Shown here piece by piece: positions 1 through 64,000 of a stretch of DNA of 64,000 nucleotides. Position 1 is the first letter of the stretch; each line of letters begins with the position of its first letter. Source of the DNA: Streptomyces griseus (GTDB lineage: Bacteria; Actinomycetota; Actinomycetes; Nanopelagicales; Nanopelagicaceae); the NCBI GenBank assembly GCA_945865365.1, contig CAMBDL010000004.1, positions 35,906-99,905 on the forward strand, in the 5' to 3' direction. The notes beneath the pieces are model-generated. The model had not been told where the DNA came from. It made no database searches and worked only from the letters and a program-made list of their open reading frames with translations. Position numbers and translations under genes: made by a program.

Positions 1-43
1 TATGTGTAGCCAATGCACCGCAGGCTACGATTCCGATGCTCAT
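1..43 (-). CDS. DUF1638-like protein, N-terminus only (cut by window edge)
   Basis: Only the first 14 codons lie in the window. The ATG overlaps the TGA of the upstream corrinoid-activator gene (ATGA), the usual sign of translational coupling here. The visible residues read MSIGIVACGALATH, which matches the opening beta strand and CGALA motif of DUF1638 proteins. DUF1638 genes are known neighbours of MttB-type methyltransferases and corrinoid proteins, so the context fits. Function of DUF1638 is not established. The call rests on a very short stretch and on context, so it is tentative. Confidence 0.55.
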   Translation of the reverse strand, partial: MSIGIVACGALATH

Positions 44-2013
44 ACTGGGAAAGCTAGTCGATCTACAAACTTGTCATTAAAATCTGTGCGATCAGAGAGT
101 TCTACGTAGTCAATCTCCTCAAGAAGTGCGTTAGCACCATGTCGCTCTTGGGCAGATAACAAAACCATTTTTGCGCCTTCACCTGCGACGTTACCGGCAG
201 ACATAATGCGCATGACCGAGAGCTTTGGTACTAAGCCAATCTTTATTGCCGATGCAGGGGATAAGTAGGAGCCAAATGAGCCTGCGAGCAGTACCTGTTG
301 AATTTCAGACTCAGCAACACCAAACTCTTCAAGTAGTAAGGCCCAGCCTGTAGCAATAGCAGCTTTAGCAAATTGAAGTTCACGGACATCTCGCTGTGTT
401 AAAAAGACACAGTCGCTCAAATCGCCAACTTCCTTACTCCATGTGAGAACAAATACTCTTTCGCCCTCGCGCTCTAATAAGCGATCGGCCAAAGTTGGTG
501 CAACTTGTCGCGCAATCTCATCAGTGACAAAGCGCCCTGAGTGGTCGAGCAAACCAATACCTACAAGTGATGCACAGGCATCTACTAAGCCAGAACCACA
601 GATTCCAACGGCAGGAGCGTCATCAATGGTTCCGATAATTAATTGGCCATCGGTAATCTTGATGGTTTCAATTGCACCAGATGCCGCGCGCACACCACAT
701 TTAATACTCGCAGCCTCAAAAGCAGGACCTGCGGGTGCGGCGGTAGCTAGAATCTTTTCACCATCACCTAAGACGATTTCACAGTTTGTACCCACATCGA
801 TGAATAAGCGCAGGCGCTTGTCGCGATCCATACCTGATGCAAGGGCTCCAGCGATAATGTCTCCACCAACGTATGCACCGAGTGAGGGCAGAATGACTGC
901 TTTAGCTCGTGGGTGAATTTCGATACCAATCTCGGCGGCATTGACATCAGGAAAATCAGCAGAGGACATAATAAAAGGTGCAACACCTAAGGCTTCTGGA
1001 TCGATACCTAATAACAAATGATTCATCGTTGCATTTCCTGCGATTGCGATTTCATACACGTGCAGTGGGTCAATTCCAGCCTCAATACAGACTTCTTGGG
1101 TCAGTTGATTTAAGGTTTCCTGAGCGAGCGAGCTCAGTTTTTCAAGGGCATTGGGATCTAACATAGTTGCACTAATGCGAGTGATTACATCAGCGCCAAA
1201 TGGCTGCTGCTTATTGAGCATTGATTTAACGGCTAAAGGTGTGCCGGTATTGAGATCTAGAAGTGTTGCAACAACCGTAGTTGTTCCTAAGTCATAAGCG
1301 ATTCCATATCGAAATTCTGTGGTGTCTCCGGCTTCAATATCAATGAATTCTTGATCTACAAAGACTGCAGTCACTTTAAAGTTAGCGGCTCGCATAACTC
1401 GTGGAATGTTTCGCATGGCTGCAAGTGAAGCCGTGCCTTCGATATCATCGATAGCATCGAATAAGCGCACGATATCGGTACGTTGATCGTGCAACGTAGG
1501 CTCTTCAAGCTCTACATAGCGCTTTTGAACTGCAGGCCTCAAAATAACTTGGCGACCAACGCCAACGGTTGCAGCTTTTGGACGCGTAGTCAGTGGTGGA
1601 ACATCGATAGAGATATCGGTACTAGTGCGCACCAAACATGCCAGACGCCATCCTTGCTTGATTTCGGTCTCTGTAAAAGCTCTAAAATCTAACTTTGATG
1701 GCTCAACATTGCCATCGGTAATCTTCACTTTACATTTCTTGCATGTTCCATATCCGCCACACGTTGAATCAATTGCAATACCGTTCCATGATGCGGCATC
1801 AAATGCACTCACACCTGTAGGTACTGTAATTGTCTTCTCGGAGGCGACCGAGTTATCTTTTTCTAAAGATCTAAAGGCAAGCTTGACTCGTCCAGTGCCA
1901 TCGTGCTGGGGCACTAGAGACGGATCCAGCTCTTTTTTACTAATAGTTAGTTTCCTTGCGCAGCTTTTGCCGCTTCCATTGCTCGAAAGCGTGTAATCCA
2001 GTTTGATCCCCAT
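40..2013 (-). CDS. RACo/RamA-type corrinoid protein reductive activator (2Fe-2S + ASKHA, DUF4445)
   Basis: Likely ATP-dependent reactivase that reduces accidentally oxidised Co(II) corrinoid back to Co(I) so the methyl-transfer cycle can restart. The N-terminal part carries a plant-type 2Fe-2S ferredoxin motif with cysteines at about 85, 91, 94 and 126 (STCGGYGTCKKC). The rest is the ASKHA-like ATPase domain (GIAYDLGTTTVVATL near 237, FIDVGTNCEIVLGDG near 408, GSFGSYL near 576). Length of 657 aa is normal for the family. The listed ATG overlaps the preceding gene by 67 bp. A GTG at 1914, just before the ferredoxin domain, would remove the overlap and may be the true start. It is last-but-one in the corrinoid operon and translationally coupled to the DUF1638-like gene. 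Confidence 0.88.
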   Translation of the reverse strand: MGIKLDYTLSSNGSGKSCARKLTISKKELDPSLVPQHDGTGRVKLAFRSLEKDNSVASEKTITVPTGVSAFDAASWNGIAIDSTCGGYGTCKKCKVKITDGNVEPSKLDFRAFTETEIKQGWRLACLVRTSTDISIDVPPLTTRPKAATVGVGRQVILRPAVQKRYVELEEPTLHDQRTDIVRLFDAIDDIEGTASLAAMRNIPRVMRAANFKVTAVFVDQEFIDIEAGDTTEFRYGIAYDLGTTTVVATLLDLNTGTPLAVKSMLNKQQPFGADVITRISATMLDPNALEKLSSLAQETLNQLTQEVCIEAGIDPLHVYEIAIAGNATMNHLLLGIDPEALGVAPFIMSSADFPDVNAAEIGIEIHPRAKAVILPSLGAYVGGDIIAGALASGMDRDKRLRLFIDVGTNCEIVLGDGEKILATAAPAGPAFEAASIKCGVRAASGAIETIKITDGQLIIGTIDDAPAVGICGSGLVDACASLVGIGLLDHSGRFVTDEIARQVAPTLADRLLEREGERVFVLTWSKEVGDLSDCVFLTQRDVRELQFAKAAIATGWALLLEEFGVAESEIQQVLLAGSFGSYLSPASAIKIGLVPKLSVMRIMSAGNVAGEGAKMVLLSAQERHGANALLEEIDYVELSDRTDFNDKFVDRLAFPV

Positions 2014-2816
2014 GGATCCAAGCCAAGTAACAAATCTGCGGCACGCACAGATTCAACAATGAGCGGTGTACGTGAATCCATAACCGCACATGTCAAACCA
2101 TGTGACATGGCAGCTGGCAAAAATGCAGCGTTCAGTGCATGTCGATAAGGAAGACCAAAGGAGATATTGGATGCACCCAGAGTCATATTCAGGCCCCATT
2201 TTTCACGGATGAGATAGATAGTTTCAAGCGTTATTTTCACTGCTTCTGGGTCGGCGCCTACTGTCATGGCTAGGGGATCAATTATTAAGTCCTCTAGTGG
2301 AATTCCATGTTTTTCTACAGCACGAACGATTTTCTCAGTGATAATCATTCGTTCGGCAGCCGTTGCCGGAATACCAGTCTCATCGTTAGGCAGTGCAATG
2401 ATGGCAGCCCCATGCTTTTTAATAAGCGGTAAAACCAATTCCATACGATCATCTTCGCCAGTAACACTGTTAACAAGTGCCTTGCCTTGGTATGTCTCAA
2501 GTCCAATTTGTAGCGCTTCAATAATCGAGGAGTCAATACAGATGGGTGTATCGGTGATGCTCTGGATTAAAGTAATTGCCTTGGCTAGCAGCGCTGGCTC
2601 ATCAGTAAGAGGAACGCCCATGTTGACGTCTAGAACATTAGCTCCGCCAGCAATCTGATCAGCTACATCTTTTTCAATTGCAGATAAGTCACCCTCACGA
2701 AGCTGTAGTTGAAACTTTTTGCGTCCCGTTGGGTTAATACGTTCACCAATAATACAAAATGGTTGATCATGACCGATTGTTACGGTCTGACCTGGTGAAG
2801 TGAGAACGGTATGCAT
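1947..2816 (-). CDS. Methyltetrahydrofolate:corrinoid methyltransferase (pterin-binding TIM barrel)
   Basis: Moves the methyl group from the methyl-corrinoid protein to tetrahydrofolate, giving methyl-THF for oxidation by the neighbouring MTHFR. The 289-aa protein is a single pterin-binding domain like AcsE, MtvA and MtgA. It opens with IIGERINPTGRKKF (about 22-35), then LDVNMG (62-67) and CIDSS (93-97), and has the late GASNISFGLP motif (about 214-223) that lines the pterin pocket. It lies between MTHFR and the corrinoid reactivator in one minus-strand operon, with a 4-bp gap to the MTHFR gene. The direction (towards THF) is inferred from the catabolic context. Confidence 0.88.
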   Translation of the reverse strand: MHTVLTSPGQTVTIGHDQPFCIIGERINPTGRKKFQLQLREGDLSAIEKDVADQIAGGANVLDVNMGVPLTDEPALLAKAITLIQSITDTPICIDSSIIEALQIGLETYQGKALVNSVTGEDDRMELVLPLIKKHGAAIIALPNDETGIPATAAERMIITEKIVRAVEKHGIPLEDLIIDPLAMTVGADPEAVKITLETIYLIREKWGLNMTLGASNISFGLPYRHALNAAFLPAAMSHGLTCAVMDSRTPLIVESVRAADLLLGLDPWGSNWITRFRAMEAAKAAQGN

Positions 2817-2820
2817 TGTG

Positions 2821-3723
2821 TTACCCCTGTCGTTTCGGTGTACGGCCTAAGTCATTCATAAAAAGATCGAGCGTTTCATCATGTCTAAAATCAGTTATGT
2901 GTAGGCCTCGCACACCAGGAAGTGTTAAGGCATGCTGTGCGAGCTCCAGAGTTAAGTTGTAAACCTCTTGAGCGGGATCACTTGCACTGCTTGCTCGCGC
3001 TAATACGTCAGCAGGAACGTCGATACCGGGGACCTTGTCATTCATGAAGGCCAAACCTTTAGCACCTTTCATTAAAACGATGGTCGGTATAAGTTTTAAA
3101 TCAGGAGCAACTTCTGCAACGCCTTTGCAGAATGCTTCAAGGCGATCAGGGTGATAACAGATTTGTAGTTGTAGGAAACTTGCACCTGCGCGGTGCTTCT
3201 TTAGAGCCCGTTGAATTCGATAATCAAATGGGGGAGCGGCAGCATTTTCAACTGCACCGATATAAAAATCTGGAGCTGGGTTAATTTTTCGGCCCGATAA
3301 GTAGGTGCCTGTGGCCATAATTCGCGCCATATTGATGGCTTGGGCACTATCAACGTCAAAGACTCGACGTGCCTCTGGTTCATCTCCAGCCGTTACATCG
3401 TCTCCAGTTAATAACGAGAGGTTAGTAATTCCATGTAAAGATGCACCGATCATGTCGGCTTGAATAGCTATACGATTTTTGTCGCGGCAGACTATTTGCA
3501 TAATGGGCTCTAAGCCATGCATCTTCATCGCAATTGCAGTCGTTGTATTAGATGTATGGGCATGTGCTGCAGGGTTATCGGTTGCATTAACGGCATCAAA
3601 CCAAGGCGCTAAACGTGCGGCATTTTTAATCACGGAATCCATACCACCACCATCGATAGATGGAAATTCAGCGGTAAAAACAAGTTCAGAAGTATTCTCT
3701 AATTTTTCACGCAAGTTAGACAT
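2821..3723 (-). CDS. Methylenetetrahydrofolate reductase (MetF family)
   Basis: FAD-dependent TIM-barrel enzyme interconverting methyl-THF and methylene-THF. In this operon it probably runs oxidatively, feeding demethylation-derived methyl groups into the THF one-carbon pool. The 300-aa length is typical. The N-terminal FTAEFPSIDGGG strand carries the Glu expected of MetF, and LSLLTGDD (about 102-109) and FLQLQICYHPDR (about 183-194) are family-like. The start overlaps the stop of the MTHFR C-terminal-domain gene by one base (TAATG-type overlap near 3723). It is more like the catabolic/acetogenic MetF that works with a partner protein than the stand-alone biosynthetic enzyme; that distinction is inferred from the neighbour. 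Confidence 0.88.
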   Translation of the reverse strand: MSNLREKLENTSELVFTAEFPSIDGGGMDSVIKNAARLAPWFDAVNATDNPAAHAHTSNTTTAIAMKMHGLEPIMQIVCRDKNRIAIQADMIGASLHGITNLSLLTGDDVTAGDEPEARRVFDVDSAQAINMARIMATGTYLSGRKINPAPDFYIGAVENAAAPPFDYRIQRALKKHRAGASFLQLQICYHPDRLEAFCKGVAEVAPDLKLIPTIVLMKGAKGLAFMNDKVPGIDVPADVLARASSASDPAQEVYNLTLELAQHALTLPGVRGLHITDFRHDETLDLFMNDLGRTPKRQG

Positions 3724-4097
3724 CAGTGCTCACCAACTGACCAGCCAGCAGGAACCTGCTGATCGCGTTTTGTCACTAAATTGATCCAGGAAGATGTTCC
3801 CTGTAGTTGCATATCTACTGGTGGGCGCAGTTCGTTGTAGTGCTCTTTCCAAACTTTTGGCAACGGTAAAGAAACCGTTCGATCATATGCCTTAACCCAG
3901 ATGCATTGCATCTCAGGATTTACTTCACAATTTCCATTTTCACGAACTCCACCACAAGGTCCGTTTCGCAGCGTCTTGGGACATGTCATGGGACATGTCA
4001 TTCCTGTTGAATGCAGAACACACTGCCCGCACATGCGACAGTCCCATACAGGCTTCTTTACTGCATGCTCGACAAAGGGTAGAAGTTTCTTTAGCAT
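3723..4097 (-). CDS. MTHFR C-terminal-domain protein (Cys-rich, metal/FeS-binding)
   Basis: Stand-alone 124-aa MTHFR_C-type protein, the partner of MetF in acetogens and corrinoid demethylation operons, where it is thought to pass electrons or stabilise the reductase. It has a dense cysteine cluster: CRMCGQC (about 20-26), CPMTCPKTLRNGPCGG (about 35-50) and two later cysteines in NCEVNPEMQC (about 57-66). It lies between the corrinoid protein and MetF genes with an 8-bp gap and a 1-bp overlap. There is no signal peptide and no membrane segment. Which metal or cluster it holds cannot be read from the sequence. Confidence 0.85.
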   Translation of the reverse strand: MLKKLLPFVEHAVKKPVWDCRMCGQCVLHSTGMTCPMTCPKTLRNGPCGGVRENGNCEVNPEMQCIWVKAYDRTVSLPLPKVWKEHYNELRPPVDMQLQGTSSWINLVTKRDQQVPAGWSVGEH

Positions 4098-4105
4098 GAT
4101 GGAGC

Positions 4106-4771
4106 TTACGCAGAGACCGATGCTCGTTTTTTAGATATTAAATCTTTAGCAATACGCACTGCGGTAGATGCATCGGCGGCAAAGCCATCGGCGCCTACAA
4201 CATCGGCATACTCCTGTGTTACAGGTGCCCCGCCCACCATGATGATTACTTGATCGCGAAGTCCAGCCTTAGTAATTTCATGGATATTAACTTTAAACAT
4301 CGGCATCGTTGTTGTTAAAAATGCTGACATACCCACGATATCTGGCTTATGTTCAATAATTGCAGCCACAAACTTCTCTGGAGCAACTTGAACACCAAGA
4401 TCAATCACCTCAAAACCTGCGCCTTCGAGCATGATATTAACGAGATTTTTGCCGATATCGTGAACATCGCCTTTTACTGTACCCATTAAGTAAGTTCCAA
4501 CAGTCTCAGCGCCAGTCTCAGCAAGTAATGGTCGCAAAACATTGAGCGCACCCGACATCGCTTTACCCGAGATGAGCATCTCTGGTACAAAGAAATCTCC
4601 GCGCTCAAAACGTGCGCCAACTTCTTCAAGAGCTGGGATTAAAGCATCAAAGAGGATCGCGCTAGGTGTCATGCCATCGGCAATGCCCTGATTAGTTAAC
4701 TCTAGTACGGCTGGAGCATTTCCAACTAAGGTCTCGTCAAAGAGCGCCTTGAGGATGTCGTCATGAGTCAT
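4106..4771 (-). CDS. Corrinoid (cobalamin-binding) methyl carrier protein, MtgC/MttC-like
   Basis: Methyl carrier between the MttB-type methyltransferase and the THF methyltransferase. The 221-aa protein has the standard two parts: an N-terminal four-helix cap (about 1-88) and a B12-binding Rossmann domain (about 92-221). The cobalt-ligand motif DVHDIGKNL places the lower-ligand His at 104; MVGGAPVT near 180 is the second cofactor-binding loop. It is first in the minus-strand corrinoid operon after the regulator; its ATG overlaps the IclR stop codon by 4 bp, so both are probably on one transcript. Length and motifs match MtgC, MttC and MtbC equally; glycine betaine is inferred from the neighbours. 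Confidence 0.92.
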   Translation of the reverse strand: MTHDDILKALFDETLVGNAPAVLELTNQGIADGMTPSAILFDALIPALEEVGARFERGDFFVPEMLISGKAMSGALNVLRPLLAETGAETVGTYLMGTVKGDVHDIGKNLVNIMLEGAGFEVIDLGVQVAPEKFVAAIIEHKPDIVGMSAFLTTTMPMFKVNIHEITKAGLRDQVIIMVGGAPVTQEYADVVGADGFAADASTAVRIAKDLISKKRASVSA

Positions 4772-5529
4772 GCTGCACCTATCTTTCCTTCATTATTTGA
4801 CTGGAGCGTGTGGATCTCTTCGATGATTAGGTCACCGATCTTTGCTAAATCTTTTTGGGTCAATCGAGGTGACGGACCAGAGATTGAAATTGCTCCAACA
4901 ACGCGACCGTCATTCTCGCGAATAGGTGCCGCTACAGCAACTAAACCATCCTCTAGTTCATCAATAATTATTGCGTAGCCTTTTTTGCGAACACCTTCGA
5001 GTTCAACAAGTAAACGAGGTCTGGATGTAATTGTCTTAGAAGCTAGTTTTTCAAGTCGACCCATAGGTATTGTTGCAACACCGTAAGCCAACAGTATTTT
5101 ACCAAGAGCAGATGCATGGAATGGAATTCGCTTTCCTACCCAATTTGTTGCACCCAATAAGTAATGTCCATCGACTTGATCAACGAGCTTCATCTCACCA
5201 TTACTCGATACTGCCAGGTTTGCCGTTTCACCAGTAGTGTGAGCCAACTTTTCCAAAACTGTGTGCATACGTGCAACTAATACAGAGTCATGATTTTGCG
5301 AACGTGCAAAGGTTGATAAAACATCACCAGCAATATATGCACCATTGCGATCTCGGCGGATTAATCCTTGACGTTCAAGGGCGCTTAACATGCGCGATGT
5401 AGTGCTCTTGGGAATCTCATGCGAACGTGAGAGCTCTGATAAAAGTGGCGGAGTCGAACACTCCAAAATATGAATAAGAAGTGCGCTGGCGCGATCAATC
5501 GCCTGCGTGCCAGTAACTAACTCGCTCAT
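4768..5529 (-). CDS. IclR-family transcriptional regulator
   Basis: Likely controls the divergent methyltransferase and its own corrinoid operon. From the chosen start (MSELVTG), 253 aa give an N-terminal winged helix (about 10-65, LSRSHEIPKSTTSRMLSAL as recognition region) and a C-terminal IclR effector domain ending in AVAAPIRENDGRVVGAISIS. The open frame extends 34 codons upstream to 5631, but the ATG at 5529 has an AGGAAGG ribosome site and begins where IclR proteins normally begin, leaving room for the intergenic palindrome. Effector may be a betaine or a related methylated amine; this is inference from position only. Confidence 0.88.
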   Translation of the reverse strand: MSELVTGTQAIDRASALLIHILECSTPPLLSELSRSHEIPKSTTSRMLSALERQGLIRRDRNGAYIAGDVLSTFARSQNHDSVLVARMHTVLEKLAHTTGETANLAVSSNGEMKLVDQVDGHYLLGATNWVGKRIPFHASALGKILLAYGVATIPMGRLEKLASKTITSRPRLLVELEGVRKKGYAIIIDELEDGLVAVAAPIRENDGRVVGAISISGPSPRLTQKDLAKIGDLIIEEIHTLQSNNEGKIGAA

Positions 5530-5548
5530 CACCGACGCCTTCCTGAGT

Positions 5549-5565
5549 GTTCCATAATATGGAAC
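5549..5565. promoter_or_regulatory. 17-bp perfect palindrome, probable IclR operator
   Basis: GTTCCATAATATGGAAC, two perfect 8-bp arms around a central A, lies 20 bp from the IclR start and 67 bp from the methyltransferase start. A further GTTCCA half-site follows at about 5570. The TTCCA/TGGAA arms resemble known IclR-family sites. Position between divergent genes suggests control of both directions. Confidence 0.7.
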
Positions 5566-5631
5566 CACTGTTCCACTATCTAAGGGTATTCTCGTAGGTG
5601 TCCAAAGGTCAATAGGCGCAAGGAGTGTCAC

Positions 5632-7068
5632 ATGTTTGAAAATCGGATGCCTCGTTATGAAATCCTCAGTGAAGAGTCGATGGCAACACTGACACTTGGG
5701 TGGCGTCGAATCGTCTCTGAGATCGGCATTGAGTTCATGAGTCCTTGGGCCATCGATGTACTACGTGATGCTGGGCAGACGGTAGAAGGCGACAACGTCA
5801 AGTTTGATCCAGATTGGATCCTTAAGCAGGTAGCTCTTGCCCCTAGTGAGTTTAATCTTCGCGCACGAAATCCTAAGAACAATGTTCATATTGGTGGTAA
5901 TTCAATGGTCTTTGGTGGCGTCTATGGTCCACCCTTTGTTCGCGAAGGTGATGTTCGCCGCGATGCCACATTTAAGGATTATGAAAACTTTTGTAAGCTA
6001 GCTCAGTCTTATGACGCTCTCGATAGCGTTGGTGGAGTCGTCTGTGAACCAAATGATTTATCTCTAGATTCTCGACATTTAGATATGGCATATGCCGCGG
6101 CTACCCTGACCGATAAGTTCTTTATGGGCAACGTTGTAACTGCTGAAAATGCTAAAGATGTCATCAAGATGTCTGAAATTATTTTCGGCGGCCGTGCAGC
6201 GATTGAAGAAACACCAGCGCTCATCTCGCTTATCAACTGCAACTCTCCTTTACGCTGGGATGATCGCATGCTTGATTCTCTTCGCGAATATGTTTTGGCG
6301 GGGCAACCAGTTGTAGTCACACCATTCTTACTCATGGGAGCAATGAGCCCAGTAACCATTCCCGCAACTCTCGCACAACAAATCGCTGAAGCCTTAACTG
6401 GAATTGCGCTGGCACAAACACTCAACCCAGGATGCCCAATTGTATTTGGATCATTTCTATCCAATATCGATATGCAATCTGGTTCACCACAGTTCGGTAC
6501 ACCTGAATCAGGGATTGGCCTGTTGTGTACTGGTCAAATTGCGCGCAGTTTTAACCTGCCATTTCGTGGCGGTGGTGGTTTAAACTCATCACAAACCGTT
6601 GATGCACAGTCTGCTTACCAGACGATGATGACCATGATGCCAACATTTTTATCTGGCACTAACTGGGTCATGCACACTGCCGGTTGGTTAGAGGGCGGCC
6701 TGGTTTCCTGTTATGAAAAATTTATTCTCGATATCGAAATCCTGCAGTCGCTGATGACAGAGTTCACGCCCCTTGAATTCAACGTCGAATCTCTAGCCTT
6801 TGATGCCCACCTAGAAGTTGGCCATGGCGGTCACTTCTTAGGCGCAGCCCACACTATGGAGCGCTTCCGTGACTGTTTCTATCGGCCATTCCTGACAAAT
6901 AGTGATAACTACGAGCGTTGGATGCGCTTAGGAGCACGAGATACAAAGGATCGCGCAGCCGAGATTTATAAGAAGAAGTTAGAGGATTACGTAGCCCCTG
7001 AAATCGATGCATCGATGCTAAAAGAGCTCGATGAGTTTGTGGCAATGCGCAAAAGCCAACTAGATTAA
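5632..7068 (+). CDS. MttB-superfamily (non-pyrrolysine) methyltransferase, probable glycine betaine:corrinoid methyltransferase
   Basis: Takes a methyl group from a quaternary amine and gives it to the Co(I) corrinoid protein. At 478 aa it has the full MttB TIM-barrel length. The frame has no internal UAG, so it is a non-pyrrolysine member like MtgB, which demethylates glycine betaine to dimethylglycine. Family features include FGGVYGPPF (about 94-102), the Gly-rich LPFRGGGGLNSSQ (about 310-322) and the C-terminal EVGHGGHFLGAAHTM (about 397-411). An AAGGAG site lies 6 bases before the ATG. It is first in a plus-strand run with betaine aldehyde dehydrogenase and a betaine transporter. Substrate could be another methylated amine or betaine; glycine betaine is the best contextual fit. 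Confidence 0.85.
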   Translation: MFENRMPRYEILSEESMATLTLGWRRIVSEIGIEFMSPWAIDVLRDAGQTVEGDNVKFDPDWILKQVALAPSEFNLRARNPKNNVHIGGNSMVFGGVYGPPFVREGDVRRDATFKDYENFCKLAQSYDALDSVGGVVCEPNDLSLDSRHLDMAYAAATLTDKFFMGNVVTAENAKDVIKMSEIIFGGRAAIEETPALISLINCNSPLRWDDRMLDSLREYVLAGQPVVVTPFLLMGAMSPVTIPATLAQQIAEALTGIALAQTLNPGCPIVFGSFLSNIDMQSGSPQFGTPESGIGLLCTGQIARSFNLPFRGGGGLNSSQTVDAQSAYQTMMTMMPTFLSGTNWVMHTAGWLEGGLVSCYEKFILDIEILQSLMTEFTPLEFNVESLAFDAHLEVGHGGHFLGAAHTMERFRDCFYRPFLTNSDNYERWMRLGARDTKDRAAEIYKKKLEDYVAPEIDASMLKELDEFVAMRKSQLD

Positions 7069-7075
7069 AACCACT

Positions 7076-8554
7076 ATGGTCGCAACGCTATTTATCAACG
7101 GTCTCTGGAAGCAGGCAGCAGATGGTGGCGCTCACGATGTTCATAGTCCTCACGACCAACGTGTTGTGGCTACGGTATCACAAGCGACCAACACCGATGT
7201 TTTAGATGCAATCGCTGCTGCACGTGCATCATTTGATAGTGGTGTTTTTACTTCGTGGACATTTAAAGAGCGTAGCGCACTTGTTGCAAAGATTGCCGAC
7301 TTGCTTGAGCGCGATGCCGATTTAGTTGCACGCAAAGAAAGCGATGATACGGGCAAGCGATTTATAGAGGCCCAGTACGACATTGCCGATGTCATTGCAA
7401 CTTTTAGACATTTTGCAGCCCTTGGTACCAAAGAGCATGACCGAAGCGTTGACGTTGGTTTAGCCCATGTAACAAGTCGAATCGTGCATGAGCCATTAGG
7501 CGTTGCATCATTGATTGGACCTTGGAACTATCCCTTGCTCCAAATTGCATGGAAAGTCGCCCCAGCCTTAGTTGCAGGATGTTCTTTTATAGTTAAGCCC
7601 AGTGAACTAACGCCGCAGAGCGCAGTTGCATTAATGAAAATAATTGAAGAGGCCGGTACACCCAATGGTGTAGCTAATTTAATTCTTGGCCCAGGCTCTG
7701 TGGTAGGTACTCCGTTGATTAATGATCCTCGCGTTGACCTTGTCTCATTTACAGGTGGATTAACTACGGGGCAGACCATCATGACTGCGGCCGCTAAAAC
7801 AATTAAAAAGTTAGCCCTTGAACTCGGCGGCAAAAATCCACACATCATCTTTGCCGATGCCGATATTGATGCAGCAATCGATAACGCTGTTACTGCAGCA
7901 TTCCTACACTCAGGCCAAGTGTGTTCTGCCGGAACTCGCTTGCTTGTAGAGCGCTCGATTCACGATCGCGTAGTTACTGAAATTGTTCGACGCGCAGCTC
8001 AGATTCGCCTTGGCGGCCCTGATGATTTAACGGCTGAAACTGGCCCACTTATTAGTCAAAGCCATCTGCGCAGCGTTACCGAGTACGTTGAGAAAGGTAT
8101 CGCCGAAGGTGCAACGCTCTTAGTCGGTGGAAAACGTAGCGACTTACCTGAACATGCCAATGGTTGGTATTTTGTTCCGACCGTTTTAGATAACTGCCAC
8201 ACCCAGATGAGTTGCGTACAGGATGAGTCTTTCGGCCCCGTCATGACGGTCGAGGTTTTTGATACTGAAGCCGAAGCAATTGCGCTAGGCAATGACACAG
8301 TATTTGGTTTATCAGGGGGTCTCTGGAGTAGCGATAGCGCTAAAGCGGCTCGCGTTGCTAGCGCCCTTCGCCATGGCACGATCTGGGTTAATGACTTTGG
8401 CCCATATCGCCCGCAGGCTGAATGGGGCGGATACAAGCAATCTGGCATTGGCCGCGAATTAGGCGAGCATGGCTTGGGTGAGTACCTTGAAATCAAACAC
8501 ATTTGGACTAACAATTCACCTAGTCGATCTGGATGGTTTTCAGATCCCACATAA
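7076..8554 (+). CDS. betB: Betaine aldehyde dehydrogenase
   Basis: NAD(P)-dependent aldehyde dehydrogenase, likely oxidising betaine aldehyde to glycine betaine. The 492-aa ALDH has [15 protein letters not shown] (about 142-156), the KPSE cofactor contact, VSFTGG (about 223-228), general-base Glu in LELGGKNPH (about 249) and nucleophile Cys283 in GQVCSAGTR. The C-terminus ([18 protein letters not shown]) is typical of betaine aldehyde dehydrogenases. It begins 7 bp after the methyltransferase stop and is followed 11 bp later by the transporter ATPase gene. Together with the choline dehydrogenase further on it completes choline to glycine betaine. ALDH substrate assignment from sequence alone is soft; the neighbours make it good. 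Confidence 0.87.
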
Positions 8555-8565
8555 GGGGAGAGTCA

Positions 8566-9594
8566 ATGAGTTCTGAAGCGCCGATGATCTCTGTGAAGAA
8601 TCTTTGGAAAGTCTTTGGTTCAAACTCGCAAAAAGTAATAGGTACACCACTAGCCGACTTAACTCGCGCCGAACTACGTGCCCAGACTGGCAACACCATT
8701 GCAGTGCGCGATGTTTCATTTGATGTAGCCCCTGGCGAAGTCTTTGTTGTCATGGGTCTGTCTGGTTCAGGTAAATCAACGCTAGTCCGATGCATGACCC
8801 GGTTGATAGAGCCTACGGCAGGATCCTTAACTTTCGAGGGTGAAGATATTTTACAAGTCGATAATGCTCGTTTACGTGAGCTTCGAAAGACACGATTCTC
8901 AATGGTGTTTCAACACTTTGGTTTATTGCCTCACCGAAATGTCATAGACAACATTGCCTACTCTTTAGAAATTAATGGAGTTAAAAAGACCGAACGTCAT
9001 GCGCGCGCTAATGAAGTGATTGAACTCGTTGGCTTGCAAGGATATTCACATGCCTATCCTGAGCAACTATCTGGTGGAATGCAGCAGCGCGTGGGCTTGG
9101 CGAGAGCACTTGCAGTAGATCCACAAGTACTATTTCTAGATGAGCCCTTTAGTGCGCTAGATCCACTTATCCGTCGCGATATGCAGCAAGAGGTTATTCG
9201 ACTGCATCACGAACTTGGTAAGACTATGGTTTTCATTACGCATGATCTCTCTGAAGCGGTAAAAGTGGGCGATCGAATTGCAATTATGCGAGATGGTGCA
9301 ATTGTTCAGATTGGAACTCCTGAGGATTTAGTTGCGCACCCTGCCGATGATTATGTGGCAAATTTCGTTCGAGATATTGCTAAGTCACACGTTCTCACAC
9401 TTCGCTACCTTGCAAGGCCAGCTAAGCCAGGAGAAGACACAAGCGGCCCCGAACTTTCGGCCGACATGATTATTAGGGATGCATGCAGTTTGATTCTTGA
9501 TGAGCAACGTCCAATACGGGTCAGCGATAAAGGAAAAGCATTAGGAGTCGTTTCAAGTGATGATGTTTTGCGAATCATCTCTGGGGTCGCTTAA
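8566..9594 (+). CDS. proV: Glycine betaine/proline ABC transporter ATP-binding protein
   Basis: ATPase of an OpuA/ProU-type importer for glycine betaine or choline. From the ATG at 8566 (AAGGGGAGAG site just upstream) it is 342 aa. It shows the N-terminal LWKVFG segment special to ProV/OpuAA, Walker [11 protein letters not shown]-loop [12 protein letters not shown], signature [15 protein letters not shown], Walker [14 protein letters not shown] and the H-loop THDLSEA. The C-terminal 80 residues form a shortened CBS-like regulatory region ending [14 protein letters not shown]. The frame extends upstream to 8533, but the family start and ribosome site favour 8566. Its stop overlaps the permease start (TAATG). 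Confidence 0.93.
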
Positions 9595-11522
9595 TGCGTA
9601 TTAGAAAGTCATACCTACTTCTAGCTTCGGTAGCCATATGGATTCTCTTGGGAAGGCTTTTGCACGGGAAAAATACCCTCCAGATAGATACGTATGAAAA
9701 CACTTCTTTCACCCGTTTTATCGGGGAAAAAGCCCTAGATCTTCGTGGAAATAGAACTGAGAGCCCAGCTTTTATTTATTTCTTTAATCCCATTCGCACT
9801 GTCATAGATGGATTTGTTCAATTTATTAGAAATCTCATCGCCGTTCCTGCGCCAAACTCGGTCATCCCAGTTATCGGTTGGCTAGGCGTAGTGGCAATCA
9901 TCGCATTTGTCGTCTTTGCCACCAGTGCGTTACGAACAGCGCTGCTATCTGTATCGCTGCTTTTAGGGTGCGGCGTACTTGGTATGTGGCAATTTACGAT
10001 GGATTCCATTGCAATGACGTTAGCGGCAGTACTGCTCTCACTATCCATTGGAATTCCACTTGGAATCTGGGCTGGTCTCTCTGATCGGGTATTAAAAATA
10101 CTGACTCCATTTTTAGATTTAGCTCAAATATTGCCCACGCTTGTCTACATGGCGCCTATCGCTCTGGTATTTATGATTGGTGCGGCATCGGCGACTATTG
10201 CAACGATGATTTATGCTATTCCAATTTGTATTCGCATAACTTCACATGCAATCAGAAACCTCAACCAGTCACCCATTGAAGCCTCAGAATCAATGGGTTC
10301 GACCCGTAAACAAACTTTGACCAAAGTTCAGATGCCGATGGCAAAACAGATGATCGTTCTTGGAATAAATCAAACAGTTATGGCTGCAGTCTCATTTGTC
10401 GTTGTCGCCGCTTTGATTGGTGCACCCGGGCTAGGCAAACCTGTGATTGATGCTTTGATCATTAGAAATGTGGGCCAAGGCTTCGTTGCCGGTTTTGCCG
10501 TGGTTTTTCTTGCAATTTTGATGGACCGAAGCACAAGCGCTGCAGCTAAACGCCAAGAATCTTTCGTTCCACCGACTGAAGCCCAGATTAAGCGTAAGCG
10601 ATTTATCTTAATGGGTGCTGCACTAGGGGCGATAATTTCTGTAGTTTTCTCACGCACAATGCTGTGGGCCGCGGTGTGGCCTAAGGAAGTTACGATTGCA
10701 CCACAAGTTGAAAAAGTTACAAATAATGCCACTGCGTGGGTATTAGATAACCTCTATATCTTCACCGTTGGATTTAAGGATCTAATTTCATATTCAATTC
10801 TTAATCCGCTAGAAACTCAACTTTCAGCCTCACCTTGGTATGTAACGGTTGCGATGATTGTTGCACTGGCTTCAATTATTGGTGGATTACGTACAGCGAT
10901 TCTTGCATTTTGTTTAGCAATGGCAATTGTTCTCTCAGGGCTTTGGTATGAAGCCATGCTTACCTTGACCCAAACTATTGTCGGTTGTTTATTGACAATG
11001 GTGATTGGAATTGCACTAGGTATTTGGACGGGGCGAAGTGATCGTGCAGAAAGAGTTTTACGGCCATTTCTAGATGCTGGTCAGACTCTTCCAGCCTTTG
11101 TTTACTTAGTCCCAATGCTGGGATTATTTGGGCCAACAAGATTTACCGCTATTGCTACGGGTATCGTGTATGCGATTCCAGTAGTTGTAAAGATTGTTTG
11201 TGAGGGTATTCGCGCAGTTCCACACTCACTTATCGAAGCCGCAACTGCAGCAGGTTCAACCACGCGTCAGATTATTACGAAAGTTCAATTACCTGCAGCC
11301 AAGAAAACAATTCTGCTGGCGACCAACCAAGGTCTCATCTATGTATTAGCTGTCGTTGTAATTGGTGGTTTTGTGGGTGCTGGTGGCCTTGGATATTTGG
11401 TCATCGTAGGAAACTCAAAGCCCGAGCTGCAAGGAAAGGGGCTCATCGCTGGAGCGGCGATTTTGCTACTTGGTGTTATTTTCGACCGAATTATGCAAGC
11501 CGGGGCCAAGCGTTCGGGATAA
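9594..11522 (+). CDS. proW: Glycine betaine ABC permease, two fused transmembrane domains
   Basis: Membrane channel of the ProU-type importer. At 642 aa it is about twice the usual ProW length and contains two complete BPD-type permease domains: one at about 125-310 (EASESMGSTRKQTLTKVQMPMA coupling region split around 227-248) and one at about 425-625 (EAATAAGSTTRQIITKVQLP, about 547-566). The halves are joined by a linker with extra hydrophobic segments near 330-350 and 405-440. The fusion means a single polypeptide can supply both permease positions that a ProW homodimer normally fills. It overlaps the ATPase gene by one base; the binding-protein gene follows after an 86-bp gap. Confidence 0.92.
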   Translation: MRIRKSYLLLASVAIWILLGRLLHGKNTLQIDTYENTSFTRFIGEKALDLRGNRTESPAFIYFFNPIRTVIDGFVQFIRNLIAVPAPNSVIPVIGWLGVVAIIAFVVFATSALRTALLSVSLLLGCGVLGMWQFTMDSIAMTLAAVLLSLSIGIPLGIWAGLSDRVLKILTPFLDLAQILPTLVYMAPIALVFMIGAASATIATMIYAIPICIRITSHAIRNLNQSPIEASESMGSTRKQTLTKVQMPMAKQMIVLGINQTVMAAVSFVVVAALIGAPGLGKPVIDALIIRNVGQGFVAGFAVVFLAILMDRSTSAAAKRQESFVPPTEAQIKRKRFILMGAALGAIISVVFSRTMLWAAVWPKEVTIAPQVEKVTNNATAWVLDNLYIFTVGFKDLISYSILNPLETQLSASPWYVTVAMIVALASIIGGLRTAILAFCLAMAIVLSGLWYEAMLTLTQTIVGCLLTMVIGIALGIWTGRSDRAERVLRPFLDAGQTLPAFVYLVPMLGLFGPTRFTAIATGIVYAIPVVVKIVCEGIRAVPHSLIEAATAAGSTTRQIITKVQLPAAKKTILLATNQGLIYVLAVVVIGGFVGAGGLGYLVIVGNSKPELQGKGLIAGAAILLLGVIFDRIMQAGAKRSG

Positions 11523-11608
11523 ATAGTCGAATTAGCGCCTACAAGTACTAGTTTTAGCCCGATTCCCGCTCTAGGCTAAGGCAAAACTTACACTCTTTAG
11601 GAGGGTTA

Positions 11609-12571
11609 ATGAACTCACTATTTAATCGCCGTTCAGCGCTCGTTACCGTCGTGATTGCAGCAGCACTAGTTCTATCTGGCTGCAGCAAGGGCGTTAATGA
11701 TTCTGCAGGCGGGGCATCAGGAGATTGCGGTTCATGGTCAATTGCCATGCACGCATGGGGTGGTTACACAGCATCTGCACAAGTAGTCGCTGAAATTGCT
11801 AAGAAAGAATTAGGTTGCACAATCACACAGACAACTCTGGATGAAGGTCCAACTACATATGATGCAATGGAAGCTGGAACAATCGATGTAATAATCGAAG
11901 ATTGGGGCGGCGGACGTTGGTCAGAATGGGTAGATCGCGGCGCTGTCTTTGAAGCAGGAGAAAACGGCAACGTTGGATTAATCGGTATGTATGTTGCTCC
12001 ATGGATGGCTGCAAAGTATCCAGACATTACAGACTCAAAGAATCTAAATAAGTACGCAGATCTATTTAAGACTGCAGACTCAGGTGGCAAGGGCGCATGG
12101 TTTGAAGGCCCAGCTGGTTACACAACAATCGGTGAAAAAATGGTTTCAGCCAATAATTTGAACTTTAAAGTTATCTTCTCAGGTTCAGAGGCTGCATTAG
12201 TTGATGGCTTTACAAAAGCCGAAGCTAATAAGACCGCATTCATTGGTTATGCATGGCAACCATGGACTCTCTTTGCAAAGATTCCTAACCTTGAATCAGG
12301 TCATGTTAAATTCCCTGCAAATGATTGGTCTGATGCCGCAACAGCAAGCGGTCTCACTGATTACCCATCAACTCCACTCATTAAGTTAATTTCTAAGAAA
12401 CTCAATGATGCAAATGATCCATTTACTTCACTGGTTAATAACTTCAAGTGGACAAATGATGATCAAAATGGTGTAGCTGCCGATCTTGAAGGCGGAATGA
12501 CTGCAGAAGAGGCGGCCCAGAAATGGATCGATGCTCATGCTGACATTGTTGCTACCTGGCTTGGTAAGTAA
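11609..12571 (+). CDS. proX: Glycine betaine/choline substrate-binding lipoprotein
   Basis: Extracellular receptor of the importer, anchored by lipid. The 320-aa precursor has a hydrophobic signal ending in the lipobox LSGC (Cys at about 25). The OpuAC fold starts at WSIAMHAWGGYTAS; the aromatic residues W, Y and W in AWGGY, WGGGRWSEW and YAWQPWTL are candidates for the aromatic box that holds quaternary ammonium groups. An AGGAGGG ribosome site lies just before the ATG, stronger than the others in the operon, as expected for the most abundant transporter component. A strong terminator follows immediately. Confidence 0.92.
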   Translation: MNSLFNRRSALVTVVIAAALVLSGCSKGVNDSAGGASGDCGSWSIAMHAWGGYTASAQVVAEIAKKELGCTITQTTLDEGPTTYDAMEAGTIDVIIEDWGGGRWSEWVDRGAVFEAGENGNVGLIGMYVAPWMAAKYPDITDSKNLNKYADLFKTADSGGKGAWFEGPAGYTTIGEKMVSANNLNFKVIFSGSEAALVDGFTKAEANKTAFIGYAWQPWTLFAKIPNLESGHVKFPANDWSDAATASGLTDYPSTPLIKLISKKLNDANDPFTSLVNNFKWTNDDQNGVAADLEGGMTAEEAAQKWIDAHADIVATWLGK

Positions 12572-12587
12572 CTAATAATCTATAGAG

Positions 12588-12634
12588 CAAGGCCTCTACT
12601 TGGTGAAAAATCATCGAGTAGAGGCCTTGTTTTA
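12588..12634 (+). terminator. Rho-independent terminator after proX
   Basis: A 13-bp perfect stem (CAAGGCCTCTACT with AGTAGAGGCCTTG) with a 16-base loop, followed by TTTTAT. It ends the methyltransferase-to-proX transcript and lies 18 bp before the choline dehydrogenase start. Confidence 0.9.
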
Positions 12635-12651
12635 TTAGTACAGTTAGCCAT

Positions 12652-14298
12652 ATGAGCGAGCACTACGACTACATCATTGTTGGTGGTGGCTCGGCAGGCT
12701 GCGCCCTAGCCAATCGCTTAAGTGAAGATCCCAACCATAAAACCTTGGTCCTTGAGGCTGGTCGGCGTGACTATAAGTGGGATGTATTTATCCATATGCC
12801 GGCAGCGTTAGCTTTTCCAATTGGTAACAAACACTACGACTGGATGTATGAGTCTGAGCCAGAACCATTTATGAATAACCGTCGCATCTATCATGCACGT
12901 GGCAAGGTTTTAGGTGGCTCATCATCTATAAATGGGCAAATTTGGCAACGTGGTAATCCTTTAGATTATGAACGTTGGTCCCACGATGCTGGAATGAGTA
13001 GTTGGGACTACGCGCACTGTCTGCCGTACTTTAAAAAGATGGAAAACTGTTTAGCCGATCAAAGCAATACTTTTCGTGGCACCAGTGGCCCACTCAAATT
13101 AGAGCGCGGAGCCGTGAAAGGTCCGCTCTTTGCCGCATTCTTTAAAGCAACAGAGCAAGCCGGTTATCCACGTACTGATGATGTCAATGGTTATCGTCAA
13201 GAGGGATTTGCAGCCTTTGATCGCAACGTCTATCGAGGACGTCGCCTAAGTGCCGCACGCGCATATCTCTATCCCATAATGAAGCGCGCTAACTTAACAA
13301 TCAAGTTACGCGCACATGTGACAAAGGTTTTATTTGAGGGTACAACTGCTACAGGTGTTGAAGTAATGATTAAGGGAAAGAAGCATGTTTTTACATCGCG
13401 TGAAGTGATTTTATGTGGAGGGGCTATAAATACTCCCCAAATTCTACAACTCTCTGGCATTGGAAATGAAAAGGATTTAGCGCCACTTGGGATAAAAATG
13501 GTGCATCATTTACCCGGAGTCGGTGCTAACTTGCAAGATCACCTTGAAGTCTACGTTCAGTACAAATGCAAGCTGCCAGTAACCCAACAACCGATTACTC
13601 AGTTCTGGCGCCGCCCATTTATTGGTGCAGCATGGCTGTTCTTTCGCAAAGGCCCAGGTGCAACAAATCAATTTGAGGCAGGGGGCTTTACGCGCAGCAA
13701 TAACGATGTGGCCTACCCAAATTTGATGTTTCACTTTCTACCGCTTGCCATTCGTTATGACGGAACGGGGGATACGCGTGGGCACGGTTATCAAGTCCAC
13801 GTAGGTCCTATGTATTCAGATTCCCGCGGCCGGCTCACAATTAAGAGCGTCGATCCACGGGAAAAGCCTGCGATTTTGTTTAATTATTTATCTACAGATG
13901 AAGATCGCCGTGAGTGGGTTGAAGCGGTTAAAACTGCGCGAAATATTCTGACTCAGCCCGCAATGAATGATTTCAACGCAGGCGAATCATCTCCTGGTGC
14001 ATCGGTATCAACAGACGCTGAGATTTTAGAGTGGGTGCGCAAAGACGCCGAGACTGCTTTGCATCCTTCTTGCACCGCCAAGATGGGTACAGATGCAATG
14101 TCGGTTGTGGATCCAGAAACCATGAAAGTTCATGGAGTTAGCGGTTTGCGAGTATGCGATGCATCAGTATTTCCATATGTGACTAACGGCAATATCTATG
14201 CACCTGTAATGATGGTGGCAGAAAAGGCAGCGGATTTAATTCTAGGAAAATCACCACTACCTGCAGAAAAAATTGAGTTCTATCGCCATGCCAAGTAA
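12652..14298 (+). CDS. betA: Choline dehydrogenase (GMC oxidoreductase)
   Basis: FAD enzyme oxidising choline to betaine aldehyde. The 548-aa protein starts with the dinucleotide fold [20 protein letters not shown] (5-24), has the GMC signature 1 around [21 protein letters not shown] (about 83-103, split motif), signature 2 around [16 protein letters not shown] (about 256-271) and the C-terminal catalytic region HPSCTAKMG (His about 473) and [10 protein letters not shown] (Asn about 511). It stands behind its own promoter after the proX terminator, or is reached by read-through. The fdhD gene overlaps its 3' end by 11 bp, so it leads a second operon betA-fdhD-amine oxidase-UbiA/esterase. Confidence 0.92.
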
Positions 14299-15139
14299 CG
14301 AACTGACACCTTCTGCAATAGCTAAAGTGAAAGTACAGAAGACCGATTCAGATACACCGAGTTCGGATTCAGTAGTTGTAGAGGAGCCCCTTGAAATTCG
14401 CATTAAACGCGGTGGAAAAGATGAGCAGCTCGGAATAACTATGCGTACACCGGGTAATGATTTAGAGCTAGCTGCAGGATTCTTGTGGGGTGAGGGTTTT
14501 CTTCAAAACCCTAATGAATTAATAAGTGTAAAAGTCTGTGGAGATAAAGAGCTCTCGGCCCGCCAACGCGCCAATGTTGTTATCGCAGAGGTAACTGAAA
14601 ACTCTCAAGGCTCGGTACGAATCCTGGAACGCCGCTTCACAATAACAGCAGCTTGTGGCGTGTGCGGATCTACCAACATTGCTGATTTACATAAGCGTGG
14701 AGTAACTAAAGTTTCACACACGACACATACCGTTCAAGAACTTGCCGCGATGGTCTCACTTCTAGATGGCCGCCAACGTATCTTTGAGAAGACCGGAGGG
14801 CTTCACGCTGCAGCACTTGTTAATCCAGATGGAGTTGCAGTGTGGGTTCGCGAGGATGTTGGGCGCCATAACGCCGTCGATAAGGTAATTGGTGCAGGAC
14901 TCATGGCCGGTGTAATTCCCATGGCCAACTGGACATTAATTGTCTCAGGGCGCATTGGTTATGAACTTGTTCAGAAAGCTATCTGCGCCAGGGTTTCAGC
15001 CATCGTTGGGGTGAGTGCACCGTCGTCACTAGCTGTTGATTTAGCGGCTGAGTTTGGCTTAACTCTCTTAGCCTTTGCCCGCGGTGGAGTAGCAAAGCAT
15101 TACTTACCAAACCATAATATTTCCGAAAGTCAGGTGTGA
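14288..15139 (+). CDS. fdhD: Formate dehydrogenase accessory sulfurtransferase FdhD
   Basis: Passes sulfur to the molybdenum cofactor of formate dehydrogenase. The 283-aa protein has the redox CxxC pair in AACGVCGST (about 122-130) and the conserved [14 protein letters not shown] segment (about 193-206). A TTG at 14273 is also possible, but the ATG at 14288 fits the family start better. No formate dehydrogenase gene is in the window. Its place behind choline dehydrogenase makes sense if methyl groups removed from betaine are oxidised through THF to formate and then CO2, so formate dehydrogenase is needed when betaine is used. Confidence 0.92.
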
Positions 15140-15140
15140 G

Positions 15141-17033
15141 ATGAGCGCATTCAATCACCCACTCGATCCGCTGAGTTATGCCGAACAAGAGTTAATCGTT
15201 GCTCATGCCCGATCTGCGTGGAAACTAGAAGAACACCACCTCTTTGCAATGCTTCAACTGCATGAACCAACCAAGGCGCAGTTAGCTTCGGGGACAAAGC
15301 TTGATCGCACAGCGCGTGTAACTATGTGGGATCGCAAAAAAGCGATTGTAACTGAAGGTTTGATTACTACTGAAGGTATTGCTAAAGAATATAAAGAAAT
15401 CCCTGGCGCTAAATCTCCCGTCAGCGTTATTGAATCTGCGATTGCCCTTGCAGTTGTTGCGAAAGATAAGTCGGTTATTGAGGCACTTGCTCGTCGCGGT
15501 ATCGATGACATAAGTACTGTGCATATGGAGACATGGCCAATCGGAGCCCAGATTCCTAAACACTTAGATGATGGCCGCCGACTTATCTGGACACCGATGT
15601 GGCATCAACCAACTCCAGATGCAAACTTTTACGCACACCCTATTCATGGCCTGCATGCAATTGTTGATATCGATGCAGAGGAAGTGGTTGGATTAGAAGA
15701 TAACGGCGACGTTCCTATCCCACAAACTCCTGGGCCATATCGAGAATCCCAGACTGGCGCACATATAAAACTTAAAGAGTTAATGATTCATCAGCCTGAT
15801 GGCGCATCCTTTGACGTTGAAGGATGGAGTATTAAATGGGAGCGATGGTCATTTCGCATCGGCTTTGATCAACGTGAAGGCTTAGTAATTCATGACGTGC
15901 ATTTCAATGATGAGGGCACTGCGCGAAAGATCGCCCATCGCTTATCAATCGCAGAGTTAGTTATTCCATACGGTGATCCGGCACAAGGGGCATATCGCAA
16001 AAATGCCTTCGATACAGGTGAATTTGGCTTAGGAAACTTCACGAATTCACTCACTTTAGGCTGTGATTGCCTAGGTGAGATTGTTTATCTCGATGCAGCA
16101 GTAACTGAAGGCGATGGCCGAGTTCGAACAATTAAGAATGCAATCTGTATGCATGAAGAAGACTTTGGAATTCTGTGGAAGCACGTGGATGTAGATGGGC
16201 ATACCGAAGTTCGCCGTGGTCGTAGATTTGTTGCTTCATCAATTGTTACGGTCAATAACTATGAATATGGTTATTTCTGGTACTTCTACCAAGATGGATC
16301 AATTGAATTTGAAGCAAAGTTAACTGGAATTGTTCTGACCTTGGCCGATACGCCAGGTAAGGACCATCCATCGGCAACTGAAATAGAGCCTGGTCTATGG
16401 GCGCCTTATCATCAGCATATTTTGTGTGCCCGTATGGATATGGATATTGATGGCACCGATAACAGTGTTGTTGAAGTCGAGTCATTTGCCCATCCAATTG
16501 GCGAGAAGAATCCTTATGGTGGGGCCTATGAAACTCGCGAAACTATATTAAGTAGTGAGAAAAAAGCTCAACGTTTAATCGATCCTTTGAAGAGCCGCTT
16601 CTGGAAAATTGTCAATCCACAACGAAAGAATCATGTGGGAAATAGCGTGGGTTACAAGTTAATTCCCGGACATACTACTTTTCCTTTAGCTCATGAAGAG
16701 TCAATACTAGGTATGCGCGCAGGGTTTATGTACAAGCACCTATGGGTTACACCTCATACTGAAAGTGAGCGTTACCCAGCAGGTGACTATCCATTCCAGC
16801 ATGAAGGCGGCGCTGGACTTCCAGAATGGACCAAGGGCGATCGTTCTACCGAAAATACAGATGTAGTTCTTTGGCATGTCTTTGGAACTAATCACATTCC
16901 ACGCACCGAAGATTGGCCGGTTATGCCGGTTGAACGCACAGGTTTTCATTTAAAACCATCGGGATTCTTTAGACGCAGCCCGGCTATGGATGTTGCATCA
17001 TCTGAGGCTGTAGAAACTAGTTGCGATTGTTAA
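15141..17033 (+). CDS. Copper-containing primary amine oxidase (topaquinone enzyme)
   Basis: Oxidises a primary amine to an aldehyde, ammonia and hydrogen peroxide. At 630 aa the length fits bacterial copper amine oxidases. The cofactor motif T-x-x-N-Y-E-Y is present (TVNNYEYGY), making Tyr374 the residue converted to topaquinone. The catalytic-base region is NAFDTGEFGLG (about 290-300). Copper ligands are expected from YHQHILCARMD (about 430) and a His near 590 in HIPRTEDWPVMP. No signal peptide is seen, so it is probably cytoplasmic. It starts one base after the fdhD stop. The substrate is not evident: ethanolamine- or methylamine-like products fit the region but are guesses. Confidence 0.93.
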   Translation: MSAFNHPLDPLSYAEQELIVAHARSAWKLEEHHLFAMLQLHEPTKAQLASGTKLDRTARVTMWDRKKAIVTEGLITTEGIAKEYKEIPGAKSPVSVIESAIALAVVAKDKSVIEALARRGIDDISTVHMETWPIGAQIPKHLDDGRRLIWTPMWHQPTPDANFYAHPIHGLHAIVDIDAEEVVGLEDNGDVPIPQTPGPYRESQTGAHIKLKELMIHQPDGASFDVEGWSIKWERWSFRIGFDQREGLVIHDVHFNDEGTARKIAHRLSIAELVIPYGDPAQGAYRKNAFDTGEFGLGNFTNSLTLGCDCLGEIVYLDAAVTEGDGRVRTIKNAICMHEEDFGILWKHVDVDGHTEVRRGRRFVASSIVTVNNYEYGYFWYFYQDGSIEFEAKLTGIVLTLADTPGKDHPSATEIEPGLWAPYHQHILCARMDMDIDGTDNSVVEVESFAHPIGEKNPYGGAYETRETILSSEKKAQRLIDPLKSRFWKIVNPQRKNHVGNSVGYKLIPGHTTFPLAHEESILGMRAGFMYKHLWVTPHTESERYPAGDYPFQHEGGAGLPEWTKGDRSTENTDVVLWHVFGTNHIPRTEDWPVMPVERTGFHLKPSGFFRRSPAMDVASSEAVETSCDC

Positions 17034-18514
17034 AAGTACGAGCGTTCTTAAAGGCTGCGCACTTTGGCCCCACAATGCTGATTACTGCAATCTCATTCTT
17101 TCTTGCAACCCGCTTATGGTGGGAAGGCCCAGCATATGTAATCGCATTCACTGTTTTCTTAGGCCAACTGTTAATTGGTTGGAGCAATGATATTTATGAT
17201 TATGCAGATGATGTAAAGCATGATCGGCTAAATAAACCCTTAGTTGCCGGCAGTATTTCAGTGCAAAAACTTCGTACTGCCACATTTATTCTCTTGCCGA
17301 TTGCAGTTATCGCTAATCTAATAGGGCCACTGGGAATAAAAGGCGGCTCTGTTTATTTACTTGGGGTTGGCTGCGGAATCGCCTATAACTTCTACTTCAA
17401 GTTCTCCCCACTTTCGCCTTTGCCGTATGCAGTGGCGTGTGCAGCGTTGCCCGCCTCAATTTTCTACGCTACTGATCGCACACCGACATTAGCGGTATTG
17501 GCAGTTGGCTCAATGCTAGGTGTGGCGTTTCATTTTCTTAATGTACTGAAAGATTTATCTCAAGACAGGGCGAGCCAGATCGGTGGCCTTCCACAGCGCC
17601 TGGGTAAAAACACTTCTTCAGTGATAGCTCTAGTTCTAGCTATTGCTTCGGTACTAGTTTTTACTACTGGCCAAGTAGGTCAGAGCCTAACTTCACAGGA
17701 AGGGATTAATCTTCTAACATCGTCTACTTTCACAGTCGGTGGAGATAGACCTACTTTCGTAACCGTGCCAACAGGCTACTCACATAGCAGCCCGGCACCA
17801 TTAATCATTGATTTACATGGATACATGAGTAACAGCCTTGCCCACGAAAGATTCGCCATGATGGATTCGGCTGCACACAAGCGTGGCGTTATTTATGCCG
17901 CCGCCGATGGATTGAAAGATTCGCAGGGGTATCAATTCTGGAATGCATCTAAGGCCTGCTGTAATTTCAATAATAATCCAGTTGATGACGCAGCCTTTAT
18001 TCAGTCTCTTATTGATGAGATCTCTAGCAAGTTCTCAGTCGATCCCAAGCGCATCTATGTCTTCGGCCATTCAAATGGGCATTTCATGACTTATGCATTT
18101 GCCTGCACATATCCGCACACTGTTGCAGCTATCGCAGGATTAGCCGGAGCCATGGATGTTGATTCTGAGTCTTGTGGTGCTACTTCGCCCGTGAACGTTT
18201 TGCACATTCATGGAACTAGTGATGAAGTGATTACGTACGAGGGTGGATCAATAGTGAGTAATTTTTATACAAGCGCCAAGCAGAGCGCTCAGCGGTGGTC
18301 TGATATTGATAAGTGTTCTTTACCTGCAGTTACAGGTGAAGCATTTGATTTAGTGACATCTCTTGAAGGGGCCGAAACTGTTCCTTCAATTTATTCCTGC
18401 CCTCAATCAACTGTAGAGTTATGGAGTATTAATGGGGGAGCACATGGCCCAGTCATGGATTCTAGCTTCGGCTTGAAGGTAATGGATTGGTTACTCGCAC
18501 ACCCTAAGAAGTAA
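17021..18514 (+). CDS. UbiA-type prenyltransferase fused to PHB-depolymerase/feruloyl-esterase-like domain
   Basis: A 497-aa two-domain protein. Residues about 1-215 are a UbiA membrane prenyltransferase with both Asp-rich motifs (NDIYDYADDVKHDR, about 56-69, and KDLSQDR, about 176-182) and seven or so membrane segments, but it stops one or two segments short of a full UbiA. Residues about 235-497 are an esterase of the LpqC/PHB depolymerase type with nucleophile Ser351 in GHSNGH, an oxyanion region LIIDLHGYMSN and a late His in NGGAHGPVM. The start is TTG at 17021, overlapping the amine oxidase stop by 13 bp. No stop or frameshift separates the domains. The last UbiA helix may act as a signal anchor that places the esterase outside. 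Biological role is unknown. Confidence 0.8.
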   Translation: MRLLKVRAFLKAAHFGPTMLITAISFFLATRLWWEGPAYVIAFTVFLGQLLIGWSNDIYDYADDVKHDRLNKPLVAGSISVQKLRTATFILLPIAVIANLIGPLGIKGGSVYLLGVGCGIAYNFYFKFSPLSPLPYAVACAALPASIFYATDRTPTLAVLAVGSMLGVAFHFLNVLKDLSQDRASQIGGLPQRLGKNTSSVIALVLAIASVLVFTTGQVGQSLTSQEGINLLTSSTFTVGGDRPTFVTVPTGYSHSSPAPLIIDLHGYMSNSLAHERFAMMDSAAHKRGVIYAAADGLKDSQGYQFWNASKACCNFNNNPVDDAAFIQSLIDEISSKFSVDPKRIYVFGHSNGHFMTYAFACTYPHTVAAIAGLAGAMDVDSESCGATSPVNVLHIHGTSDEVITYEGGSIVSNFYTSAKQSAQRWSDIDKCSLPAVTGEAFDLVTSLEGAETVPSIYSCPQSTVELWSINGGAHGPVMDSSFGLKVMDWLLAHPKK

Positions 18515-19313
18515 CAGTCAGTTGAATTTCAAATACATCACTGCCGTGAGTTACATGCAGAGTAGTAGTGCCAACCTTGAGTGCCTTTACCGCAGGATTG
18601 GTTGTGTATGTTCCTTGATCTCCACCAGGTATAAATACAGCGATATCCATATCTACTAAGGTCACACTCCACTTGTCTGGATCAGTAACGGTAAAGACCA
18701 CTGAATTTCCAAGGCGTACTGATACTTCTGAAGTCATCGCCGGATCGATCATCACTGGGGGTAGAGCTTGTGGCATCTTGCCGCTGGCAGTAACAGTCTT
18801 AAGAGACTTTGCGACTGTCAACAACTGCGCATATGTAATCCCGCCAATGGCCTGCACCTGAATCTCAGTTCGCTTTAAATTCTTTGCAGCTTTATTGGTA
18901 AAGATTAAGTAGCCACCCAGGCGTCCAATATCTTCAGTTCCGCACCTTTTATAAGAAGCAGGTTTGCTCGGATCACAGTAGACATATAACTTTGCCTTGA
19001 CGCCATTTATTGGCAGTGTTTTCAGGTACTTCGACAAACCAGGGTCAGAGCATTTAACTCCCGCCATTGTCTGCATAATCTCTAAGTAACGTTTAGTACC
19101 GCCGTACTTAACATAAATCCACTGCTCGCTGCCCATGCCGCAAGTAATCAGTTGGAACTTACTGGCTGTTAAACCCAATGTATAACTTGGCTTATAGACC
19201 GTATAAGTAACTCCAGTTTGAGCATTAGAGAACTTATCGCCTGAGCCCATGGCAATTGCCGTTAACGGAGAAAGAAATATTGCACAGAGGGCTGCAGCAA
19301 TGGCTTTTCTCAT
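18504..19313 (-). CDS. Secreted protein of unknown function
   Basis: No family recognised. From the ATG at 19313 the protein is 269 aa and starts with a clear signal peptide (MRKAIAAALCAIFLSPLTAIA). The mature part has cysteines in pairs (LITCGMG, AGVKCSDP, VYCDPSKP, KRCGTED) that could form disulfides, and a C-terminal beta-rich region (about 185-269, SVRLGNSVVFTVTDPDKWSVT and TTTLHVTHGSDVFEIQLTV split) that looks like a small Ig/BACON-type or inhibitor-like domain. The frame extends further upstream, but the signal peptide fixes the start. Its 3' end overlaps that of the convergent UbiA/esterase gene by 11 bp. Confidence 0.75.
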   Translation of the reverse strand: MRKAIAAALCAIFLSPLTAIAMGSGDKFSNAQTGVTYTVYKPSYTLGLTASKFQLITCGMGSEQWIYVKYGGTKRYLEIMQTMAGVKCSDPGLSKYLKTLPINGVKAKLYVYCDPSKPASYKRCGTEDIGRLGGYLIFTNKAAKNLKRTEIQVQAIGGITYAQLLTVAKSLKTVTASGKMPQALPPVMIDPAMTSEVSVRLGNSVVFTVTDPDKWSVTLVDMDIAVFIPGGDQGTYTTNPAVKALKVGTTTLHVTHGSDVFEIQLTVTS

Positions 19314-19359
19314 GCCCACATCATAACTGAGGCGCACAGATAGGTAGACTCCATGCATT

Positions 19360-20544
19360 ATGAGTGCAATTAAGGCTGGAATTAAAAGAGTTATCACGCT
19401 CTTTACTGCGCGTCGAGCATGGGTCAGACAGATAGCTGTTGCTGGATTAGCCGGTGCTACAGCGTGGGCAGTGGGCGATCAATTAGTAGTCAATGGTGGC
19501 GTTGTTGCAGCCATTGTCTGCACCTTGAGTATTCGGATATCGCTGCATAAATCCCTTCGTGAAGGCTTTGGACAGATAGTTGGTACCGCGATTGGTGCAT
19601 CGGTTGCCCTCACTGCAGTCTCTCTTTTTGATTTTGGATTTATATCGGTTGGCATCACGATTATTATGTGCGCAGTTGTAGGACGCGCACTTCATTTGGG
19701 TGAAGTCGCTTCCATCAATGTACAAGTAACGGCACTGATTGTCATCAGCCCTGGTCTATCAGAAAGCACAGCGTTACATAGATTAGCTTCTACGCTGATT
19801 GGTGCAGCGATTGCAATTTTCTTCTCATATTTTTCTCACCACAAAACGCCAGTTGGTCGCTCACTTGATCAGATTCAAAGAGTTAGCGTAAAGGCAGCGA
19901 CTTTACTTGCAACAATGTCTGAAGGTGTTGCAATAGGGTATACGCAAAAAGAAGCTGGGAACTGGTTAGCTAAGGCACGACTTCTAAATGAGGAAATTCC
20001 AATTATCCGTGCGCAATCTGTTGAAGCCCGTGGACATGCGCGCTGGTTTCCAACGGCTCGAAAAGATGAGGCCGAAGAGATTTACATACAAGGCATTGCA
20101 CTAGAACATACAGTTGTGGAAATTCGAACAATCGCACGAACCTTATTTGATTCAGCAGTGAGCGGAGGAATTGCAGATTCAACACAAAAAGCTATCGCCG
20201 TTGCTTTATCTGCAGCTAGTTATGCAATCTCATCTAAGTTTGAAGACGTTGGTCCAAGTTCGGATGATTCGCATCAAAGCGCTACTACTGATGCGCGTGA
20301 GGCCAGTGCGGCATTAACTGAAACTTTAATGGGTGATGCTAAAGATGCCGATCAAACACAAATTGTGCGTGGGATATCGATGGCGGCAAATATCGAACTT
20401 ATCGCTGATTCACTAGATCGGAATTCACCGGCTTTGCGTGAAGTAATGACACCTGATGAACCGGCTGAGGCTAAGGTCTTGCGTATCTCAGTTCCTGCGC
20501 CGATTCGGAAGCTGGGAAAAGCTATCTTCAGGCGTAACCGTTAG
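19360..20544 (+). CDS. FUSC/aromatic-acid-exporter-like membrane protein
   Basis: A 394-aa protein with an N-terminal block of about six membrane helices (25-165) and a soluble, mostly helical C-terminal half. The membrane part (RQIAVAGLAGATAWAVGD, ISLHKSLREGFGQIVGTAIGA in part, HRLASTLIGAAIAI) matches the ArAE/FUSC family, which includes putative exporters of small organic acids. Divergent from the secreted-protein gene (47 bp between starts) and convergent with the glycan operon. The transported substrate cannot be told from the sequence. Confidence 0.8.
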   Translation: MSAIKAGIKRVITLFTARRAWVRQIAVAGLAGATAWAVGDQLVVNGGVVAAIVCTLSIRISLHKSLREGFGQIVGTAIGASVALTAVSLFDFGFISVGITIIMCAVVGRALHLGEVASINVQVTALIVISPGLSESTALHRLASTLIGAAIAIFFSYFSHHKTPVGRSLDQIQRVSVKAATLLATMSEGVAIGYTQKEAGNWLAKARLLNEEIPIIRAQSVEARGHARWFPTARKDEAEEIYIQGIALEHTVVEIRTIARTLFDSAVSGGIADSTQKAIAVALSAASYAISSKFEDVGPSSDDSHQSATTDAREASAALTETLMGDAKDADQTQIVRGISMAANIELIADSLDRNSPALREVMTPDEPAEAKVLRISVPAPIRKLGKAIFRRNR

Positions 20545-20571
20545 ATGTGGAGGCACTGCAACCGACAGTCA

Positions 20572-21930
20572 TTAAATAGCGTCTAATAGTTCCAGGTCCG
20601 TATGAATAATGTGGGCAATTAAACCTCCAAAAAGTGAATTACACCAAGCAAACCAGGGCCTTGTGTAGTCCTCAATCTCATCTACATTAAATGATTCATG
20701 AAGTAATCCAGTGCCAGCACTTGAATCTATAAGAGTCCTTAGACAATCAAGTTTTTCATTCTTATCTGTTGCGGTAGCAGCTTGCATGATCAAGGCGATA
20801 GGCCAGAGCATATTCCTACTTGTATGTGATGAACCAACGCCCTTACCAAATTTGCCAGAGAAGAAATTTTCATTTGCTGAAGAGAGAATTAACTTTCGCG
20901 TTGCTTGATACTTCACATCAGAAACCTCAAGGGCTCCAAGAAAAGGTAGCGAAAGCAGGCTGGGAGCATTTGCATCATCTAGCAAAAGTTTATTCCCCAG
21001 GCCATCTACTTCATAAGCAAAGACTTCACCTAATTCTGGATGCTCAACCGTTGAATGTTTCTCAAGCCCAGAAGCCAGGCTCTCAATTATTTGCTTGATC
21101 TCATTAACAGGCTCAAAAAACTCCAGCTCTTCAATTAATCCGAGTATCTTTTTCAAAATATGCAGAGCATAGATATTTCCTGGAATATTGAATGGATATT
21201 TACAAGCATCATCTGATGGACGAAAACTTGAAGCGATTAATCCGGTAGGGGCATAGGCAGGGCCAATTCCCGAATTCGACAGAGTATCTGCGGGATTATC
21301 AGTTACGCGATCAAAATAATATGCTCCATGCCCGTGCATTCGGCGCTGAGTTAGAAGAGTTTTCACAGTGAGTGAGATTGAAAGCCTCCAAGTTCTATCA
21401 AATGGAGTCGTATCGGCGGTATGAGCCCAATAACTGAGTGCCAGATCCATCGGATATATCAAGGAGTCAAGCTCCCATTTACGTTCATGGACTCCTGGAA
21501 GCATGTGCGTCAAATCTTTGGCATGGACTCCAAATTTCTCGATCTCATAGAAAGCATTTGCATAAGGGTCCTTAAGAATGCACTCTGCATGACTTCTTAT
21601 TAGGCCTCTAAATAGAGTAGTTAACTTGGGTGATTTACTTATCAAAGGTAAGTAATGCTGCACTTGTGCACTCGAGTCTCTTAACCACATAGCTTGAATA
21701 TCCCCTGTAATAATATGGGTATATGGCGCACCGCTCCTTGTAAAAACATATGCAGTTGTGTCTAAAGTATTAGAGAATGTATTTATATACAGCCTTCTAA
21801 GATCATCAGATTTTATTAATGTTGACGTCTGATCAAGGTATTCATCTAGAGTTGGAGAATAAAAAGCGCGATTTCTTGGTAGCGGTCTTTCCCAATTATC
21901 AAACTTGGTATAGTGCTTAAAAACCTCCAT
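20572..21930 (-). CDS. GH125 exo-alpha-1,6-mannosidase (former DUF1237)
   Basis: Inverting glycosidase that removes alpha-1,6-linked mannose from non-reducing ends. The 452-aa length and motifs match GH125: TGDIQAMWLRDSSAQV (about 76-91), WELDSLIYP (about 152-160), GHGAYYFDR, FNIPGN (about 247-252), LLDDANAPSLLSLPFLG (about 318-334), SSHTSRNMLWPIALIMQA and LLHESFN. No signal peptide, so it works on imported oligosaccharides. Last gene of the operon, 2 bp after the GH36 gene. Pairing with an alpha-galactosidase suggests a branched mannose- and galactose-containing glycan. Confidence 0.9.
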   Translation of the reverse strand: MEVFKHYTKFDNWERPLPRNRAFYSPTLDEYLDQTSTLIKSDDLRRLYINTFSNTLDTTAYVFTRSGAPYTHIITGDIQAMWLRDSSAQVQHYLPLISKSPKLTTLFRGLIRSHAECILKDPYANAFYEIEKFGVHAKDLTHMLPGVHERKWELDSLIYPMDLALSYWAHTADTTPFDRTWRLSISLTVKTLLTQRRMHGHGAYYFDRVTDNPADTLSNSGIGPAYAPTGLIASSFRPSDDACKYPFNIPGNIYALHILKKILGLIEELEFFEPVNEIKQIIESLASGLEKHSTVEHPELGEVFAYEVDGLGNKLLLDDANAPSLLSLPFLGALEVSDVKYQATRKLILSSANENFFSGKFGKGVGSSHTSRNMLWPIALIMQAATATDKNEKLDCLRTLIDSSAGTGLLHESFNVDEIEDYTRPWFAWCNSLFGGLIAHIIHTDLELLDAI

Positions 21931-21932
21931 GA

Positions 21933-23567
21933 TTAAATCTCTTCGAATAATAGAATAAGAGAAGTATTTTCAGCTAATACATTAATAAAAATAAATATTC
22001 CTTGATGTGATTCACAAAGAACTTCACCATTTCTGGCATTTATGATCTTATAGTGAGCCAAAGAGCTAGGAGGAGTATATTCAATCGTATGTAAAAGATT
22101 CTTGTGATCAAGTTGATAAATAATAACTATGGGGTTAAAAGCATCGGCTTCAATGGCGAAAGCGATACTTCTACACCCTTGTGAATAAAGTTCAGGTTGA
22201 GGCGTAAGGTGTTTCACGAAGGCATTAGATTGAAATCTAGGTCTGAACTCTTCTTTATAGATCGAGACATATTCCTGCAAAATGATTTGCTTGCCTATTG
22301 AGAAATCTGGCAATCGCGCACTTATTCCGAATCCACCAAGGAGTGCAATGGAGAGTGCAAACTCAAGATCAGAATCTGAAGATTCGATTGCGTTAAAGCT
22401 TTGGTTGGGATGCTCTCCACGCCATTGGCTATCACACCAACCCAGGAGTTTTTCAACTGGAAAGAAGAGAGAGGATGCCCAAAAACATGACAGGGCGTGC
22501 TCTGGCCAATCAGTATCACTTGAAAATCCAAAATCTACGTGCTGGGCCATTGCTAAATCCCATCGAAGGCCACCCGAACTGCAGTTTTCAACTATGAGAT
22601 CAGGATTTTTCAACTTTATAGAGTCCAATAATTGATAGAGAGCTAGGAGATGATTATTTAATCCCAGCAAGCTCGGGTGCCCATGGTCATTACGATTACA
22701 GCCGGGGCCTGGATCAATATTGAAATCCATCTTAATCCATGCAGCGTTGCACTCTTCGATAAGATTTTGGGATACGTTTTCTGCCCACGTTAAGGCTTTA
22801 GGATTTGCAAGGCATAGATATCCCAGATCACTTCCATCGTACTGCGCCATGAAATCTGGATGCTCGATCAGAATCTCTGCTTTTTTCCCAATAGCTTCAA
22901 TCTCCAGCCAGATTCCAAACTCCATGCCAAGATCTCTTATGTTCTGGGCAATATGGCTAAGTCCACTTGGAAAACGCTCCGTGTTTCTCTGGCCCCAATC
23001 TCCACGAACATCATGCCAGTGTGATTCGATTTGTGATGGACCAAACCAACCGGCATCTAGAAGTGCAACTTCTATCCCAGCTTTTTTAGCAATTACAGCA
23101 TTGGATACAAAGACATCCTCATTGATCTCTATATCTTCATATGGCCACCAAGAGTTCCACTCAGTCAGTAGCTTTGGTTTACCAGATGAATTAATGCTAC
23201 GAAATTTGCTAATGAAATCCTTCGTACACTCATCTATGCCCCCGGACTCGACAAATGAAGTGATAACTTGCAGGTCATTGCAATCGCTGTCAACGTGGAT
23301 TTCCAAGGTTTTTGAGCCGCAGATTGTAGTTATTCGCCAATTACCCGACCATGCCACTGCAAGAAAGTAAGCACGTTCACCATCTTCTACAATAATATAT
23401 GGGTGATATCCCTTACTCGACCTTCCAGAAGTAACTGCTATCTCCACATTTGAAGTGGCGTTCACACAATGAGGCTGCCATTCGCTACCCCAGTCAGAAC
23501 TCCAGTAATGGATGCGCGTTAAAGATAGATTATTAAAATGGGAGAGTGAACTTTCAAATCCGTTCAC
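21933..23567 (-). CDS. GH36-type alpha-galactosidase
   Basis: Retaining glycosidase for terminal alpha-galactose. At 544 aa it is shorter than classical 700-aa GH36 enzymes, mainly at the N-terminal beta-sandwich, but the TIM barrel is complete. It has NSWWPYEDI (about 138-146), LLDAGWFG (169-176), FGIWLEIEAI, the nucleophile Asp281 in WIKMDFN, ENCSSGGLRWDLAMAQHVD (327-345) and the acid/base segment SSDTDWPEH (Asp351). No signal peptide. It overlaps the upstream permease stop by 4 bp, so it is coupled to the transporter. Other GH36 specificities (alpha-N-acetylgalactosamine) cannot be excluded. Confidence 0.87.
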   Translation of the reverse strand: MNGFESSLSHFNNLSLTRIHYWSSDWGSEWQPHCVNATSNVEIAVTSGRSSKGYHPYIIVEDGERAYFLAVAWSGNWRITTICGSKTLEIHVDSDCNDLQVITSFVESGGIDECTKDFISKFRSINSSGKPKLLTEWNSWWPYEDIEINEDVFVSNAVIAKKAGIEVALLDAGWFGPSQIESHWHDVRGDWGQRNTERFPSGLSHIAQNIRDLGMEFGIWLEIEAIGKKAEILIEHPDFMAQYDGSDLGYLCLANPKALTWAENVSQNLIEECNAAWIKMDFNIDPGPGCNRNDHGHPSLLGLNNHLLALYQLLDSIKLKNPDLIVENCSSGGLRWDLAMAQHVDFGFSSDTDWPEHALSCFWASSLFFPVEKLLGWCDSQWRGEHPNQSFNAIESSDSDLEFALSIALLGGFGISARLPDFSIGKQIILQEYVSIYKEEFRPRFQSNAFVKHLTPQPELYSQGCRSIAFAIEADAFNPIVIIYQLDHKNLLHTIEYTPPSSLAHYKIINARNGEVLCESHQGIFIFINVLAENTSLILLFEEI

Positions 23568-24394
23568 GAATTACCTATTCCTGTAGAGACCCCACGGACG
23601 AGGTATTTGGAGCTCATGGCAAGGAGAATAAGCGTTGGTGCGGCAGTTATACAGAGCGCTGCGGCAACCAGGGGTTGGTTTGTTGTATAGCGCCCGCCAA
23701 TACTGGCTAATGCTGGGGTCAGCAAGCGCTGGCTTTGATCAGGCAGAATTAGATAGGCATAGAGAAGTTCGTTCCACATACCCAGGAACTGAAGAACGGC
23801 AAGGGTGGTGATGCCCGCGGCAGCATTAGGGACGGCAATCTTGAAAAAAGATTTGAAGAATCCTGCACCATCAATTCGTGCCGCATCCAATATCGTATCT
23901 GGCACGGCACTAAAGACAGACTTTAGGAAAAATACTCCAAAAGGAATATTCGTACCGATATAGACAAACATTAATCCATGTAAATGACCCACTAATTCAA
24001 ACTTAGAAAGTAAGAGATAAATAGGAATTATGAGAATCTGACTTGGAAGGAGCATTACCGCGATAAAGGACCAATTCATCGCCTTACTACCAGGGAAGTC
24101 ATATTTCGCTAATGCAAAGCCGGCAAAGGAGGAGAATATAATTGCGGTTAGTAAGCTGATTCCAACCACCGTTACTGTATTACGAGCTGCAGTGCCAAGT
24201 GAATAATTTTCTATCAAAATTCGAAAACTATCTAAGGTGAAAAATTTAGGAATCCCATAGGCATTCTTATTATAATCTTCAAGTGTTCGCGCCGATGTCA
24301 TAGCAACATAAAACAGGGGATACAAGGTAGTTATTGCCGCACTTAATAGAGCTAAGAAAATTAACAGGTTGGTCCGCAAGCTAAATTTACGCAT
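23564..24394 (-). CDS. Sugar ABC transporter permease (MalG type)
   Basis: 276-aa inner-membrane component with six predicted helices and the BPD coupling motif EAA-like DAARIDGAGFFKSFFKIAVP (about 184-203). Starts with a short cytoplasmic tail (MRKFSLRTN) then helix 1. It forms the permease pair with the next gene upstream (2-bp gap). No ATPase gene accompanies the pair; a shared MsmX-like ATPase elsewhere is expected. Confidence 0.92.
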   Translation of the reverse strand: MRKFSLRTNLLIFLALLSAAITTLYPLFYVAMTSARTLEDYNKNAYGIPKFFTLDSFRILIENYSLGTAARNTVTVVGISLLTAIIFSSFAGFALAKYDFPGSKAMNWSFIAVMLLPSQILIIPIYLLLSKFELVGHLHGLMFVYIGTNIPFGVFFLKSVFSAVPDTILDAARIDGAGFFKSFFKIAVPNAAAGITTLAVLQFLGMWNELLYAYLILPDQSQRLLTPALASIGGRYTTNQPLVAAALCITAAPTLILLAMSSKYLVRGVSTGIGNS

Positions 24395-24396
24395 CT

Positions 24397-25344
24397 CTAC
24401 CTACCTGCGTCATTCTTGAGATGTTTGCTCTGTGCAATTGTCAAAAGTGCGATAACACCAAACATAATGATTGCAAGGGCTGAACCTTCACCCATATCAA
24501 AGGCAGAGAACGCTTTTTGATACACAAGGTAATCTAAAGTTGTTGTCGAATACATCGGTCCGCCAGCAGTCATGACAAAGATAAAGCCGAATAAAGAGGT
24601 GAAGGTGTACAGGGTATTTATGATGGAGACAAAGGCAAGTTGTTGTTTCACGCTTGGAATAATGATGTAACGAAACTTTTGCCACCAACCAGCACCATCT
24701 ACTTCTGCTGCGGCAAAGAGATCTGTATCTATACTCATGAGACCACTGAGCAGAATCATCATTGAATAACCAAAGCCAGCCCAAATAAGCGCTAGAACTA
24801 CCACGAAAATCGCCATATTTGCCCGCGCAAAGAAGTTGATGGGTTCAAAACCAAACTGTATCAAGGCGGTATTTATAGGGCCATTGAGCGTAAAGGCTGA
24901 TCTAAACATGAGGCCGATAACAGATGTTGATAGAACTGAGGGTAAGAAAAAGATGATTCGAAAGAAACGCCACCCCCAAATTTCTTGATAGAGGAGTACG
25001 GCCGTAAATAAGCCGAGAAAAATCACCACAGGAATAGCGATAAGAAACTTTAAATTAGTCACAAAGACTTCATGAACTAATGGTTCTGTAAAGATATTGG
25101 CATAGTTTGAAAGACCAATAAATTTGGAAGTCACGCCATCGGTCTTTAAGAAGGATATCCAGACTGCATAGCCGATCGGATAGAAAAGCAGGGAAGTGAC
25201 AACGAGAAAGGCAGGCAGTGCTGCAAAGAGACCTATTCTCTGTTTTTGTTGGGTCAGAGTGGCGCCCCTAATGTGACCTTGAACTCTGCCTGCGAAGGTT
25301 GGCCCCTTGTCGGGGCCAACCTCCAACAGAGCAGGTAAGGTCAT
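24397..25344 (-). CDS. Sugar ABC transporter permease (MalF type)
   Basis: 315-aa permease with an extended N-terminus (about 40 residues before helix 1) and six helices. The coupling motif is AAEVDGAGWWQKFRYIIIP (about 210-228). Partner of the MalG-type permease downstream and of the solute-binding protein 8 bp upstream. The domain order and sizes are standard for CUT1 carbohydrate transporters, which carry oligosaccharides and match the adjacent glycosidases. Confidence 0.92.
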   Translation of the reverse strand: MTLPALLEVGPDKGPTFAGRVQGHIRGATLTQQKQRIGLFAALPAFLVVTSLLFYPIGYAVWISFLKTDGVTSKFIGLSNYANIFTEPLVHEVFVTNLKFLIAIPVVIFLGLFTAVLLYQEIWGWRFFRIIFFLPSVLSTSVIGLMFRSAFTLNGPINTALIQFGFEPINFFARANMAIFVVVLALIWAGFGYSMMILLSGLMSIDTDLFAAAEVDGAGWWQKFRYIIIPSVKQQLAFVSIINTLYTFTSLFGFIFVMTAGGPMYSTTTLDYLVYQKAFSAFDMGEGSALAIIMFGVIALLTIAQSKHLKNDAGR

Positions 25345-25352
25345 TCTCTCTT

Positions 25353-26666
25353 TTACTTATTCTCAGCTAATGAAGCTTGCAACTGTTTGACGGCATCGGC
25401 AGGTGTTGTCTGACCGAGTGCCACAGAGGCGTTTAACTTGTAGAACAAGTCATTGGTTGGTCCAGGCATAATGTTGTCAAAAGGATAAACCTGTGGATTT
25501 TTTGCAACATCTCTTGCTTGAGCTTTTAGTAAAGGGTTGACAATGACAGTTGCATCAGCGTTAACGTGATTTGATGGTTCGGTCTGTGTGATCTTTACAT
25601 ATGTGTCGATGGTCTTAGCTTGCATCAAGTACTTAAGGAACTTAATGGCTTCGACCTTATTCTTGCTGTACTTAGTCACTGCTACTGCCACATTTGTTCC
25701 ACCGGCAAGAATCTTTGGATATTTAGAGCCAGCTAACTGTGGAATTGCAAAAGTACCTGCATTAGAACCCATTGCTTTAAAAATTGGGTCATTGTCCCAG
25801 CCGCCATCAATGATCATCGCACCCTTGCCTGCAAGGAAGCCATTGAGACGATCACCTTGTCCGGCAGTAGTTGCATCAGCGTTAGTGACACCTGATGTGT
25901 AGAGTTTTTGGTAACCCTCGTAGGCTTTTACCATCGCCGCCGAATTGACCTTTGTCTTTCCGGTATACATATCGAAAAATGCATTTGGACCAAGTTGGCC
26001 GCCAACGAGTGATGCAATTACCCATGCACCGGTGTAACCCTCAAGATTTGTCTCCCAGATTGGTGTATCGACACCAGAGGCCTTAAGAGTGTTAGCTAAA
26101 TCTAGGAATGCTTCCCATGTCTTAGGTGGTGTACTCATATCTATATTGTGCGAAGCCATAATACGCTTGTCATAGAAGACATAGAAGTATGAACCTGCAC
26201 CGTATGGCATAGCCAATAGTGGACCAGTTGGGTTGTAGCCTTCTCTAACAGTTCCCGTTCCTTTTATAAGAGCAAGCTCTGCTTTAGTAAAGTGCTTATC
26301 TAATGGCTCCAGGAATGCTGCGAAGGAAAGTGTATTTCCACCAGCAAAACCAATTTTGATATCTGGACCATTCTTGGCAATTGATGCAGCTTTAAACTGT
26401 GTGTCAGAAACACCGCCATCAATCTCTGATATAGCAATTGTGACGTGGGGATTCAATTTCTCATAGGCAACTTTTGCCTTATAGATAAATGATGTCTTTG
26501 TATCAAGGGCACCATTTGTTAAGTGACCCATTAAACCCGGATCCCATACTTTTAGCGTTACTTTCTTTGTTGCTGCATTTGCATGTGTTACAAGCCCACT
26601 AATCGCAAATACTAAGGCTACAGCAGTAATAATACTGAACGCCTTACCCATTCTGCCTTTTATCAT
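25353..26666 (-). CDS. Sugar ABC transporter solute-binding protein
   Basis: 437-aa extracellular receptor of the CUT1 transporter (SBP_bac_1/8 fold). The N-terminal signal (FSIITAVALVFAISGLVTHANA) ends in an A-x-A site and lacks a lipobox Cys, so anchoring is unclear. GPDIKIGFAGGN (about 95-106), VFYDKRIMA and the cluster-4 signature-like GDRLNGFLAGKGAMIIDGG split around 270-290 are typical. An AGGAG site precedes the ATG. It lies 43 bp downstream of the debranching-like enzyme gene and is probably transcribed with it. Confidence 0.9.
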   Translation of the reverse strand: MIKGRMGKAFSIITAVALVFAISGLVTHANAATKKVTLKVWDPGLMGHLTNGALDTKTSFIYKAKVAYEKLNPHVTIAISEIDGGVSDTQFKAASIAKNGPDIKIGFAGGNTLSFAAFLEPLDKHFTKAELALIKGTGTVREGYNPTGPLLAMPYGAGSYFYVFYDKRIMASHNIDMSTPPKTWEAFLDLANTLKASGVDTPIWETNLEGYTGAWVIASLVGGQLGPNAFFDMYTGKTKVNSAAMVKAYEGYQKLYTSGVTNADATTAGQGDRLNGFLAGKGAMIIDGGWDNDPIFKAMGSNAGTFAIPQLAGSKYPKILAGGTNVAVAVTKYSKNKVEAIKFLKYLMQAKTIDTYVKITQTEPSNHVNADATVIVNPLLKAQARDVAKNPQVYPFDNIMPGPTNDLFYKLNASVALGQTTPADAVKQLQASLAENK

Positions 26667-26709
26667 CGTCGACCTCTCCTATTAGATAGTATTACTTGGT
26701 TTAACTCAA

Positions 26710-28119
26710 TTACCACCGATTCCACATCTGTCGGTGATCTTGTGCCCATGCATATGCAGCTACCGTCCAGCCTTGAATCATTTGTGGAGGCTGAACAATT
26801 CGGTTGAAGCCACGTCCGAAGCCATCGGCCGCGCCTTCAATATCAATGACTTCAGAGCTGACCCAGCCATGTAATGGGGCATCGCTTCGAAGTAGTTCTG
26901 GAAAACCGCCGATTGAATCAATAGCTGCAACGGTTCTTCCAATGAGTGCTGTTGCTTGTGGCAAAAAGCCATGGCGCAAGAGGCCTCTGCCAGCAAAAAT
27001 TCCATCCATAGGCCAGGCGGATCCGGTGTGATAGCCACCTGGTCGATATGAGGGATGCGCGCTCGATAGCGTTCGCAAACCTGCAGGACCAAGTAACTGT
27101 GGATCGGTGAGCGCATGGGCAATTACCATTCGATACATATCCCAATCAGGGCCATCGAAAATCGCTGAATCCAAAAGGCGTCCTTGATTACTGGCTTGGG
27201 AATCTAAGGCACGCTGCTTTCCCTGCTTATCTCTCTCTGTGGCCATTGCGAATCTATCTCCGAGCCACATATGTTCAATCAACTTTAAACGAACGTGATG
27301 TGCTTTCTCAATGAGTTTTTCACCATTGAGAGGCCAATCTAAATATGGACGCAATAGATAAAGTTGCGCAGCACCCGTTAACGCGTCATAGACTTCCGCC
27401 GCTGTTTCAATCGATGCTAGAGATCCCTCACCTGCAATCGTGCCATCTGCATGGACATAAGAGTCACCTGAGTCTTTCCAAAACTGATTCTTTATTCCTT
27501 GTGGATTAGATCGCTTTGATTCTATTAACTCTGAAGGGGTTTCTAATCGAGAGAGAATCCACTTTGTTGCTAACACCGCGCGCTCTCCAAGAGTTTTATT
27601 TCCAAGTTGAATATCTAGCAAACCCGGCTCCTCGAGCGCCTCTTTTGATAAGGCTTTTAACCACAGTGGCGTGCTATCAACTGAACCGAAGTAGGGAAAT
27701 GACCAACCCTCCCTCTCCATAATTTCACGCGCACGTTCATCTCCAGCATCACGAATTTCATGCGCAATACGACCAGGTTCTTCCTCAGATTGAGTAACAA
27801 AACTCTCTCCTTGTGCCTCAGCTAATGCGCAGATGACTCCACGCCGAAGGCCAGGCACACGTGCGCCAAGAAAATCTGCAATTATTAAAGAGTCTCGGCC
27901 GAAGAGACATCTAAATAGATTTTGTTCACCAACGCCACGGTGATGATCAAATGGAATTGATGCATATGGAATAAGCCATGGACCCCGATATGCCAGCGTC
28001 CACGGAATTACAGTCTCTAACGGAGGTCTAAAACGTGGATCGAAAACCGGATCACTGGGGGAGAGGATTAAGCGTCGCGAAATTACACTTTCACCATCCT
28101 TGATGTCTGTATCTGCCAC
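26710..28119 (-). CDS. Amylo-alpha-1,6-glucosidase-like six-hairpin glycosidase
   Basis: 469-aa intracellular enzyme related to glycogen debranching (GDE_C-like) and other (alpha/alpha)6-barrel glycosidases. Supporting motifs are LFRCLFGRDSLII (about 68-80), EEEPGRIAHEIRDAG, YFGSVDSTPLWL (about 146-157), NQFWKDSGDSYVHADG (about 209-224) and YHTGSAWPMDG (about 371-381). GTG start at 28119 with an AGGAG site. First enzyme gene behind the two tandem operators. The exact linkage cut is not predictable; context suggests an alpha-linked mannose or galactose oligosaccharide rather than glycogen. Confidence 0.78.
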   Translation of the reverse strand: MADTDIKDGESVISRRLILSPSDPVFDPRFRPPLETVIPWTLAYRGPWLIPYASIPFDHHRGVGEQNLFRCLFGRDSLIIADFLGARVPGLRRGVICALAEAQGESFVTQSEEEPGRIAHEIRDAGDERAREIMEREGWSFPYFGSVDSTPLWLKALSKEALEEPGLLDIQLGNKTLGERAVLATKWILSRLETPSELIESKRSNPQGIKNQFWKDSGDSYVHADGTIAGEGSLASIETAAEVYDALTGAAQLYLLRPYLDWPLNGEKLIEKAHHVRLKLIEHMWLGDRFAMATERDKQGKQRALDSQASNQGRLLDSAIFDGPDWDMYRMVIAHALTDPQLLGPAGLRTLSSAHPSYRPGGYHTGSAWPMDGIFAGRGLLRHGFLPQATALIGRTVAAIDSIGGFPELLRSDAPLHGWVSSEVIDIEGAADGFGRGFNRIVQPPQMIQGWTVAAYAWAQDHRQMWNRW

Positions 28120-28173
28120 GACACTCTCCTCACACCTGAGCCACTGGGAAGGCGGTTTTTATGAGTGTATTGA

Positions 28174-28191
28174 TGTAAATTTTTCATTACA
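28174..28191. promoter_or_regulatory. Operator copy 1 (TGTAA-N8-TTACA)
   Basis: Inverted repeat TGTAA / TTACA with an 8-base spacer, 55 bp before the glycosidase GTG. On the minus strand it overlaps a possible -35 box (TTGTAA) that has a TACACT -10-like box 17 bases on. Probable site for the LacI-family regulator encoded immediately upstream. Confidence 0.72.
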
Positions 28192-28205
28192 AGAACAGAA
28201 CGATA

Positions 28206-28223
28206 TGTAATTATTTTGTTACA
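28206..28223. promoter_or_regulatory. Operator copy 2 (TGTAA-N8-TTACA)
   Basis: Second inverted repeat with the same arms and the same 8-base spacer, centred 32 bp (about three helical turns) from copy 1, only 2 bp from the regulator's stop codon. Same-face spacing suggests cooperative binding of two regulator dimers. Confidence 0.72.
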
Positions 28224-28225
28224 TT

Positions 28226-29200
28226 CTATGTCGTTGAGCGTATGATTAACTCCGGCTCAAGTTCATGGCGCGTTATTTGGCCAAACTCTTCAGTTGAGCG
28301 CAGAATCTCAACAGAGCGTCGACCGCTTGCATCTAGATGTGTGCGAACGCTTGTGATGCCTAATATCTCAGCTGTGTCGGTGTCGCCGTATCCAATGAGG
28401 GAGCAATCTCCAGGAATCGAGATGGTCAATTCGCGGGCGAGAAAGATTACAGTCATTGCCAACAAGTCGCTATCGGCAAAGATGGCATCAGGTGGCTTCT
28501 TGGCTGTAAGAATCTTTCTAATCTCACTCACCGCCTCTACAGAGGTGGGATCAACAAGCAACTCTGCACTGGCCAACCTCTTCTTCGGATCTAAATGCTC
28601 TCTAAAAGATTGCAAGCGAATTCCAGGATGTAGATCTAAAGCTGTTGGTCGTGCGCCTAGCAAGAGAATTTTTGAGGATTTACTCTTATTGAAGAAGTCG
28701 GCCGCCAACTCACTTCCTTTTTTATCGGAAGTGAAGACGCGAGAAAAACGTGCATCATCGTTATCGATTAAGACTGATGGTATCTGAAAGCGCTTAAGGT
28801 ATATAGCAACCTCAGGAGCTACTGGAACGCCTGAGAAAATTACTCCTTCGATTCGCTTAGTTACAACTAATTTCTTCACATAATCGATTGAGGCTAAGGA
28901 ATCATCGACATCATAGAGAAGTAGTTCATGTGGCCAAGGACGAAGTGCATTTGAAATTCCGCGCAGTCTCTCTAACTCCCCATGACGATGAAATAATCGT
29001 GTAAAAACAGCTATACGTGCCATAGATAGGTTACGTTCTAAAATGCGAGGAGCTTTGTAGTGAAGAGCTACGGCAGCCTGACGAATTATTGCAATCGTTT
29101 CTGGCCTTACAAGAGTTGGATCTGAAAATGCTCGGGAGGCAGTTGCGATACTTACCCCAGCGTAAGCAGCCACTTGCGCAAGCGTGGCGCGTTTAGTCAT
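28226..29200 (-). CDS. LacI-family transcriptional regulator of the glycan operon
   Basis: 324-aa repressor. The N-terminal HTH (TLAQVAAYAGVSIATASRAF, residues 4-23) and hinge helix are standard; residues about 60-320 are the periplasmic-binding-like sugar-sensing domain (DAIFADSDLLAMTVIFLAREL, about 237-257; SVRTHLDASGRRSVEIL). It lies directly upstream of the operator pair and the glycosidase-transporter operon on the same strand, and divergent from the large surface-protein gene. Inducer is probably a sugar from the imported glycan. Confidence 0.92.
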   Translation of the reverse strand: MTKRATLAQVAAYAGVSIATASRAFSDPTLVRPETIAIIRQAAVALHYKAPRILERNLSMARIAVFTRLFHRHGELERLRGISNALRPWPHELLLYDVDDSLASIDYVKKLVVTKRIEGVIFSGVPVAPEVAIYLKRFQIPSVLIDNDDARFSRVFTSDKKGSELAADFFNKSKSSKILLLGARPTALDLHPGIRLQSFREHLDPKKRLASAELLVDPTSVEAVSEIRKILTAKKPPDAIFADSDLLAMTVIFLARELTISIPGDCSLIGYGDTDTAEILGITSVRTHLDASGRRSVEILRSTEEFGQITRHELEPELIIRSTT

Positions 29201-29327
29201 AGGTTCTCACGATTCGATCATAATTAAAGAGCGACTAGAAAGGAACAGGCTCAGGCTATGAATGCATCCCCGCCTAAGGTATCCTGCACCTATCTGCTTT
29301 GAAAACAAATGACTTGGAGCTCCACCC

Positions 29328-32300
29328 GTGAAGAAAATATCTCGTATCCTTGTGCTTGCCCTGTTGGCATCTCTGCTCACCACCGTTGCAACACTGGCCC
29401 CTGCGCAGGCCGCGCCCGGCACGCTGACTGAGAATTTTACAACTTCTTCGCTTTTTAACGCCAATAACTGGGTATCTACAAGTAGCGGAGATTTTGGTGC
29501 GCACCCATGCCTGAGCGCGCTGAACGATTCAAATCCAGCGATCACGCTATCGCTAGGTACAACGTTGCCAGGGTGTAGCAGCCGCCCAGATACAAGCGGG
29601 GCTGGTTCACTCTTCTTAACATCAAATGACAATCAGCAAGCCGGCACGATGCTTTATAACCAAGCTCTACCAACATCTGGCGGATTAGATATCTCTTTCT
29701 ATCAAGCACAGTACGGCGGAACTGGCGCTGATGGAATCTCATTCTTTGTTAAGGATGGATCAAAGACAGATCTAACCGTTGGCCAGCCAGGTGGAAACCT
29801 TGGATATAAGGGAATTCCTGGCGCACTCTTTGCTGTTGGTTTTGACTCATATGGAAACTGGATGAATCAAGGCTATGGGGATGGCGAGTGCACAAATAAT
29901 ATTTTAGGTGGAGTTCCTAAGGCACTCGCAGTTCGCGGCCCCGATACAAGCGACGGTAAAGATGGTACATCTGGTTTTTGTATTCTTCCAGGTGGATTTG
30001 TTGCGCCGAACGGTGCAATTGGCGCTGAATACTTCGGTACAGGATCAGATACCCGCGAATCGGCTGCACGACCTGTGAGAATTCTTGTAGATCCTTCAAC
30101 AAACAGTAATCCTAAGATTCGCGTATACATGTGGAAATCAGGATCATTAACCCAAGACGTAAACACTGCGCCAATTGCACTGACGGTAGATCAACCGGCA
30201 GATTATGTTCAGGCTGGTACTTTCAAATTTGGTTTCTCTTCATCTACGGGTGGAGCTAAAGATATACATGCAATCTGGGGTCTTGGAATTGCACCTCTTA
30301 TCGCCGAATCAGCACCTACTATTTATGTAGTACCTGATGATGTAACGGTAAGAGCTGGTGAAGCTGCGATTTACACATATAAGTTCTATTCCGATGCGGC
30401 AAAAACTATAGAAATAGCGGCTAATACCCTCTCTTATCCACAAAATATATGTGGCAGTGCCTACACTCTGAGCACCAATTATCCAGCCACGCTGCCGATC
30501 ACTTGTACTGGTGCAGTTGCGATGTACAACACCATCACAGCTGACAGAGCGATATTAACTGTTGTTCGCGGAACACCATCAATTGAACCTGCAATGAACA
30601 CAATCACAGGTTCTAGTGGCACACCTATTACTACAACGGCTGCTTATACTGCACGCAACTTCTTGAACATTCAAGATCTTAGATACACGATTTCACCTAC
30701 GCTACCTGCAGGACTTTCATTCGATGCGACCACGGGAGTTATCTCCGGAACTCCAATATCGCTCAGTGCAGGCACATATACGGTCACAGCAATATCTTCT
30801 ACTGAATCTGCAACAGCGAGCGTGATTATCAATATTGCAGCACCACTAACTTATGTCTACACAATCATGTATGACAAAGGAGCTGGTACTGCAGGTTTCT
30901 TGAACGCACAAAGAGGCACTGGTTCATCTGTAACGCTTTCAGCATTTAGTACCTCGACAATGGTGAAACCGGGATACACATTTCGTGATTGGTTGGGATC
31001 AGACTCCCTTACCTATGTAGATGCACAATCAATTACTATAAATGGCGCTCTAAATCTGACATTGACAGCCCAGTGGAGTACTAATCCATCTCGCACAGTT
31101 ACTTATAACGCCGGCGCCGGAACTGGCATAGTCCCAACTCAAGTTGATGTTCTACAAGGAGAGACATTCGTAGTTGCAGTAGGAACTGGATTAATTCAGC
31201 CGGGCTACACATTTGCCGGCTGGAAAGATCTAGCTGAAACTGCTTATGCTGCTGGTGCTTCTTACACAGCGGGTGTAAACAACGTCATCCTTACAGCCCA
31301 GTGGAGTGTTACCAGCCAGAACGTCACGTATGTAGCAAACGGTGGAACTGGCGTGGTTCCAACGCAAGCCAATGTGGCAACTGGCGCAACATTTACTGTC
31401 GCCGCTAACTCGGGTTTAACTAAGGCGGGCTACTCATTTATAGGTTGGAAAAATGCTGCAGATACAGCATATGCAGCTGGCGCAACTATCATCATGGGCG
31501 CAACAAATATCACTCTGACTGCTCAGTGGCTCATTAATTCCTATGTTTATGCAGTCGCATTTGAAGCAAATGGTGGAACAGGAACGATGTCAGGACTAAC
31601 CGGTTCTGGTTCTTCAGTCGCACTGTCGCCAAATACATTTACGCGCACAGGATATTCATTTTTAGGCTGGATGGATGATACATCCATGACCTACGTAGAT
31701 GGTCAGACTTTGATGTTAGTTTCTACAACAGCTCTGGCATTACATGCTCAGTGGTTACAAGATAAACCAGTAGAACCAGTGTTAACAGACAAGATCACTT
31801 CAATAGCTCCAGCAAAAGGCTTTGCGAATGATCAGATTGTTATAACCGGAGAATTTAACCACGTCATAAGCTCAATATCTATTGACGGTAAGTTGTTGCC
31901 AGCAAACTCATGGACACAAACTAAAACTACGGTCACCTTTATTGCTCCTACCCACGATGTTGGCAAAGTTGATATTAAGCTCATTAATGGCTTTACGCCT
32001 GAACTTGCTACACAGCAATTTGAGTACCTCAAACTGGATGACATCAAAATTGGCATCGATGATATTAAGTGCCTTGGCACATTTGATAAAGCATGTTCAC
32101 TAAAGCCTGGTGCAGTGCAACCTGTTTCTTTCCAACTTGCCTCAAATGTACTTTCTGCAAAAAGCATTAAGACACTCAAAGCGTGGAAGCTTCAAAATGC
32201 AAAGCAGGTCATTATTTATGGCTATGCATCACCAGAAGGATCAAAAGCGCTCAATGATAAGTTAACCAAGAAGCGGGCGGCTGAAGTTGGGGCATGGTTA

Positions 32301-32420
32301 AAGAAGACCTGGCCAAACCTATCTATCAAGACAATGGGCCTTGGCACCACCTTTAACCGCTTGTGCAAGCCCTTTAAAAACAGATGCGCAATGATCAAGA
32401 TTGTCTCTGTAAAAAAGTAG
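29328..32420 (+). CDS. Large secreted protein: L-type lectin, Ig-like, four InlB B-repeats, TIG and OmpA-like domains
   Basis: 1030-aa surface or secreted protein. Order: signal peptide (1-28, ending AQA); L-type (legume-like) lectin region about 35-325 with GGTGADGISFFVKDG near 137; a beta-rich linker; He_PIG-type Ig domain about 425-505 (LPAGLSFDATTGVISGTP); four InlB/Listeria-Bacteroides repeats about 510-810, each ending LTAQW or LHAQW; an IPT/TIG domain about 822-905; and an OmpA-like C-terminus about 925-1030 (QVIIYGYASPEGSKALNDKL and KKRAAEVGAWL). GTG start behind GGAG. Likely binds sugars or surfaces; the OmpA-like end may contact peptidoglycan. Divergent from the lacI gene; no operon partner. 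Confidence 0.85.
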   Translation: MKKISRILVLALLASLLTTVATLAPAQAAPGTLTENFTTSSLFNANNWVSTSSGDFGAHPCLSALNDSNPAITLSLGTTLPGCSSRPDTSGAGSLFLTSNDNQQAGTMLYNQALPTSGGLDISFYQAQYGGTGADGISFFVKDGSKTDLTVGQPGGNLGYKGIPGALFAVGFDSYGNWMNQGYGDGECTNNILGGVPKALAVRGPDTSDGKDGTSGFCILPGGFVAPNGAIGAEYFGTGSDTRESAARPVRILVDPSTNSNPKIRVYMWKSGSLTQDVNTAPIALTVDQPADYVQAGTFKFGFSSSTGGAKDIHAIWGLGIAPLIAESAPTIYVVPDDVTVRAGEAAIYTYKFYSDAAKTIEIAANTLSYPQNICGSAYTLSTNYPATLPITCTGAVAMYNTITADRAILTVVRGTPSIEPAMNTITGSSGTPITTTAAYTARNFLNIQDLRYTISPTLPAGLSFDATTGVISGTPISLSAGTYTVTAISSTESATASVIINIAAPLTYVYTIMYDKGAGTAGFLNAQRGTGSSVTLSAFSTSTMVKPGYTFRDWLGSDSLTYVDAQSITINGALNLTLTAQWSTNPSRTVTYNAGAGTGIVPTQVDVLQGETFVVAVGTGLIQPGYTFAGWKDLAETAYAAGASYTAGVNNVILTAQWSVTSQNVTYVANGGTGVVPTQANVATGATFTVAANSGLTKAGYSFIGWKNAADTAYAAGATIIMGATNITLTAQWLINSYVYAVAFEANGGTGTMSGLTGSGSSVALSPNTFTRTGYSFLGWMDDTSMTYVDGQTLMLVSTTALALHAQWLQDKPVEPVLTDKITSIAPAKGFANDQIVITGEFNHVISSISIDGKLLPANSWTQTKTTVTFIAPTHDVGKVDIKLINGFTPELATQQFEYLKLDDIKIGIDDIKCLGTFDKACSLKPGAVQPVSFQLASNVLSAKSIKTLKAWKLQNAKQVIIYGYASPEGSKALNDKLTKKRAAEVGAWLKKTWPNLSIKTMGLGTTFNRLCKPFKNRCAMIKIVSVKK

Positions 32421-32516
32421 CATTTCTGCTTGTAAATAAGAGCGGGCCCAAGGCCTATTGACTTTACAAGCAATCAGACATCACTATTGTGACCACGACC
32501 AAAGGGTAGGTGAGTC

Positions 32517-32948
32517 ATGAAGATCAGCAGCATCATTGCAGGCAAGCGGGTTGAGACTATTTCAGCTGGCGCCAGTATTCATGATCTAGTTAGCGCCCTT
32601 AATACGCATCATGTAGGCGCACTAGTTGTATCCAGTGATGGAAAGAGTATCGATGGCATTGTCTCTGAACGAGATGTAGTGCGCTCCATGCCAGGCAAGT
32701 TAGATGAACTAATTGGAATGCATGTTCGCGACATCATGACCGCCGACGTTCATACATGCACCCCTGATACAACCGTTTCTGAGTTAATGATCATGATGAC
32801 CGAGCTCCGCATTCGCCATGTACCTGTTGTGGATGCCGCTGGCGATCTAATCTCTATCGTCTCAATTGGCGACGTTGTGAAGAATCATGTTAGCGAAATC
32901 GACTCAGAGCGCACGGCATTGCGCGATTATGTTGCAGGTAATGCTTAG
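32517..32948 (+). CDS. Tandem CBS-domain protein
   Basis: 143-aa soluble protein made of two CBS motifs (about 8-60 and 72-130), with VSERDVVRSMPG and IVSIGDVVKNHV closing each repeat. Such pairs bind adenine nucleotides or sense NAD(H). AGGGTAGGTGAG precedes the ATG. Single gene with its own terminator about 20 bp downstream. The regulated target is not evident. Confidence 0.88.
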   Translation: MKISSIIAGKRVETISAGASIHDLVSALNTHHVGALVVSSDGKSIDGIVSERDVVRSMPGKLDELIGMHVRDIMTADVHTCTPDTTVSELMIMMTELRIRHVPVVDAAGDLISIVSIGDVVKNHVSEIDSERTALRDYVAGNA

Positions 32949-32967
32949 TAAGAATTCTCGTACTCAT

Positions 32968-33005
32968 ACAAAAGCCCCACAGAGATTATTCTGTAGGGCT
33001 TTTGT
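32968..33005 (+). terminator. Terminator after the CBS gene
   Basis: Long near-perfect hairpin: ACAAAAGCCC and ACAGA pair with TCTGT and GGGCTTTTGT around a GATTAT loop, with one C/A bulge. The stem carries A-run and T-run ends, so it could work in both directions. Confidence 0.88.
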
Positions 33006-33026
33006 TCTGTAACTCTTGGAAAGATC

Positions 33027-33080
33027 ACTCTTTGACTAAGAGTTAGGTCGCGGGTTCGATCCCCGCCAGCGGTGCACACC
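33027..33080 (+). other. tRNA-like 3' half (anticodon-like hairpin plus T-arm), no matching 5' half
   Basis: A canonical T-arm (stem GCGGG/CCCGC, loop TTCGATC at 33055-33061) is preceded by a 5-bp hairpin ACTCT-TTGACTA-AGAGT laid out like an anticodon arm. The following acceptor-like bases (CAGCGGTG) have no complementary 5' strand upstream, position 37 would be T, and the variable loop would be six bases. So it is not an intact tRNA. It may be a decayed tRNA gene or the 3' remnant left at an integration site. A strong terminator follows at once, as after real tRNA genes. Confidence 0.5.
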
Positions 33081-33082
33081 AT

Positions 33083-33124
33083 AAGTAGCCCCTTAGTTAG
33101 TCGCGTGGGGCTACTTTTATTTTC
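33083..33124 (+). terminator. Terminator after the tRNA-like fragment
   Basis: Ten-bp perfect stem AAGTAGCCCC / GGGGCTACTT with a 14-base loop, followed by TTATTTTC. Confidence 0.88.
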
Positions 33125-33252
33125 ACCTGGCAGACACACGCTCAACCCTGAATCTGACTGATGCGATTAATGGCGTGTTTGCAAGAAACTCTGCCGAGTT
33201 GGAGGAAACTTGTTAGCACAATCCTTTACTACTGCAACGGAGAGGCAGAACT

Positions 33253-33606
33253 ATGGATCACAATCTAGTCGCTAGAAGGTTTCACAATAACGAGATTGGA
33301 TTTAACACAACACGCATGACCTTTTTATTCGGAAATGCAGCCCTGCTTGCGATTAACTCATTTGCGGATCTAAGTAGCTCGTCGAAGCTCGCTTTATCAG
33401 CATTTGTTGTCATGCTCAATCTTGCAAGCCTTCTCGCATTTGATACAGAACTAAAGACTTTTGCAGCCCTTGCAAAAGATAACGCTGATGAAAATTCACA
33501 CTATGTCACTGAGGGCAAACAAACCCCATGGGGCGCTTTCAGAGTGTTTTGTTTACTGATCTGTATTGTTGCCGCGGTCACTCAAGTAATGGCCATCAAC
33601 GCCTAG
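33253..33606 (+). CDS. Small membrane protein of unknown function
   Basis: 117 aa with two or three hydrophobic segments (about 22-36, 44-62, 95-113) and a short soluble loop between them. No family recognised. A GGAGAGGCAG site precedes the ATG, and a 12-bp hairpin follows the stop codon. Single gene at the edge of the accessory region. Confidence 0.65.
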   Translation: MDHNLVARRFHNNEIGFNTTRMTFLFGNAALLAINSFADLSSSSKLALSAFVVMLNLASLLAFDTELKTFAALAKDNADENSHYVTEGKQTPWGAFRVFCLLICIVAAVTQVMAINA

Positions 33607-33625
33607 TTCCAAACTTTAACTCGGT

Positions 33626-33664
33626 GATTGGGAATTACTCCGTTTAATGGATTAATTCCCAATC
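33626..33664. terminator. 12-bp inverted repeat between convergent genes
   Basis: GATTGGGAATTA / TAATTCCCAATC, perfect, with a 15-base loop. It lies 20 bp past one stop codon and 28 bp from the stop of the opposing gene. No strong T-run, so it may be a bidirectional transcription block or an RNA-stability hairpin. Confidence 0.6.
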
Positions 33665-33692
33665 AACCTTGTGAGATCTTAAATAGAAATAT

Positions 33693-34016
33693 TTAGATAC
33701 TTGCTATGTGATTAATTAACCCACCACCACGGAACTTTAATACAGGTGTCTTTTGCCAAACTTCCATGGCATCATCAAAACTTTTAGAGTTTGCAACGAA
33801 CTTATCTTGTGCTGCACCAAAATCTGCTGCACTTGCCCATTCAATTGCAAATAGCCACGCTCCGACAAATTCGCCGTATCCGCCTTCCCAAATGTTCACA
33901 TCTTTAGCACCCTCTGCAAGGAATTGTTTCTTCCATTCGCCAAGGCGTGCCATTTGCTGACGTCGAGTTGTACCCTCTACGCCTTCACAGATCCAGATTT
34001 CATTTGTTATTGCCAT
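33693..34016 (-). CDS. Small soluble protein, possible dimeric alpha/beta-barrel (ABM/ferredoxin-like) fold
   Basis: 107 aa. The pattern of a helix followed by FVGAWLFAIEWASAADFGAAQDKFVAN (split around 50-76) and a second helix resembles stress-responsive A/B-barrel or DUF1330/NIPSNAP-like proteins, but no family is certain. AAGGAGATATA precedes the ATG, a very good ribosome site. Stands alone. Confidence 0.68.
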   Translation of the reverse strand: MAITNEIWICEGVEGTTRRQQMARLGEWKKQFLAEGAKDVNIWEGGYGEFVGAWLFAIEWASAADFGAAQDKFVANSKSFDDAMEVWQKTPVLKFRGGGLINHIASI

Positions 34017-34169
34017 AGTTATATCTCCTTCGTGCCGAGTTTCGGCTTTTTGTAACGAACTAGCATCGTCAGGTCATTACAATAGAAATGAAGAGTCATT
34101 ATTCAGCGTGCGCTTCTCTTGGGCTAAGAGCCAATGATCCTGAACTAGATCCGATCAACTAAGCAGGTG

Positions 34170-34859
34170 CTACTGGGGGAGCGCGATCGCCGAAGGCAAC
34201 ACAAACTCTGGCTTCTTTGGCTCATCCTCTGCTAAATCTTTTAAAACCTTTTCAACTGTGGATATCACACCCTCAAGGCCATTTTCAGCGGCATTAATTG
34301 CTTGCGCTAAGAATCTATTGAACTCTCGGCCAACGCTGACATCAAATAAAATCCCCGATGTTTTCTGGCGATTACTGACATTAAAAATATAATCACTCTC
34401 ATCATCGGATGTCGCCGCACCATTCCACTTAGCAAAGGCCCACTCTTTAGTGTTATACATGCCGTTAAACATAATGCGATCGGTAGAGAGAATTACATCG
34501 CCCACTTCTTTGTATGCCTGTATGGCATCACCTGGCACGAATGTTCCGCGCATAGCACCCACTCGATATCGAATTCCGGCAACAACGGGAATGCTTAACC
34601 CCTGAGTACCTCCTACATATTGGCCGGGAGCCCTGCCAGCTTCATGAAACTGTCCGCGGCCGCTCCAAATAACAATCTCGCCAGGTTTTTGCACAGCTAA
34701 ATTAGAGACCGCATCTTCACCTTTGATTGCGCTCTCAAATGCCCCCTTAATCTTGTTAAAGATCTCAATATCTCTCACCCACCTAGCGTGCCTACGTTGA
34801 TAGGTGCTCAATGTGATTGCGAACTCACGCTTGGCTCTTCTATCTGCCCAAAATCCCAT
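34170..34859 (-). CDS. Uncharacterised protein with PH-like domain
   Basis: 229-aa soluble protein. The centre (about 60-165) has the pattern GEIVIWSGRGQF … VGDVILSTDRIMFNGM … KEWAFAKW, which resembles bacterial PH-like/bPH domains where a 'threshold' strand is followed by a basic 'rename' strand. The C-terminus is helical and acidic. No signal peptide or membrane helix. It lies next to the toxin-antitoxin pair but in no obvious operon. Function unknown. Confidence 0.6.
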   Translation of the reverse strand: MGFWADRRAKREFAITLSTYQRRHARWVRDIEIFNKIKGAFESAIKGEDAVSNLAVQKPGEIVIWSGRGQFHEAGRAPGQYVGGTQGLSIPVVAGIRYRVGAMRGTFVPGDAIQAYKEVGDVILSTDRIMFNGMYNTKEWAFAKWNGAATSDDESDYIFNVSNRQKTSGILFDVSVGREFNRFLAQAINAAENGLEGVISTVEKVLKDLAEDEPKKPEFVLPSAIALPQ

Positions 34860-34877
34860 GGCCCTAGTCTGCCCCTA

Positions 34878-34895
34878 ACCACCGACATTGTCAGT
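34878..34895 (+). repeat. 18-bp direct repeat, left copy
   Basis: ACCACCGACATTGTCAGT, identical to the copy at 35576-35593. The two copies bracket the toxin-antitoxin operon. The core GACATTGTC is itself a 4+1+4 palindrome. Confidence 0.8.
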
Positions 34896-34908
34896 TACTC
34901 GCGTAAAG

Positions 34909-35181
34909 CTACTTCTTTTTTAAGTTACGGTAAAAGTTTTCATGCGGCCCGATAAGCAGAAGCTTGAGACTTCCCACAGAAACAAAGCGATAGGCCAGAA
35001 GCCACTCTTGACGGTTAATGATGAACTTATAGACGTAGATACCTTCTAGGTCAGCGGCTTTAGCATCTCCAAGAAGGGGATTTGCGACCAACTGATTCAA
35101 AGCCTTATCTAATGAAGCCTTTTGATTCTTATGAAGCTTCTTTACCTGGCGAGCAAAAGTCGGTGTAAGTAGTAACTCCAT
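34909..35181 (-). CDS. RelE/ParE-superfamily type II toxin
   Basis: 90-aa toxin-sized protein with the RelE/ParE pattern: helical start (FARQVKKLHKNQKASLDKALNQL in two parts), a turn-rich middle (NPLLGDAKAADLEGIYVYKF), strands LLAYRFV and LKLLLIGPHENFYRNLKK. The late GPHENFYR motif is typical of mRNA interferase/plasmid-stabilisation members. Its ATG overlaps the antitoxin stop (TAATG). mRNA cleavage versus gyrase poisoning cannot be decided from sequence. Confidence 0.85.
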   Translation of the reverse strand: MELLLTPTFARQVKKLHKNQKASLDKALNQLVANPLLGDAKAADLEGIYVYKFIINRQEWLLAYRFVSVGSLKLLLIGPHENFYRNLKKK

Positions 35182-35390
35182 TACCCGAATGCGTAGTGGC
35201 CAGCAGCGGTCTCAGCATCACTCTTTAAAATCTCTTTAATCAGAGCGAAGGAGAGATCAGGATTAGCCTCAGCGATGGCAGCGATTTTGAAATAGAACTC
35301 AATCTGCTTCGGAATCGATCTGTGCTCGATCGCAGCAATTCGTCCGGCCGCCTGAACAAGATCATCTGAGAGCTTTACATTTGTCGCCAT
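35181..35390 (-). CDS. ParD-like type II antitoxin
   Basis: From the ATG at 35390 (AAAGGGG site) the protein is 69 aa and begins MATNVKLSDDLVQAAGRIA, a ribbon-helix-helix start like ParD-like antitoxins (PF11903 type), followed by a helix that would wrap the toxin. The frame continues upstream to 35489, but the ribosome site and family length support the short form. Precedes the toxin as usual, with one base shared. Confidence 0.82.
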   Translation of the reverse strand: MATNVKLSDDLVQAAGRIAAIEHRSIPKQIEFYFKIAAIAEANPDLSFALIKEILKSDAETAAGHYAFG

Positions 35391-35575
35391 GGTCAGAACC
35401 CCTTTGAGTATCCACACCATATCAGTAAAGGTATCTAAAAGTAACCTTTTGCCACCATAGCCCCAGCCCACTATATCCTTGATCTTCATCTATCCTCTTT
35501 TCACTTAGGCTCTGAATTTAATAATTAGGGACTGACAGAAAAGCAAACTAATCCACAGGTTTCAATAATTCGCGG

Positions 35576-35593
35576 ACCACCGACATTGTCAGT
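35576..35593 (+). repeat. 18-bp direct repeat, right copy
   Basis: Second identical copy of ACCACCGACATTGTCAGT, 22 bp before the start of the next gene. With the left copy it delimits a 698-bp unit containing only the toxin-antitoxin operon. Confidence 0.8.
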
Positions 35594-35614
35594 CGCCGAG
35601 AGTAGTTTTAAACC

Positions 35615-36010
35615 ATGTTCGAGACCATATTTTTCGCAACCCTGATCTTCCTCTTTCTAAACCGCAACAAAAAAAGGCGCAAACCACGTGGCCTCGATGC
35701 AGAGCTCAAAGAGCTCATTGAAAACTCCAACGATGCAACCGGTATTGGCCTTGAGATCAAACGCCTATTACTGGATGTAATCAACGATGATAAGAATGAT
35801 CTGGAGAAGTTCTCTGACGTGCGCCTTGCCCAAGCCCAGCGAATATTAGATAGAGCAGGTCCAGGAGCTTTGTATTGGATGAGTGAGATTGCAGGCCAAT
35901 TAGCCAGCCTGTCGGCTGCGCAGATAAATGGAGTTCCTACCAACGTCAACGCCGAACTGCGCGATGGTGCGACTCCAGAGGATATTGTGCGAATCGTTGT
36001 GAGGCCCTAA
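35615..36010 (+). CDS. Small membrane-anchored protein of unknown function
   Basis: 131 aa: one N-terminal hydrophobic helix (FETIFFATLIFLFL), a basic stop-transfer patch (NRNKKRRKPR) and a helical cytoplasmic domain. No family recognised. Followed 63 bp later by the NfeD gene on the same strand. Confidence 0.62.
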   Translation: MFETIFFATLIFLFLNRNKKRRKPRGLDAELKELIENSNDATGIGLEIKRLLLDVINDDKNDLEKFSDVRLAQAQRILDRAGPGALYWMSEIAGQLASLSAAQINGVPTNVNAELRDGATPEDIVRIVVRP

Positions 36011-36073
36011 AGTCCACATCTCGCCTTCAATGGCTCACGTGGGTAGGCTTAATCCAGCGCGAAGGAGATGTTT

Positions 36074-36499
36074 ATGCCGATATGGATGTGGTTAGTTGCC
36101 GGTGGCGCACTCCTTGTTGCCGAAATGCTCACTGTTGATCTTCTATTTGCCTCATTGGCTTTCTCGGCATTTATGGCTGCAGGGGTGCAATCACTCGGTT
36201 TCAACATGGCTGTGCAGGGTTTCACCTTCGGAGTAGCGGCAGTCATCTCTCTTTTTATTTTGCGTCCTATTGCGCTGAAAAATTTGAAAAAAACGACACC
36301 AGATTTTGCAACCAATGTTGATGCTTGGGTGGGTGCAGCTGCCTTCACAATTTCAGAGGTTACTGATCGTTCAGGCCAGATTAAACTCAACGGTGAAATC
36401 TGGAGCGCTCGCAGTGAATCTGAGATAATTCCAGAAGGCTCCAAGGTTCGTGTAGTTGCAATCGAAGGCGCCACCGCAGTGGTCAATCAGAAGGGTTAA
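36074..36499 (+). CDS. NfeD-like membrane protein
   Basis: 141 aa: three or four membrane helices (about 3-70) and a C-terminal OB-fold (about 85-140, ending GSKVRVVAIEGATAVVNQK). The ATG at 36074 is preferred over 36068 because AAGGAG at 36062-36067 then has a six-base spacing. NfeD proteins pair with SPFH proteins in membrane microdomain organisation; the SPFH gene follows after 3 bp. Confidence 0.88.
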   Translation: MPIWMWLVAGGALLVAEMLTVDLLFASLAFSAFMAAGVQSLGFNMAVQGFTFGVAAVISLFILRPIALKNLKKTTPDFATNVDAWVGAAAFTISEVTDRSGQIKLNGEIWSARSESEIIPEGSKVRVVAIEGATAVVNQKG

Positions 36500-36502
36500 G
36501 CA

Positions 36503-37372
36503 ATGCTGTCATATTCTTTCGGAGTCCTCATACTGCTCGTTATTATCTTTGGAGTCATTCTTGCCAGATCCATCCGGATAATTCCACAGGCCAGTGCAGG
36601 ATTAGTCGAGCGCCTAGGCCGCTATCACCGCACCCTTGGGGCAGGGCTCACAATTATTATCCCTTTTGTCGATCGCCTACGTCCCCTGATTGATATGCGC
36701 GAGCGAGTTATATCCTTTCCACCTCAGCCAGTAATCACCGAGGACAACTTAGTTGTTTCAATTGATACGGTTATTTATTTTCAGGTGACAGATCCAAAAT
36801 CTGCTACCTATGAGATTGAAAATGTGATTCAAGGTATCGAGCAGTTGACAGTCACAACCTTACGTAACGTAGTGGGTGGTCTTGATCTAGAAGCGGCCTT
36901 AACTTCTCGTGACTCAATCAACGCCGCCCTTCGTGGGGTTTTAGATGAAGCCACTGGCAAGTGGGGAGTGCGCGTTAACCGTGTAGAACTCAAGGCGATT
37001 GATCCGCCTCCAAGTGTGCAAGAGTCGATGGAGAAGCAGATGCGCGCCGAGCGTGACAAGCGCGCGGCAATTTTGACCGCCGAAGGTGAAAAGCAGAGCC
37101 AAATTTTAACGGCAGAGGGTGCACGCCAAGCAGAGATTCTGCGAGCAGAGGGAGATGCACAAGCTGCAATTCTTCGCGCCGATGGTGAAGCCGCTGCAAT
37201 CAAAAAAGTTTTCGGTGCAGTCCATGATGCCAACCCTGATGAAAAAGTTTTGGCCTATCAATACCTTCAGCAACTACCTGCAATTGCCAATGGAAGTGCC
37301 AGTAAAATCTGGGTTATTCCAGCTGAACTCAGCGGTGCAGCAGAGCAGATCATGAAAGCCTTTAAAAAATAA
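36503..37372 (+). CDS. SPFH/Band-7 (stomatin/QmcA-like) membrane protein
   Basis: 289-aa protein with an N-terminal membrane anchor (about 3-24), PHB/SPFH domain (about 25-185, VERLGRYHRTLGAGLTIIIPF in part, ERVISFPPQPVITEDN) and a coiled coil of short repeats (AEGEKQSQILTAEG and similar, about 190-235). The partner NfeD gene is directly upstream, the classic arrangement. Probably assembles ring-like membrane scaffolds. Confidence 0.93.
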   Translation: MLSYSFGVLILLVIIFGVILARSIRIIPQASAGLVERLGRYHRTLGAGLTIIIPFVDRLRPLIDMRERVISFPPQPVITEDNLVVSIDTVIYFQVTDPKSATYEIENVIQGIEQLTVTTLRNVVGGLDLEAALTSRDSINAALRGVLDEATGKWGVRVNRVELKAIDPPPSVQESMEKQMRAERDKRAAILTAEGEKQSQILTAEGARQAEILRAEGDAQAAILRADGEAAAIKKVFGAVHDANPDEKVLAYQYLQQLPAIANGSASKIWVIPAELSGAAEQIMKAFKK

Positions 37373-37420
37373 GATCAGAGGTGGCCACCAACAAGCTTTT
37401 GCGGCGCAATCTGACTAGTC

Positions 37421-37455
37421 GGCCTTAACAGGCAGGTTCACATAGTTGTAAGGCC
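37421..37455. terminator. Possible terminator hairpin between SPFH and heliorhodopsin genes
   Basis: Seven-bp stem GGCCTTA / TAAGGCC with a long loop, then TTATTGCCTCTTATT. Lies between convergent stop codons at 37372 and 37469. Moderate support only. Confidence 0.45.
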
Positions 37456-37468
37456 TTATTGCCTCTTA

Positions 37469-38233
37469 TTATGTAGGAATCAGAGTGTTGGCAAAGATCT
37501 GCCAGGCAAGGGCTGATTTAGCGATCAAAGATAGCGTGATGTAGGTGCGCTCTCCACGGATGTAATCACTCCACTTTCCAACCTTCTTGTACTGCAACCA
37601 CTGCACAAGGGCAAATGAGTTAAAGAAGACAAAGATTGTAAAGACGATTCCATAAACAAATGCCGGCGCCGATGTATCACTGACCCCACCGATAGAAAAG
37701 ACATAAAACAAAAGAACAAGCCAAGGAACAAATCCGGCGATACAACCAAAGATAAATGGAAGCCATCCGCCATTACCCGGAGTCTCATATTTTTCCTGTA
37801 GCCAACCAAATAAAATCATCGATGCATTAACGCCAAAGATAGAGATAATCGATGAAATCTCGGCAACACCTGTCACCTGTGCGATTAATACAATCATCAC
37901 AGATGAGCTAATCGCATACTCGACCCAGCGGAAGTAGTTTCTCTGAGCAGCAATTCCTGCGCTATAGCGACCAAAGAACTGCGGACTTGCAACGATAAAG
38001 TGCGCTAGCGCCGATAAACCTAAGAAGATTGCAACAGTTAAACCGACGGGTGTGCTAAATAAAACCACCGGAGCTGAGAATGTAGAGCCTGGAGGTCCCG
38101 ACATATAGGTTGCAGTGATTGGTAGTGCAAAGTCATTACTCAATGCCAAAACGGCAATCATTTGCGCTAGATGCAGCGTTCCTGCCAGCACATTTGTTCT
38201 ACGAAGGCTCTGTGTTGTGATTGGTTTTCTCAT
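37469..38233 (-). CDS. Heliorhodopsin
   Basis: Seven-helix retinal protein of the heliorhodopsin family, 254 aa. Key residues line up with founding member 48C12 at a constant offset of two: His21 and His78 (H23, H80), counterion Glu105 in FRWVEYAISSS (E107) and Schiff-base Lys239 in LSLIAKSALAW (K241). The N-terminus would be cytoplasmic, the inverted topology known for this family. No retinal synthesis gene is in the window. Light sensing or regulation of a membrane protein is more likely than ion pumping. Convergent with NfeD/SPFH, divergent from a 56-aa membrane protein. Confidence 0.95.
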   Translation of the reverse strand: MRKPITTQSLRRTNVLAGTLHLAQMIAVLALSNDFALPITATYMSGPPGSTFSAPVVLFSTPVGLTVAIFLGLSALAHFIVASPQFFGRYSAGIAAQRNYFRWVEYAISSSVMIVLIAQVTGVAEISSIISIFGVNASMILFGWLQEKYETPGNGGWLPFIFGCIAGFVPWLVLLFYVFSIGGVSDTSAPAFVYGIVFTIFVFFNSFALVQWLQYKKVGKWSDYIRGERTYITLSLIAKSALAWQIFANTLIPT

Positions 38234-38323
38234 AGCGCAAGCCTAGCCGCCCCGCCATAAAAGCGCCCTAACACAAGCAAATTTCACCGAGAAAGTTCGT
38301 TTATCCTGCGCTAACTTTGCCCC

Positions 38324-38494
38324 ATGCTCGGTGGAATTAATAATGAACTATTTATCCAAGGCTTTGGTGGATTTATTGGAGTAGCCATTCTTATTCTCAT
38401 TCTTAAGTGGGCATTTCCTACCAAGAAAGATCCGGTAGCAAAAGCCGAGCGCAAAGCCGTGAAAGCATCGCTGCGCCAACTACGGCGCAAGTAA
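38324..38494 (+). CDS. 56-aa single-pass membrane protein
   Basis: Starts MLGGINNELFIQGFGGF, one hydrophobic helix (about 16-27, GFIGVAILILIL) and a highly basic C-terminal tail (KAERKAVKASLRQLRRK). Ends 12 bp before the SDR gene. No family recognised. Divergent from heliorhodopsin by 90 bp, so they may share a promoter region. Confidence 0.7.
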   Translation: MLGGINNELFIQGFGGFIGVAILILILKWAFPTKKDPVAKAERKAVKASLRQLRRK

Positions 38495-38506
38495 GCAGGG
38501 CTCTCC

Positions 38507-39223
38507 ATGTCACTCGTCGTTATTACCGGTGGATCTCGCGGTCTAGGTTTTGAAACCGCTAAAGCGCTAAAAGCACAGGGCCATGACATCGTCTTAGTTG
38601 CTAAAGACAGCGCTCGCCTTGCCCAGGCTGCAGCCGAATTACACTGTGATTATCGCAGCGTTGATCTAGAAGATCTCGTCGCTGCCAAGAAATGCTTCGA
38701 TGAAATCTTAGAAACCTTTGGTACACCAGAGATAGTGATCCTCGCCCATGCAGTGATGAGTGCAAAGATGTCAAAGACTCTTAAGAGCGATAATGCAGAG
38801 TGGCGCAGAGTAATGGCGATTAATTTAGATTCAGTATTTTGTGCACTCAACATATTGGCCGCACCTATGGCAGCCGCGCGCAGTGGCCGAGTCATTGTCT
38901 TCTCTGCATGTTTAGGTCGCATGTCTGGACCAGGCAACACTGGGGGATTAGCGCCTTACAGAGTCAGTAAAGCTGGCGTGAACGCACTCGTTCGAAATCT
39001 GGCACATGAGACTGGATTAGGCAGCCGCGGATTCTTAATCGATGCGCTGTGTCCTAATCATTCACGCACCGATATGGGCGGCCCCGATGCGCCTTTATCT
39101 GCCGAAGAAGGTGCACAAACAGCAATCTGGCTAGCAACTCGCAAGTTCGATATTAACGGCGCAACAGATCAAGAGAAGGTAACGGGAGTTTTGTGGGAAG
39201 AGATGAAAGTCGTGCCCTGGTGA
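38507..39223 (+). CDS. Short-chain dehydrogenase/reductase (SDR)
   Basis: 238-aa NAD(P)-dependent oxidoreductase. Cofactor motif TGGSRGLG (7-14), catalytic YRVSK (Tyr about 153) and Ser in VFSACLG. The usual NNAG is AHAV here. Substrate unknown. Same strand as and 12 bp after the 56-aa protein gene. Confidence 0.85.
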   Translation: MSLVVITGGSRGLGFETAKALKAQGHDIVLVAKDSARLAQAAAELHCDYRSVDLEDLVAAKKCFDEILETFGTPEIVILAHAVMSAKMSKTLKSDNAEWRRVMAINLDSVFCALNILAAPMAAARSGRVIVFSACLGRMSGPGNTGGLAPYRVSKAGVNALVRNLAHETGLGSRGFLIDALCPNHSRTDMGGPDAPLSAEEGAQTAIWLATRKFDINGATDQEKVTGVLWEEMKVVPW

Positions 39224-39308
39224 TTACGTGTTACCAGACCAAGGGGACTAAACACTACCTAAACGTGCGTTTCACGCATGCTGCTAAACAGTAGCTCTGT
39301 CAAAATAA

Positions 39309-40052
39309 TTAAAGCTCTTTAGAAGCGTTTTCGGAATCTATTTTTAGAGAACGAATGAGTTGTAAGGCTTTTCTACCCGTTACCTCTAACTTTCGATATA
39401 TAGCAACTGTCTCCTGTCTAATCAGTGATTCGCTATAACCAATTTCTAGCGCAATTTGTGCGTTATTAAATCCGCGCCCGAGTAAGTCAGCAATAACTAA
39501 CTGCCGATCACTCAATGGAAGTTGAGGTAAGTCAATCTTTTCCTTAATATCAACAGCAGCCAGGACAATCGGCTTTGGAAGATGACTTGAATAAAGCCCC
39601 AACAGTGAACCAATTGCAATATAGAAGACTTTCATCGCCTCGGTTAGCTCAAGTTTTTGCGTAGAGTAAAGAGCCATTCCACCATCTGGAGAAGCTGGAA
39701 TAGCTACCCCTGACACCCACGTACCTTCATAACTAGAGCCAGCCTCGAGGTGATATTCCTTTTCATATTCAGTTTCGTTCTGGGCAATGAAGACAGTGTT
39801 CTCACGGATCGCAGCGCTGAGAGGGATTTTCACTTGAATGGGCAGATCAAAAAATGATGCATATTCATCAGAACTCCAACCGTATCCGCCGAGTGGACAG
39901 ACAAAACCATTGTCTATGAGCTCACCTATATAGAGGTAGAAGCATTTCTCTTCACTAAATGTGTTCATGACTAGGAATTTTGAGATTTCGTTAAAAGTTT
40001 CCGGTGAGGCCGCAAGGAAGTCAGAGAAGGCAAGAATCTTCTTAGAGTGCAT
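39309..40052 (-). CDS. LuxR-type transcriptional regulator
   Basis: 247 aa with a C-terminal GerE/LuxR HTH (about 180-240: LSDRQLVIADLLGRGFNNAQ then IALEIGYSESLIRQETVAIY). The N-terminal 170 residues have no clear family but could be a GAF-like sensor. AAGGGGGG precedes the ATG. Single gene; its targets are not evident. Confidence 0.82.
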   Translation of the reverse strand: MHSKKILAFSDFLAASPETFNEISKFLVMNTFSEEKCFYLYIGELIDNGFVCPLGGYGWSSDEYASFFDLPIQVKIPLSAAIRENTVFIAQNETEYEKEYHLEAGSSYEGTWVSGVAIPASPDGGMALYSTQKLELTEAMKVFYIAIGSLLGLYSSHLPKPIVLAAVDIKEKIDLPQLPLSDRQLVIADLLGRGFNNAQIALEIGYSESLIRQETVAIYRKLEVTGRKALQLIRSLKIDSENASKEL

Positions 40053-40291
40053 AAGCCCCCCTTGCTAATCCTTTGGTGAATAAGTATTTTGTTGGCCGAT
40101 TTGAGGGTACTCCTACTATGTGATTATGGGCAGATAAGACTTTTAAATCTCACATGTGTGGCTGGCCATGTCTGGACTTTACCAATCCTGCCTCATGCCT
40201 CTAGGGCTACTTTGCGAACTCAGGCGCATCTGATGCGTTATGAAACCAAGAGGCAACAGCGCTCAACCACGCTCGAACAGGAGGTAAGTCA

Positions 40292-40621
40292 GTGAAGCAG
40301 ATTCGAATCGTAGATGAAGAGGGGAAACCGACTCGTTACGCCTACCTTGAGCATGAGAACCTTAAGTTTGAGTTTGAGTTCTACGCTCACGAAGAGGGTG
40401 AAGGTGACTATGAAATCATTCAAACTGTATCGCCGGAAGAATTTGAATTTATCGCCACTATGTTCGGACTAGATCCGAGGCAAGACATACTTTCCCTAGT
40501 CCAAGAGATTTCAGACTCGGGCAGAGGCGGAGATCTCATCAACGCCCTTAACAGTAAGGAGATAAAGAATGAGCTCCATAAATGGGGGAGCTACATAAGT
40601 TTTAGAGACTCAGATCGTTAA
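40292..40621 (+). CDS. Acidic hypothetical protein
   Basis: 109 aa, strongly acidic in the middle (EFEFYAHEEGEGDYE), GTG start with an excellent AGGAGG site. No family recognised; small acidic stand-alone proteins in such regions can be immunity or anti-restriction proteins, but nothing here shows that. The 240 bp before it, back to the LuxR-type gene, hold no gene I can support. Confidence 0.6.
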   Translation: MKQIRIVDEEGKPTRYAYLEHENLKFEFEFYAHEEGEGDYEIIQTVSPEEFEFIATMFGLDPRQDILSLVQEISDSGRGGDLINALNSKEIKNELHKWGSYISFRDSDR

Positions 40622-40653
40622 GAGATATCAATCTTCCAGAGTAGGCTTGATGT

Positions 40654-41184
40654 ATGACTAAACAGCAAGAGTTCACAGTCCTGCAAACCTATAAGGATTT
40701 TGAGCTTCGCGAATATCTTCCATGCGTCATCGCAGAGGTCAAAGTCTCTGCCAATTATTCAACGGCATCAAGTGCTGCATTCTCTTCATTATTTAAATAC
40801 ATCTCACAGGGCAATAAGTCCTCACAAAAGATCGCAATGACTGCCCCAGTAATTGCCGCCCAAAGAGCAGATAAGCCCAATACTGATGAGTGGTATGTAT
40901 CTTTTGTAATGCCAGCCGGCAGCAGCTTTGCCGATATGCCAGATCCAAATGATTCACGAGTGACCTTGCGTGACTTAGGTGCGCAGACCTGTATCGCTAC
41001 TTCATTTCGAGGCAAAGCAACGGAGGAGCTCTCTGCTAAGAAAGCGGCCCAACTGCGGGCAGCAGCCGTTAAGGAAAATATTGCGCTCTCTGATGAAACG
41101 CGAATCTGCCGTTTTGATCCACCAGTAAAGCCCGGCTTCTTGCAGTACAACGAAATTGTGATCCCTGTTTACACTGGGAAGTAG
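40654..41184 (+). CDS. SOUL heme-binding family protein
   Basis: 176 aa; complete SOUL/HEBP domain with LQTYKDFELREYLPCVIAEV (about 9-28), FKYISQGN, IAMTAPVIA (about 67-75), WYVSFVMPAG and FLQYNEIVIPV at the end. Soluble, no signal peptide. SOUL proteins bind heme or other tetrapyrroles; the exact ligand is unknown. Single gene. Confidence 0.92.
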   Translation: MTKQQEFTVLQTYKDFELREYLPCVIAEVKVSANYSTASSAAFSSLFKYISQGNKSSQKIAMTAPVIAAQRADKPNTDEWYVSFVMPAGSSFADMPDPNDSRVTLRDLGAQTCIATSFRGKATEELSAKKAAQLRAAAVKENIALSDETRICRFDPPVKPGFLQYNEIVIPVYTGK

Positions 41185-41207
41185 ACGTTGGCAGGGGAGC
41201 TCGGTGA

Positions 41208-41477
41208 TTAAGAGTTAACGGACACCCAATAGACACTCCCGCTATCCCTCTCCAAGATCCCGTACTCAATCATGTGCCGTCTAATGGCTGCGGTGTCGGG
41301 GTGGAAGGTTGCGATTATTTCATTGAGAGCTTTTTCGGGGTAGCGCACATCGGGGGATAGCCTCTCGGCGATGCGATGGAGAACGGCAATCTTCTTGGTG
41401 GTATTCACGGCCCGGGCCTGTGTGACTACCGCACATTGGCCAGGTTTGAGTATGGTACTGTTTCTTGTACCACTCAT
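41208..41477 (-). CDS. DUF2087-domain protein
   Basis: 89 aa. The C-terminal two thirds (LHRIAERLSPDVRYPEKALN, then IRRHMIEYGILERDSGSVYW) match the DUF2087 pattern in which a winged-helix-like fold ends in LeuRed-S-x-YW. Probably DNA-binding or regulatory. Starts 14 bp from and divergent to the Phd/YoeB pair; a link to it is possible but unproven. Confidence 0.75.
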   Translation of the reverse strand: MSGTRNSTILKPGQCAVVTQARAVNTTKKIAVLHRIAERLSPDVRYPEKALNEIIATFHPDTAAIRRHMIEYGILERDSGSVYWVSVNS

Positions 41478-41491
41478 GAAAGGCCTCCCTC

Positions 41492-41779
41492 ATGGCAATT
41501 ACCGCCTCACAAGCACGAGCTCAGTTATTTCCATTGATCGAGCAGGTTAATGCCGATATGAAGCCTGTTGTCATCACATCCAAGGCTGGAAACGCGGTTT
41601 TAATCTCAGTCAGCGAATATGAATCCATGATTGAAACTGCGTATCTGCTGTCTACACCTGCCAATCGTGAATGGTTGCTGGAGTCCTTGGCTCAAGCCGA
41701 TCGCGGAGAACTGCACACTGTGGAGTTTCCACTCACAACAGTTAGAGAGAAAAGCAGGGCCAAGAAAAAGAGTAAGTAA
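41492..41779 (+). CDS. Phd/YefM-family antitoxin
   Basis: 95 aa with the Phd/YefM start MAITASQARAQLFPLIEQV, strand PVVITSKAGNAVLISVSEYE and a long C-terminal basic tail (REKSRAKKKSK). Precedes its YoeB-type toxin by 8 bp. Confidence 0.9.
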   Translation: MAITASQARAQLFPLIEQVNADMKPVVITSKAGNAVLISVSEYESMIETAYLLSTPANREWLLESLAQADRGELHTVEFPLTTVREKSRAKKKSK

Positions 41780-41787
41780 GTTCAGTT

Positions 41788-42069
41788 GTGCCTAAAAACA
41801 AATTAGACCAGATTGTCGCCACTCCTCGAGCCCTTGCAGATCTAGATTACTGGCGTAATAGTGGCAATCAAAAGAAACTAGATCGAATTAATGCATTAAT
41901 CGCTAATTCTTTGGAGTCGCCCTTTGTAGGGATCGGTGCGCCAGAGCGGCTGAGGTTTCAAGACCAAGATACCTATTCACGACGCATTGATAAAACACAT
42001 CGCTTGGTCTATCGCGTTGAGGGTAAAAAACTAGTAATTATTTCTGCACGCTTTCACTACCAGAAGTAG
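41788..42069 (+). CDS. YoeB/Txe-family toxin
   Basis: 93 aa ribosome-dependent mRNA interferase of the RelE superfamily. Typical YoeB features: PRALADLDYW (about 12-21), ERLRF, YSRRIDKTHRLVYRV (about 68-82) and the terminal SARFHYQK, which carries the catalytic His/Tyr end. GTG start at 41788. Paired with the Phd-type antitoxin, forming the second complete toxin-antitoxin locus within 7 kb. Confidence 0.92.
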   Translation: MPKNKLDQIVATPRALADLDYWRNSGNQKKLDRINALIANSLESPFVGIGAPERLRFQDQDTYSRRIDKTHRLVYRVEGKKLVIISARFHYQK

Positions 42070-42621
42070 CTATTTACAATTGGCCAGGCTTGCTTTGATA
42101 ACGGCCTGGATTAACGTGGCATCTACTTCCCAATCAATCGGAAGTTGAATAGTCTTTTTAAGGGCATTGCCCTCTTTAAATTTTGGAGCAAACTCTTTTA
42201 ATACCTTTGCATCCCAAGGGGCGATTAGCACATGCTTGGTAGATGCCGATGCACCGAAGATGTAATCCTTACCTAACTTCACCATGGGCTGGTTCCACGC
42301 TAAGACAAATTCCAACTCCGGGTATTTACTTTTAATCACTTTAAAGATCGCTTTGATTGTTTTTGCCTGAGGCGCGGGAATAGATGCGTAATACTCAGTC
42401 GGCGTTGAAAAGCGTTGAGAAGATTCAGAGCCTCGTGAATACATAACAAGTGCGTTGGCGTGGGCTTGCGAAAAGCCGTAGTTTTCTTTTAAGTGAGCAG
42501 TTTGTTCTGGATATTTCTTGCCTTCAAGTTTTGCCATGAGCTTAAACCAGTAGGCCATCTTTTCGCCGTACTTCTTTTCAATGGCGGGGAAGTGGGCTTC
42601 ACGGGAAGGATCTGTAGGCAT
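42070..42621 (-). CDS. DUF4287 + DUF1801 protein
   Basis: 183 aa. N-terminal DUF4287 (about 1-68, MAYWFKLMAKLEGKKYPEQT) and C-terminal DUF1801/YdhG-like domain (about 75-180, ELEFVLAWNQPMVKLG and HVLIAPWD). Common stand-alone soluble protein in actinobacteria; function unknown. Its stop abuts the toxin stop (1 bp apart, convergent). Confidence 0.85.
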   Translation of the reverse strand: MPTDPSREAHFPAIEKKYGEKMAYWFKLMAKLEGKKYPEQTAHLKENYGFSQAHANALVMYSRGSESSQRFSTPTEYYASIPAPQAKTIKAIFKVIKSKYPELEFVLAWNQPMVKLGKDYIFGASASTKHVLIAPWDAKVLKEFAPKFKEGNALKKTIQLPIDWEVDATLIQAVIKASLANCK

Positions 42622-42724
42622 GGCAAAAGAATAACCCCCGCAGCGATAGGGCCACGGAGGTCATGTCTCGTATCCATGCGCGAGAGTCTCTCGTCATATA
42701 AGGTTTCCTCCTCCGAGTTAAGAA

Positions 42725-42886
42725 ATGAGAAATACCGTGGGCGCTTGTCAATGCGGTTACACCACAGATCCAGAGAAGAACTGCAACGGAACACATAAAG
42801 TTGTAAAAGCCGTGAAGGAAGATATGGCTGAGAAGCTTGCAGCTAATGGCTTTCCGCACGCTGCCGAGTATGTAAAGAACAACTAA
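42725..42886 (+). CDS. 53-aa CDGSH-like iron-sulfur protein, copy 1
   Basis: Encodes a 53-residue protein with CQCGYTTDPEKNCNGTH, which fits the CDGSH iron-sulfur ligand pattern C-x-C … C-N-G-T-H (three Cys and one His; Asp replaced by Asn). The rest is one amphipathic helix (KAVKEDMAEKLAANG) and a short tail. A GTG at residue 5 is an alternative start. Nearly identical to the gene at 50778-50939, including 38 bp upstream. Probably a 2Fe-2S or metal-binding protein; redox role unknown. Confidence 0.75.
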   Translation: MRNTVGACQCGYTTDPEKNCNGTHKVVKAVKEDMAEKLAANGFPHAAEYVKNN

Positions 42887-43103
42887 GCACTAGCTGTATG
42901 GGTGCGGGTAATGCAGGAACTACTCGCTTTAATGACTAGAGAATTTTGTCCTCATAAAGTTAGTCATACGTTGTTCAAAGTGAAGAGCGTAGACATCTAC
43001 TCATCGGTAGTTCCAGTTACTAGAGCTTAAAGAATTGCGTGTGAGAGTTCTTAGGCGATTCCATTGACATAGCTACCTGCGAGGCTTAGGTTAGCAACTC
43101 AAT

Positions 43104-43370
43104 GTGATTCCCCGCACAACCAAGATTATAATGCTCACAAAAGGGCGTTTGCCAATGGTTACGTCCTTGCAGAAAAAAACTGACTGGGGAAAAGTAAGGG
43201 GTTTCAATTATCAGCCCAGTTACACATCCAGCGGCTTAGAGACATGGCGTAATTTCGATCCAACAATATTTGAAACTGAACTGAGACGGGGAAAAAAATA
43301 CTTCCCCGGAATTAATACAGTGCGACTGTGGCTTTCGTGGGATGCCTATATCAGAGGCAACAATCTTTAA
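43104..43370 (+). pseudogene. Truncated N-terminus of a glycoside hydrolase (GH5-like)
   Basis: 88 codons open from a GTG. From about residue 30 the product reads like the first strand-helix of a GH5-type TIM barrel (VRGFNYQPSYTSSGLETW, then FPGINTVRLWLSWDAYIRG) and then stops after NNL. The family needs about 350 aa more; none of the barrel or catalytic Glu residues are present and the FMN riboswitch starts 75 bp later. Best read as a decayed gene fragment. The 217 bp before it (42887-43103) show nothing I can support. Confidence 0.62.
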
Positions 43371-43445
43371 TGGGTCGTTGTGACCCATTTGTGCACTTAA
43401 GGCAGGCAATGGCGATATCGAGCATCTCCCGCTAGAATGAGAACG

Positions 43446-43568
43446 TTGTTTCCGGGGTCGATGTAATTTCGAACCGGCGGTTATAGTCCGCGACCCGATG
43501 CCCACCAGGTATCGGTTGACTCAGTGAAACTCTGAGACCGACGGTTAAAGTCCGGATGAGAGGAACCA
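43446..43568 (+). promoter_or_regulatory. FMN riboswitch (RFN element)
   Basis: Classic RFN sequence blocks in order: CCGGGGTCGATGTAA, GAACCGGCGGTTATAGTCCG, CGACCC, GGTTGACTCAGTGAAACTCT, GAGACCGACGGTTAAAGTCC and GGATGAGAGGAACC. The outer stem pairs the flanking GTTTCC and GGAACC. It lies directly upstream of the riboflavin operon and is followed by a terminator stem. Confidence 0.96.
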
Positions 43569-43570
43569 AC

Positions 43571-43598
43571 AAAAGGTAGGCATTGACCTACCCTTTTT
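43571..43598 (+). terminator. Riboswitch-controlled attenuator
   Basis: Stem AAAAGGTAGG / CCTACCCTTTT with a CATTGA loop and T-run, 3 bp after the FMN aptamer. FMN binding should favour this terminator and shut off ribDE-BA-H. It ends 51 bp before the ribD start. Confidence 0.9.
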
Positions 43599-43648
43599 GT
43601 GCGCTCATGCACCCACCCCGGAAACTCGTATGTTGAGTGGGGGTAGAA

Positions 43649-44662
43649 ATGGATTACACAGTTGCTATGCAACGTGCCATTGCCCTGTCCGAAAAAGCAT
43701 TAGGTAAGTGCGCACCGAATCCAATTGTTGGAGCCGTGATTGTTGATACCAGTGGAAATATTGTCGGAGAAGGCTTCCACGATCGCATGTCCAGTAAGGA
43801 TCATGCAGAGGTTGTGGCGATAGCTAATGCGGGTGCCAATGCACAAGGGGCGACCATGGTTGTCACCCTCGAGCCGTGCAATCACACGGGAGCAACCGGC
43901 CCATGCGCGCAAGCGATTATTGATGCAGGAATTACATCGGTTGTTTATGCAGTTTCAGATCCCAACGCGCTAGCCGCAGGAGGAGCAGAGACATTGCGTG
44001 CTGCAGGTATCACGGTTGTTGCAGGGGTGCTAGAAACTGAAGCGGCGTTTTCAAACCGTGCGTGGTTAATGAAGATTCGCAAGAACCGACCATTTTTTAC
44101 CTGGAAAGTTGCGGCAACCCTTGATGGCAAAGTTGCAGCCGCTGATGGAACATCGAAGTGGATCACCAATGAAACCTCCCGCGCAGATGTGCAGGTATTG
44201 CGTCGCCAAGCAGATGCAATTGTGGTGGGCACTAATACCGTTATTGCAGATAACCCACATTTGATTCCACGCGGTGATTTTGCTGGATTTACACACAATC
44301 CCATTCGCGTTGTTTGTGGCGAACAAGAGCTGCCAAAGGATGCGCAGATCTTTGATGATGCTGCTCAAACAGTTGTTGTTAAAACTAAGGATCTAGATGT
44401 CTTGGTTGAAAAGCTTAATGAATTAGGTGTTAACCATGTCTTTGTCGAAGCTGGACCAACTCTGGGCAGTGCGATGTTGGATGGATGTTTGCTTGATGAG
44501 TTAATCATGTATCAAGCACCAACGCTTCTGGGCACTGGCAAAGAGTTCTTTGCCTTTGACTACCCAACAACCATTACCGATCAGATGCGAATGGATCACA
44601 TCAGCACCGACGTTCTCGATGGAGATGTTAAATCGGTGTACAGAATTAGGAACGGTGAGTGA
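43649..44662 (+). CDS. ribD: Bifunctional riboflavin deaminase/reductase
   Basis: Diaminohydroxyphosphoribosylaminopyrimidine deaminase plus reductase, steps 2 and 3 of riboflavin synthesis. From the ATG at 43649 it is 337 aa. The N-terminal deaminase has zinc ligands HAEV and the [12 protein letters not shown] pair; the C-terminal reductase (about 140-337) has [20 protein letters not shown] in the start and [14 protein letters not shown] late. A GTG four codons upstream also opens the frame, but GTGGGGG acts as ribosome site for 43649. Stop overlaps the ribE start (TGATG). Confidence 0.95.
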
Positions 44663-45267
44663 TGTTTACTGGACTCATTTCAGAGCTCGGCACTGTTAGC
44701 GCAATTACTAAAGGCGCAGATTCAGCGGTGTTTACCATCAATGCGCCCGCACTTAGTGCTGAGATAAAACTGGGGGATTCAGTTGCAGTCAACGGAGTGT
44801 GCCTGAGTGCAACATCAGTAACTGGCACAGAGTTCACGGCCGATGTCATGATTCAAACGTTGTCGCTGACTTCACTGGCGCACATAAGTGTGGGCAGTGC
44901 AGTAAACCTTGAGCTTGCCGCCCAGCTCAATGCGCGCATGGGCGGACATCTGGTTCAAGGTCACGTCGATGGAGTTGCCACTGTTATCGAATTAGCTCCG
45001 GGGGATAAGTGGGCCCAGTTAGATATTAAGGTGCCGGCAAAGTTGAGTAAATATATTGTCAATCAAGGCTCTATCTGCCTTGATGGGGTTTCACTCACCG
45101 TTGGACAGATCAATGACGAGAGCGATCTAGTGACGGTGTGGTTGATTCCCGAAACGCTAGAGCGCACTAACTTGTCGGGGAAGCAGCCAGGGGATTTAGT
45201 CAATGTTGAAGTTGATGTTCTCGCAAAGTATGTCGAGAGATTACTCATTAAAGGGGATAAGCCATGA
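44662..45267 (+). CDS. ribE: Riboflavin synthase alpha chain
   Basis: 201-aa enzyme that dismutates two lumazines to riboflavin and pyrimidinedione. The start [10 protein letters not shown] is canonical, and the two lumazine-binding halves are visible (VNGVCLSAT, about 49-57, and QGSICLDGVSLTVG, about 132-145). The active-site MFTGL start supports ATG 44662 over the GTG one codon before. Ends overlapping ribBA by 4 bp. Confidence 0.95.
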   Translation: MFTGLISELGTVSAITKGADSAVFTINAPALSAEIKLGDSVAVNGVCLSATSVTGTEFTADVMIQTLSLTSLAHISVGSAVNLELAAQLNARMGGHLVQGHVDGVATVIELAPGDKWAQLDIKVPAKLSKYIVNQGSICLDGVSLTVGQINDESDLVTVWLIPETLERTNLSGKQPGDLVNVEVDVLAKYVERLLIKGDKP

Positions 45268-46457
45268 GTGATTTCGCAGCTGCGCTCGAGGATTTCAAGA
45301 GTGGAAAATTCCTGATTGTTACCGATGATTCAGATCGCGAAAATGAGGGCGATTTAATTCTGCTTGCTCAAATGGCAACGACTGAAAAAATAGGTTTTAT
45401 GGTGCGCCATACATCTGGCGTTATTTGTGGCGTTACTACCGAAGAGATTGCCAAGGGCTTAAAACTGCCGATGATGGTTGCGCGCAATGAAGATAGTCAT
45501 GAAACGGCATTTACAGTTTCAGTAGATGTGATTGAGGGGCGAACAACAGGAATCAGTGCCGAAGAGCGTGCGAACACGCTTCGCGCCTTAGCTAATCCAG
45601 ATGCCAAGGCTTCAGAGTTTTTACGCCCAGGACATATTTTTCCACTGGTAGCTGTTAATGGCGGTGTTCACGAGAGAGCCGGACATACTGAAGCCGGTAT
45701 TGCCTTATGTGAATTAACAGATTCATACCCAACCGCGGCTATCTCTGAGTTAGTTAACGATGATGGATCGATGATGCGTGGGCAGAGGTTAGAGGATTTT
45801 GCCGCTAAGAATTCGATTAAGAAAATCAGCATTGAAGAGATTAAGGCCCATAGTAAAAAAAGAGAGCGCAGCACTGCTGTTGATTTCCAGTGGGCGAAAC
45901 TGCCCATCGGTGATCACCAGTGGCGAATTACGACATTTACTTCACGGGGCGGGGCAGAACATGCCATCGTGGCACTGGGAGATTTAAATGATGCAAGCGT
46001 ATTGGCCAGGATTCACTCTGAATGTTTAACGGGCGATGCCTTTGGTTCTTTGCGCTGTGACTGCGGGCCACAGCTGATGCAGGCAATGAGTGAGATTGAA
46101 TCCCGTGGCTCTGGAGTCATTATCTATCTGCGCGATCACGAGGGCCGAGGAATTGGACTGAGCCAGAAGATTAGAGCTTATGCCTTGCAAGATAGTGGGC
46201 TAAATACACTGGAGGCAAATATTTCACTTGGCCATGGCGTAGATGAAAGATCCTATAGCGATGGCCTTGAAATCATTAAGGCGTTAGGCATTACAGATGT
46301 GGAGCTACTGACAAATAATCCAGATAAGTTAGCGATCTTCGCCGGATCTGGAATCAGTTATAAGGGACGCACACTTCAGATACAAGCAAATGAATTTAAC
46401 AGAGGTTATTTAGAGACGAAGCGTGATTTATTGAGTCATACGTTAGGGGAAATTTAA
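45264..46457 (+). CDS. ribBA: Bifunctional DHBP synthase / GTP cyclohydrolase II
   Basis: 397 aa. N-terminal DHBP synthase half ([17 protein letters not shown] near 20-36; [16 protein letters not shown]) and C-terminal GTP cyclohydrolase II half ([20 protein letters not shown] with zinc Cys residues; [22 protein letters not shown]). Both metal-binding sets look intact, so both entry reactions to riboflavin should run. Coupled to ribE and ribH. Confidence 0.96.
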
Positions 46458-46922
46458 ATGGCCGGAGATGCACCAGAGATAGAGCTTAAGAAGTTTCCAG
46501 ATATAAAGGTCGCAGTCATCAGCGCATCGTGGCATCCAGAAATCTGTCAAGCACTCGTTGATGGCGCAGTCAGAGGCTTTGAGCAATCAGGTGTTTCATC
46601 CATTGAAGTGCGCCGAGTAGCTGGCTCATTCGAACTGCCACTTGCTGCTCAACTTGCATTTGATGCTGGTTTCGATGTTGCAGTAGTTGTTGGCCTCATT
46701 CTTCGTGGACAGACTCCGCATTTTGATTACGTCTGCCAAGGTGTTACTGCAGGCATCATGCAGGTCTCATTGAGTCGATCTAAACCAATTGGTTTTGGTG
46801 TTCTTATGTGCGACACACTTGAGCAGGCACAAGAGCGATCTGGCTTACCTGGCAGCTTTGAGGATAAAGGGTATGACAGCGCCATTGCTGCGCTCACACT
46901 TCTCGAGTTGGATAGTCAGTAA
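46458..46922 (+). CDS. ribH: 6,7-dimethyl-8-ribityllumazine synthase
   Basis: 154 aa, standard length. SASWHPEI (substrate loop), RRVAGSFELPLAAQ (about 53-66), VVGLILRGQTPHFDYVC (about 77-93; here LILRG replaces the usual VIRG) and the GVLMCDTLEQAQERSG segment. Its ATG comes directly after the ribBA stop. Last gene of the riboswitch-controlled operon. Confidence 0.95.
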   Translation: MAGDAPEIELKKFPDIKVAVISASWHPEICQALVDGAVRGFEQSGVSSIEVRRVAGSFELPLAAQLAFDAGFDVAVVVGLILRGQTPHFDYVCQGVTAGIMQVSLSRSKPIGFGVLMCDTLEQAQERSGLPGSFEDKGYDSAIAALTLLELDSQ

Positions 46923-46962
46923 AGAGTAAGAAACTCACCGAAAGAGACGATGAGTTCTAACG

Positions 46963-48495
46963 CTACTTGGTTACAGTGAACTTTGTTACTGCAGAGACGG
47001 CGTAACTATCATCTGATAGATAGCGAAGCTCATATTGACCAGCTGGTAATGACCCACCGGTGTCGGCACTCGTGATAATTACTTGGCCATTCACAGTTGC
47101 CTTGGTGTAGTGAAAACTCGACTGCGTGTAGTAAATACCTGGCTCTGTCAGTGAGAAGATGGCGATCCAATCGAACTTTCTGGCGTAGGCATTTGTCCAC
47201 GTTGCAGTAATCGATTCACCTTGAGAATACGAAGCCTTGTCGGTATCAACCGATGGAACGGCGCCTTTGGCTACAACCCAAAAAGGCGTTAGCTGAACCA
47301 CTGCATCTTTAGAGATCAGTGCAGCCTCATACTTTCCAACGGCAAGTGTTTGAGTTCCGAATGTAAGTGCACCAAAGTAGCCAGCCTCTTGTGGTGGGCT
47401 CGATATGATCGCTTGAGTAAGAGGATTATCGCCAGCCTTTACGATTGCTATTAAATCCTCATCGCCCAGAGGTGCGTGATAGGCAACACCCAGCGAGTCA
47501 CCTTGTTCATAGCGCAGTTTGTTCACGGCGACATATGCCGGGGGTTCAACGGGATTTATCTCAATCTCCGAAACAACACCAAGGTGGTCAGATGGGAAAG
47601 GAGTTAGACCAAACGTAACATCGGCTCCGCCTGCCGGGCCAACGATTCCACTGGAGATTACCTTGGTACCTCGTGGAGCCCAGATAAAATCGATGCGATC
47701 TACAACTTCATCTGGCGCAATGCGTGGATATGGATAGCCAAGCGTCCATGTGATTCCCGGAACCTTCTTTGGATCAGGAAAGATTGCGCGATATGTGTCT
47801 ATCATTCCTAAATCTGCAACGGCCTTTGATACCGGCCATACAACTGGAAATTTATTGGCGTTGCGAATGCCAACGGTACTCTCGATCCAATCTAAGTGAC
47901 TTGGAGAGTTAAAGTCGCCAGTAATAACAAGTGGCATCTTCTCTTTTAATAAGCGCTTCCATGTTGGAAGAAATGTATTGATCGTTGGCATCCGTGTTGC
48001 TATTTCAGATTTCAGAACATCGTCAAGCCCCATATCCTCCATGATTTGATATGGACCATAAGGATCAGATGGCAAGTGAATATTTGACAGTGCAAAAACC
48101 TGCCCTGGTGCAATCTGAACATAGGTATACAGACCGCCACCATCACCTGGCTGAATCAAAGGATACTTGGAGATAATTTGCAAAGACTCGTCTACAAATG
48201 GCCAACCCAGCAGCGCGGCTATGCGCGGTGCATTTCCATCAGATTCCTGCAAGCCAACTACATCGGCGCCAGAGATCTTAATCGCTTCAATTACCTTATT
48301 AAAATCTACAACACTGCCACCGATCCAGATATTAAAACTCATCACCTTAACCTGTGTAGTACCAACAACCTCATGAATCGCATCGGCAGCATACGTTGTT
48401 CGATCAGGCTTAGATTGAATCATTAGTCCAGCGAAGCCTGCAAGTATCGTAATTGCCAGAATTATTGCGACGGAGGGCTTGATTCTATTTCTCAT
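46963..48495 (-). CDS. Secreted endonuclease/exonuclease/phosphatase-family protein
   Basis: 510 aa from the ATG at 48495 (an AAGGTTG site lies before it; ATG 48510 is an alternative). Signal-anchor at about 7-28. EEP domain about 45-320: KVMSFNIWIGG, GADVVGLQESDG, LVITGDFNSPSHLDW, VDRIDFIW and PSDHLGVVSE are the metal and catalytic motifs. The C-terminal 190 residues hold two repeated beta domains, each containing a WIAIF/LIAIV-type strand and an A-P-L or L-P-A-G-x-Y-E-L-R-Y turn, probably for binding. Substrate may be nucleic acid or a phosphodiester. Confidence 0.88.
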   Translation of the reverse strand: MRNRIKPSVAIILAITILAGFAGLMIQSKPDRTTYAADAIHEVVGTTQVKVMSFNIWIGGSVVDFNKVIEAIKISGADVVGLQESDGNAPRIAALLGWPFVDESLQIISKYPLIQPGDGGGLYTYVQIAPGQVFALSNIHLPSDPYGPYQIMEDMGLDDVLKSEIATRMPTINTFLPTWKRLLKEKMPLVITGDFNSPSHLDWIESTVGIRNANKFPVVWPVSKAVADLGMIDTYRAIFPDPKKVPGITWTLGYPYPRIAPDEVVDRIDFIWAPRGTKVISSGIVGPAGGADVTFGLTPFPSDHLGVVSEIEINPVEPPAYVAVNKLRYEQGDSLGVAYHAPLGDEDLIAIVKAGDNPLTQAIISSPPQEAGYFGALTFGTQTLAVGKYEAALISKDAVVQLTPFWVVAKGAVPSVDTDKASYSQGESITATWTNAYARKFDWIAIFSLTEPGIYYTQSSFHYTKATVNGQVIITSADTGGSLPAGQYELRYLSDDSYAVSAVTKFTVTK

Positions 48496-48552
48496 TGATA
48501 CAACCTTCATGGTTCATAGGTTTTCGTATGGCAAGCAACTCAAATCTACTGC

Positions 48553-48732
48553 TTAAGCGATACGGCGACTATGGTCTAGTACAACGTTTTGGCGAAGAAG
48601 CTCTTCGTCAAAGCGCTCAGTGGCACGACGGATGCGACTGATGCGGGAGTGCTGATCTAGCTCCAGATTGGTGTAATGATCTACTGGTTGACGATGCGTG
48701 TGAAAGTACAGTGTGATCTGCGATAGGTTCAT
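48553..48732 (-). CDS. 59-aa hypothetical protein
   Basis: Open frame starting MNLSQITLYFHTHRQPVDHY, rich in Arg, His and Glu, with a C-terminal amphipathic helix (RATERFDEELLRQN). Codon use looks like its neighbours and it fills the gap before the nuclease gene on the same strand. No strong ribosome site and no family recognised, so it is only moderately supported. Confidence 0.45.
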   Translation of the reverse strand: MNLSQITLYFHTHRQPVDHYTNLELDQHSRISRIRRATERFDEELLRQNVVLDHSRRIA

Positions 48733-48790
48733 GGGTAGATGTTGACATTAGGACGTAACGACGATGGGAACTGAAGGTGAATGGCTGGTT

Positions 48791-48822
48791 GTTTTTAATC
48801 AAACTCTCATTTGATTAAAAAC
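48791..48822. repeat. 13-bp perfect AT-rich inverted repeat
   Basis: GTTTTTAATCAAA / TTTGATTAAAAAC with a six-base loop, in the gap between the divergent nuclease-side genes and the 48924 gene. Could be an operator for a dimeric regulator or a short bidirectional terminator. Confidence 0.7.
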
Positions 48823-48923
48823 TGATGTCGTAGTTAGAGGTAGCGCCAGCTTTTAATGAAGTGTTCATAAGAAGTTTTCCAGGTATTTCCTTGGTGTAAA
48901 TGGTGCTTAGGAGAGATTGTCCC

Positions 48924-50579
48924 ATGAAAAAATTTCCATTAGCCCTCGTAACACTCTTCACTACCTCCGCACTTATTACCACTGGGCAACTTCCAGCACT
49001 GGCAAATGAAGCCACCGTTAAGGTCACCGAGATCGCATCGATTAGCTCTGGAGATGGTGAGGGCAGTAGCGAGATCGCCGCGTTCCACGCCAGCTCAAAG
49101 CGGATTTTTGCGACTAATGGTGTAAAGAACGCAATCGATATCTTTGATATTTCAGATGTAGCAAATCCAAAGAAAGTTGGCTCGGTTTCATTAACTCCTT
49201 ATGGAAATGATGTTACTAGCGTTGCTGCCGGCCGAGATGTTGTTGTAGCTGTTGTACCTGTTACTGAAACATTCTCAGCAAGTGGTGTACCTACAACTTC
49301 TAATGGAAAGATGGTTGTATTTGATACCAACGGAAAGGTCTTGAGTTCACCAGATATTTTAGGTGTATTACCTGACTCGGTAACTTTTGCACCAAACGGC
49401 ACAACGGCACTTGTCGCAATCGAGGCCCAGCCAGTCTGTGCAAAGGATAATCTGGCAACTGCTGAAAAGGAGAATTTAGATTACACAAAGGCTTCAGATC
49501 CAGTCGGTGGCGTATCAGTTGTTGATCTAAGTAATCCAGCTGCGCCAGTTATTAGATTTGCTGGCTTTGATCAATTCACTGTGGAGCAGATGAGAGCCAA
49601 GGGAATCGCGCTCTCCTCGGTTGTAAACAATGTATCTAAAGATTTTGAGCCAGAGTTTGTCACTGCAACAGATAACAACTATGCATATGTAACTATTCAA
49701 GAGGCCAATGCAATTGGCAAACTTAATATTAAATCTGCAACTTTTGAAGAAATCACACGTGCCTTTGAATCTAGAGTCGACAAGGTTGCTCGCGATACCA
49801 GTGATAAAGACTCTGGCGCAGGTCCCCGAACTTATCGAAATGTAGTTGGGGCCTCACAGCCGGATGCCATCGCCGGCTTCAAATGGGGCGCGGGACACTA
49901 CTTCTTGACGGCCAACGAGGGCGATGCGCGTGAGTACACGTGCCTAAACGATGATCTTCGTGCCGCCGCACTCAAAGTAGATACCAGACGTTTCCCTGAG
50001 TGGAGCACATGGTTAGGTACCGCTGCCCTAGGCCGCGCAAAGATCAATCCAAATATTGGCGATGTGGATGGCGATGGAGATATCGACACTATCCACTTAC
50101 GTGGTTCAAACTCAATGACTATGTATCGCAATGGATTAGTGATCTGGGATAGTGGCTCACTATTAGATCAGATTCAGACGCAGGCCTTTGGTGTTGCAAA
50201 TATCAATGGTTCACACTCTTACTCCTCTGATAAGAGCACGATGAACTATGTGGGTCAAGATCGCTCCGATGATAAGGGCGCAGAGCCAGAAGGTGTTGCA
50301 CTTGGAATGGTCGGTGATCGTCGAATTGCAATCCTTGGCCTAGAACGAATGACTGCTCTGGCCATCTTTGATATTACCCAGCCACGAACGCCAGTCTTTC
50401 AAGAGTGGCTTCAGATGCTGCCAACAAAGGCAACTCCAGCAAAGGATGTTAAGTACTGGTCACCAGAGGGAATCGTCTTCGTTCCTGCAGACAAGTCACC
50501 TTCTGGCAAAGCACTGATCATCACAAGCTATGAACTATCTGGCTCACTCTCGATTCATGAGATCGAGCCACGCAACTAA
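48924..50579 (+). CDS. Secreted choice-of-anchor I / beta-propeller protein
   Basis: 551 aa with signal peptide (MKKFPLALVTLFTTSALITTG start). The product follows the choice-of-anchor I plan: IAAFHASSKRIFATNG, DIFDISDVANPKKVG, FEPEFVTATDNNYAYVTIQE (about 240-260), HYFLTANEGDAREY (about 330-343), DVDGDGDIDT and DKGAEPEGVALG, ending GSLSIHEIEP. Related to putative secreted alkaline phosphatase/phytase-like proteins, but catalytic activity is not shown. The ATG at 48924 follows AGGAGAG; a longer frame from 48900 is unlikely. Confidence 0.85.
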   Translation: MKKFPLALVTLFTTSALITTGQLPALANEATVKVTEIASISSGDGEGSSEIAAFHASSKRIFATNGVKNAIDIFDISDVANPKKVGSVSLTPYGNDVTSVAAGRDVVVAVVPVTETFSASGVPTTSNGKMVVFDTNGKVLSSPDILGVLPDSVTFAPNGTTALVAIEAQPVCAKDNLATAEKENLDYTKASDPVGGVSVVDLSNPAAPVIRFAGFDQFTVEQMRAKGIALSSVVNNVSKDFEPEFVTATDNNYAYVTIQEANAIGKLNIKSATFEEITRAFESRVDKVARDTSDKDSGAGPRTYRNVVGASQPDAIAGFKWGAGHYFLTANEGDAREYTCLNDDLRAAALKVDTRRFPEWSTWLGTAALGRAKINPNIGDVDGDGDIDTIHLRGSNSMTMYRNGLVIWDSGSLLDQIQTQAFGVANINGSHSYSSDKSTMNYVGQDRSDDKGAEPEGVALGMVGDRRIAILGLERMTALAIFDITQPRTPVFQEWLQMLPTKATPAKDVKYWSPEGIVFVPADKSPSGKALIITSYELSGSLSIHEIEPRN

Positions 50580-50593
50580 ACTCTGAAACAATT

Positions 50594-50628
50594 AAAAGAC
50601 CACCCCAATGTAGCTGGGGTGGTCTTTA
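50594..50628 (+). terminator. Terminator after the choice-of-anchor protein
   Basis: Eleven-bp stem AAGACCACCCC / GGGGTGGTCTT around an AATGTAGCT loop, 15 bp past the stop codon, followed by TTACA. Confidence 0.88.
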
Positions 50629-50777
50629 CAGGGATCTTGACGAGCGTGCCATTGGGGGCAAAGAACTGGTCGATCTGTTGACTTATAGGGATAAGCATAA
50701 AGAAGAGTGTGTGCGTATAAGAGTTAAAAGGCCTAAATCTCTCTCGTCCTACATGATTTCCTACTCCATATTAAGAA

Positions 50778-50939
50778 ATGAGATATTCCATGGGCGCTTG
50801 CCAGTGTGGTTACACCACAGATCCAGAGAAAAACTGCAATGGAACACATAAAGTTGTAAAGGCAGTAAAGGAAGACCTGGCTGAGAAGCTTGCAGCTAAT
50901 GGCTTTCCACATGCTGCGGAGTATGTAAAGAACAACTAA
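50778..50939 (+). CDS. 53-aa CDGSH-like iron-sulfur protein, copy 2
   Basis: Near-identical paralogue of the gene at 42725-42886: 53 codons, same ligand set CQCGYTTDPEKNCNGTH, differing mainly at residues 3-5 and 34 (Leu for Met). Residue 5 is Met here and may be the start. The region from 50740 aligns without gaps to the upstream region of copy 1, so the two genes share a promoter/leader. A TAA ends both at the same codon. Confidence 0.75.
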   Translation: MRYSMGACQCGYTTDPEKNCNGTHKVVKAVKEDLAEKLAANGFPHAAEYVKNN

Positions 50940-50986
50940 ATACTCACTGTGCACGTGCGATAAATGGAGATAGAGTAACTCTTCCC

Positions 50987-51202
50987 ATGAAGCGCTTTCC
51001 ATTTATACGAGCCGGTCTGATCTTTGCTGTCTCACCACTTCTTCTTGCCTTGGTTACTTCAATCTTTCAAGGTGGATCTATGTGGAATGAGGCCAGTGGC
51101 ACAGGCGGCTATATCTGGTTCATGATGCTCACGCTGCCGGTTGGATTTGTGCTGGTTGTTATTGGTTTATTGAAGTTAATAATTGGCAGGTTGAATAAGT
51201 GA
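50987..51202 (+). CDS. Small two-helix membrane protein
   Basis: 71 aa with two membrane segments (about 7-24 and 40-62) and little else. No family recognised. Overlaps the next gene by 4 bp (GTGA), which suggests the two work together in the membrane. Confidence 0.65.
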   Translation: MKRFPFIRAGLIFAVSPLLLALVTSIFQGGSMWNEASGTGGYIWFMMLTLPVGFVLVVIGLLKLIIGRLNK

Positions 51203-51624
51203 TTCTTGTAAAGAAAGCTACGCAAGTGCTGCTTGGAGCAGCGTTGATGTATGCGGGAATAACGCACCTAACGACTAGTCGAATTGAGTTTCAAGCACAG
51301 GTTCCTTCTCTCTTGCAGTCACAGGCTGATTTTGTAGTTCTGGCATCGGGAGTTGTTGAGATTGTTCTTGGTCTATCTCTAGCGGCCTTAGGCAGATACC
51401 GCGCCCAGGTGGGCTTGATAACGGCAATCTTTTTTATTGCAATCTTTCCGGGAAATATCTCGCAGTATCTCAATCACACCGATGCATTTGGATTAGATAG
51501 TGATAAAGCCAGATTGGTACGTTTGTTTTTTCAGCCATTGTTGGTTGTGTGGGCGATTTGGTCTACTGGGGCGTGGGTTATCGTGAAGCAGATAAGGCGG
51601 CCTGGGCGAAGAGGTTCTTACTGA
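51199..51624 (+). CDS. DoxX-like membrane protein
   Basis: 141 aa, four helices (about 5-22, 42-60, 68-82, 108-128). The first loop AGITHLTTSRIEFQAQVPSL matches the DoxX/MauE pattern of AGxxH followed by a soluble loop; GNISQYLNH precedes the last helix. DoxX proteins form membrane redox or thiol-related complexes. GTG start coupled to the upstream gene. The 210 bp after it hold a promoter and operator, no gene. Confidence 0.78.
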   Translation: MILVKKATQVLLGAALMYAGITHLTTSRIEFQAQVPSLLQSQADFVVLASGVVEIVLGLSLAALGRYRAQVGLITAIFFIAIFPGNISQYLNHTDAFGLDSDKARLVRLFFQPLLVVWAIWSTGAWVIVKQIRRPGRRGSY

Positions 51625-51734
51625 TCTTTGCAGGCTATAGCAGCGCGATCGCAGCGGTAAGTGGTATTGAATGGGCGAGGCTGGTTTTCGGGGATAGGTT
51701 TGACAAAAAACCCTTGGAAAACCACTGTGCACTC

Positions 51735-51787
51735 TTGACAGCGATGGCTAAGAAGTAGATTCTTTCATTACTGGAAACCTTTCCAGT
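51735..51787 (+). promoter_or_regulatory. Promoter and LacI-type operator of the sugar-acid operon
   Basis: TTGACA at 51735-51740 and a -10-like TAGATT at 51756-51761 (short 15-base spacer) are followed by the palindrome ACTGGAAACCTTTCCAGT at 51770-51787 (8-bp arms, CC centre). The palindrome would lie just past the transcription start, a road-block position. The same CTGGAAA half appears between lacI and the dehydratase gene. Confidence 0.68.
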
Positions 51788-51834
51788 TTCGAGCCAATCT
51801 CGGTGTGTGGCTCATAGGCCAAAGAGGGGTTCAT

Positions 51835-53172
51835 ATGAAAATTCGAAAAAAAGCATTTGCAGTGGGCTGCGCAGCTGCCGTGCTTGTAACTTCACTCAGT
51901 TTTACTGGGGCGACGGCATCAAACTCATTTAGCAGGGCATTTCCTACTAAGGCAGTGACTTTGACTATGTGGTGGTGGGGCGATCAAGAAGCACCTGGTG
52001 CAAAGCTCTGGGTTGAAGACACTGTCAAGGCGTATAAAAAGAAGCGCCCAAATGTAACTATCAAAACCGTTCTTCAAACAACTGAAGGATTAGTTCCCGC
52101 ATTTGCAGCTGCAGCTGCAGCGAAAAAGGGTCCAGATCTACAGTACTTCTGGGGTGGAATTTACGCCCAGCAACCTGGATGGGATGGCCAAATCGCGCCA
52201 GTATCAGATTACATTCCCGCCTCAGAGTTAAAGCATTACATCAATGCAACGACAGAGCTTTCATTTAAAGGAAAAATTTGGACAGCGCCATGGTATGTAA
52301 ATCCATCATTCCCAGTACTTGCGCGAACAGATGTCTTAAGTAAATACAACCTAAGCGTTCCAACAACATGGAAAGATTTGCTCAACGCGTGTGATGTCCT
52401 CAGCGCTGCAGGCGTGCCTGCATTAGCTGGTGGAGTAAAAGATGGCTGGTTCGGCGGTTGGTTGTATTCAATCATCGGTGGACAGTCTGTTTCATCAAGC
52501 AAAGATGTAGTAGCGGCAGTGGTTGGAACACAAAAATTCACTGATGCAAAGCATGCTGATTGGTGGACACGACTTCAGGAGACTCAAGAACACAAGTGTT
52601 GGAACTCAGACATCAACTCTCTTGAACTGTATCAAGCGCAGCAGTTATGGAAAGACGGAAAGGCGGCTATGACTGTAGTAGCAGGTCCTGATGCTCCAAA
52701 CTTCGCTAACGCAGTTGGCGCCTCAAAGGTTGTCGTTATGGCAATGCCAAAGTGGGGTAAGGGACCATTTGCTGGCAAGATGGGAAGTACGTCACAGACC
52801 ATCGGTATCACGCAGTGGAGCAAGAACAAAGAAGTTGCAGCCGACTTCTTGATGTTCTCTCACGAGAAGGCTCAACTCAATAACTGGTACAAGCGCACAG
52901 GATCTATGCCAGCTGATGACCGTTTCGATATGAACCAAGTCAAAGATCCAGTCAAGAAGGCTCTATTCCAAAGCGCACTTCCTGGTGGACCATACCTAGA
53001 GAACTTCATTCCTGCCCAACTAGATACTGATGCAGTATTTACCAATGTGCAGTTGGTCCTCAATGGAACTAAGACCGGTAAGGCAGCAGCTGCCGAAATG
53101 CAGACTCTCATGGAGAGGTTACGCAAGACTGATCGCAAGCTTGTCAGTAACTTCACCGAATGGAGTAAATGA
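51835..53172 (+). CDS. Sugar ABC transporter solute-binding protein
   Basis: 445 aa from the ATG at 51835 (AAAGAGGGGTT site). Signal peptide AVGCAAAVLVTSLSFTGATA, no lipobox after it. MWWWGDQEAPGAKLWVEDTV (about 42-61) and KKGPDLQYFWGGIYA (about 94-108) place it in the CUT1 oligosaccharide-binding group. First gene of the operon; permeases follow with 4-bp coupling. Substrate is probably a sugar that ends in the pathway below; identity unknown. Confidence 0.9.
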   Translation: MKIRKKAFAVGCAAAVLVTSLSFTGATASNSFSRAFPTKAVTLTMWWWGDQEAPGAKLWVEDTVKAYKKKRPNVTIKTVLQTTEGLVPAFAAAAAAKKGPDLQYFWGGIYAQQPGWDGQIAPVSDYIPASELKHYINATTELSFKGKIWTAPWYVNPSFPVLARTDVLSKYNLSVPTTWKDLLNACDVLSAAGVPALAGGVKDGWFGGWLYSIIGGQSVSSSKDVVAAVVGTQKFTDAKHADWWTRLQETQEHKCWNSDINSLELYQAQQLWKDGKAAMTVVAGPDAPNFANAVGASKVVVMAMPKWGKGPFAGKMGSTSQTIGITQWSKNKEVAADFLMFSHEKAQLNNWYKRTGSMPADDRFDMNQVKDPVKKALFQSALPGGPYLENFIPAQLDTDAVFTNVQLVLNGTKTGKAAAAEMQTLMERLRKTDRKLVSNFTEWSK

Positions 53173-54101
53173 TTAAATCCGTACCAACGGAACACCGCTT
53201 CACCGCCCCTAGAGACTTAGGGGCGGTGTTGGGCCGTTTAAGCACATCAGGACCATTTCTGTGGATTCTTCCAGCAGGAATATGTGTCCTGCTTATTTTT
53301 GGCTATTCAATTATTGACCTGGTCCAGCAAAGCTTTAAGTACCGTGGTGATTGGGTGGGATTTGAGAATTTCTCACTAGTTTTAACCGACCCGCTTTTTC
53401 GGATAGCAATATCCCACAACTTTTTACTTTTGTTTACGGTTCCCATTCTTGCTGTACTGAGTTTTATGTGCGCAGTCCTGCTATTTGAAACTAGAAAGGG
53501 AATGAAGTTTTATAGATCGGCAGTCTTCTTACCGTATATTCTTCCAATTCCTGTGATCGGTGTAGTTTTCGGACAACTATTGCAACTCAATGGTGCCCTC
53601 AACTCAGCCTTACGTGCAATGGGCTTTAACAACTTAGCCCTTGATTGGCTTGGAGAGCCAAGTCAGGCGTTATGGACTATGAGTGCGATCATTATTTGGA
53701 AAGAGGTCGGCTTTGGGACAATTTTGATTCTTGCACGCCTCATTTCGCTCCCACTTGAAACCTTAGAGGCAGCACGCATTGACGGTGCTGGATTTTTTAG
53801 ACTCCATTTGAAGGTGACACTTCCGCAGTTAAAACCGGTAATTCTTTTTTATCTAATCAATGAAGCTATAGTCATGGTTTCTTGGGTTTTTAACTATGTT
53901 TATGTAATGACCAATGGTCAAGGTGGCCCAGGAAATGCAACCGTGGTGTCAGAGCTCTATATTTATCGGAGCGCCTTCCAAAATAAATCTCCTGAATTGG
54001 CTGCAACAGCTGCGCTTCTTCTCCTTCTAGCCACACTTATTTTTATTATAGGTTTCTTTAAAGTTCAAAGAAATGCCAATCGGGGTCTCTTCAATGAGTA
54101 A
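53169..54101 (+). CDS. Sugar ABC transporter permease (MalF type)
   Basis: 310 aa, six helices, coupling motif EAARIDGAGFFRLHLKVTLP (about 198-217). ATG overlaps the binding-protein stop (ATGA). Pairs with the MalG-type permease next; no ATPase gene in the operon, so a common ATPase elsewhere is implied. Confidence 0.9.
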   Translation: MIKSVPTEHRFTAPRDLGAVLGRLSTSGPFLWILPAGICVLLIFGYSIIDLVQQSFKYRGDWVGFENFSLVLTDPLFRIAISHNFLLLFTVPILAVLSFMCAVLLFETRKGMKFYRSAVFLPYILPIPVIGVVFGQLLQLNGALNSALRAMGFNNLALDWLGEPSQALWTMSAIIIWKEVGFGTILILARLISLPLETLEAARIDGAGFFRLHLKVTLPQLKPVILFYLINEAIVMVSWVFNYVYVMTNGQGGPGNATVVSELYIYRSAFQNKSPELAATAALLLLLATLIFIIGFFKVQRNANRGLFNE

Positions 54102-54936
54102 GAAATACACACCGATTGAAAAAGTGGGAATCACGTCACGCCAATTGATACTTATTTTAATAACAGCTATGGCAGCTGTGCCTGGCTATCTCATGGTGAC
54201 TGGCTCTCTTAAAACACAGGCAGAATTTCTTAACTCACCTTGGTCGCTTCCAATGAATCCAAATTTCCAGGGATACTCGGCTGCGTGGAATGATCAATTT
54301 CCAACGTGGTTTAGAAATAGCCTCTTAGTTACTGTAACCGCGGTCTTCATCACGATTGTTATGGCCGCTTGCGCTGCATGGGGTTTTGCGCACTGGAAGT
54401 GGAAAGGTCGAGACACAGTGCTAGGGATACTCATCTCGTTGATGGTTGTACCCCCCGTTGTTTTACTCATTCCACTCTTCACATTGGGTGCAAAACTTGG
54501 ATGGATCTCTACTTTTCGAATGCTTATCCTTGTCTATATAGGCCTCATGTTGCCGTTTTCAATTTACCTGCTGACGAATTTTTTTAGAGCTATTCCAGCA
54601 AGCCTTACTGAGGCTGCAGAGATCGACGGAGCATCTAATTTTAGAACCTTCAGATCCGTAGTTCTTCCGCTTTCTGGTCCTCCGCTTATAACTCTCACGA
54701 TCGTTAATTTGCTCTGGGCTTGGAACGAACTTTTATTGGCTTTAGTGTTCTTGCAAAGCGATGAGCAAAAGACTCTTATGGTCGGTATCACCGGATTTCA
54801 GAGCCGATATTCCCTGTCGATCCCAACTATTATGGCTGGTATGACTATTGCAACGCTTCCATTATTTATTACATATGTTTTTGGTCAGCGCTACTTTATA
54901 ACTGGTTTGACCGCCGGTTCAGTTAAGGGGGAGTGA
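54094..54936 (+). CDS. Sugar ABC transporter permease (MalG type)
   Basis: 280 aa from the ATG at 54094 (MSKKYTP), which overlaps the previous stop by 8 bp; a frame extension to 54073 exists. Six helices, coupling motif EAAEIDGASNFRTFRSVVLP (about 182-201), ends YFITGLTAGSVKG as in MalG relatives. Confidence 0.9.
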   Translation: MSKKYTPIEKVGITSRQLILILITAMAAVPGYLMVTGSLKTQAEFLNSPWSLPMNPNFQGYSAAWNDQFPTWFRNSLLVTVTAVFITIVMAACAAWGFAHWKWKGRDTVLGILISLMVVPPVVLLIPLFTLGAKLGWISTFRMLILVYIGLMLPFSIYLLTNFFRAIPASLTEAAEIDGASNFRTFRSVVLPLSGPPLITLTIVNLLWAWNELLLALVFLQSDEQKTLMVGITGFQSRYSLSIPTIMAGMTIATLPLFITYVFGQRYFITGLTAGSVKGE

Positions 54937-54938
54937 GA

Positions 54939-55223
54939 ATGGAGTTTTTAGTCTCGATAAATGTCGACGTACCTCAGGATTTTCCGGCCTCTAGCTTCGA
55001 ACAACTACTCATTAGAGAGCGATTGCGCGGAAAAGAGCTCAAGGCCCAAGGTTCAATTGAGCGCATATGGAGAGTCCCTGGGACGAGAAACAATGTAGGT
55101 ATTTGGAAAGCCGAGGATGCCAGCGAACTTCACTTACTCTTGAGCTCCTTGCCAATCTTTGCATTTATGAGAATTGAAATACTCCCGCTAGCAGTACACC
55201 CATTAGAAGAGGAAATGAAATGA
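54939..55223 (+). CDS. Muconolactone isomerase-like protein
   Basis: 94 aa; the MDI family fold with EFLVSINVDVP at the start, LIRERLRGKELKAQGSIERI, WRVPGTRNNVGIWKAED (about 46-62) and LPIFAFMRIEILPLAVHP at the end. Classical muconolactone isomerase shifts a lactone double bond in aromatic degradation. Here, with no aromatic genes, it may act on a sugar-derived lactone or enol. Starts just after the permease stop, behind AAGGGG (ATG 54939; GTG 54933 possible). Overlaps the next SDR by 4 bp. Confidence 0.85.
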   Translation: MEFLVSINVDVPQDFPASSFEQLLIRERLRGKELKAQGSIERIWRVPGTRNNVGIWKAEDASELHLLLSSLPIFAFMRIEILPLAVHPLEEEMK

Positions 55224-56008
55224 AAAAACTTGATCAAAAGGTAGCTATTGTCACTGGGGCTGCTCAAGGAATCGGTCGTGCAATAGCTGATGAATTAGCG
55301 CGGGCGGGAGCGCATGTTGCTGTATTTGATTTAAATATAGAGAGTGCACAGATTGCCGCAGCAGAGATTTCTAAGTTGGGCGTTACCTCTCGAGGATATG
55401 CCGTGGATGTTTCACAGTCGAAAGTGGTTGATGATGCATTCGCACAAGTCGTTGCTGATTTTGGACGCTTAGATATATTAGTAAATAATGCGGGGGTTTC
55501 ATTCGTTGGCCCTCATATTAAAGATGTCACCGATGAAGTCTGGGATATTAGTCTGGGTGTTATGCAAAGTGGTGTGTTTTACTGCATGCGCGCTGCAATA
55601 AGATATTTTCTTCCTCAGAGATCTGGAAGCGTGGTCAATATTTCATCTATCCGAGGCTTTTCTTCCAACCCAGGAAGAATCGCATACTGTGCAACTAAAG
55701 CTGCAGTAATTATGATGACTCGCGTGGCCGCAGCCGAATGGGCACCATATGGCGTTCGAGCTAACGCAATCGCACCAGGAGTGCAACGAACTCCCATGTG
55801 GGATATCGATGTTGAACTCGGCGTCGTTGATGAAGAGCGTGTATTAAGAGTTACTCCTGCTGGACGCTTAGGTGATCCCAAGGAGATTGGAAAACTCACC
55901 GTCTTTCTCTGTTCCGATGATGCCGATTTCATCAATGGGGATTGCATCACTATAGATGGCGCACTTACAACGGTTCCGATCGATGGCGCGGTTACTCGCC
56001 CGAAATGA
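55220..56008 (+). CDS. SDR-family sugar or sugar-acid dehydrogenase, first copy
   Basis: 262 aa classical SDR: cofactor site VTGAAQGIGRA (11-21), NNAGVS (about 89-94), Ser in NISSIRG, YCATK (catalytic Tyr about 155) and APGVQRTPMWD. Likely NAD-dependent; either oxidises the incoming sugar to a lactone or the keto-deoxy acid later on. Coupled upstream and downstream by ATGA overlaps. Confidence 0.88.
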   Translation: MKKLDQKVAIVTGAAQGIGRAIADELARAGAHVAVFDLNIESAQIAAAEISKLGVTSRGYAVDVSQSKVVDDAFAQVVADFGRLDILVNNAGVSFVGPHIKDVTDEVWDISLGVMQSGVFYCMRAAIRYFLPQRSGSVVNISSIRGFSSNPGRIAYCATKAAVIMMTRVAAAEWAPYGVRANAIAPGVQRTPMWDIDVELGVVDEERVLRVTPAGRLGDPKEIGKLTVFLCSDDADFINGDCITIDGALTTVPIDGAVTRPK

Positions 56009-56886
56009 TGATTCACACCTTAGCTACTGAAGAGTTGAGTATTTCAGTCCTGCCAGAAAATGGTGGGGCTATTACTCATGCTGTTTTTCAGGGGCAAAAC
56101 TTTCTAGCTAAAGCCCCTCATCCCTCCGTAGAGCCAAAGTTTTTAGGCACAGAGCAAGACTGGGTGGCAGCCTGGAATGGTGGCTGGCAGCCGCTTCTAC
56201 CTAATGCCGGTAGCGAGTACCTACATGGCAAGTATCCTCAAGGTTTTCATGGCAATGCCTCTCAAGCAGCTTGGAGTATTTGCGAGAAAACTGCGCATTC
56301 CCTGTCTTTAGAATGGAGCGATGAAAATCTTAAGAGTCAACGCTCAATAACGATCAACGAAAGTGGGATAAGGCTTGCTGGATCTCTCGTTAATCGTGAC
56401 ACAGAGCCTCGACCTGTCATCGTTACTGAGCATTTGATTTTAGGATCTGATTTCTTAAAGACTGCAGTGCGATTGGAGCCAGTTGGTAATGCACAATTTA
56501 GAGAGTTAGCCTACGACGGCTCTGCTAACGGTGCTGAGTTTGGACCATGGGAAAGTTTTCACAACACAAATTGGTCAGTAGTTACATCTCAGACGCCGGC
56601 AAGAATGGGTGTCTTTTCAGATATTTCATGTATACGAGTAAGCAATGAGAATTATGAGATTGAAATTTCTTGGGATGCAGAAAATCTACCGTATCTTTGG
56701 ATTTGGGAGGAGATGGCATTCACGCAAGAACACCCTTGGAATGGAGAGTACGTGGCTCTTGGCATTGAACCCTCGAGTGCAGCTGATGGAGTTGGTTTAG
56801 GTGGTGGTTCAGTAAAAACTTTGGCAGTAGATGAAAAATTGAATTGGTCCGTACAGTTAAAAATCAAAAAGAGAGCGAGTAAATGA
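56005..56886 (+). CDS. Aldose 1-epimerase-like protein
   Basis: 293 aa from the ATG at 56005, which overlaps the SDR stop. Beta-rich galactose-mutarotase fold: ISVLPENGGAITHAVFQG near the start, NAGSEYLHGKYPQGFHGNA (about 72-90, the substrate His region), and WIWEEMAFTQEHPWNGEYVA late. Probably mutarotates the substrate sugar so the dehydrogenase gets the right anomer. The frame extends upstream to 55942 but that part is inside the SDR gene. Confidence 0.8.
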   Translation: MMIHTLATEELSISVLPENGGAITHAVFQGQNFLAKAPHPSVEPKFLGTEQDWVAAWNGGWQPLLPNAGSEYLHGKYPQGFHGNASQAAWSICEKTAHSLSLEWSDENLKSQRSITINESGIRLAGSLVNRDTEPRPVIVTEHLILGSDFLKTAVRLEPVGNAQFRELAYDGSANGAEFGPWESFHNTNWSVVTSQTPARMGVFSDISCIRVSNENYEIEISWDAENLPYLWIWEEMAFTQEHPWNGEYVALGIEPSSAADGVGLGGGSVKTLAVDEKLNWSVQLKIKKRASK

Positions 56887-56887
56887 G

Positions 56888-57373
56888 ATGGCAATTCGTG
56901 GCGCAGTCCAACATACGGGATTAACTGTGAGCAACCTAGAGAGATCTATTGATTTTTATGTGCGGATTCTCGGCTGCACACTCATTATGGCCCAGGAAAA
57001 AACGGGAGGTTATCTTGCAGAAATAGTCGGGTATCCCAATGCCAGCGTGAAGATGGCGCATTTAAGTGATCCGGCGGGCCACCATGTTATTGAATTATTT
57101 GAATATGTCACACCTGAAGTGCTGCCAACAGATCTTGAACCTCGACGAATAGGCAACGCGCACCTTTGTTTTATGGTTTCTGATCTAGACCGAGTTTATT
57201 CTGAGCTTCAAAATGAGGGAATTACTTTTATCTCCGGCCCTGTAGCAGTCGATACTGGAGCAAATGCTGGAGGTGCAGGACTTTACTTGCGAGATCCCGA
57301 TGGAATTACCATGGAGCTTTTTCAGCCCGCTCCAGGTACCGCCGCTTATAAACTATTACATGGTGAAAAATGA
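56888..57373 (+). CDS. VOC (glyoxalase/dioxygenase superfamily) protein
   Basis: 161 aa with paired beta-alpha-beta-beta-beta modules: VQHTGLTVSNLERSIDFYVR (about 7-26), HHVIELFEYV, GNAHLCFMVSDLDRVYSEL (about 87-105) and LRDPDGITMELFQP (about 139-152). His and Glu at these places would hold a metal. Could isomerise or cleave a keto-acid intermediate; lactoylglutathione chemistry is unlikely in an actinobacterium. Overlaps the next SDR by 4 bp. Confidence 0.82.
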   Translation: MAIRGAVQHTGLTVSNLERSIDFYVRILGCTLIMAQEKTGGYLAEIVGYPNASVKMAHLSDPAGHHVIELFEYVTPEVLPTDLEPRRIGNAHLCFMVSDLDRVYSELQNEGITFISGPVAVDTGANAGGAGLYLRDPDGITMELFQPAPGTAAYKLLHGEK

Positions 57374-58113
57374 AAAACTTCACTGAGCAAGTTATCGTAG
57401 TCACTGGTGGCGCACATGGAATTGGGAAGGCGACAGCTGAATTATTCCTAGAACTCGGGGCTCGAGTAATTGTTTTCGACCGAGAGCAACCAGAGAAAAA
57501 AACAGAGATTGACAACCTCATAATTGATTTAGGCAACCTCTCTGATTTAGAGAGTGCAGTTGCAGATGTTGTTCAGAAGTATGGAAGAATCGATGTGCTC
57601 GTAAATGTCGCTGGAATTTCCGTACCAAATACAATTCTTGATCTTGAACTTGATAAATACTTCACAACTTTAGATGTAAATCTTCATGCTCCGCTATTTC
57701 TTATGAAACATGTCGGCAAGATCATGGTCAAACAATCATATGGACGAATCGTTAACTTAACGAGTATTCATGGAAAATTGAGTGAACCCACTTCCACTGC
57801 CTATGACGTTAGCAAGGCAGGCCTTGAAGCGGCTACACGAACCGTCGCCCTTGAGTTTGCAGAATGTGGCGTGCTAGTTAATGCAGTGGCTCCAGGCTTT
57901 GTTGCAACTCGGATGTCGATCGTTAATGGTCAGGATGAACTTGAAAGCGATTGGTTTAATGAGGTTTATATTAAAAATAAGCGGTTGCCAATCGCTCGTC
58001 CAGCTTTGCCTATTGAGATTGCTCACGTTATTGCATGGTTAGCAAGCTCTTCGAATACATATATGACGGGCCAAACTCTCACTGTTGACGGTGGATTGTC
58101 GGTAAGGTTCTAA
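57370..58113 (+). CDS. SDR-family dehydrogenase, second copy
   Basis: 247 aa classical SDR: VTGGAHGIGKA (10-20), VNVAGIS (about 78-84, Val replaces the second Asn), LTSIHG with catalytic Ser, YDVSK (Tyr about 144), VAPGFVATRM, ending TGQTLTVDGGLS. Similar to 2-keto-3-deoxy-acid dehydrogenases, so it may oxidise the dehydratase product. Two SDRs in one operon fit a lactone-forming and a later diketo-forming step. Confidence 0.88.
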   Translation: MKNFTEQVIVVTGGAHGIGKATAELFLELGARVIVFDREQPEKKTEIDNLIIDLGNLSDLESAVADVVQKYGRIDVLVNVAGISVPNTILDLELDKYFTTLDVNLHAPLFLMKHVGKIMVKQSYGRIVNLTSIHGKLSEPTSTAYDVSKAGLEAATRTVALEFAECGVLVNAVAPGFVATRMSIVNGQDELESDWFNEVYIKNKRLPIARPALPIEIAHVIAWLASSSNTYMTGQTLTVDGGLSVRF

Positions 58114-58116
58114 ATT

Positions 58117-58965
58117 ATGAAGGCTGAGGTTACATTTAAAGGAGTTGCATTTCCCGAGTCTTTGCGTTGGCGCGGTGGCGACTTGTGGTTCTCTGATGTT
58201 CTAGCGGGAGTGGTGTACAGGGGCGACATTGCAACTGGGGAGTTACATACAGAAGCTGAAATCCCACCTCTAGTATCTGGTCTTGGGTGGTTGCACTCGG
58301 GTGAGTTATTGGTGGTGGATTGCGAAAAGAAAGCAGTTGTGCGACAAAAATTAAGTGGAGAGTTTGCGATTTATTCAGATTTCAGTTCTCATTGGAAATT
58401 TAGCGCTAATGACATGCTTGTTGACTCTGATGAGACTGTCTGGGTAGGAACCTACGGCTTTAATCCTGAAGGGGATTCGCCTGTACCAGCCGACCTAGCA
58501 CGAATCGCAAAGGGAGTAATTGACTTTCCAATCTCCGGACTAGTTTTTGCAAATGGAATTGCACGCATTGATGACAGCAGGATAGTAGTTGCGGAGACCT
58601 TTGCTGATCGAATTTCAATTATTCAAACCAGTGGTGAAGTTAAACTTCTTAAGCACATTCAATTACCAGGTAATGCAACCCCTGATGGACTCGTTGTCGA
58701 TAATCAGGGTTGTGCTTGGGTAGCATCGGCATATGGCGAGGCAGTTCTTCGAGTGGATCTTGAATCTGAAGAAGTGGTTCGAGCGATTGAAATTCCAGGT
58801 AGAGGTGTTTATGACTGCACTTTTGGAGGAGTGAATCTCGACAAACTTTATGTTGCAACATCGACGATCGATGAGACACATGTATTACGGGACTTACCCG
58901 GAGAAATTCTTTGTTTTGATTTAACGACAGATTATCCAGGTCTTCAAGGAATGGGGAATAAGTAA
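58117..58965 (+). CDS. SMP-30/gluconolactonase-family lactonase
   Basis: 282 aa six-bladed propeller. PESLRWRGGDLWFSDVLAG (about 12-30) carries the metal Glu, SANDMLVDSDETVWVGTYG (about 94-112) the Asn/Asp ligands, and NATPDGLVVDNQGCAWVA (about 187-204) the catalytic Asp region. Should open a sugar lactone to the aldonate. Stop overlaps the E1 beta ATG (TAATG). Confidence 0.88.
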   Translation: MKAEVTFKGVAFPESLRWRGGDLWFSDVLAGVVYRGDIATGELHTEAEIPPLVSGLGWLHSGELLVVDCEKKAVVRQKLSGEFAIYSDFSSHWKFSANDMLVDSDETVWVGTYGFNPEGDSPVPADLARIAKGVIDFPISGLVFANGIARIDDSRIVVAETFADRISIIQTSGEVKLLKHIQLPGNATPDGLVVDNQGCAWVASAYGEAVLRVDLESEEVVRAIEIPGRGVYDCTFGGVNLDKLYVATSTIDETHVLRDLPGEILCFDLTTDYPGLQGMGNK

Positions 58966-59972
58966 TGGCACAGGTTAGATTCCGTCAGGCTATAGCTCTG
59001 GCCCTTGCAGATGAAATGCGTATAGACCCCGCAGTTATGGTCTTTGGTGAAGATGTTGCACAAGCAGAAGGGCCATTCAAAACATCTGAAGGTCTACTGG
59101 CTGAATTTGGTCCTCTTCGAGTTCGGGATACTCCAATTTCGGAAATGGCATTTACTGGCGCAGGAGTGGGCGCAGCCACAGCTGGAATGAAGCCTGTTAT
59201 TGAGATTATGTTCATGGAGTTTATGGGCGTTGCTCTCGATATGGTTGTAACAGAGGCTGCAAAGTTTCACTATTTAAGTGGAGGGCAGTTTAAAGTCCCT
59301 ATGGTTATACGCGCTTCAGTTGGAGCAGGTGGAGGGTTTGGTCTTCAACATTCGCAAACATTAGAGAATTGGTTGGTTGCAACGCCAGGACTCAAAGTTA
59401 TTGTTCCATCAGATATTCAATCGGCCTATGAGTTAACACGTGCAGCGATCCGTGATCCTGGTCCGGTCGCAGTTTTAGAGCCGCGTGCGCTCTATGGTGA
59501 CAGAGGCGCACTCGTTCAAAAAGAAGATGGACTCATGGAGATTGGTAAGGCGCGAATCATGCGAGAAGGCGCCTCACTGACCGTAGTTTCAATGGGTCAG
59601 TTAGTGGGTAAATCTCTTGAAGCTCTTGCGGGCATGGATGTCGAAGTCATCGATCTTTCTACTCTTGTACCGTGGGATCAAGATTGTGTTTCACAATCCA
59701 TCAAAAAAACTGGCAGACTCGTTATCGTGCAAGAAGCACCTATTAGTGGTGGTTGGGGACATGAGATTCTTTCACTGATGGTGAGTAAGCATTTCGCAGA
59801 TTTAAAAGCTCCTCCTTTTATTATTTCGCCCCCAAATGCGCCCGTTCCTTACGGAAAAGAGTTAGAAGAGTTATACATTCCGCAGCCGGGTTATATCAAA
59901 GAGCAGATTGCTCACTATCTAGTGACTAACCAAGTTCCGACCCCTTGGTGGATTCAGAGAGGGTTGCTCTAA
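58965..59972 (+). CDS. 2-oxoacid/acetoin dehydrogenase E1 component, beta subunit
   Basis: 335 aa, transketolase pyrimidine plus C-terminal domains. FGEDVAQAEGPFKTSEGL (about 28-45), DTPISEMAFTGAGVGAA (about 55-71) with the conserved TPP-activating Glu, and VPSDIQSAYELTRAAIRDP are close to AcoB/PdhB-type E1 beta proteins. Needs the alpha subunit, which follows with a 1-bp overlap. No E2 acyltransferase or E3 gene is in the operon. Confidence 0.9.
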   Translation: MAQVRFRQAIALALADEMRIDPAVMVFGEDVAQAEGPFKTSEGLLAEFGPLRVRDTPISEMAFTGAGVGAATAGMKPVIEIMFMEFMGVALDMVVTEAAKFHYLSGGQFKVPMVIRASVGAGGGFGLQHSQTLENWLVATPGLKVIVPSDIQSAYELTRAAIRDPGPVAVLEPRALYGDRGALVQKEDGLMEIGKARIMREGASLTVVSMGQLVGKSLEALAGMDVEVIDLSTLVPWDQDCVSQSIKKTGRLVIVQEAPISGGWGHEILSLMVSKHFADLKAPPFIISPPNAPVPYGKELEELYIPQPGYIKEQIAHYLVTNQVPTPWWIQRGLL

Positions 59973-60964
59973 TGACTACACAGAATGAAGTTCAAAGTAA
60001 GCGCCGAAGAGATCTAGCAGATCCAGTTGAACAGTTACGGCGAATGCTTGAGATTCGATATTTCGAAGAAGAGATAGTGGGATTATTCTCTGAAGGCCTC
60101 GTCCATGGAACCACTCACACATGTCAGGGTCAAGAAGCTCTCAATATTGGCTTAGCAGTAACACTTAATTCAGATGATTTTGTTGCTTGTACATACCGCA
60201 GTCACGGTTTCGCATTAGCTTTAGGCCTCACACCCGAAGCCGCACTAGGTGAAATTATGGGTCGTACAACTGGATGCATTGGCGGAGTCGGGGGCTCCAT
60301 GCATCTATCTGCACCAGAGTTAGGGCTTTTGCCAACCTTTGCAATTGTGGGTGCTGGTCTGCCTATTGCTGCAGGTGCTGCTCTTGCATTTCAAACTCGT
60401 GGAGAAAAACGTGTTGCAGTCGCAGTATTTGGCGATGGGGCGGCAAATATTGGGGCTTTTCATGAAGCTCTTAATTTGGCTTCTGTTTGGAAACTACCAG
60501 TCATCTTTGTCTGTGATAACAATTTATACGGTGAGTACAGTCGAATTGAAACAACAACGTCGGTTGTTGATATCGCACAGAGAGCGGCATCATATTCTAT
60601 GCCATCTGAAATAATCGATGGCATGAAAGTCGATGAGGTTATTTCTAGTTTGAATCGTGCAATTGATCGTGCACGTTCTGGTGGCGGTCCAACACTTATT
60701 GAAGCAAAGACTTATCGCTATGCAGGTCATTCAAGAGCTGATTTAGCAACCTATCGTCCTGTGGGTGAGCTCGAGTCGTGGCTCCCTCGTGATCCAATTC
60801 TCGTTCGACAAAATGAATTAGTTGCATCCGGTGTACTTACGTTAACTGAAGTTGCAAAAATATCAGAAGAAGAACGAGAAGCAATCGCGCGAGTAATTGA
60901 ATTCACCCGTAACGCTCCCTTCCCACAGCCAGATGCTATTTTCAAAAATATTTGGACAAGTTAA
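59972..60964 (+). CDS. 2-oxoacid/acetoin dehydrogenase E1 component, alpha subunit
   Basis: 330 aa. TPP-binding motif GDGAANIGAFHEALNLA with NN (FVCDNNLYGEYS), about 160-195, and HTCQGQEALNIGLA, TGCIGGVGGSMHL. The ATG at 59972 overlaps the beta-subunit stop; a GTG-type extension to 59945 is inside the beta gene. The usual phosphorylation-site region YRYAGHSRADLATYR is present. Together with beta it forms a complete thiamine-dependent E1. Confidence 0.9.
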   Translation: MTTQNEVQSKRRRDLADPVEQLRRMLEIRYFEEEIVGLFSEGLVHGTTHTCQGQEALNIGLAVTLNSDDFVACTYRSHGFALALGLTPEAALGEIMGRTTGCIGGVGGSMHLSAPELGLLPTFAIVGAGLPIAAGAALAFQTRGEKRVAVAVFGDGAANIGAFHEALNLASVWKLPVIFVCDNNLYGEYSRIETTTSVVDIAQRAASYSMPSEIIDGMKVDEVISSLNRAIDRARSGGGPTLIEAKTYRYAGHSRADLATYRPVGELESWLPRDPILVRQNELVASGVLTLTEVAKISEEEREAIARVIEFTRNAPFPQPDAIFKNIWTS

Positions 60965-60973
60965 GGGGTTCAT

Positions 60974-61213
60974 ATGAAGTCAACAGCAAAAATGCCAAAA
61001 GTAGCCGACAGCGTTGATGAGGTCTTTATTTCAGAAATTCTAGTTGCCCCAGGAAGTGTGGTTCAAGCTGGAGATCCACTGATGCTAGTAGAAACTGATA
61101 AAGCAAGCGTTGAGGTTCCATCTCCGGTCACTGGAACTGTTATTACAATCTTGGTCGAGATCGATCAAGAAGTAAGTACGGGAACTCCAATCGTTGAAAT
61201 TGAAACTAGCTAA
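60974..61213 (+). CDS. Free-standing lipoyl domain
   Basis: 79 aa, a single biotinyl/lipoyl domain with Lys43 in ETDKASVEV as the lipoylation site and VPSPVTGTVITILV on the return strand. There is no peripheral-subunit-binding or catalytic E2 domain after it. It should accept the acyl group from the adjacent E1 and pass it to an E2 made elsewhere, or act as a carrier without one. AAGGGG site 6 bp before the ATG. Stop overlaps the convergent lacI stop by 4 bp. Confidence 0.88.
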   Translation: MKSTAKMPKVADSVDEVFISEILVAPGSVVQAGDPLMLVETDKASVEVPSPVTGTVITILVEIDQEVSTGTPIVEIETS

Positions 61214-62268
61214 ATCTTCTTCTTATTTCGCACTCTATTAGTACTGCTCTCACGGATAATAAAGTGAGTATCAATCACTGTTTTACGGGGTTTAGCGCCA
61301 CGCATAATTTCAAGCAACAGGCGAGCCGACTCTCGGCCAAGCATCTCGGCATCGCGGTATACCGATGAAAGCTGCGGAAGGATAACGTCAAACATAGGCC
61401 ATTCGTCGATGGCTACAAAAGAGACATCAGTTCCTATAGTAAGACTAAGGGAGCGTAGGGCACGTATCGCACCCGCTGTAGCTCCAACTCCACCTGTGAG
61501 AATTGCCGTTGGAACGGTGGGAGAAGAAAAGAGCAGATACGTTTGACGTTCAGAGAATTCTTCTGTGAAATTACCAAGACGGATATTATTCTCATTTATA
61601 GGAAGATTATTTTCTGCAAAGGCTTTCTTGTAGCCCTTTAAACGTTCACGCGTAATCAGAACATCAGGCGTTCCTGTTACGAAAGCAATTTCCCTATGGC
61701 CTTGATTAATAAGGTGATTTACTGCATCTCTAGTTCCAGCAAAGTGATTTGCGGATACACTTCCGTATTCATATCCAGCAACCTGGCGATCTAGTAGCAC
61801 AAGTGGCGAACGAAGGCTTTGTAGAGAACTCTTAACAGTAGAAGATTTTTCGGAAACAAGCGACGCAATAATTCCATCGACCCTTCGCCTTCGCAGAACT
61901 GCAAAATTTTCAGACTCAGTAATGTCATCTCCATCTGAGCTCATGAGTATCATTGAGTAGCCCATCTTGCGCAACTCTTGTTCACAACTTTGAGCCACTT
62001 GAGCAAAAAGCGGATTAGAAATGTCAGTAATAATGAATCCAATTGTTCGGGTCTCACCGCTACGCATCGATTGCGCTAAAATATCGGGTTCATAACCTAA
62101 AAATCGTGTTGCCTCCTCAACTTTTTTTGCCATGCGTGCAGAGACATCTGGGTGCCCGGACAACACTCGCGAAACACTTGAGATTGCTACTCCTGCTCTC
62201 CGTGCTACATCTTCCATCGTTGCAACAGGCAGGGGAGTTACTCGATCTTCTGGCTTCCGTTGTGACAT
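61210..62268 (-). CDS. LacI-family regulator of the sugar-acid operon
   Basis: 352 aa from the ATG at 62268 (MSQRKPEDR). HTH TMEDVARRAGVAISSVSRVL (about 18-37) and hinge; sensing domain with TIGFIITDISNPLFAQVAQ, VDGIIASLVS, VLLDRQVAG. The open frame goes on to 62391 across the operator and the divergent start, so it cannot be the real start. Convergent with the transport/catabolic operon, divergent from the dehydratase; the operator 21 bp upstream implies autoregulation. Confidence 0.92.
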   Translation of the reverse strand: MSQRKPEDRVTPLPVATMEDVARRAGVAISSVSRVLSGHPDVSARMAKKVEEATRFLGYEPDILAQSMRSGETRTIGFIITDISNPLFAQVAQSCEQELRKMGYSMILMSSDGDDITESENFAVLRRRRVDGIIASLVSEKSSTVKSSLQSLRSPLVLLDRQVAGYEYGSVSANHFAGTRDAVNHLINQGHREIAFVTGTPDVLITRERLKGYKKAFAENNLPINENNIRLGNFTEEFSERQTYLLFSSPTVPTAILTGGVGATAGAIRALRSLSLTIGTDVSFVAIDEWPMFDVILPQLSSVYRDAEMLGRESARLLLEIMRGAKPRKTVIDTHFIIRESSTNRVRNKKKI

Positions 62269-62288
62269 GCCCTCAGTGTATGATATTT

Positions 62289-62304
62289 CTAGAATCGTTT
62301 CCAG
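62289..62304. promoter_or_regulatory. Operator between lacI and the dehydratase gene
   Basis: CTAGAATCGTTTCCAG; its complement CTGGAAACGATTCTAG shares CTGGAAAC and the outer AG with the palindrome at 51770-51787. A further TTCCAG half-site follows at about 62306-62312. Position suits control of both divergent genes. Confidence 0.65.
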
Positions 62305-62329
62305 AAATTCCAGAAAGAGGGTTGCCGCC

Positions 62330-63451
62330 ATGAACTCGATTATGCGAATTGAAACTGAGCTCATCAGGGTGCCTTTAGCGCGCACATACAAGGGCTCGTT
62401 CTATCAGATGACACATAGATCAACCGTGCTTATGCGAGTCTTTACTGACGATGGAGCCATAGGAGAGGCATATGTTGGCGATGAAGATGCGGGACTGGGA
62501 GAGATTGATTCGATTATTCATGAGGAAATAGCACCTCGATTATTTGGTCAGGATGCTTTGGCGATTGAAAAGTGTTGGGAGATTGCTCGGCCGGCTACCT
62601 GGAATATTCTGCGAGATCGCAGATTAGGCCTTGTAGCAAGCGCCGCCTTTGACACAGCGTTGTGGGATCTTATGGGTCGCACATTAAATATTCCGTTGTG
62701 GAAATTATGGGGTGGGTATCGAAATTCAGTACCAGTGATAAGCATCGGTGGTTATTACAATAGTAATTTGACCATTGAAGATGAGATTACTTATTTGCAG
62801 GAAAAACAGTTTGCAGGGATAAAATTTAAAGTTGGAGGATTGTCTCCCGCAGAAGATGCCGCAAGAGTCCGCTTAGCTCGATCTGTTGCTGGAAAAGATT
62901 TTAAAATTGCAGTAGATGCTAATCAAGGTTGGGACATTGAATCAGCCGTAACTTTTGCACGACTCGTAGAAGATCAAGAGATTATGTGGTTCGAAGAGCC
63001 ATGTAATTGGGAAAATGACCGCAGAGCAATGAGAGATGTACGTTTTAGAAGTGGCATAGCAGTATGTGCCGGCCAAACAGAGATGTCGGCTGCTGGTTGT
63101 CGTGACTTGATGGAAATTGGCGCAATTGATTACTGCAACTTTGATTCATCGTGGTCGGGCGGACCAAGCGAATGGTTGCGTGCTGCGGCAGTAGCTACAA
63201 CGTATGGCGTGAAAATGGCTCATCATGAAGAAGCCCAAGTCTCTGCCCACTTAATAGCTTCTCAGCCACATGGCACATTTATTGAATTTTTCCATCCTGA
63301 TCGGGATCCAATTTGGCACAATGTAATCTCAAATGCGGCTCCGCTAGACAATGGCTATTTAACCCTTCCTACTGAGGCTGGACTTGGGTGGGTGCTCGAC
63401 CGTGAGTACATCGCCAAGTATCGAATAAGTGAGAGAACTACTAAGCGGTAA
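62330..63451 (+). CDS. Enolase-superfamily (mandelate racemase group) acid-sugar dehydratase
   Basis: 373 aa from the ATG at 62330 (AGAGGG site). MR-type active site: KxK at 165/167 (GIKFKVGG), metal ligands Asp196 (AVDANQGW), Glu222 (WFEEP), Glu251 (GQTEMS), and His298/299 in MAHHEEAQ. Such enzymes dehydrate aldonates to 2-keto-3-deoxy acids. The frame opens 66 codons earlier inside lacI and the operator; that part is not used. With the lactonase and SDRs it completes oxidation-lactonisation-dehydration of a sugar. Substrate stereochemistry cannot be read. Confidence 0.9.
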   Translation: MNSIMRIETELIRVPLARTYKGSFYQMTHRSTVLMRVFTDDGAIGEAYVGDEDAGLGEIDSIIHEEIAPRLFGQDALAIEKCWEIARPATWNILRDRRLGLVASAAFDTALWDLMGRTLNIPLWKLWGGYRNSVPVISIGGYYNSNLTIEDEITYLQEKQFAGIKFKVGGLSPAEDAARVRLARSVAGKDFKIAVDANQGWDIESAVTFARLVEDQEIMWFEEPCNWENDRRAMRDVRFRSGIAVCAGQTEMSAAGCRDLMEIGAIDYCNFDSSWSGGPSEWLRAAAVATTYGVKMAHHEEAQVSAHLIASQPHGTFIEFFHPDRDPIWHNVISNAAPLDNGYLTLPTEAGLGWVLDREYIAKYRISERTTKR

Positions 63452-63536
63452 AAGAGCTCCCCGGGTGGTTTCAGGATTGGTGCTTGCTGGCTTGGTTAGA
63501 CATGCAACAAGTGGCCGGCTCAGGTAGCGTTTTGGT

Positions 63537-64000
63537 ATGAGAAAGTTCCTAGCAGCCCTACTGGTACTTGTAGTTATTGGCAGTGGAGTTGCCCATGCTC
63601 ATCAACCTGTGGTTTTGTTAGATTCAGATACAACTGCTGCAAAGGGACCACTGCTAGTTGATGGGACGGTTTCTTTTGCGATAAGAGCTTCATTTACTAA
63701 GGCAGGGCAAAAGAAGGCTTTTCGTGCGCAATTTAATGCAGGCGATACCCTATCTGTCCAATACCTCATTGTTGATAAGAAGCCAGAGAATTCTTTGCGC
63801 ACAACTGCGCTACCCACTCTTCTCATTGCTCCTCCGACTGGCTCATCAGTAACTCTCAAATTTACAGAGCGTACAAAGTTCTATGAGCCCTATAGCAGGA
63901 CCGATTACTTATACCTTGCACGATATAGCGCAGTAGCTAAAGCGGGTGTATATAGATTTACCATTACCTCAAAGGGCCAAGCACAGATCACAGTTGCTGT
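63537..64000 (+). CDS. Secreted protein, N-terminal part (cut by window edge)
   Basis: The frame is open from the ATG at 63537 to the window end (154 codons). It starts with a signal peptide (MRKFLAALLVLVVIGSGVAHA) followed by a beta-rich extracellular region (VSFAIRASFTKAGQKKAF, TLSVQYLIVD, VTLKFTERTKF, YRFTITSKGQAQ). No family is certain; it resembles small Ig- or pre-peptidase-like beta sandwiches. Separated from the dehydratase gene by 85 bp with no terminator that I can see. Confidence 0.72.
   Translation, partial: MRKFLAALLVLVVIGSGVAHAHQPVVLLDSDTTAAKGPLLVDGTVSFAIRASFTKAGQKKAFRAQFNAGDTLSVQYLIVDKKPENSLRTTALPTLLIAPPTGSSVTLKFTERTKFYEPYSRTDYLYLARYSAVAKAGVYRFTITSKGQAQITVA

Follow-up and report, generated by a model that had tools for sequence, protein, structure and literature searches.

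The function of heliorhodopsin (HeR) is unsettled, and most proposals about it have been built on neighbouring genes. The arrangement glnA-HeR-leuA has been described for AbHeR and the glutamine synthetase (GS) of IMCC26103 (PMC9529153), and class 1 transcripts (PMC8612252) and a GS group (PMC11109279) agree with it. HeR neighbours have been divided into ten classes, of which SDR is one (PMC11109279). Here we analyzed a stretch of 64,000 nucleotides, called the window below, in which a HeR gene stands back to back with a gene for a 56-aa membrane protein (Table 1). This adjacency is very probably a lineage-specific accident, and the case illustrates that even a striking neighbour can be the product of one lineage.

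Table 1. Features of the HeR region, in window coordinates
Feature	Position	Strand	Basis or remark
131-aa protein, hydrophobic N-terminus, no known family	35615-36010	+	
NfeD-like protein	36068-36499	+	between HeR and 131-aa gene
SPFH/Band 7 protein	36503-37372	+	between HeR and 131-aa gene
Heliorhodopsin (HeR), 254 aa, ATG start	37469-38233	-	Pfam PF18761, PDB 48C12 HeR match, alignment, residues
Divergent gap of 90 bp with two separate leaderless -10-like boxes	38234-38323		sequence, family-wide motif tests
56-aa single-helix protein with basic tail	38324-38494	+	ORF, genus matches, alignment, family profile search
SDR oxidoreductase, 12 bp after the small gene	38507-39223	+	Pfam adh_short, E 3.7e-29

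The first-pass annotation named the gene a heliorhodopsin with all four signature residues, and both statements hold. The protein covers the Pfam Heliorhodopsin model from end to end (positions 1-242 of 242; E 6.5e-98; 327 bits, cut-off 26.7), and its residues 7-253 align with 48C12 HeR (6su3, 9ljj) at an E of about 2e-110. The signature residues are the pocket histidines H21 and H78, the counterion E105 and the Schiff-base (retinal) lysine K239; they are unchanged across an alignment of 11 HeR sequences from the genus, including one that is 40% identical. Compared with 48C12 and related actinobacterial HeRs (6su3, 9ljj, 6uh3), the protein aligns over its full length, is of equal length, has the retinal lysine, the counterion and the histidines in common with them, and differs by ordinary sequence divergence only. 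By its sequence it is thus a canonical actinobacterial HeR, of the family Nanopelagicaceae (acI lineage) judging from the organism names of related records, and the full-length alignment with 48C12 points to an inverted topology, with the N-terminus in the cytoplasm. As in the family, retinal would be bound at K239 with E105 as counterion, and the protein would act as a light sensor and not as a pump, presumably passing the signal from its cytoplasmic face to a trans-acting target. In one genome of the genus (G008; L014/L018, G008:C3:84334-85082) the HeR gene is split over two frames, by a frameshift or a sequencing error.

It is useful to trace where HeR lies in other genomes. Its immediate neighbours vary widely from locus to locus in the set of 84 compared. 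The commonest single arrangement is panB-nadE-glnA-HeR-leuA, which was detected in 14 of the best 80 loci from a collection of 84,980 species and in G014, and 9 of 12 additional complete family genomes with HeR show the same order. Unlike AbHeR, the window HeR is not beside glnA, and no HeR was found directly downstream of glnA in the window genome (G000). There the GS site is empty, with glnA at C6:63684-64982, leuA from C6:65007 and 24 bp between them, while HeR is located on C4. Nor does HeR lie between glnA and leuA in G015, G008 and G007. The HeR tree requires four changes of the GS label, indicating that HeR has joined or left GS more than once. Within the genus HeR thus behaves as a gene that changes its place.

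The glnA-leuA site itself has varied contents. In G015, G008 and G007 (L139, L140, L141) the gap contains a short ORF that is leaderless and includes Leu codons in direct succession (MNTRSLLLSCRGGVK in G015), which by its sequence is probably a leucine attenuator leader. This ORF is gone from the window genome (L137, G000:C6, about 3483-3510), where leuA has a GTG start and its own TACCGT box 24 bp after glnA. In G010 (L138, G010:C17) the site is occupied by a secreted metalloprotease-like gene of about 700 codons, not by HeR.

Could the window HeR regulate glutamine synthetase in trans, as has been reported for AbHeR, with the two genes on different contigs? We regard this as unlikely. Close relatives carry glnA-HeR-leuA, binding of HeR to GS was reported for AbHeR (PMC9529153), and the two proteins belong to the same family and share residue numbering. 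The charged ICL3 residues K216, K217 and K220, tied to GS binding in the same work, are present in the window HeR together with D223, while position 151 is T in the window HeR and E in AbHeR. However, almost all HeRs have the three lysines, with or without GS linkage, which makes them uninformative as a test of GS binding; the sequence gives no verdict on whether this HeR still acts on GS. In addition, this HeR falls within a clade without GS linkage. Species in which HeR and GS are unlinked serve as natural controls.

Does HeR carry its own start signal? In the genus, TANNNT ends exactly 6 nt before the ATG in 119 of 477 genes, a strong enrichment against about 7 genes at most other distances. 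A -10 box placed in this way has been described as the mark of leaderless genes in Actinobacteria (PMC3160421), and we use the motif as a predicted promoter signature. HeR has TANNNT in 62 of 75 loci and CANNNT in 11 more (73 of 75 in total), 6-7 nt before the ATG; for at least one of the remaining two an alternative ATG lies at the right spacing. GS-linked HeRs have their own TANNNT box as well (15 of 15 in that set and 9 of 9 further ones from complete genomes). HeR is therefore predicted to form, probably, its own transcription unit, which makes its neighbours weak evidence of function. Since HeRs of the genus retain a promoter signature of their own also where they follow glnA, arguments from guilt by neighbourhood are weakened, and the box of the GS-linked HeRs (glnA-HeR loci L091-L136) calls the published single-promoter operon into question.

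The contrast between HeR and glnA is weaker than the raw counts. Strict TANNNT was found before glnA in 0 of 12 cases, but glnA had to be rejected as a clean negative control for the motif because it has a weaker CANNNT variant at the same spot (for example CACTAT-CTGCCT-ATG); judging from this variant, glnA may start its own transcript too. HeR-GS cotranscripts have also been reported (PMC8612252), so that an internal promoter and read-through may coexist.

The first-pass annotation spoke of a promoter gap shared by HeR and the small gene. The divergent gap exists, but it holds two -10-like boxes, one per gene: TAACTT precedes the ATG of the small gene by 6 nt, and TAGGCT, read on the minus strand, precedes that of HeR by the same distance. 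In G010, G015 and G008, where a long distance separates it from HeR, the small gene still has such a box. With separate boxes, one of them retained away from HeR, the shared gap is no evidence of shared control, and HeR would be transcribed from its own box. A broader reading, offered tentatively since we hold it to be possible rather than probable, is that HeR in these freshwater actinobacteria is a self-contained leaderless unit which moves as a single gene and acts in trans, the GS partnership resting on one favoured insertion site and not on a true co-regulated operon. If this is true, species with an empty GS site, such as that of the window, are natural tests of the GS partnership.

The next gene to consider is the SDR gene behind the small one. 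An SDR gene closely downstream is the commonest context of the 56-aa form (G000, G024, G015, G008, L097, L114, G216), with exceptions in G003, G005 and G007, where this form lies between other genes. In L064, L070, L072 and L107 an SDR gene, 62-64% identical to that of the window, follows HeR on the same strand at about 10 bp, possibly as a real HeR-SDR unit. Together with the published SDR class of neighbours (PMC11109279), these loci would favour the SDR, rather than the small protein, as the partner of the window HeR. We consider this very improbable: in the window the two genes lie on opposite strands, in complete genomes the SDR gene is remote from HeR, and the four loci with the HeR-SDR order form one clade of HeRs.

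The small neighbour had been described as a tiny membrane protein with a strongly basic tail, divergent from HeR, and hydropathy, tail composition and strands agree with this. Its best 19-residue hydropathy window (2.47) starts at residue 9, and the tail of 26 residues contains 10 K/R and 2 D/E. The ORF is a genuine gene, judging from its conserved protein sequence and from matches in 17 other genomes of the genus (E <= 0.1; the weakest match, in G014, is marginal taken alone), with a single match per genome. Two forms occur in the genus, one of 56-58 aa with a basic tail and one of 106-113 aa with a soluble domain, and both begin with the same N-terminal helix, usually MLGG.NN. The 56-aa protein of the window shares the segment MLGG.NN...G...LKW with the family; it is 73-75% identical to the forms of G015 and G008 and 43-48% identical to most 106-aa forms. 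The gene of G015 (56 aa) and that of G014 (113 aa) lie amid the same neighbours (c17, c26, c18, c52-c54), which argues for orthology of the short and long forms.

The long form weakly resembles DUF2007 (E 0.026) or ACT_7 (E 0.0033), both below the curated cut-offs. Its predicted model consists of one long helix followed by beta-alpha-beta-beta-alpha (pLDDT 73.6, pTM 0.45), and a Foldseek comparison with the PDB gave no match at E <= 0.001, so for a model of this modest quality only a general ferredoxin/ACT-like layout is suggested. The 56-aa protein has the N-terminal helix and the MLGG.NN start in common with the DUF2007/ACT-like small membrane proteins of Actinomycetes (PF09413, below cut-off), but differs from them in lacking the C-terminal soluble domain, in place of which it ends in the basic tail. 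By sequence comparison it is the short form of a membrane-anchored family of about 106 aa (one helix plus an ACT/DUF2007-like domain). Any function of the 56-aa protein would be independent of HeR; its gene is co-directional with the SDR gene.

The first-pass annotation proposed to check whether the small gene also accompanies HeR in other genomes. Among the 24 genomes of the genus set, HeR is present in 15 besides the window genome and the small gene in 17, and the two are adjacent only in the window genome and in G024, a sister species whose HeR is 98% identical. Within the best 80 HeR loci of the wider scan, the small gene lies no more than 5 kb from HeR in four. These are L057, which most likely is G024 itself; L097, where one gene separates the two; L109, where the small gene is tail-to-tail with an unrelated HeR at 10 bp; and L114, where it is 2 kb away with its SDR gene. 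The HeR tree places L109 and L114 far from the window HeR, and across the 84 loci the divergent adjacency of the window type is limited to the window species and its sister. In all 14 complete family genomes that have both genes they are 37-583 kb apart: the distance is 37-76 kb for 11 genomes of the genus, 162 kb for G014 and about 580 kb for two genomes of a sister genus. G216, also a complete genome, carries the 56-aa gene with the SDR gene beside it but lacks HeR, and different genes flank the nearest relatives of the window HeR (L058-L061 and L065). By profile search, the small-gene family is present in 57 of 198 class genomes and in 32 of 90 sampled actinomycete genera, against HeR in only 41 of the 198, so the family is far more widespread than its proximity to HeR. 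A conserved adjacent transducer gene, as in pairs of the sensory rhodopsin-transducer type, was not found for HeR in the 84 loci or the complete genomes.

With high confidence we read the locus as an ordinary HeR that was relocated to a variable stretch of the chromosome and now stands divergent beside an unrelated pair of small gene and SDR gene; a genome rearrangement in the window lineage would have moved it there. The small gene may have been recruited to HeR specifically in the window clade, and about three separate HeR lineages (window clade, L109, L114) with the small gene within 3 kb are a mild excess over random positions; accessory genes of these genomes are found together in variable regions, which makes gene positions non-random. 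The partnership suggested as possible in the first-pass annotation, taken here to mean that the 56-aa protein is a small subunit in the membrane and passes on or tunes the light signal through its basic tail, agrees with the divergent pair in the window species and its sister and with the tail-to-tail pair in L109, but is hardly tenable and was rejected on synteny and distribution, as the small gene is missing from the side of HeR in almost all relatives, the outcome that the first-pass annotation had itself named as refuting.

The NfeD-SPFH pair (36068-37372) is missing from the corresponding place in the sister species (L057), and so is a gene for a LuxR-type regulator (39309-40052) that flanks the HeR region; both absences indicate that the region is hypervariable. 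The 131-aa gene was found near HeR in about 21 of the best 80 loci, which are from MAGs. It was rejected as a truly conserved HeR neighbour: its distance from HeR is large in complete genomes, so that shared accessory regions explain its proximity in MAGs. A pair coding for a ParE-like toxin and a ParD-like antitoxin lies near HeR on the minus strand of the window (34909-35489), and such a pair is also near HeR in several related loci.
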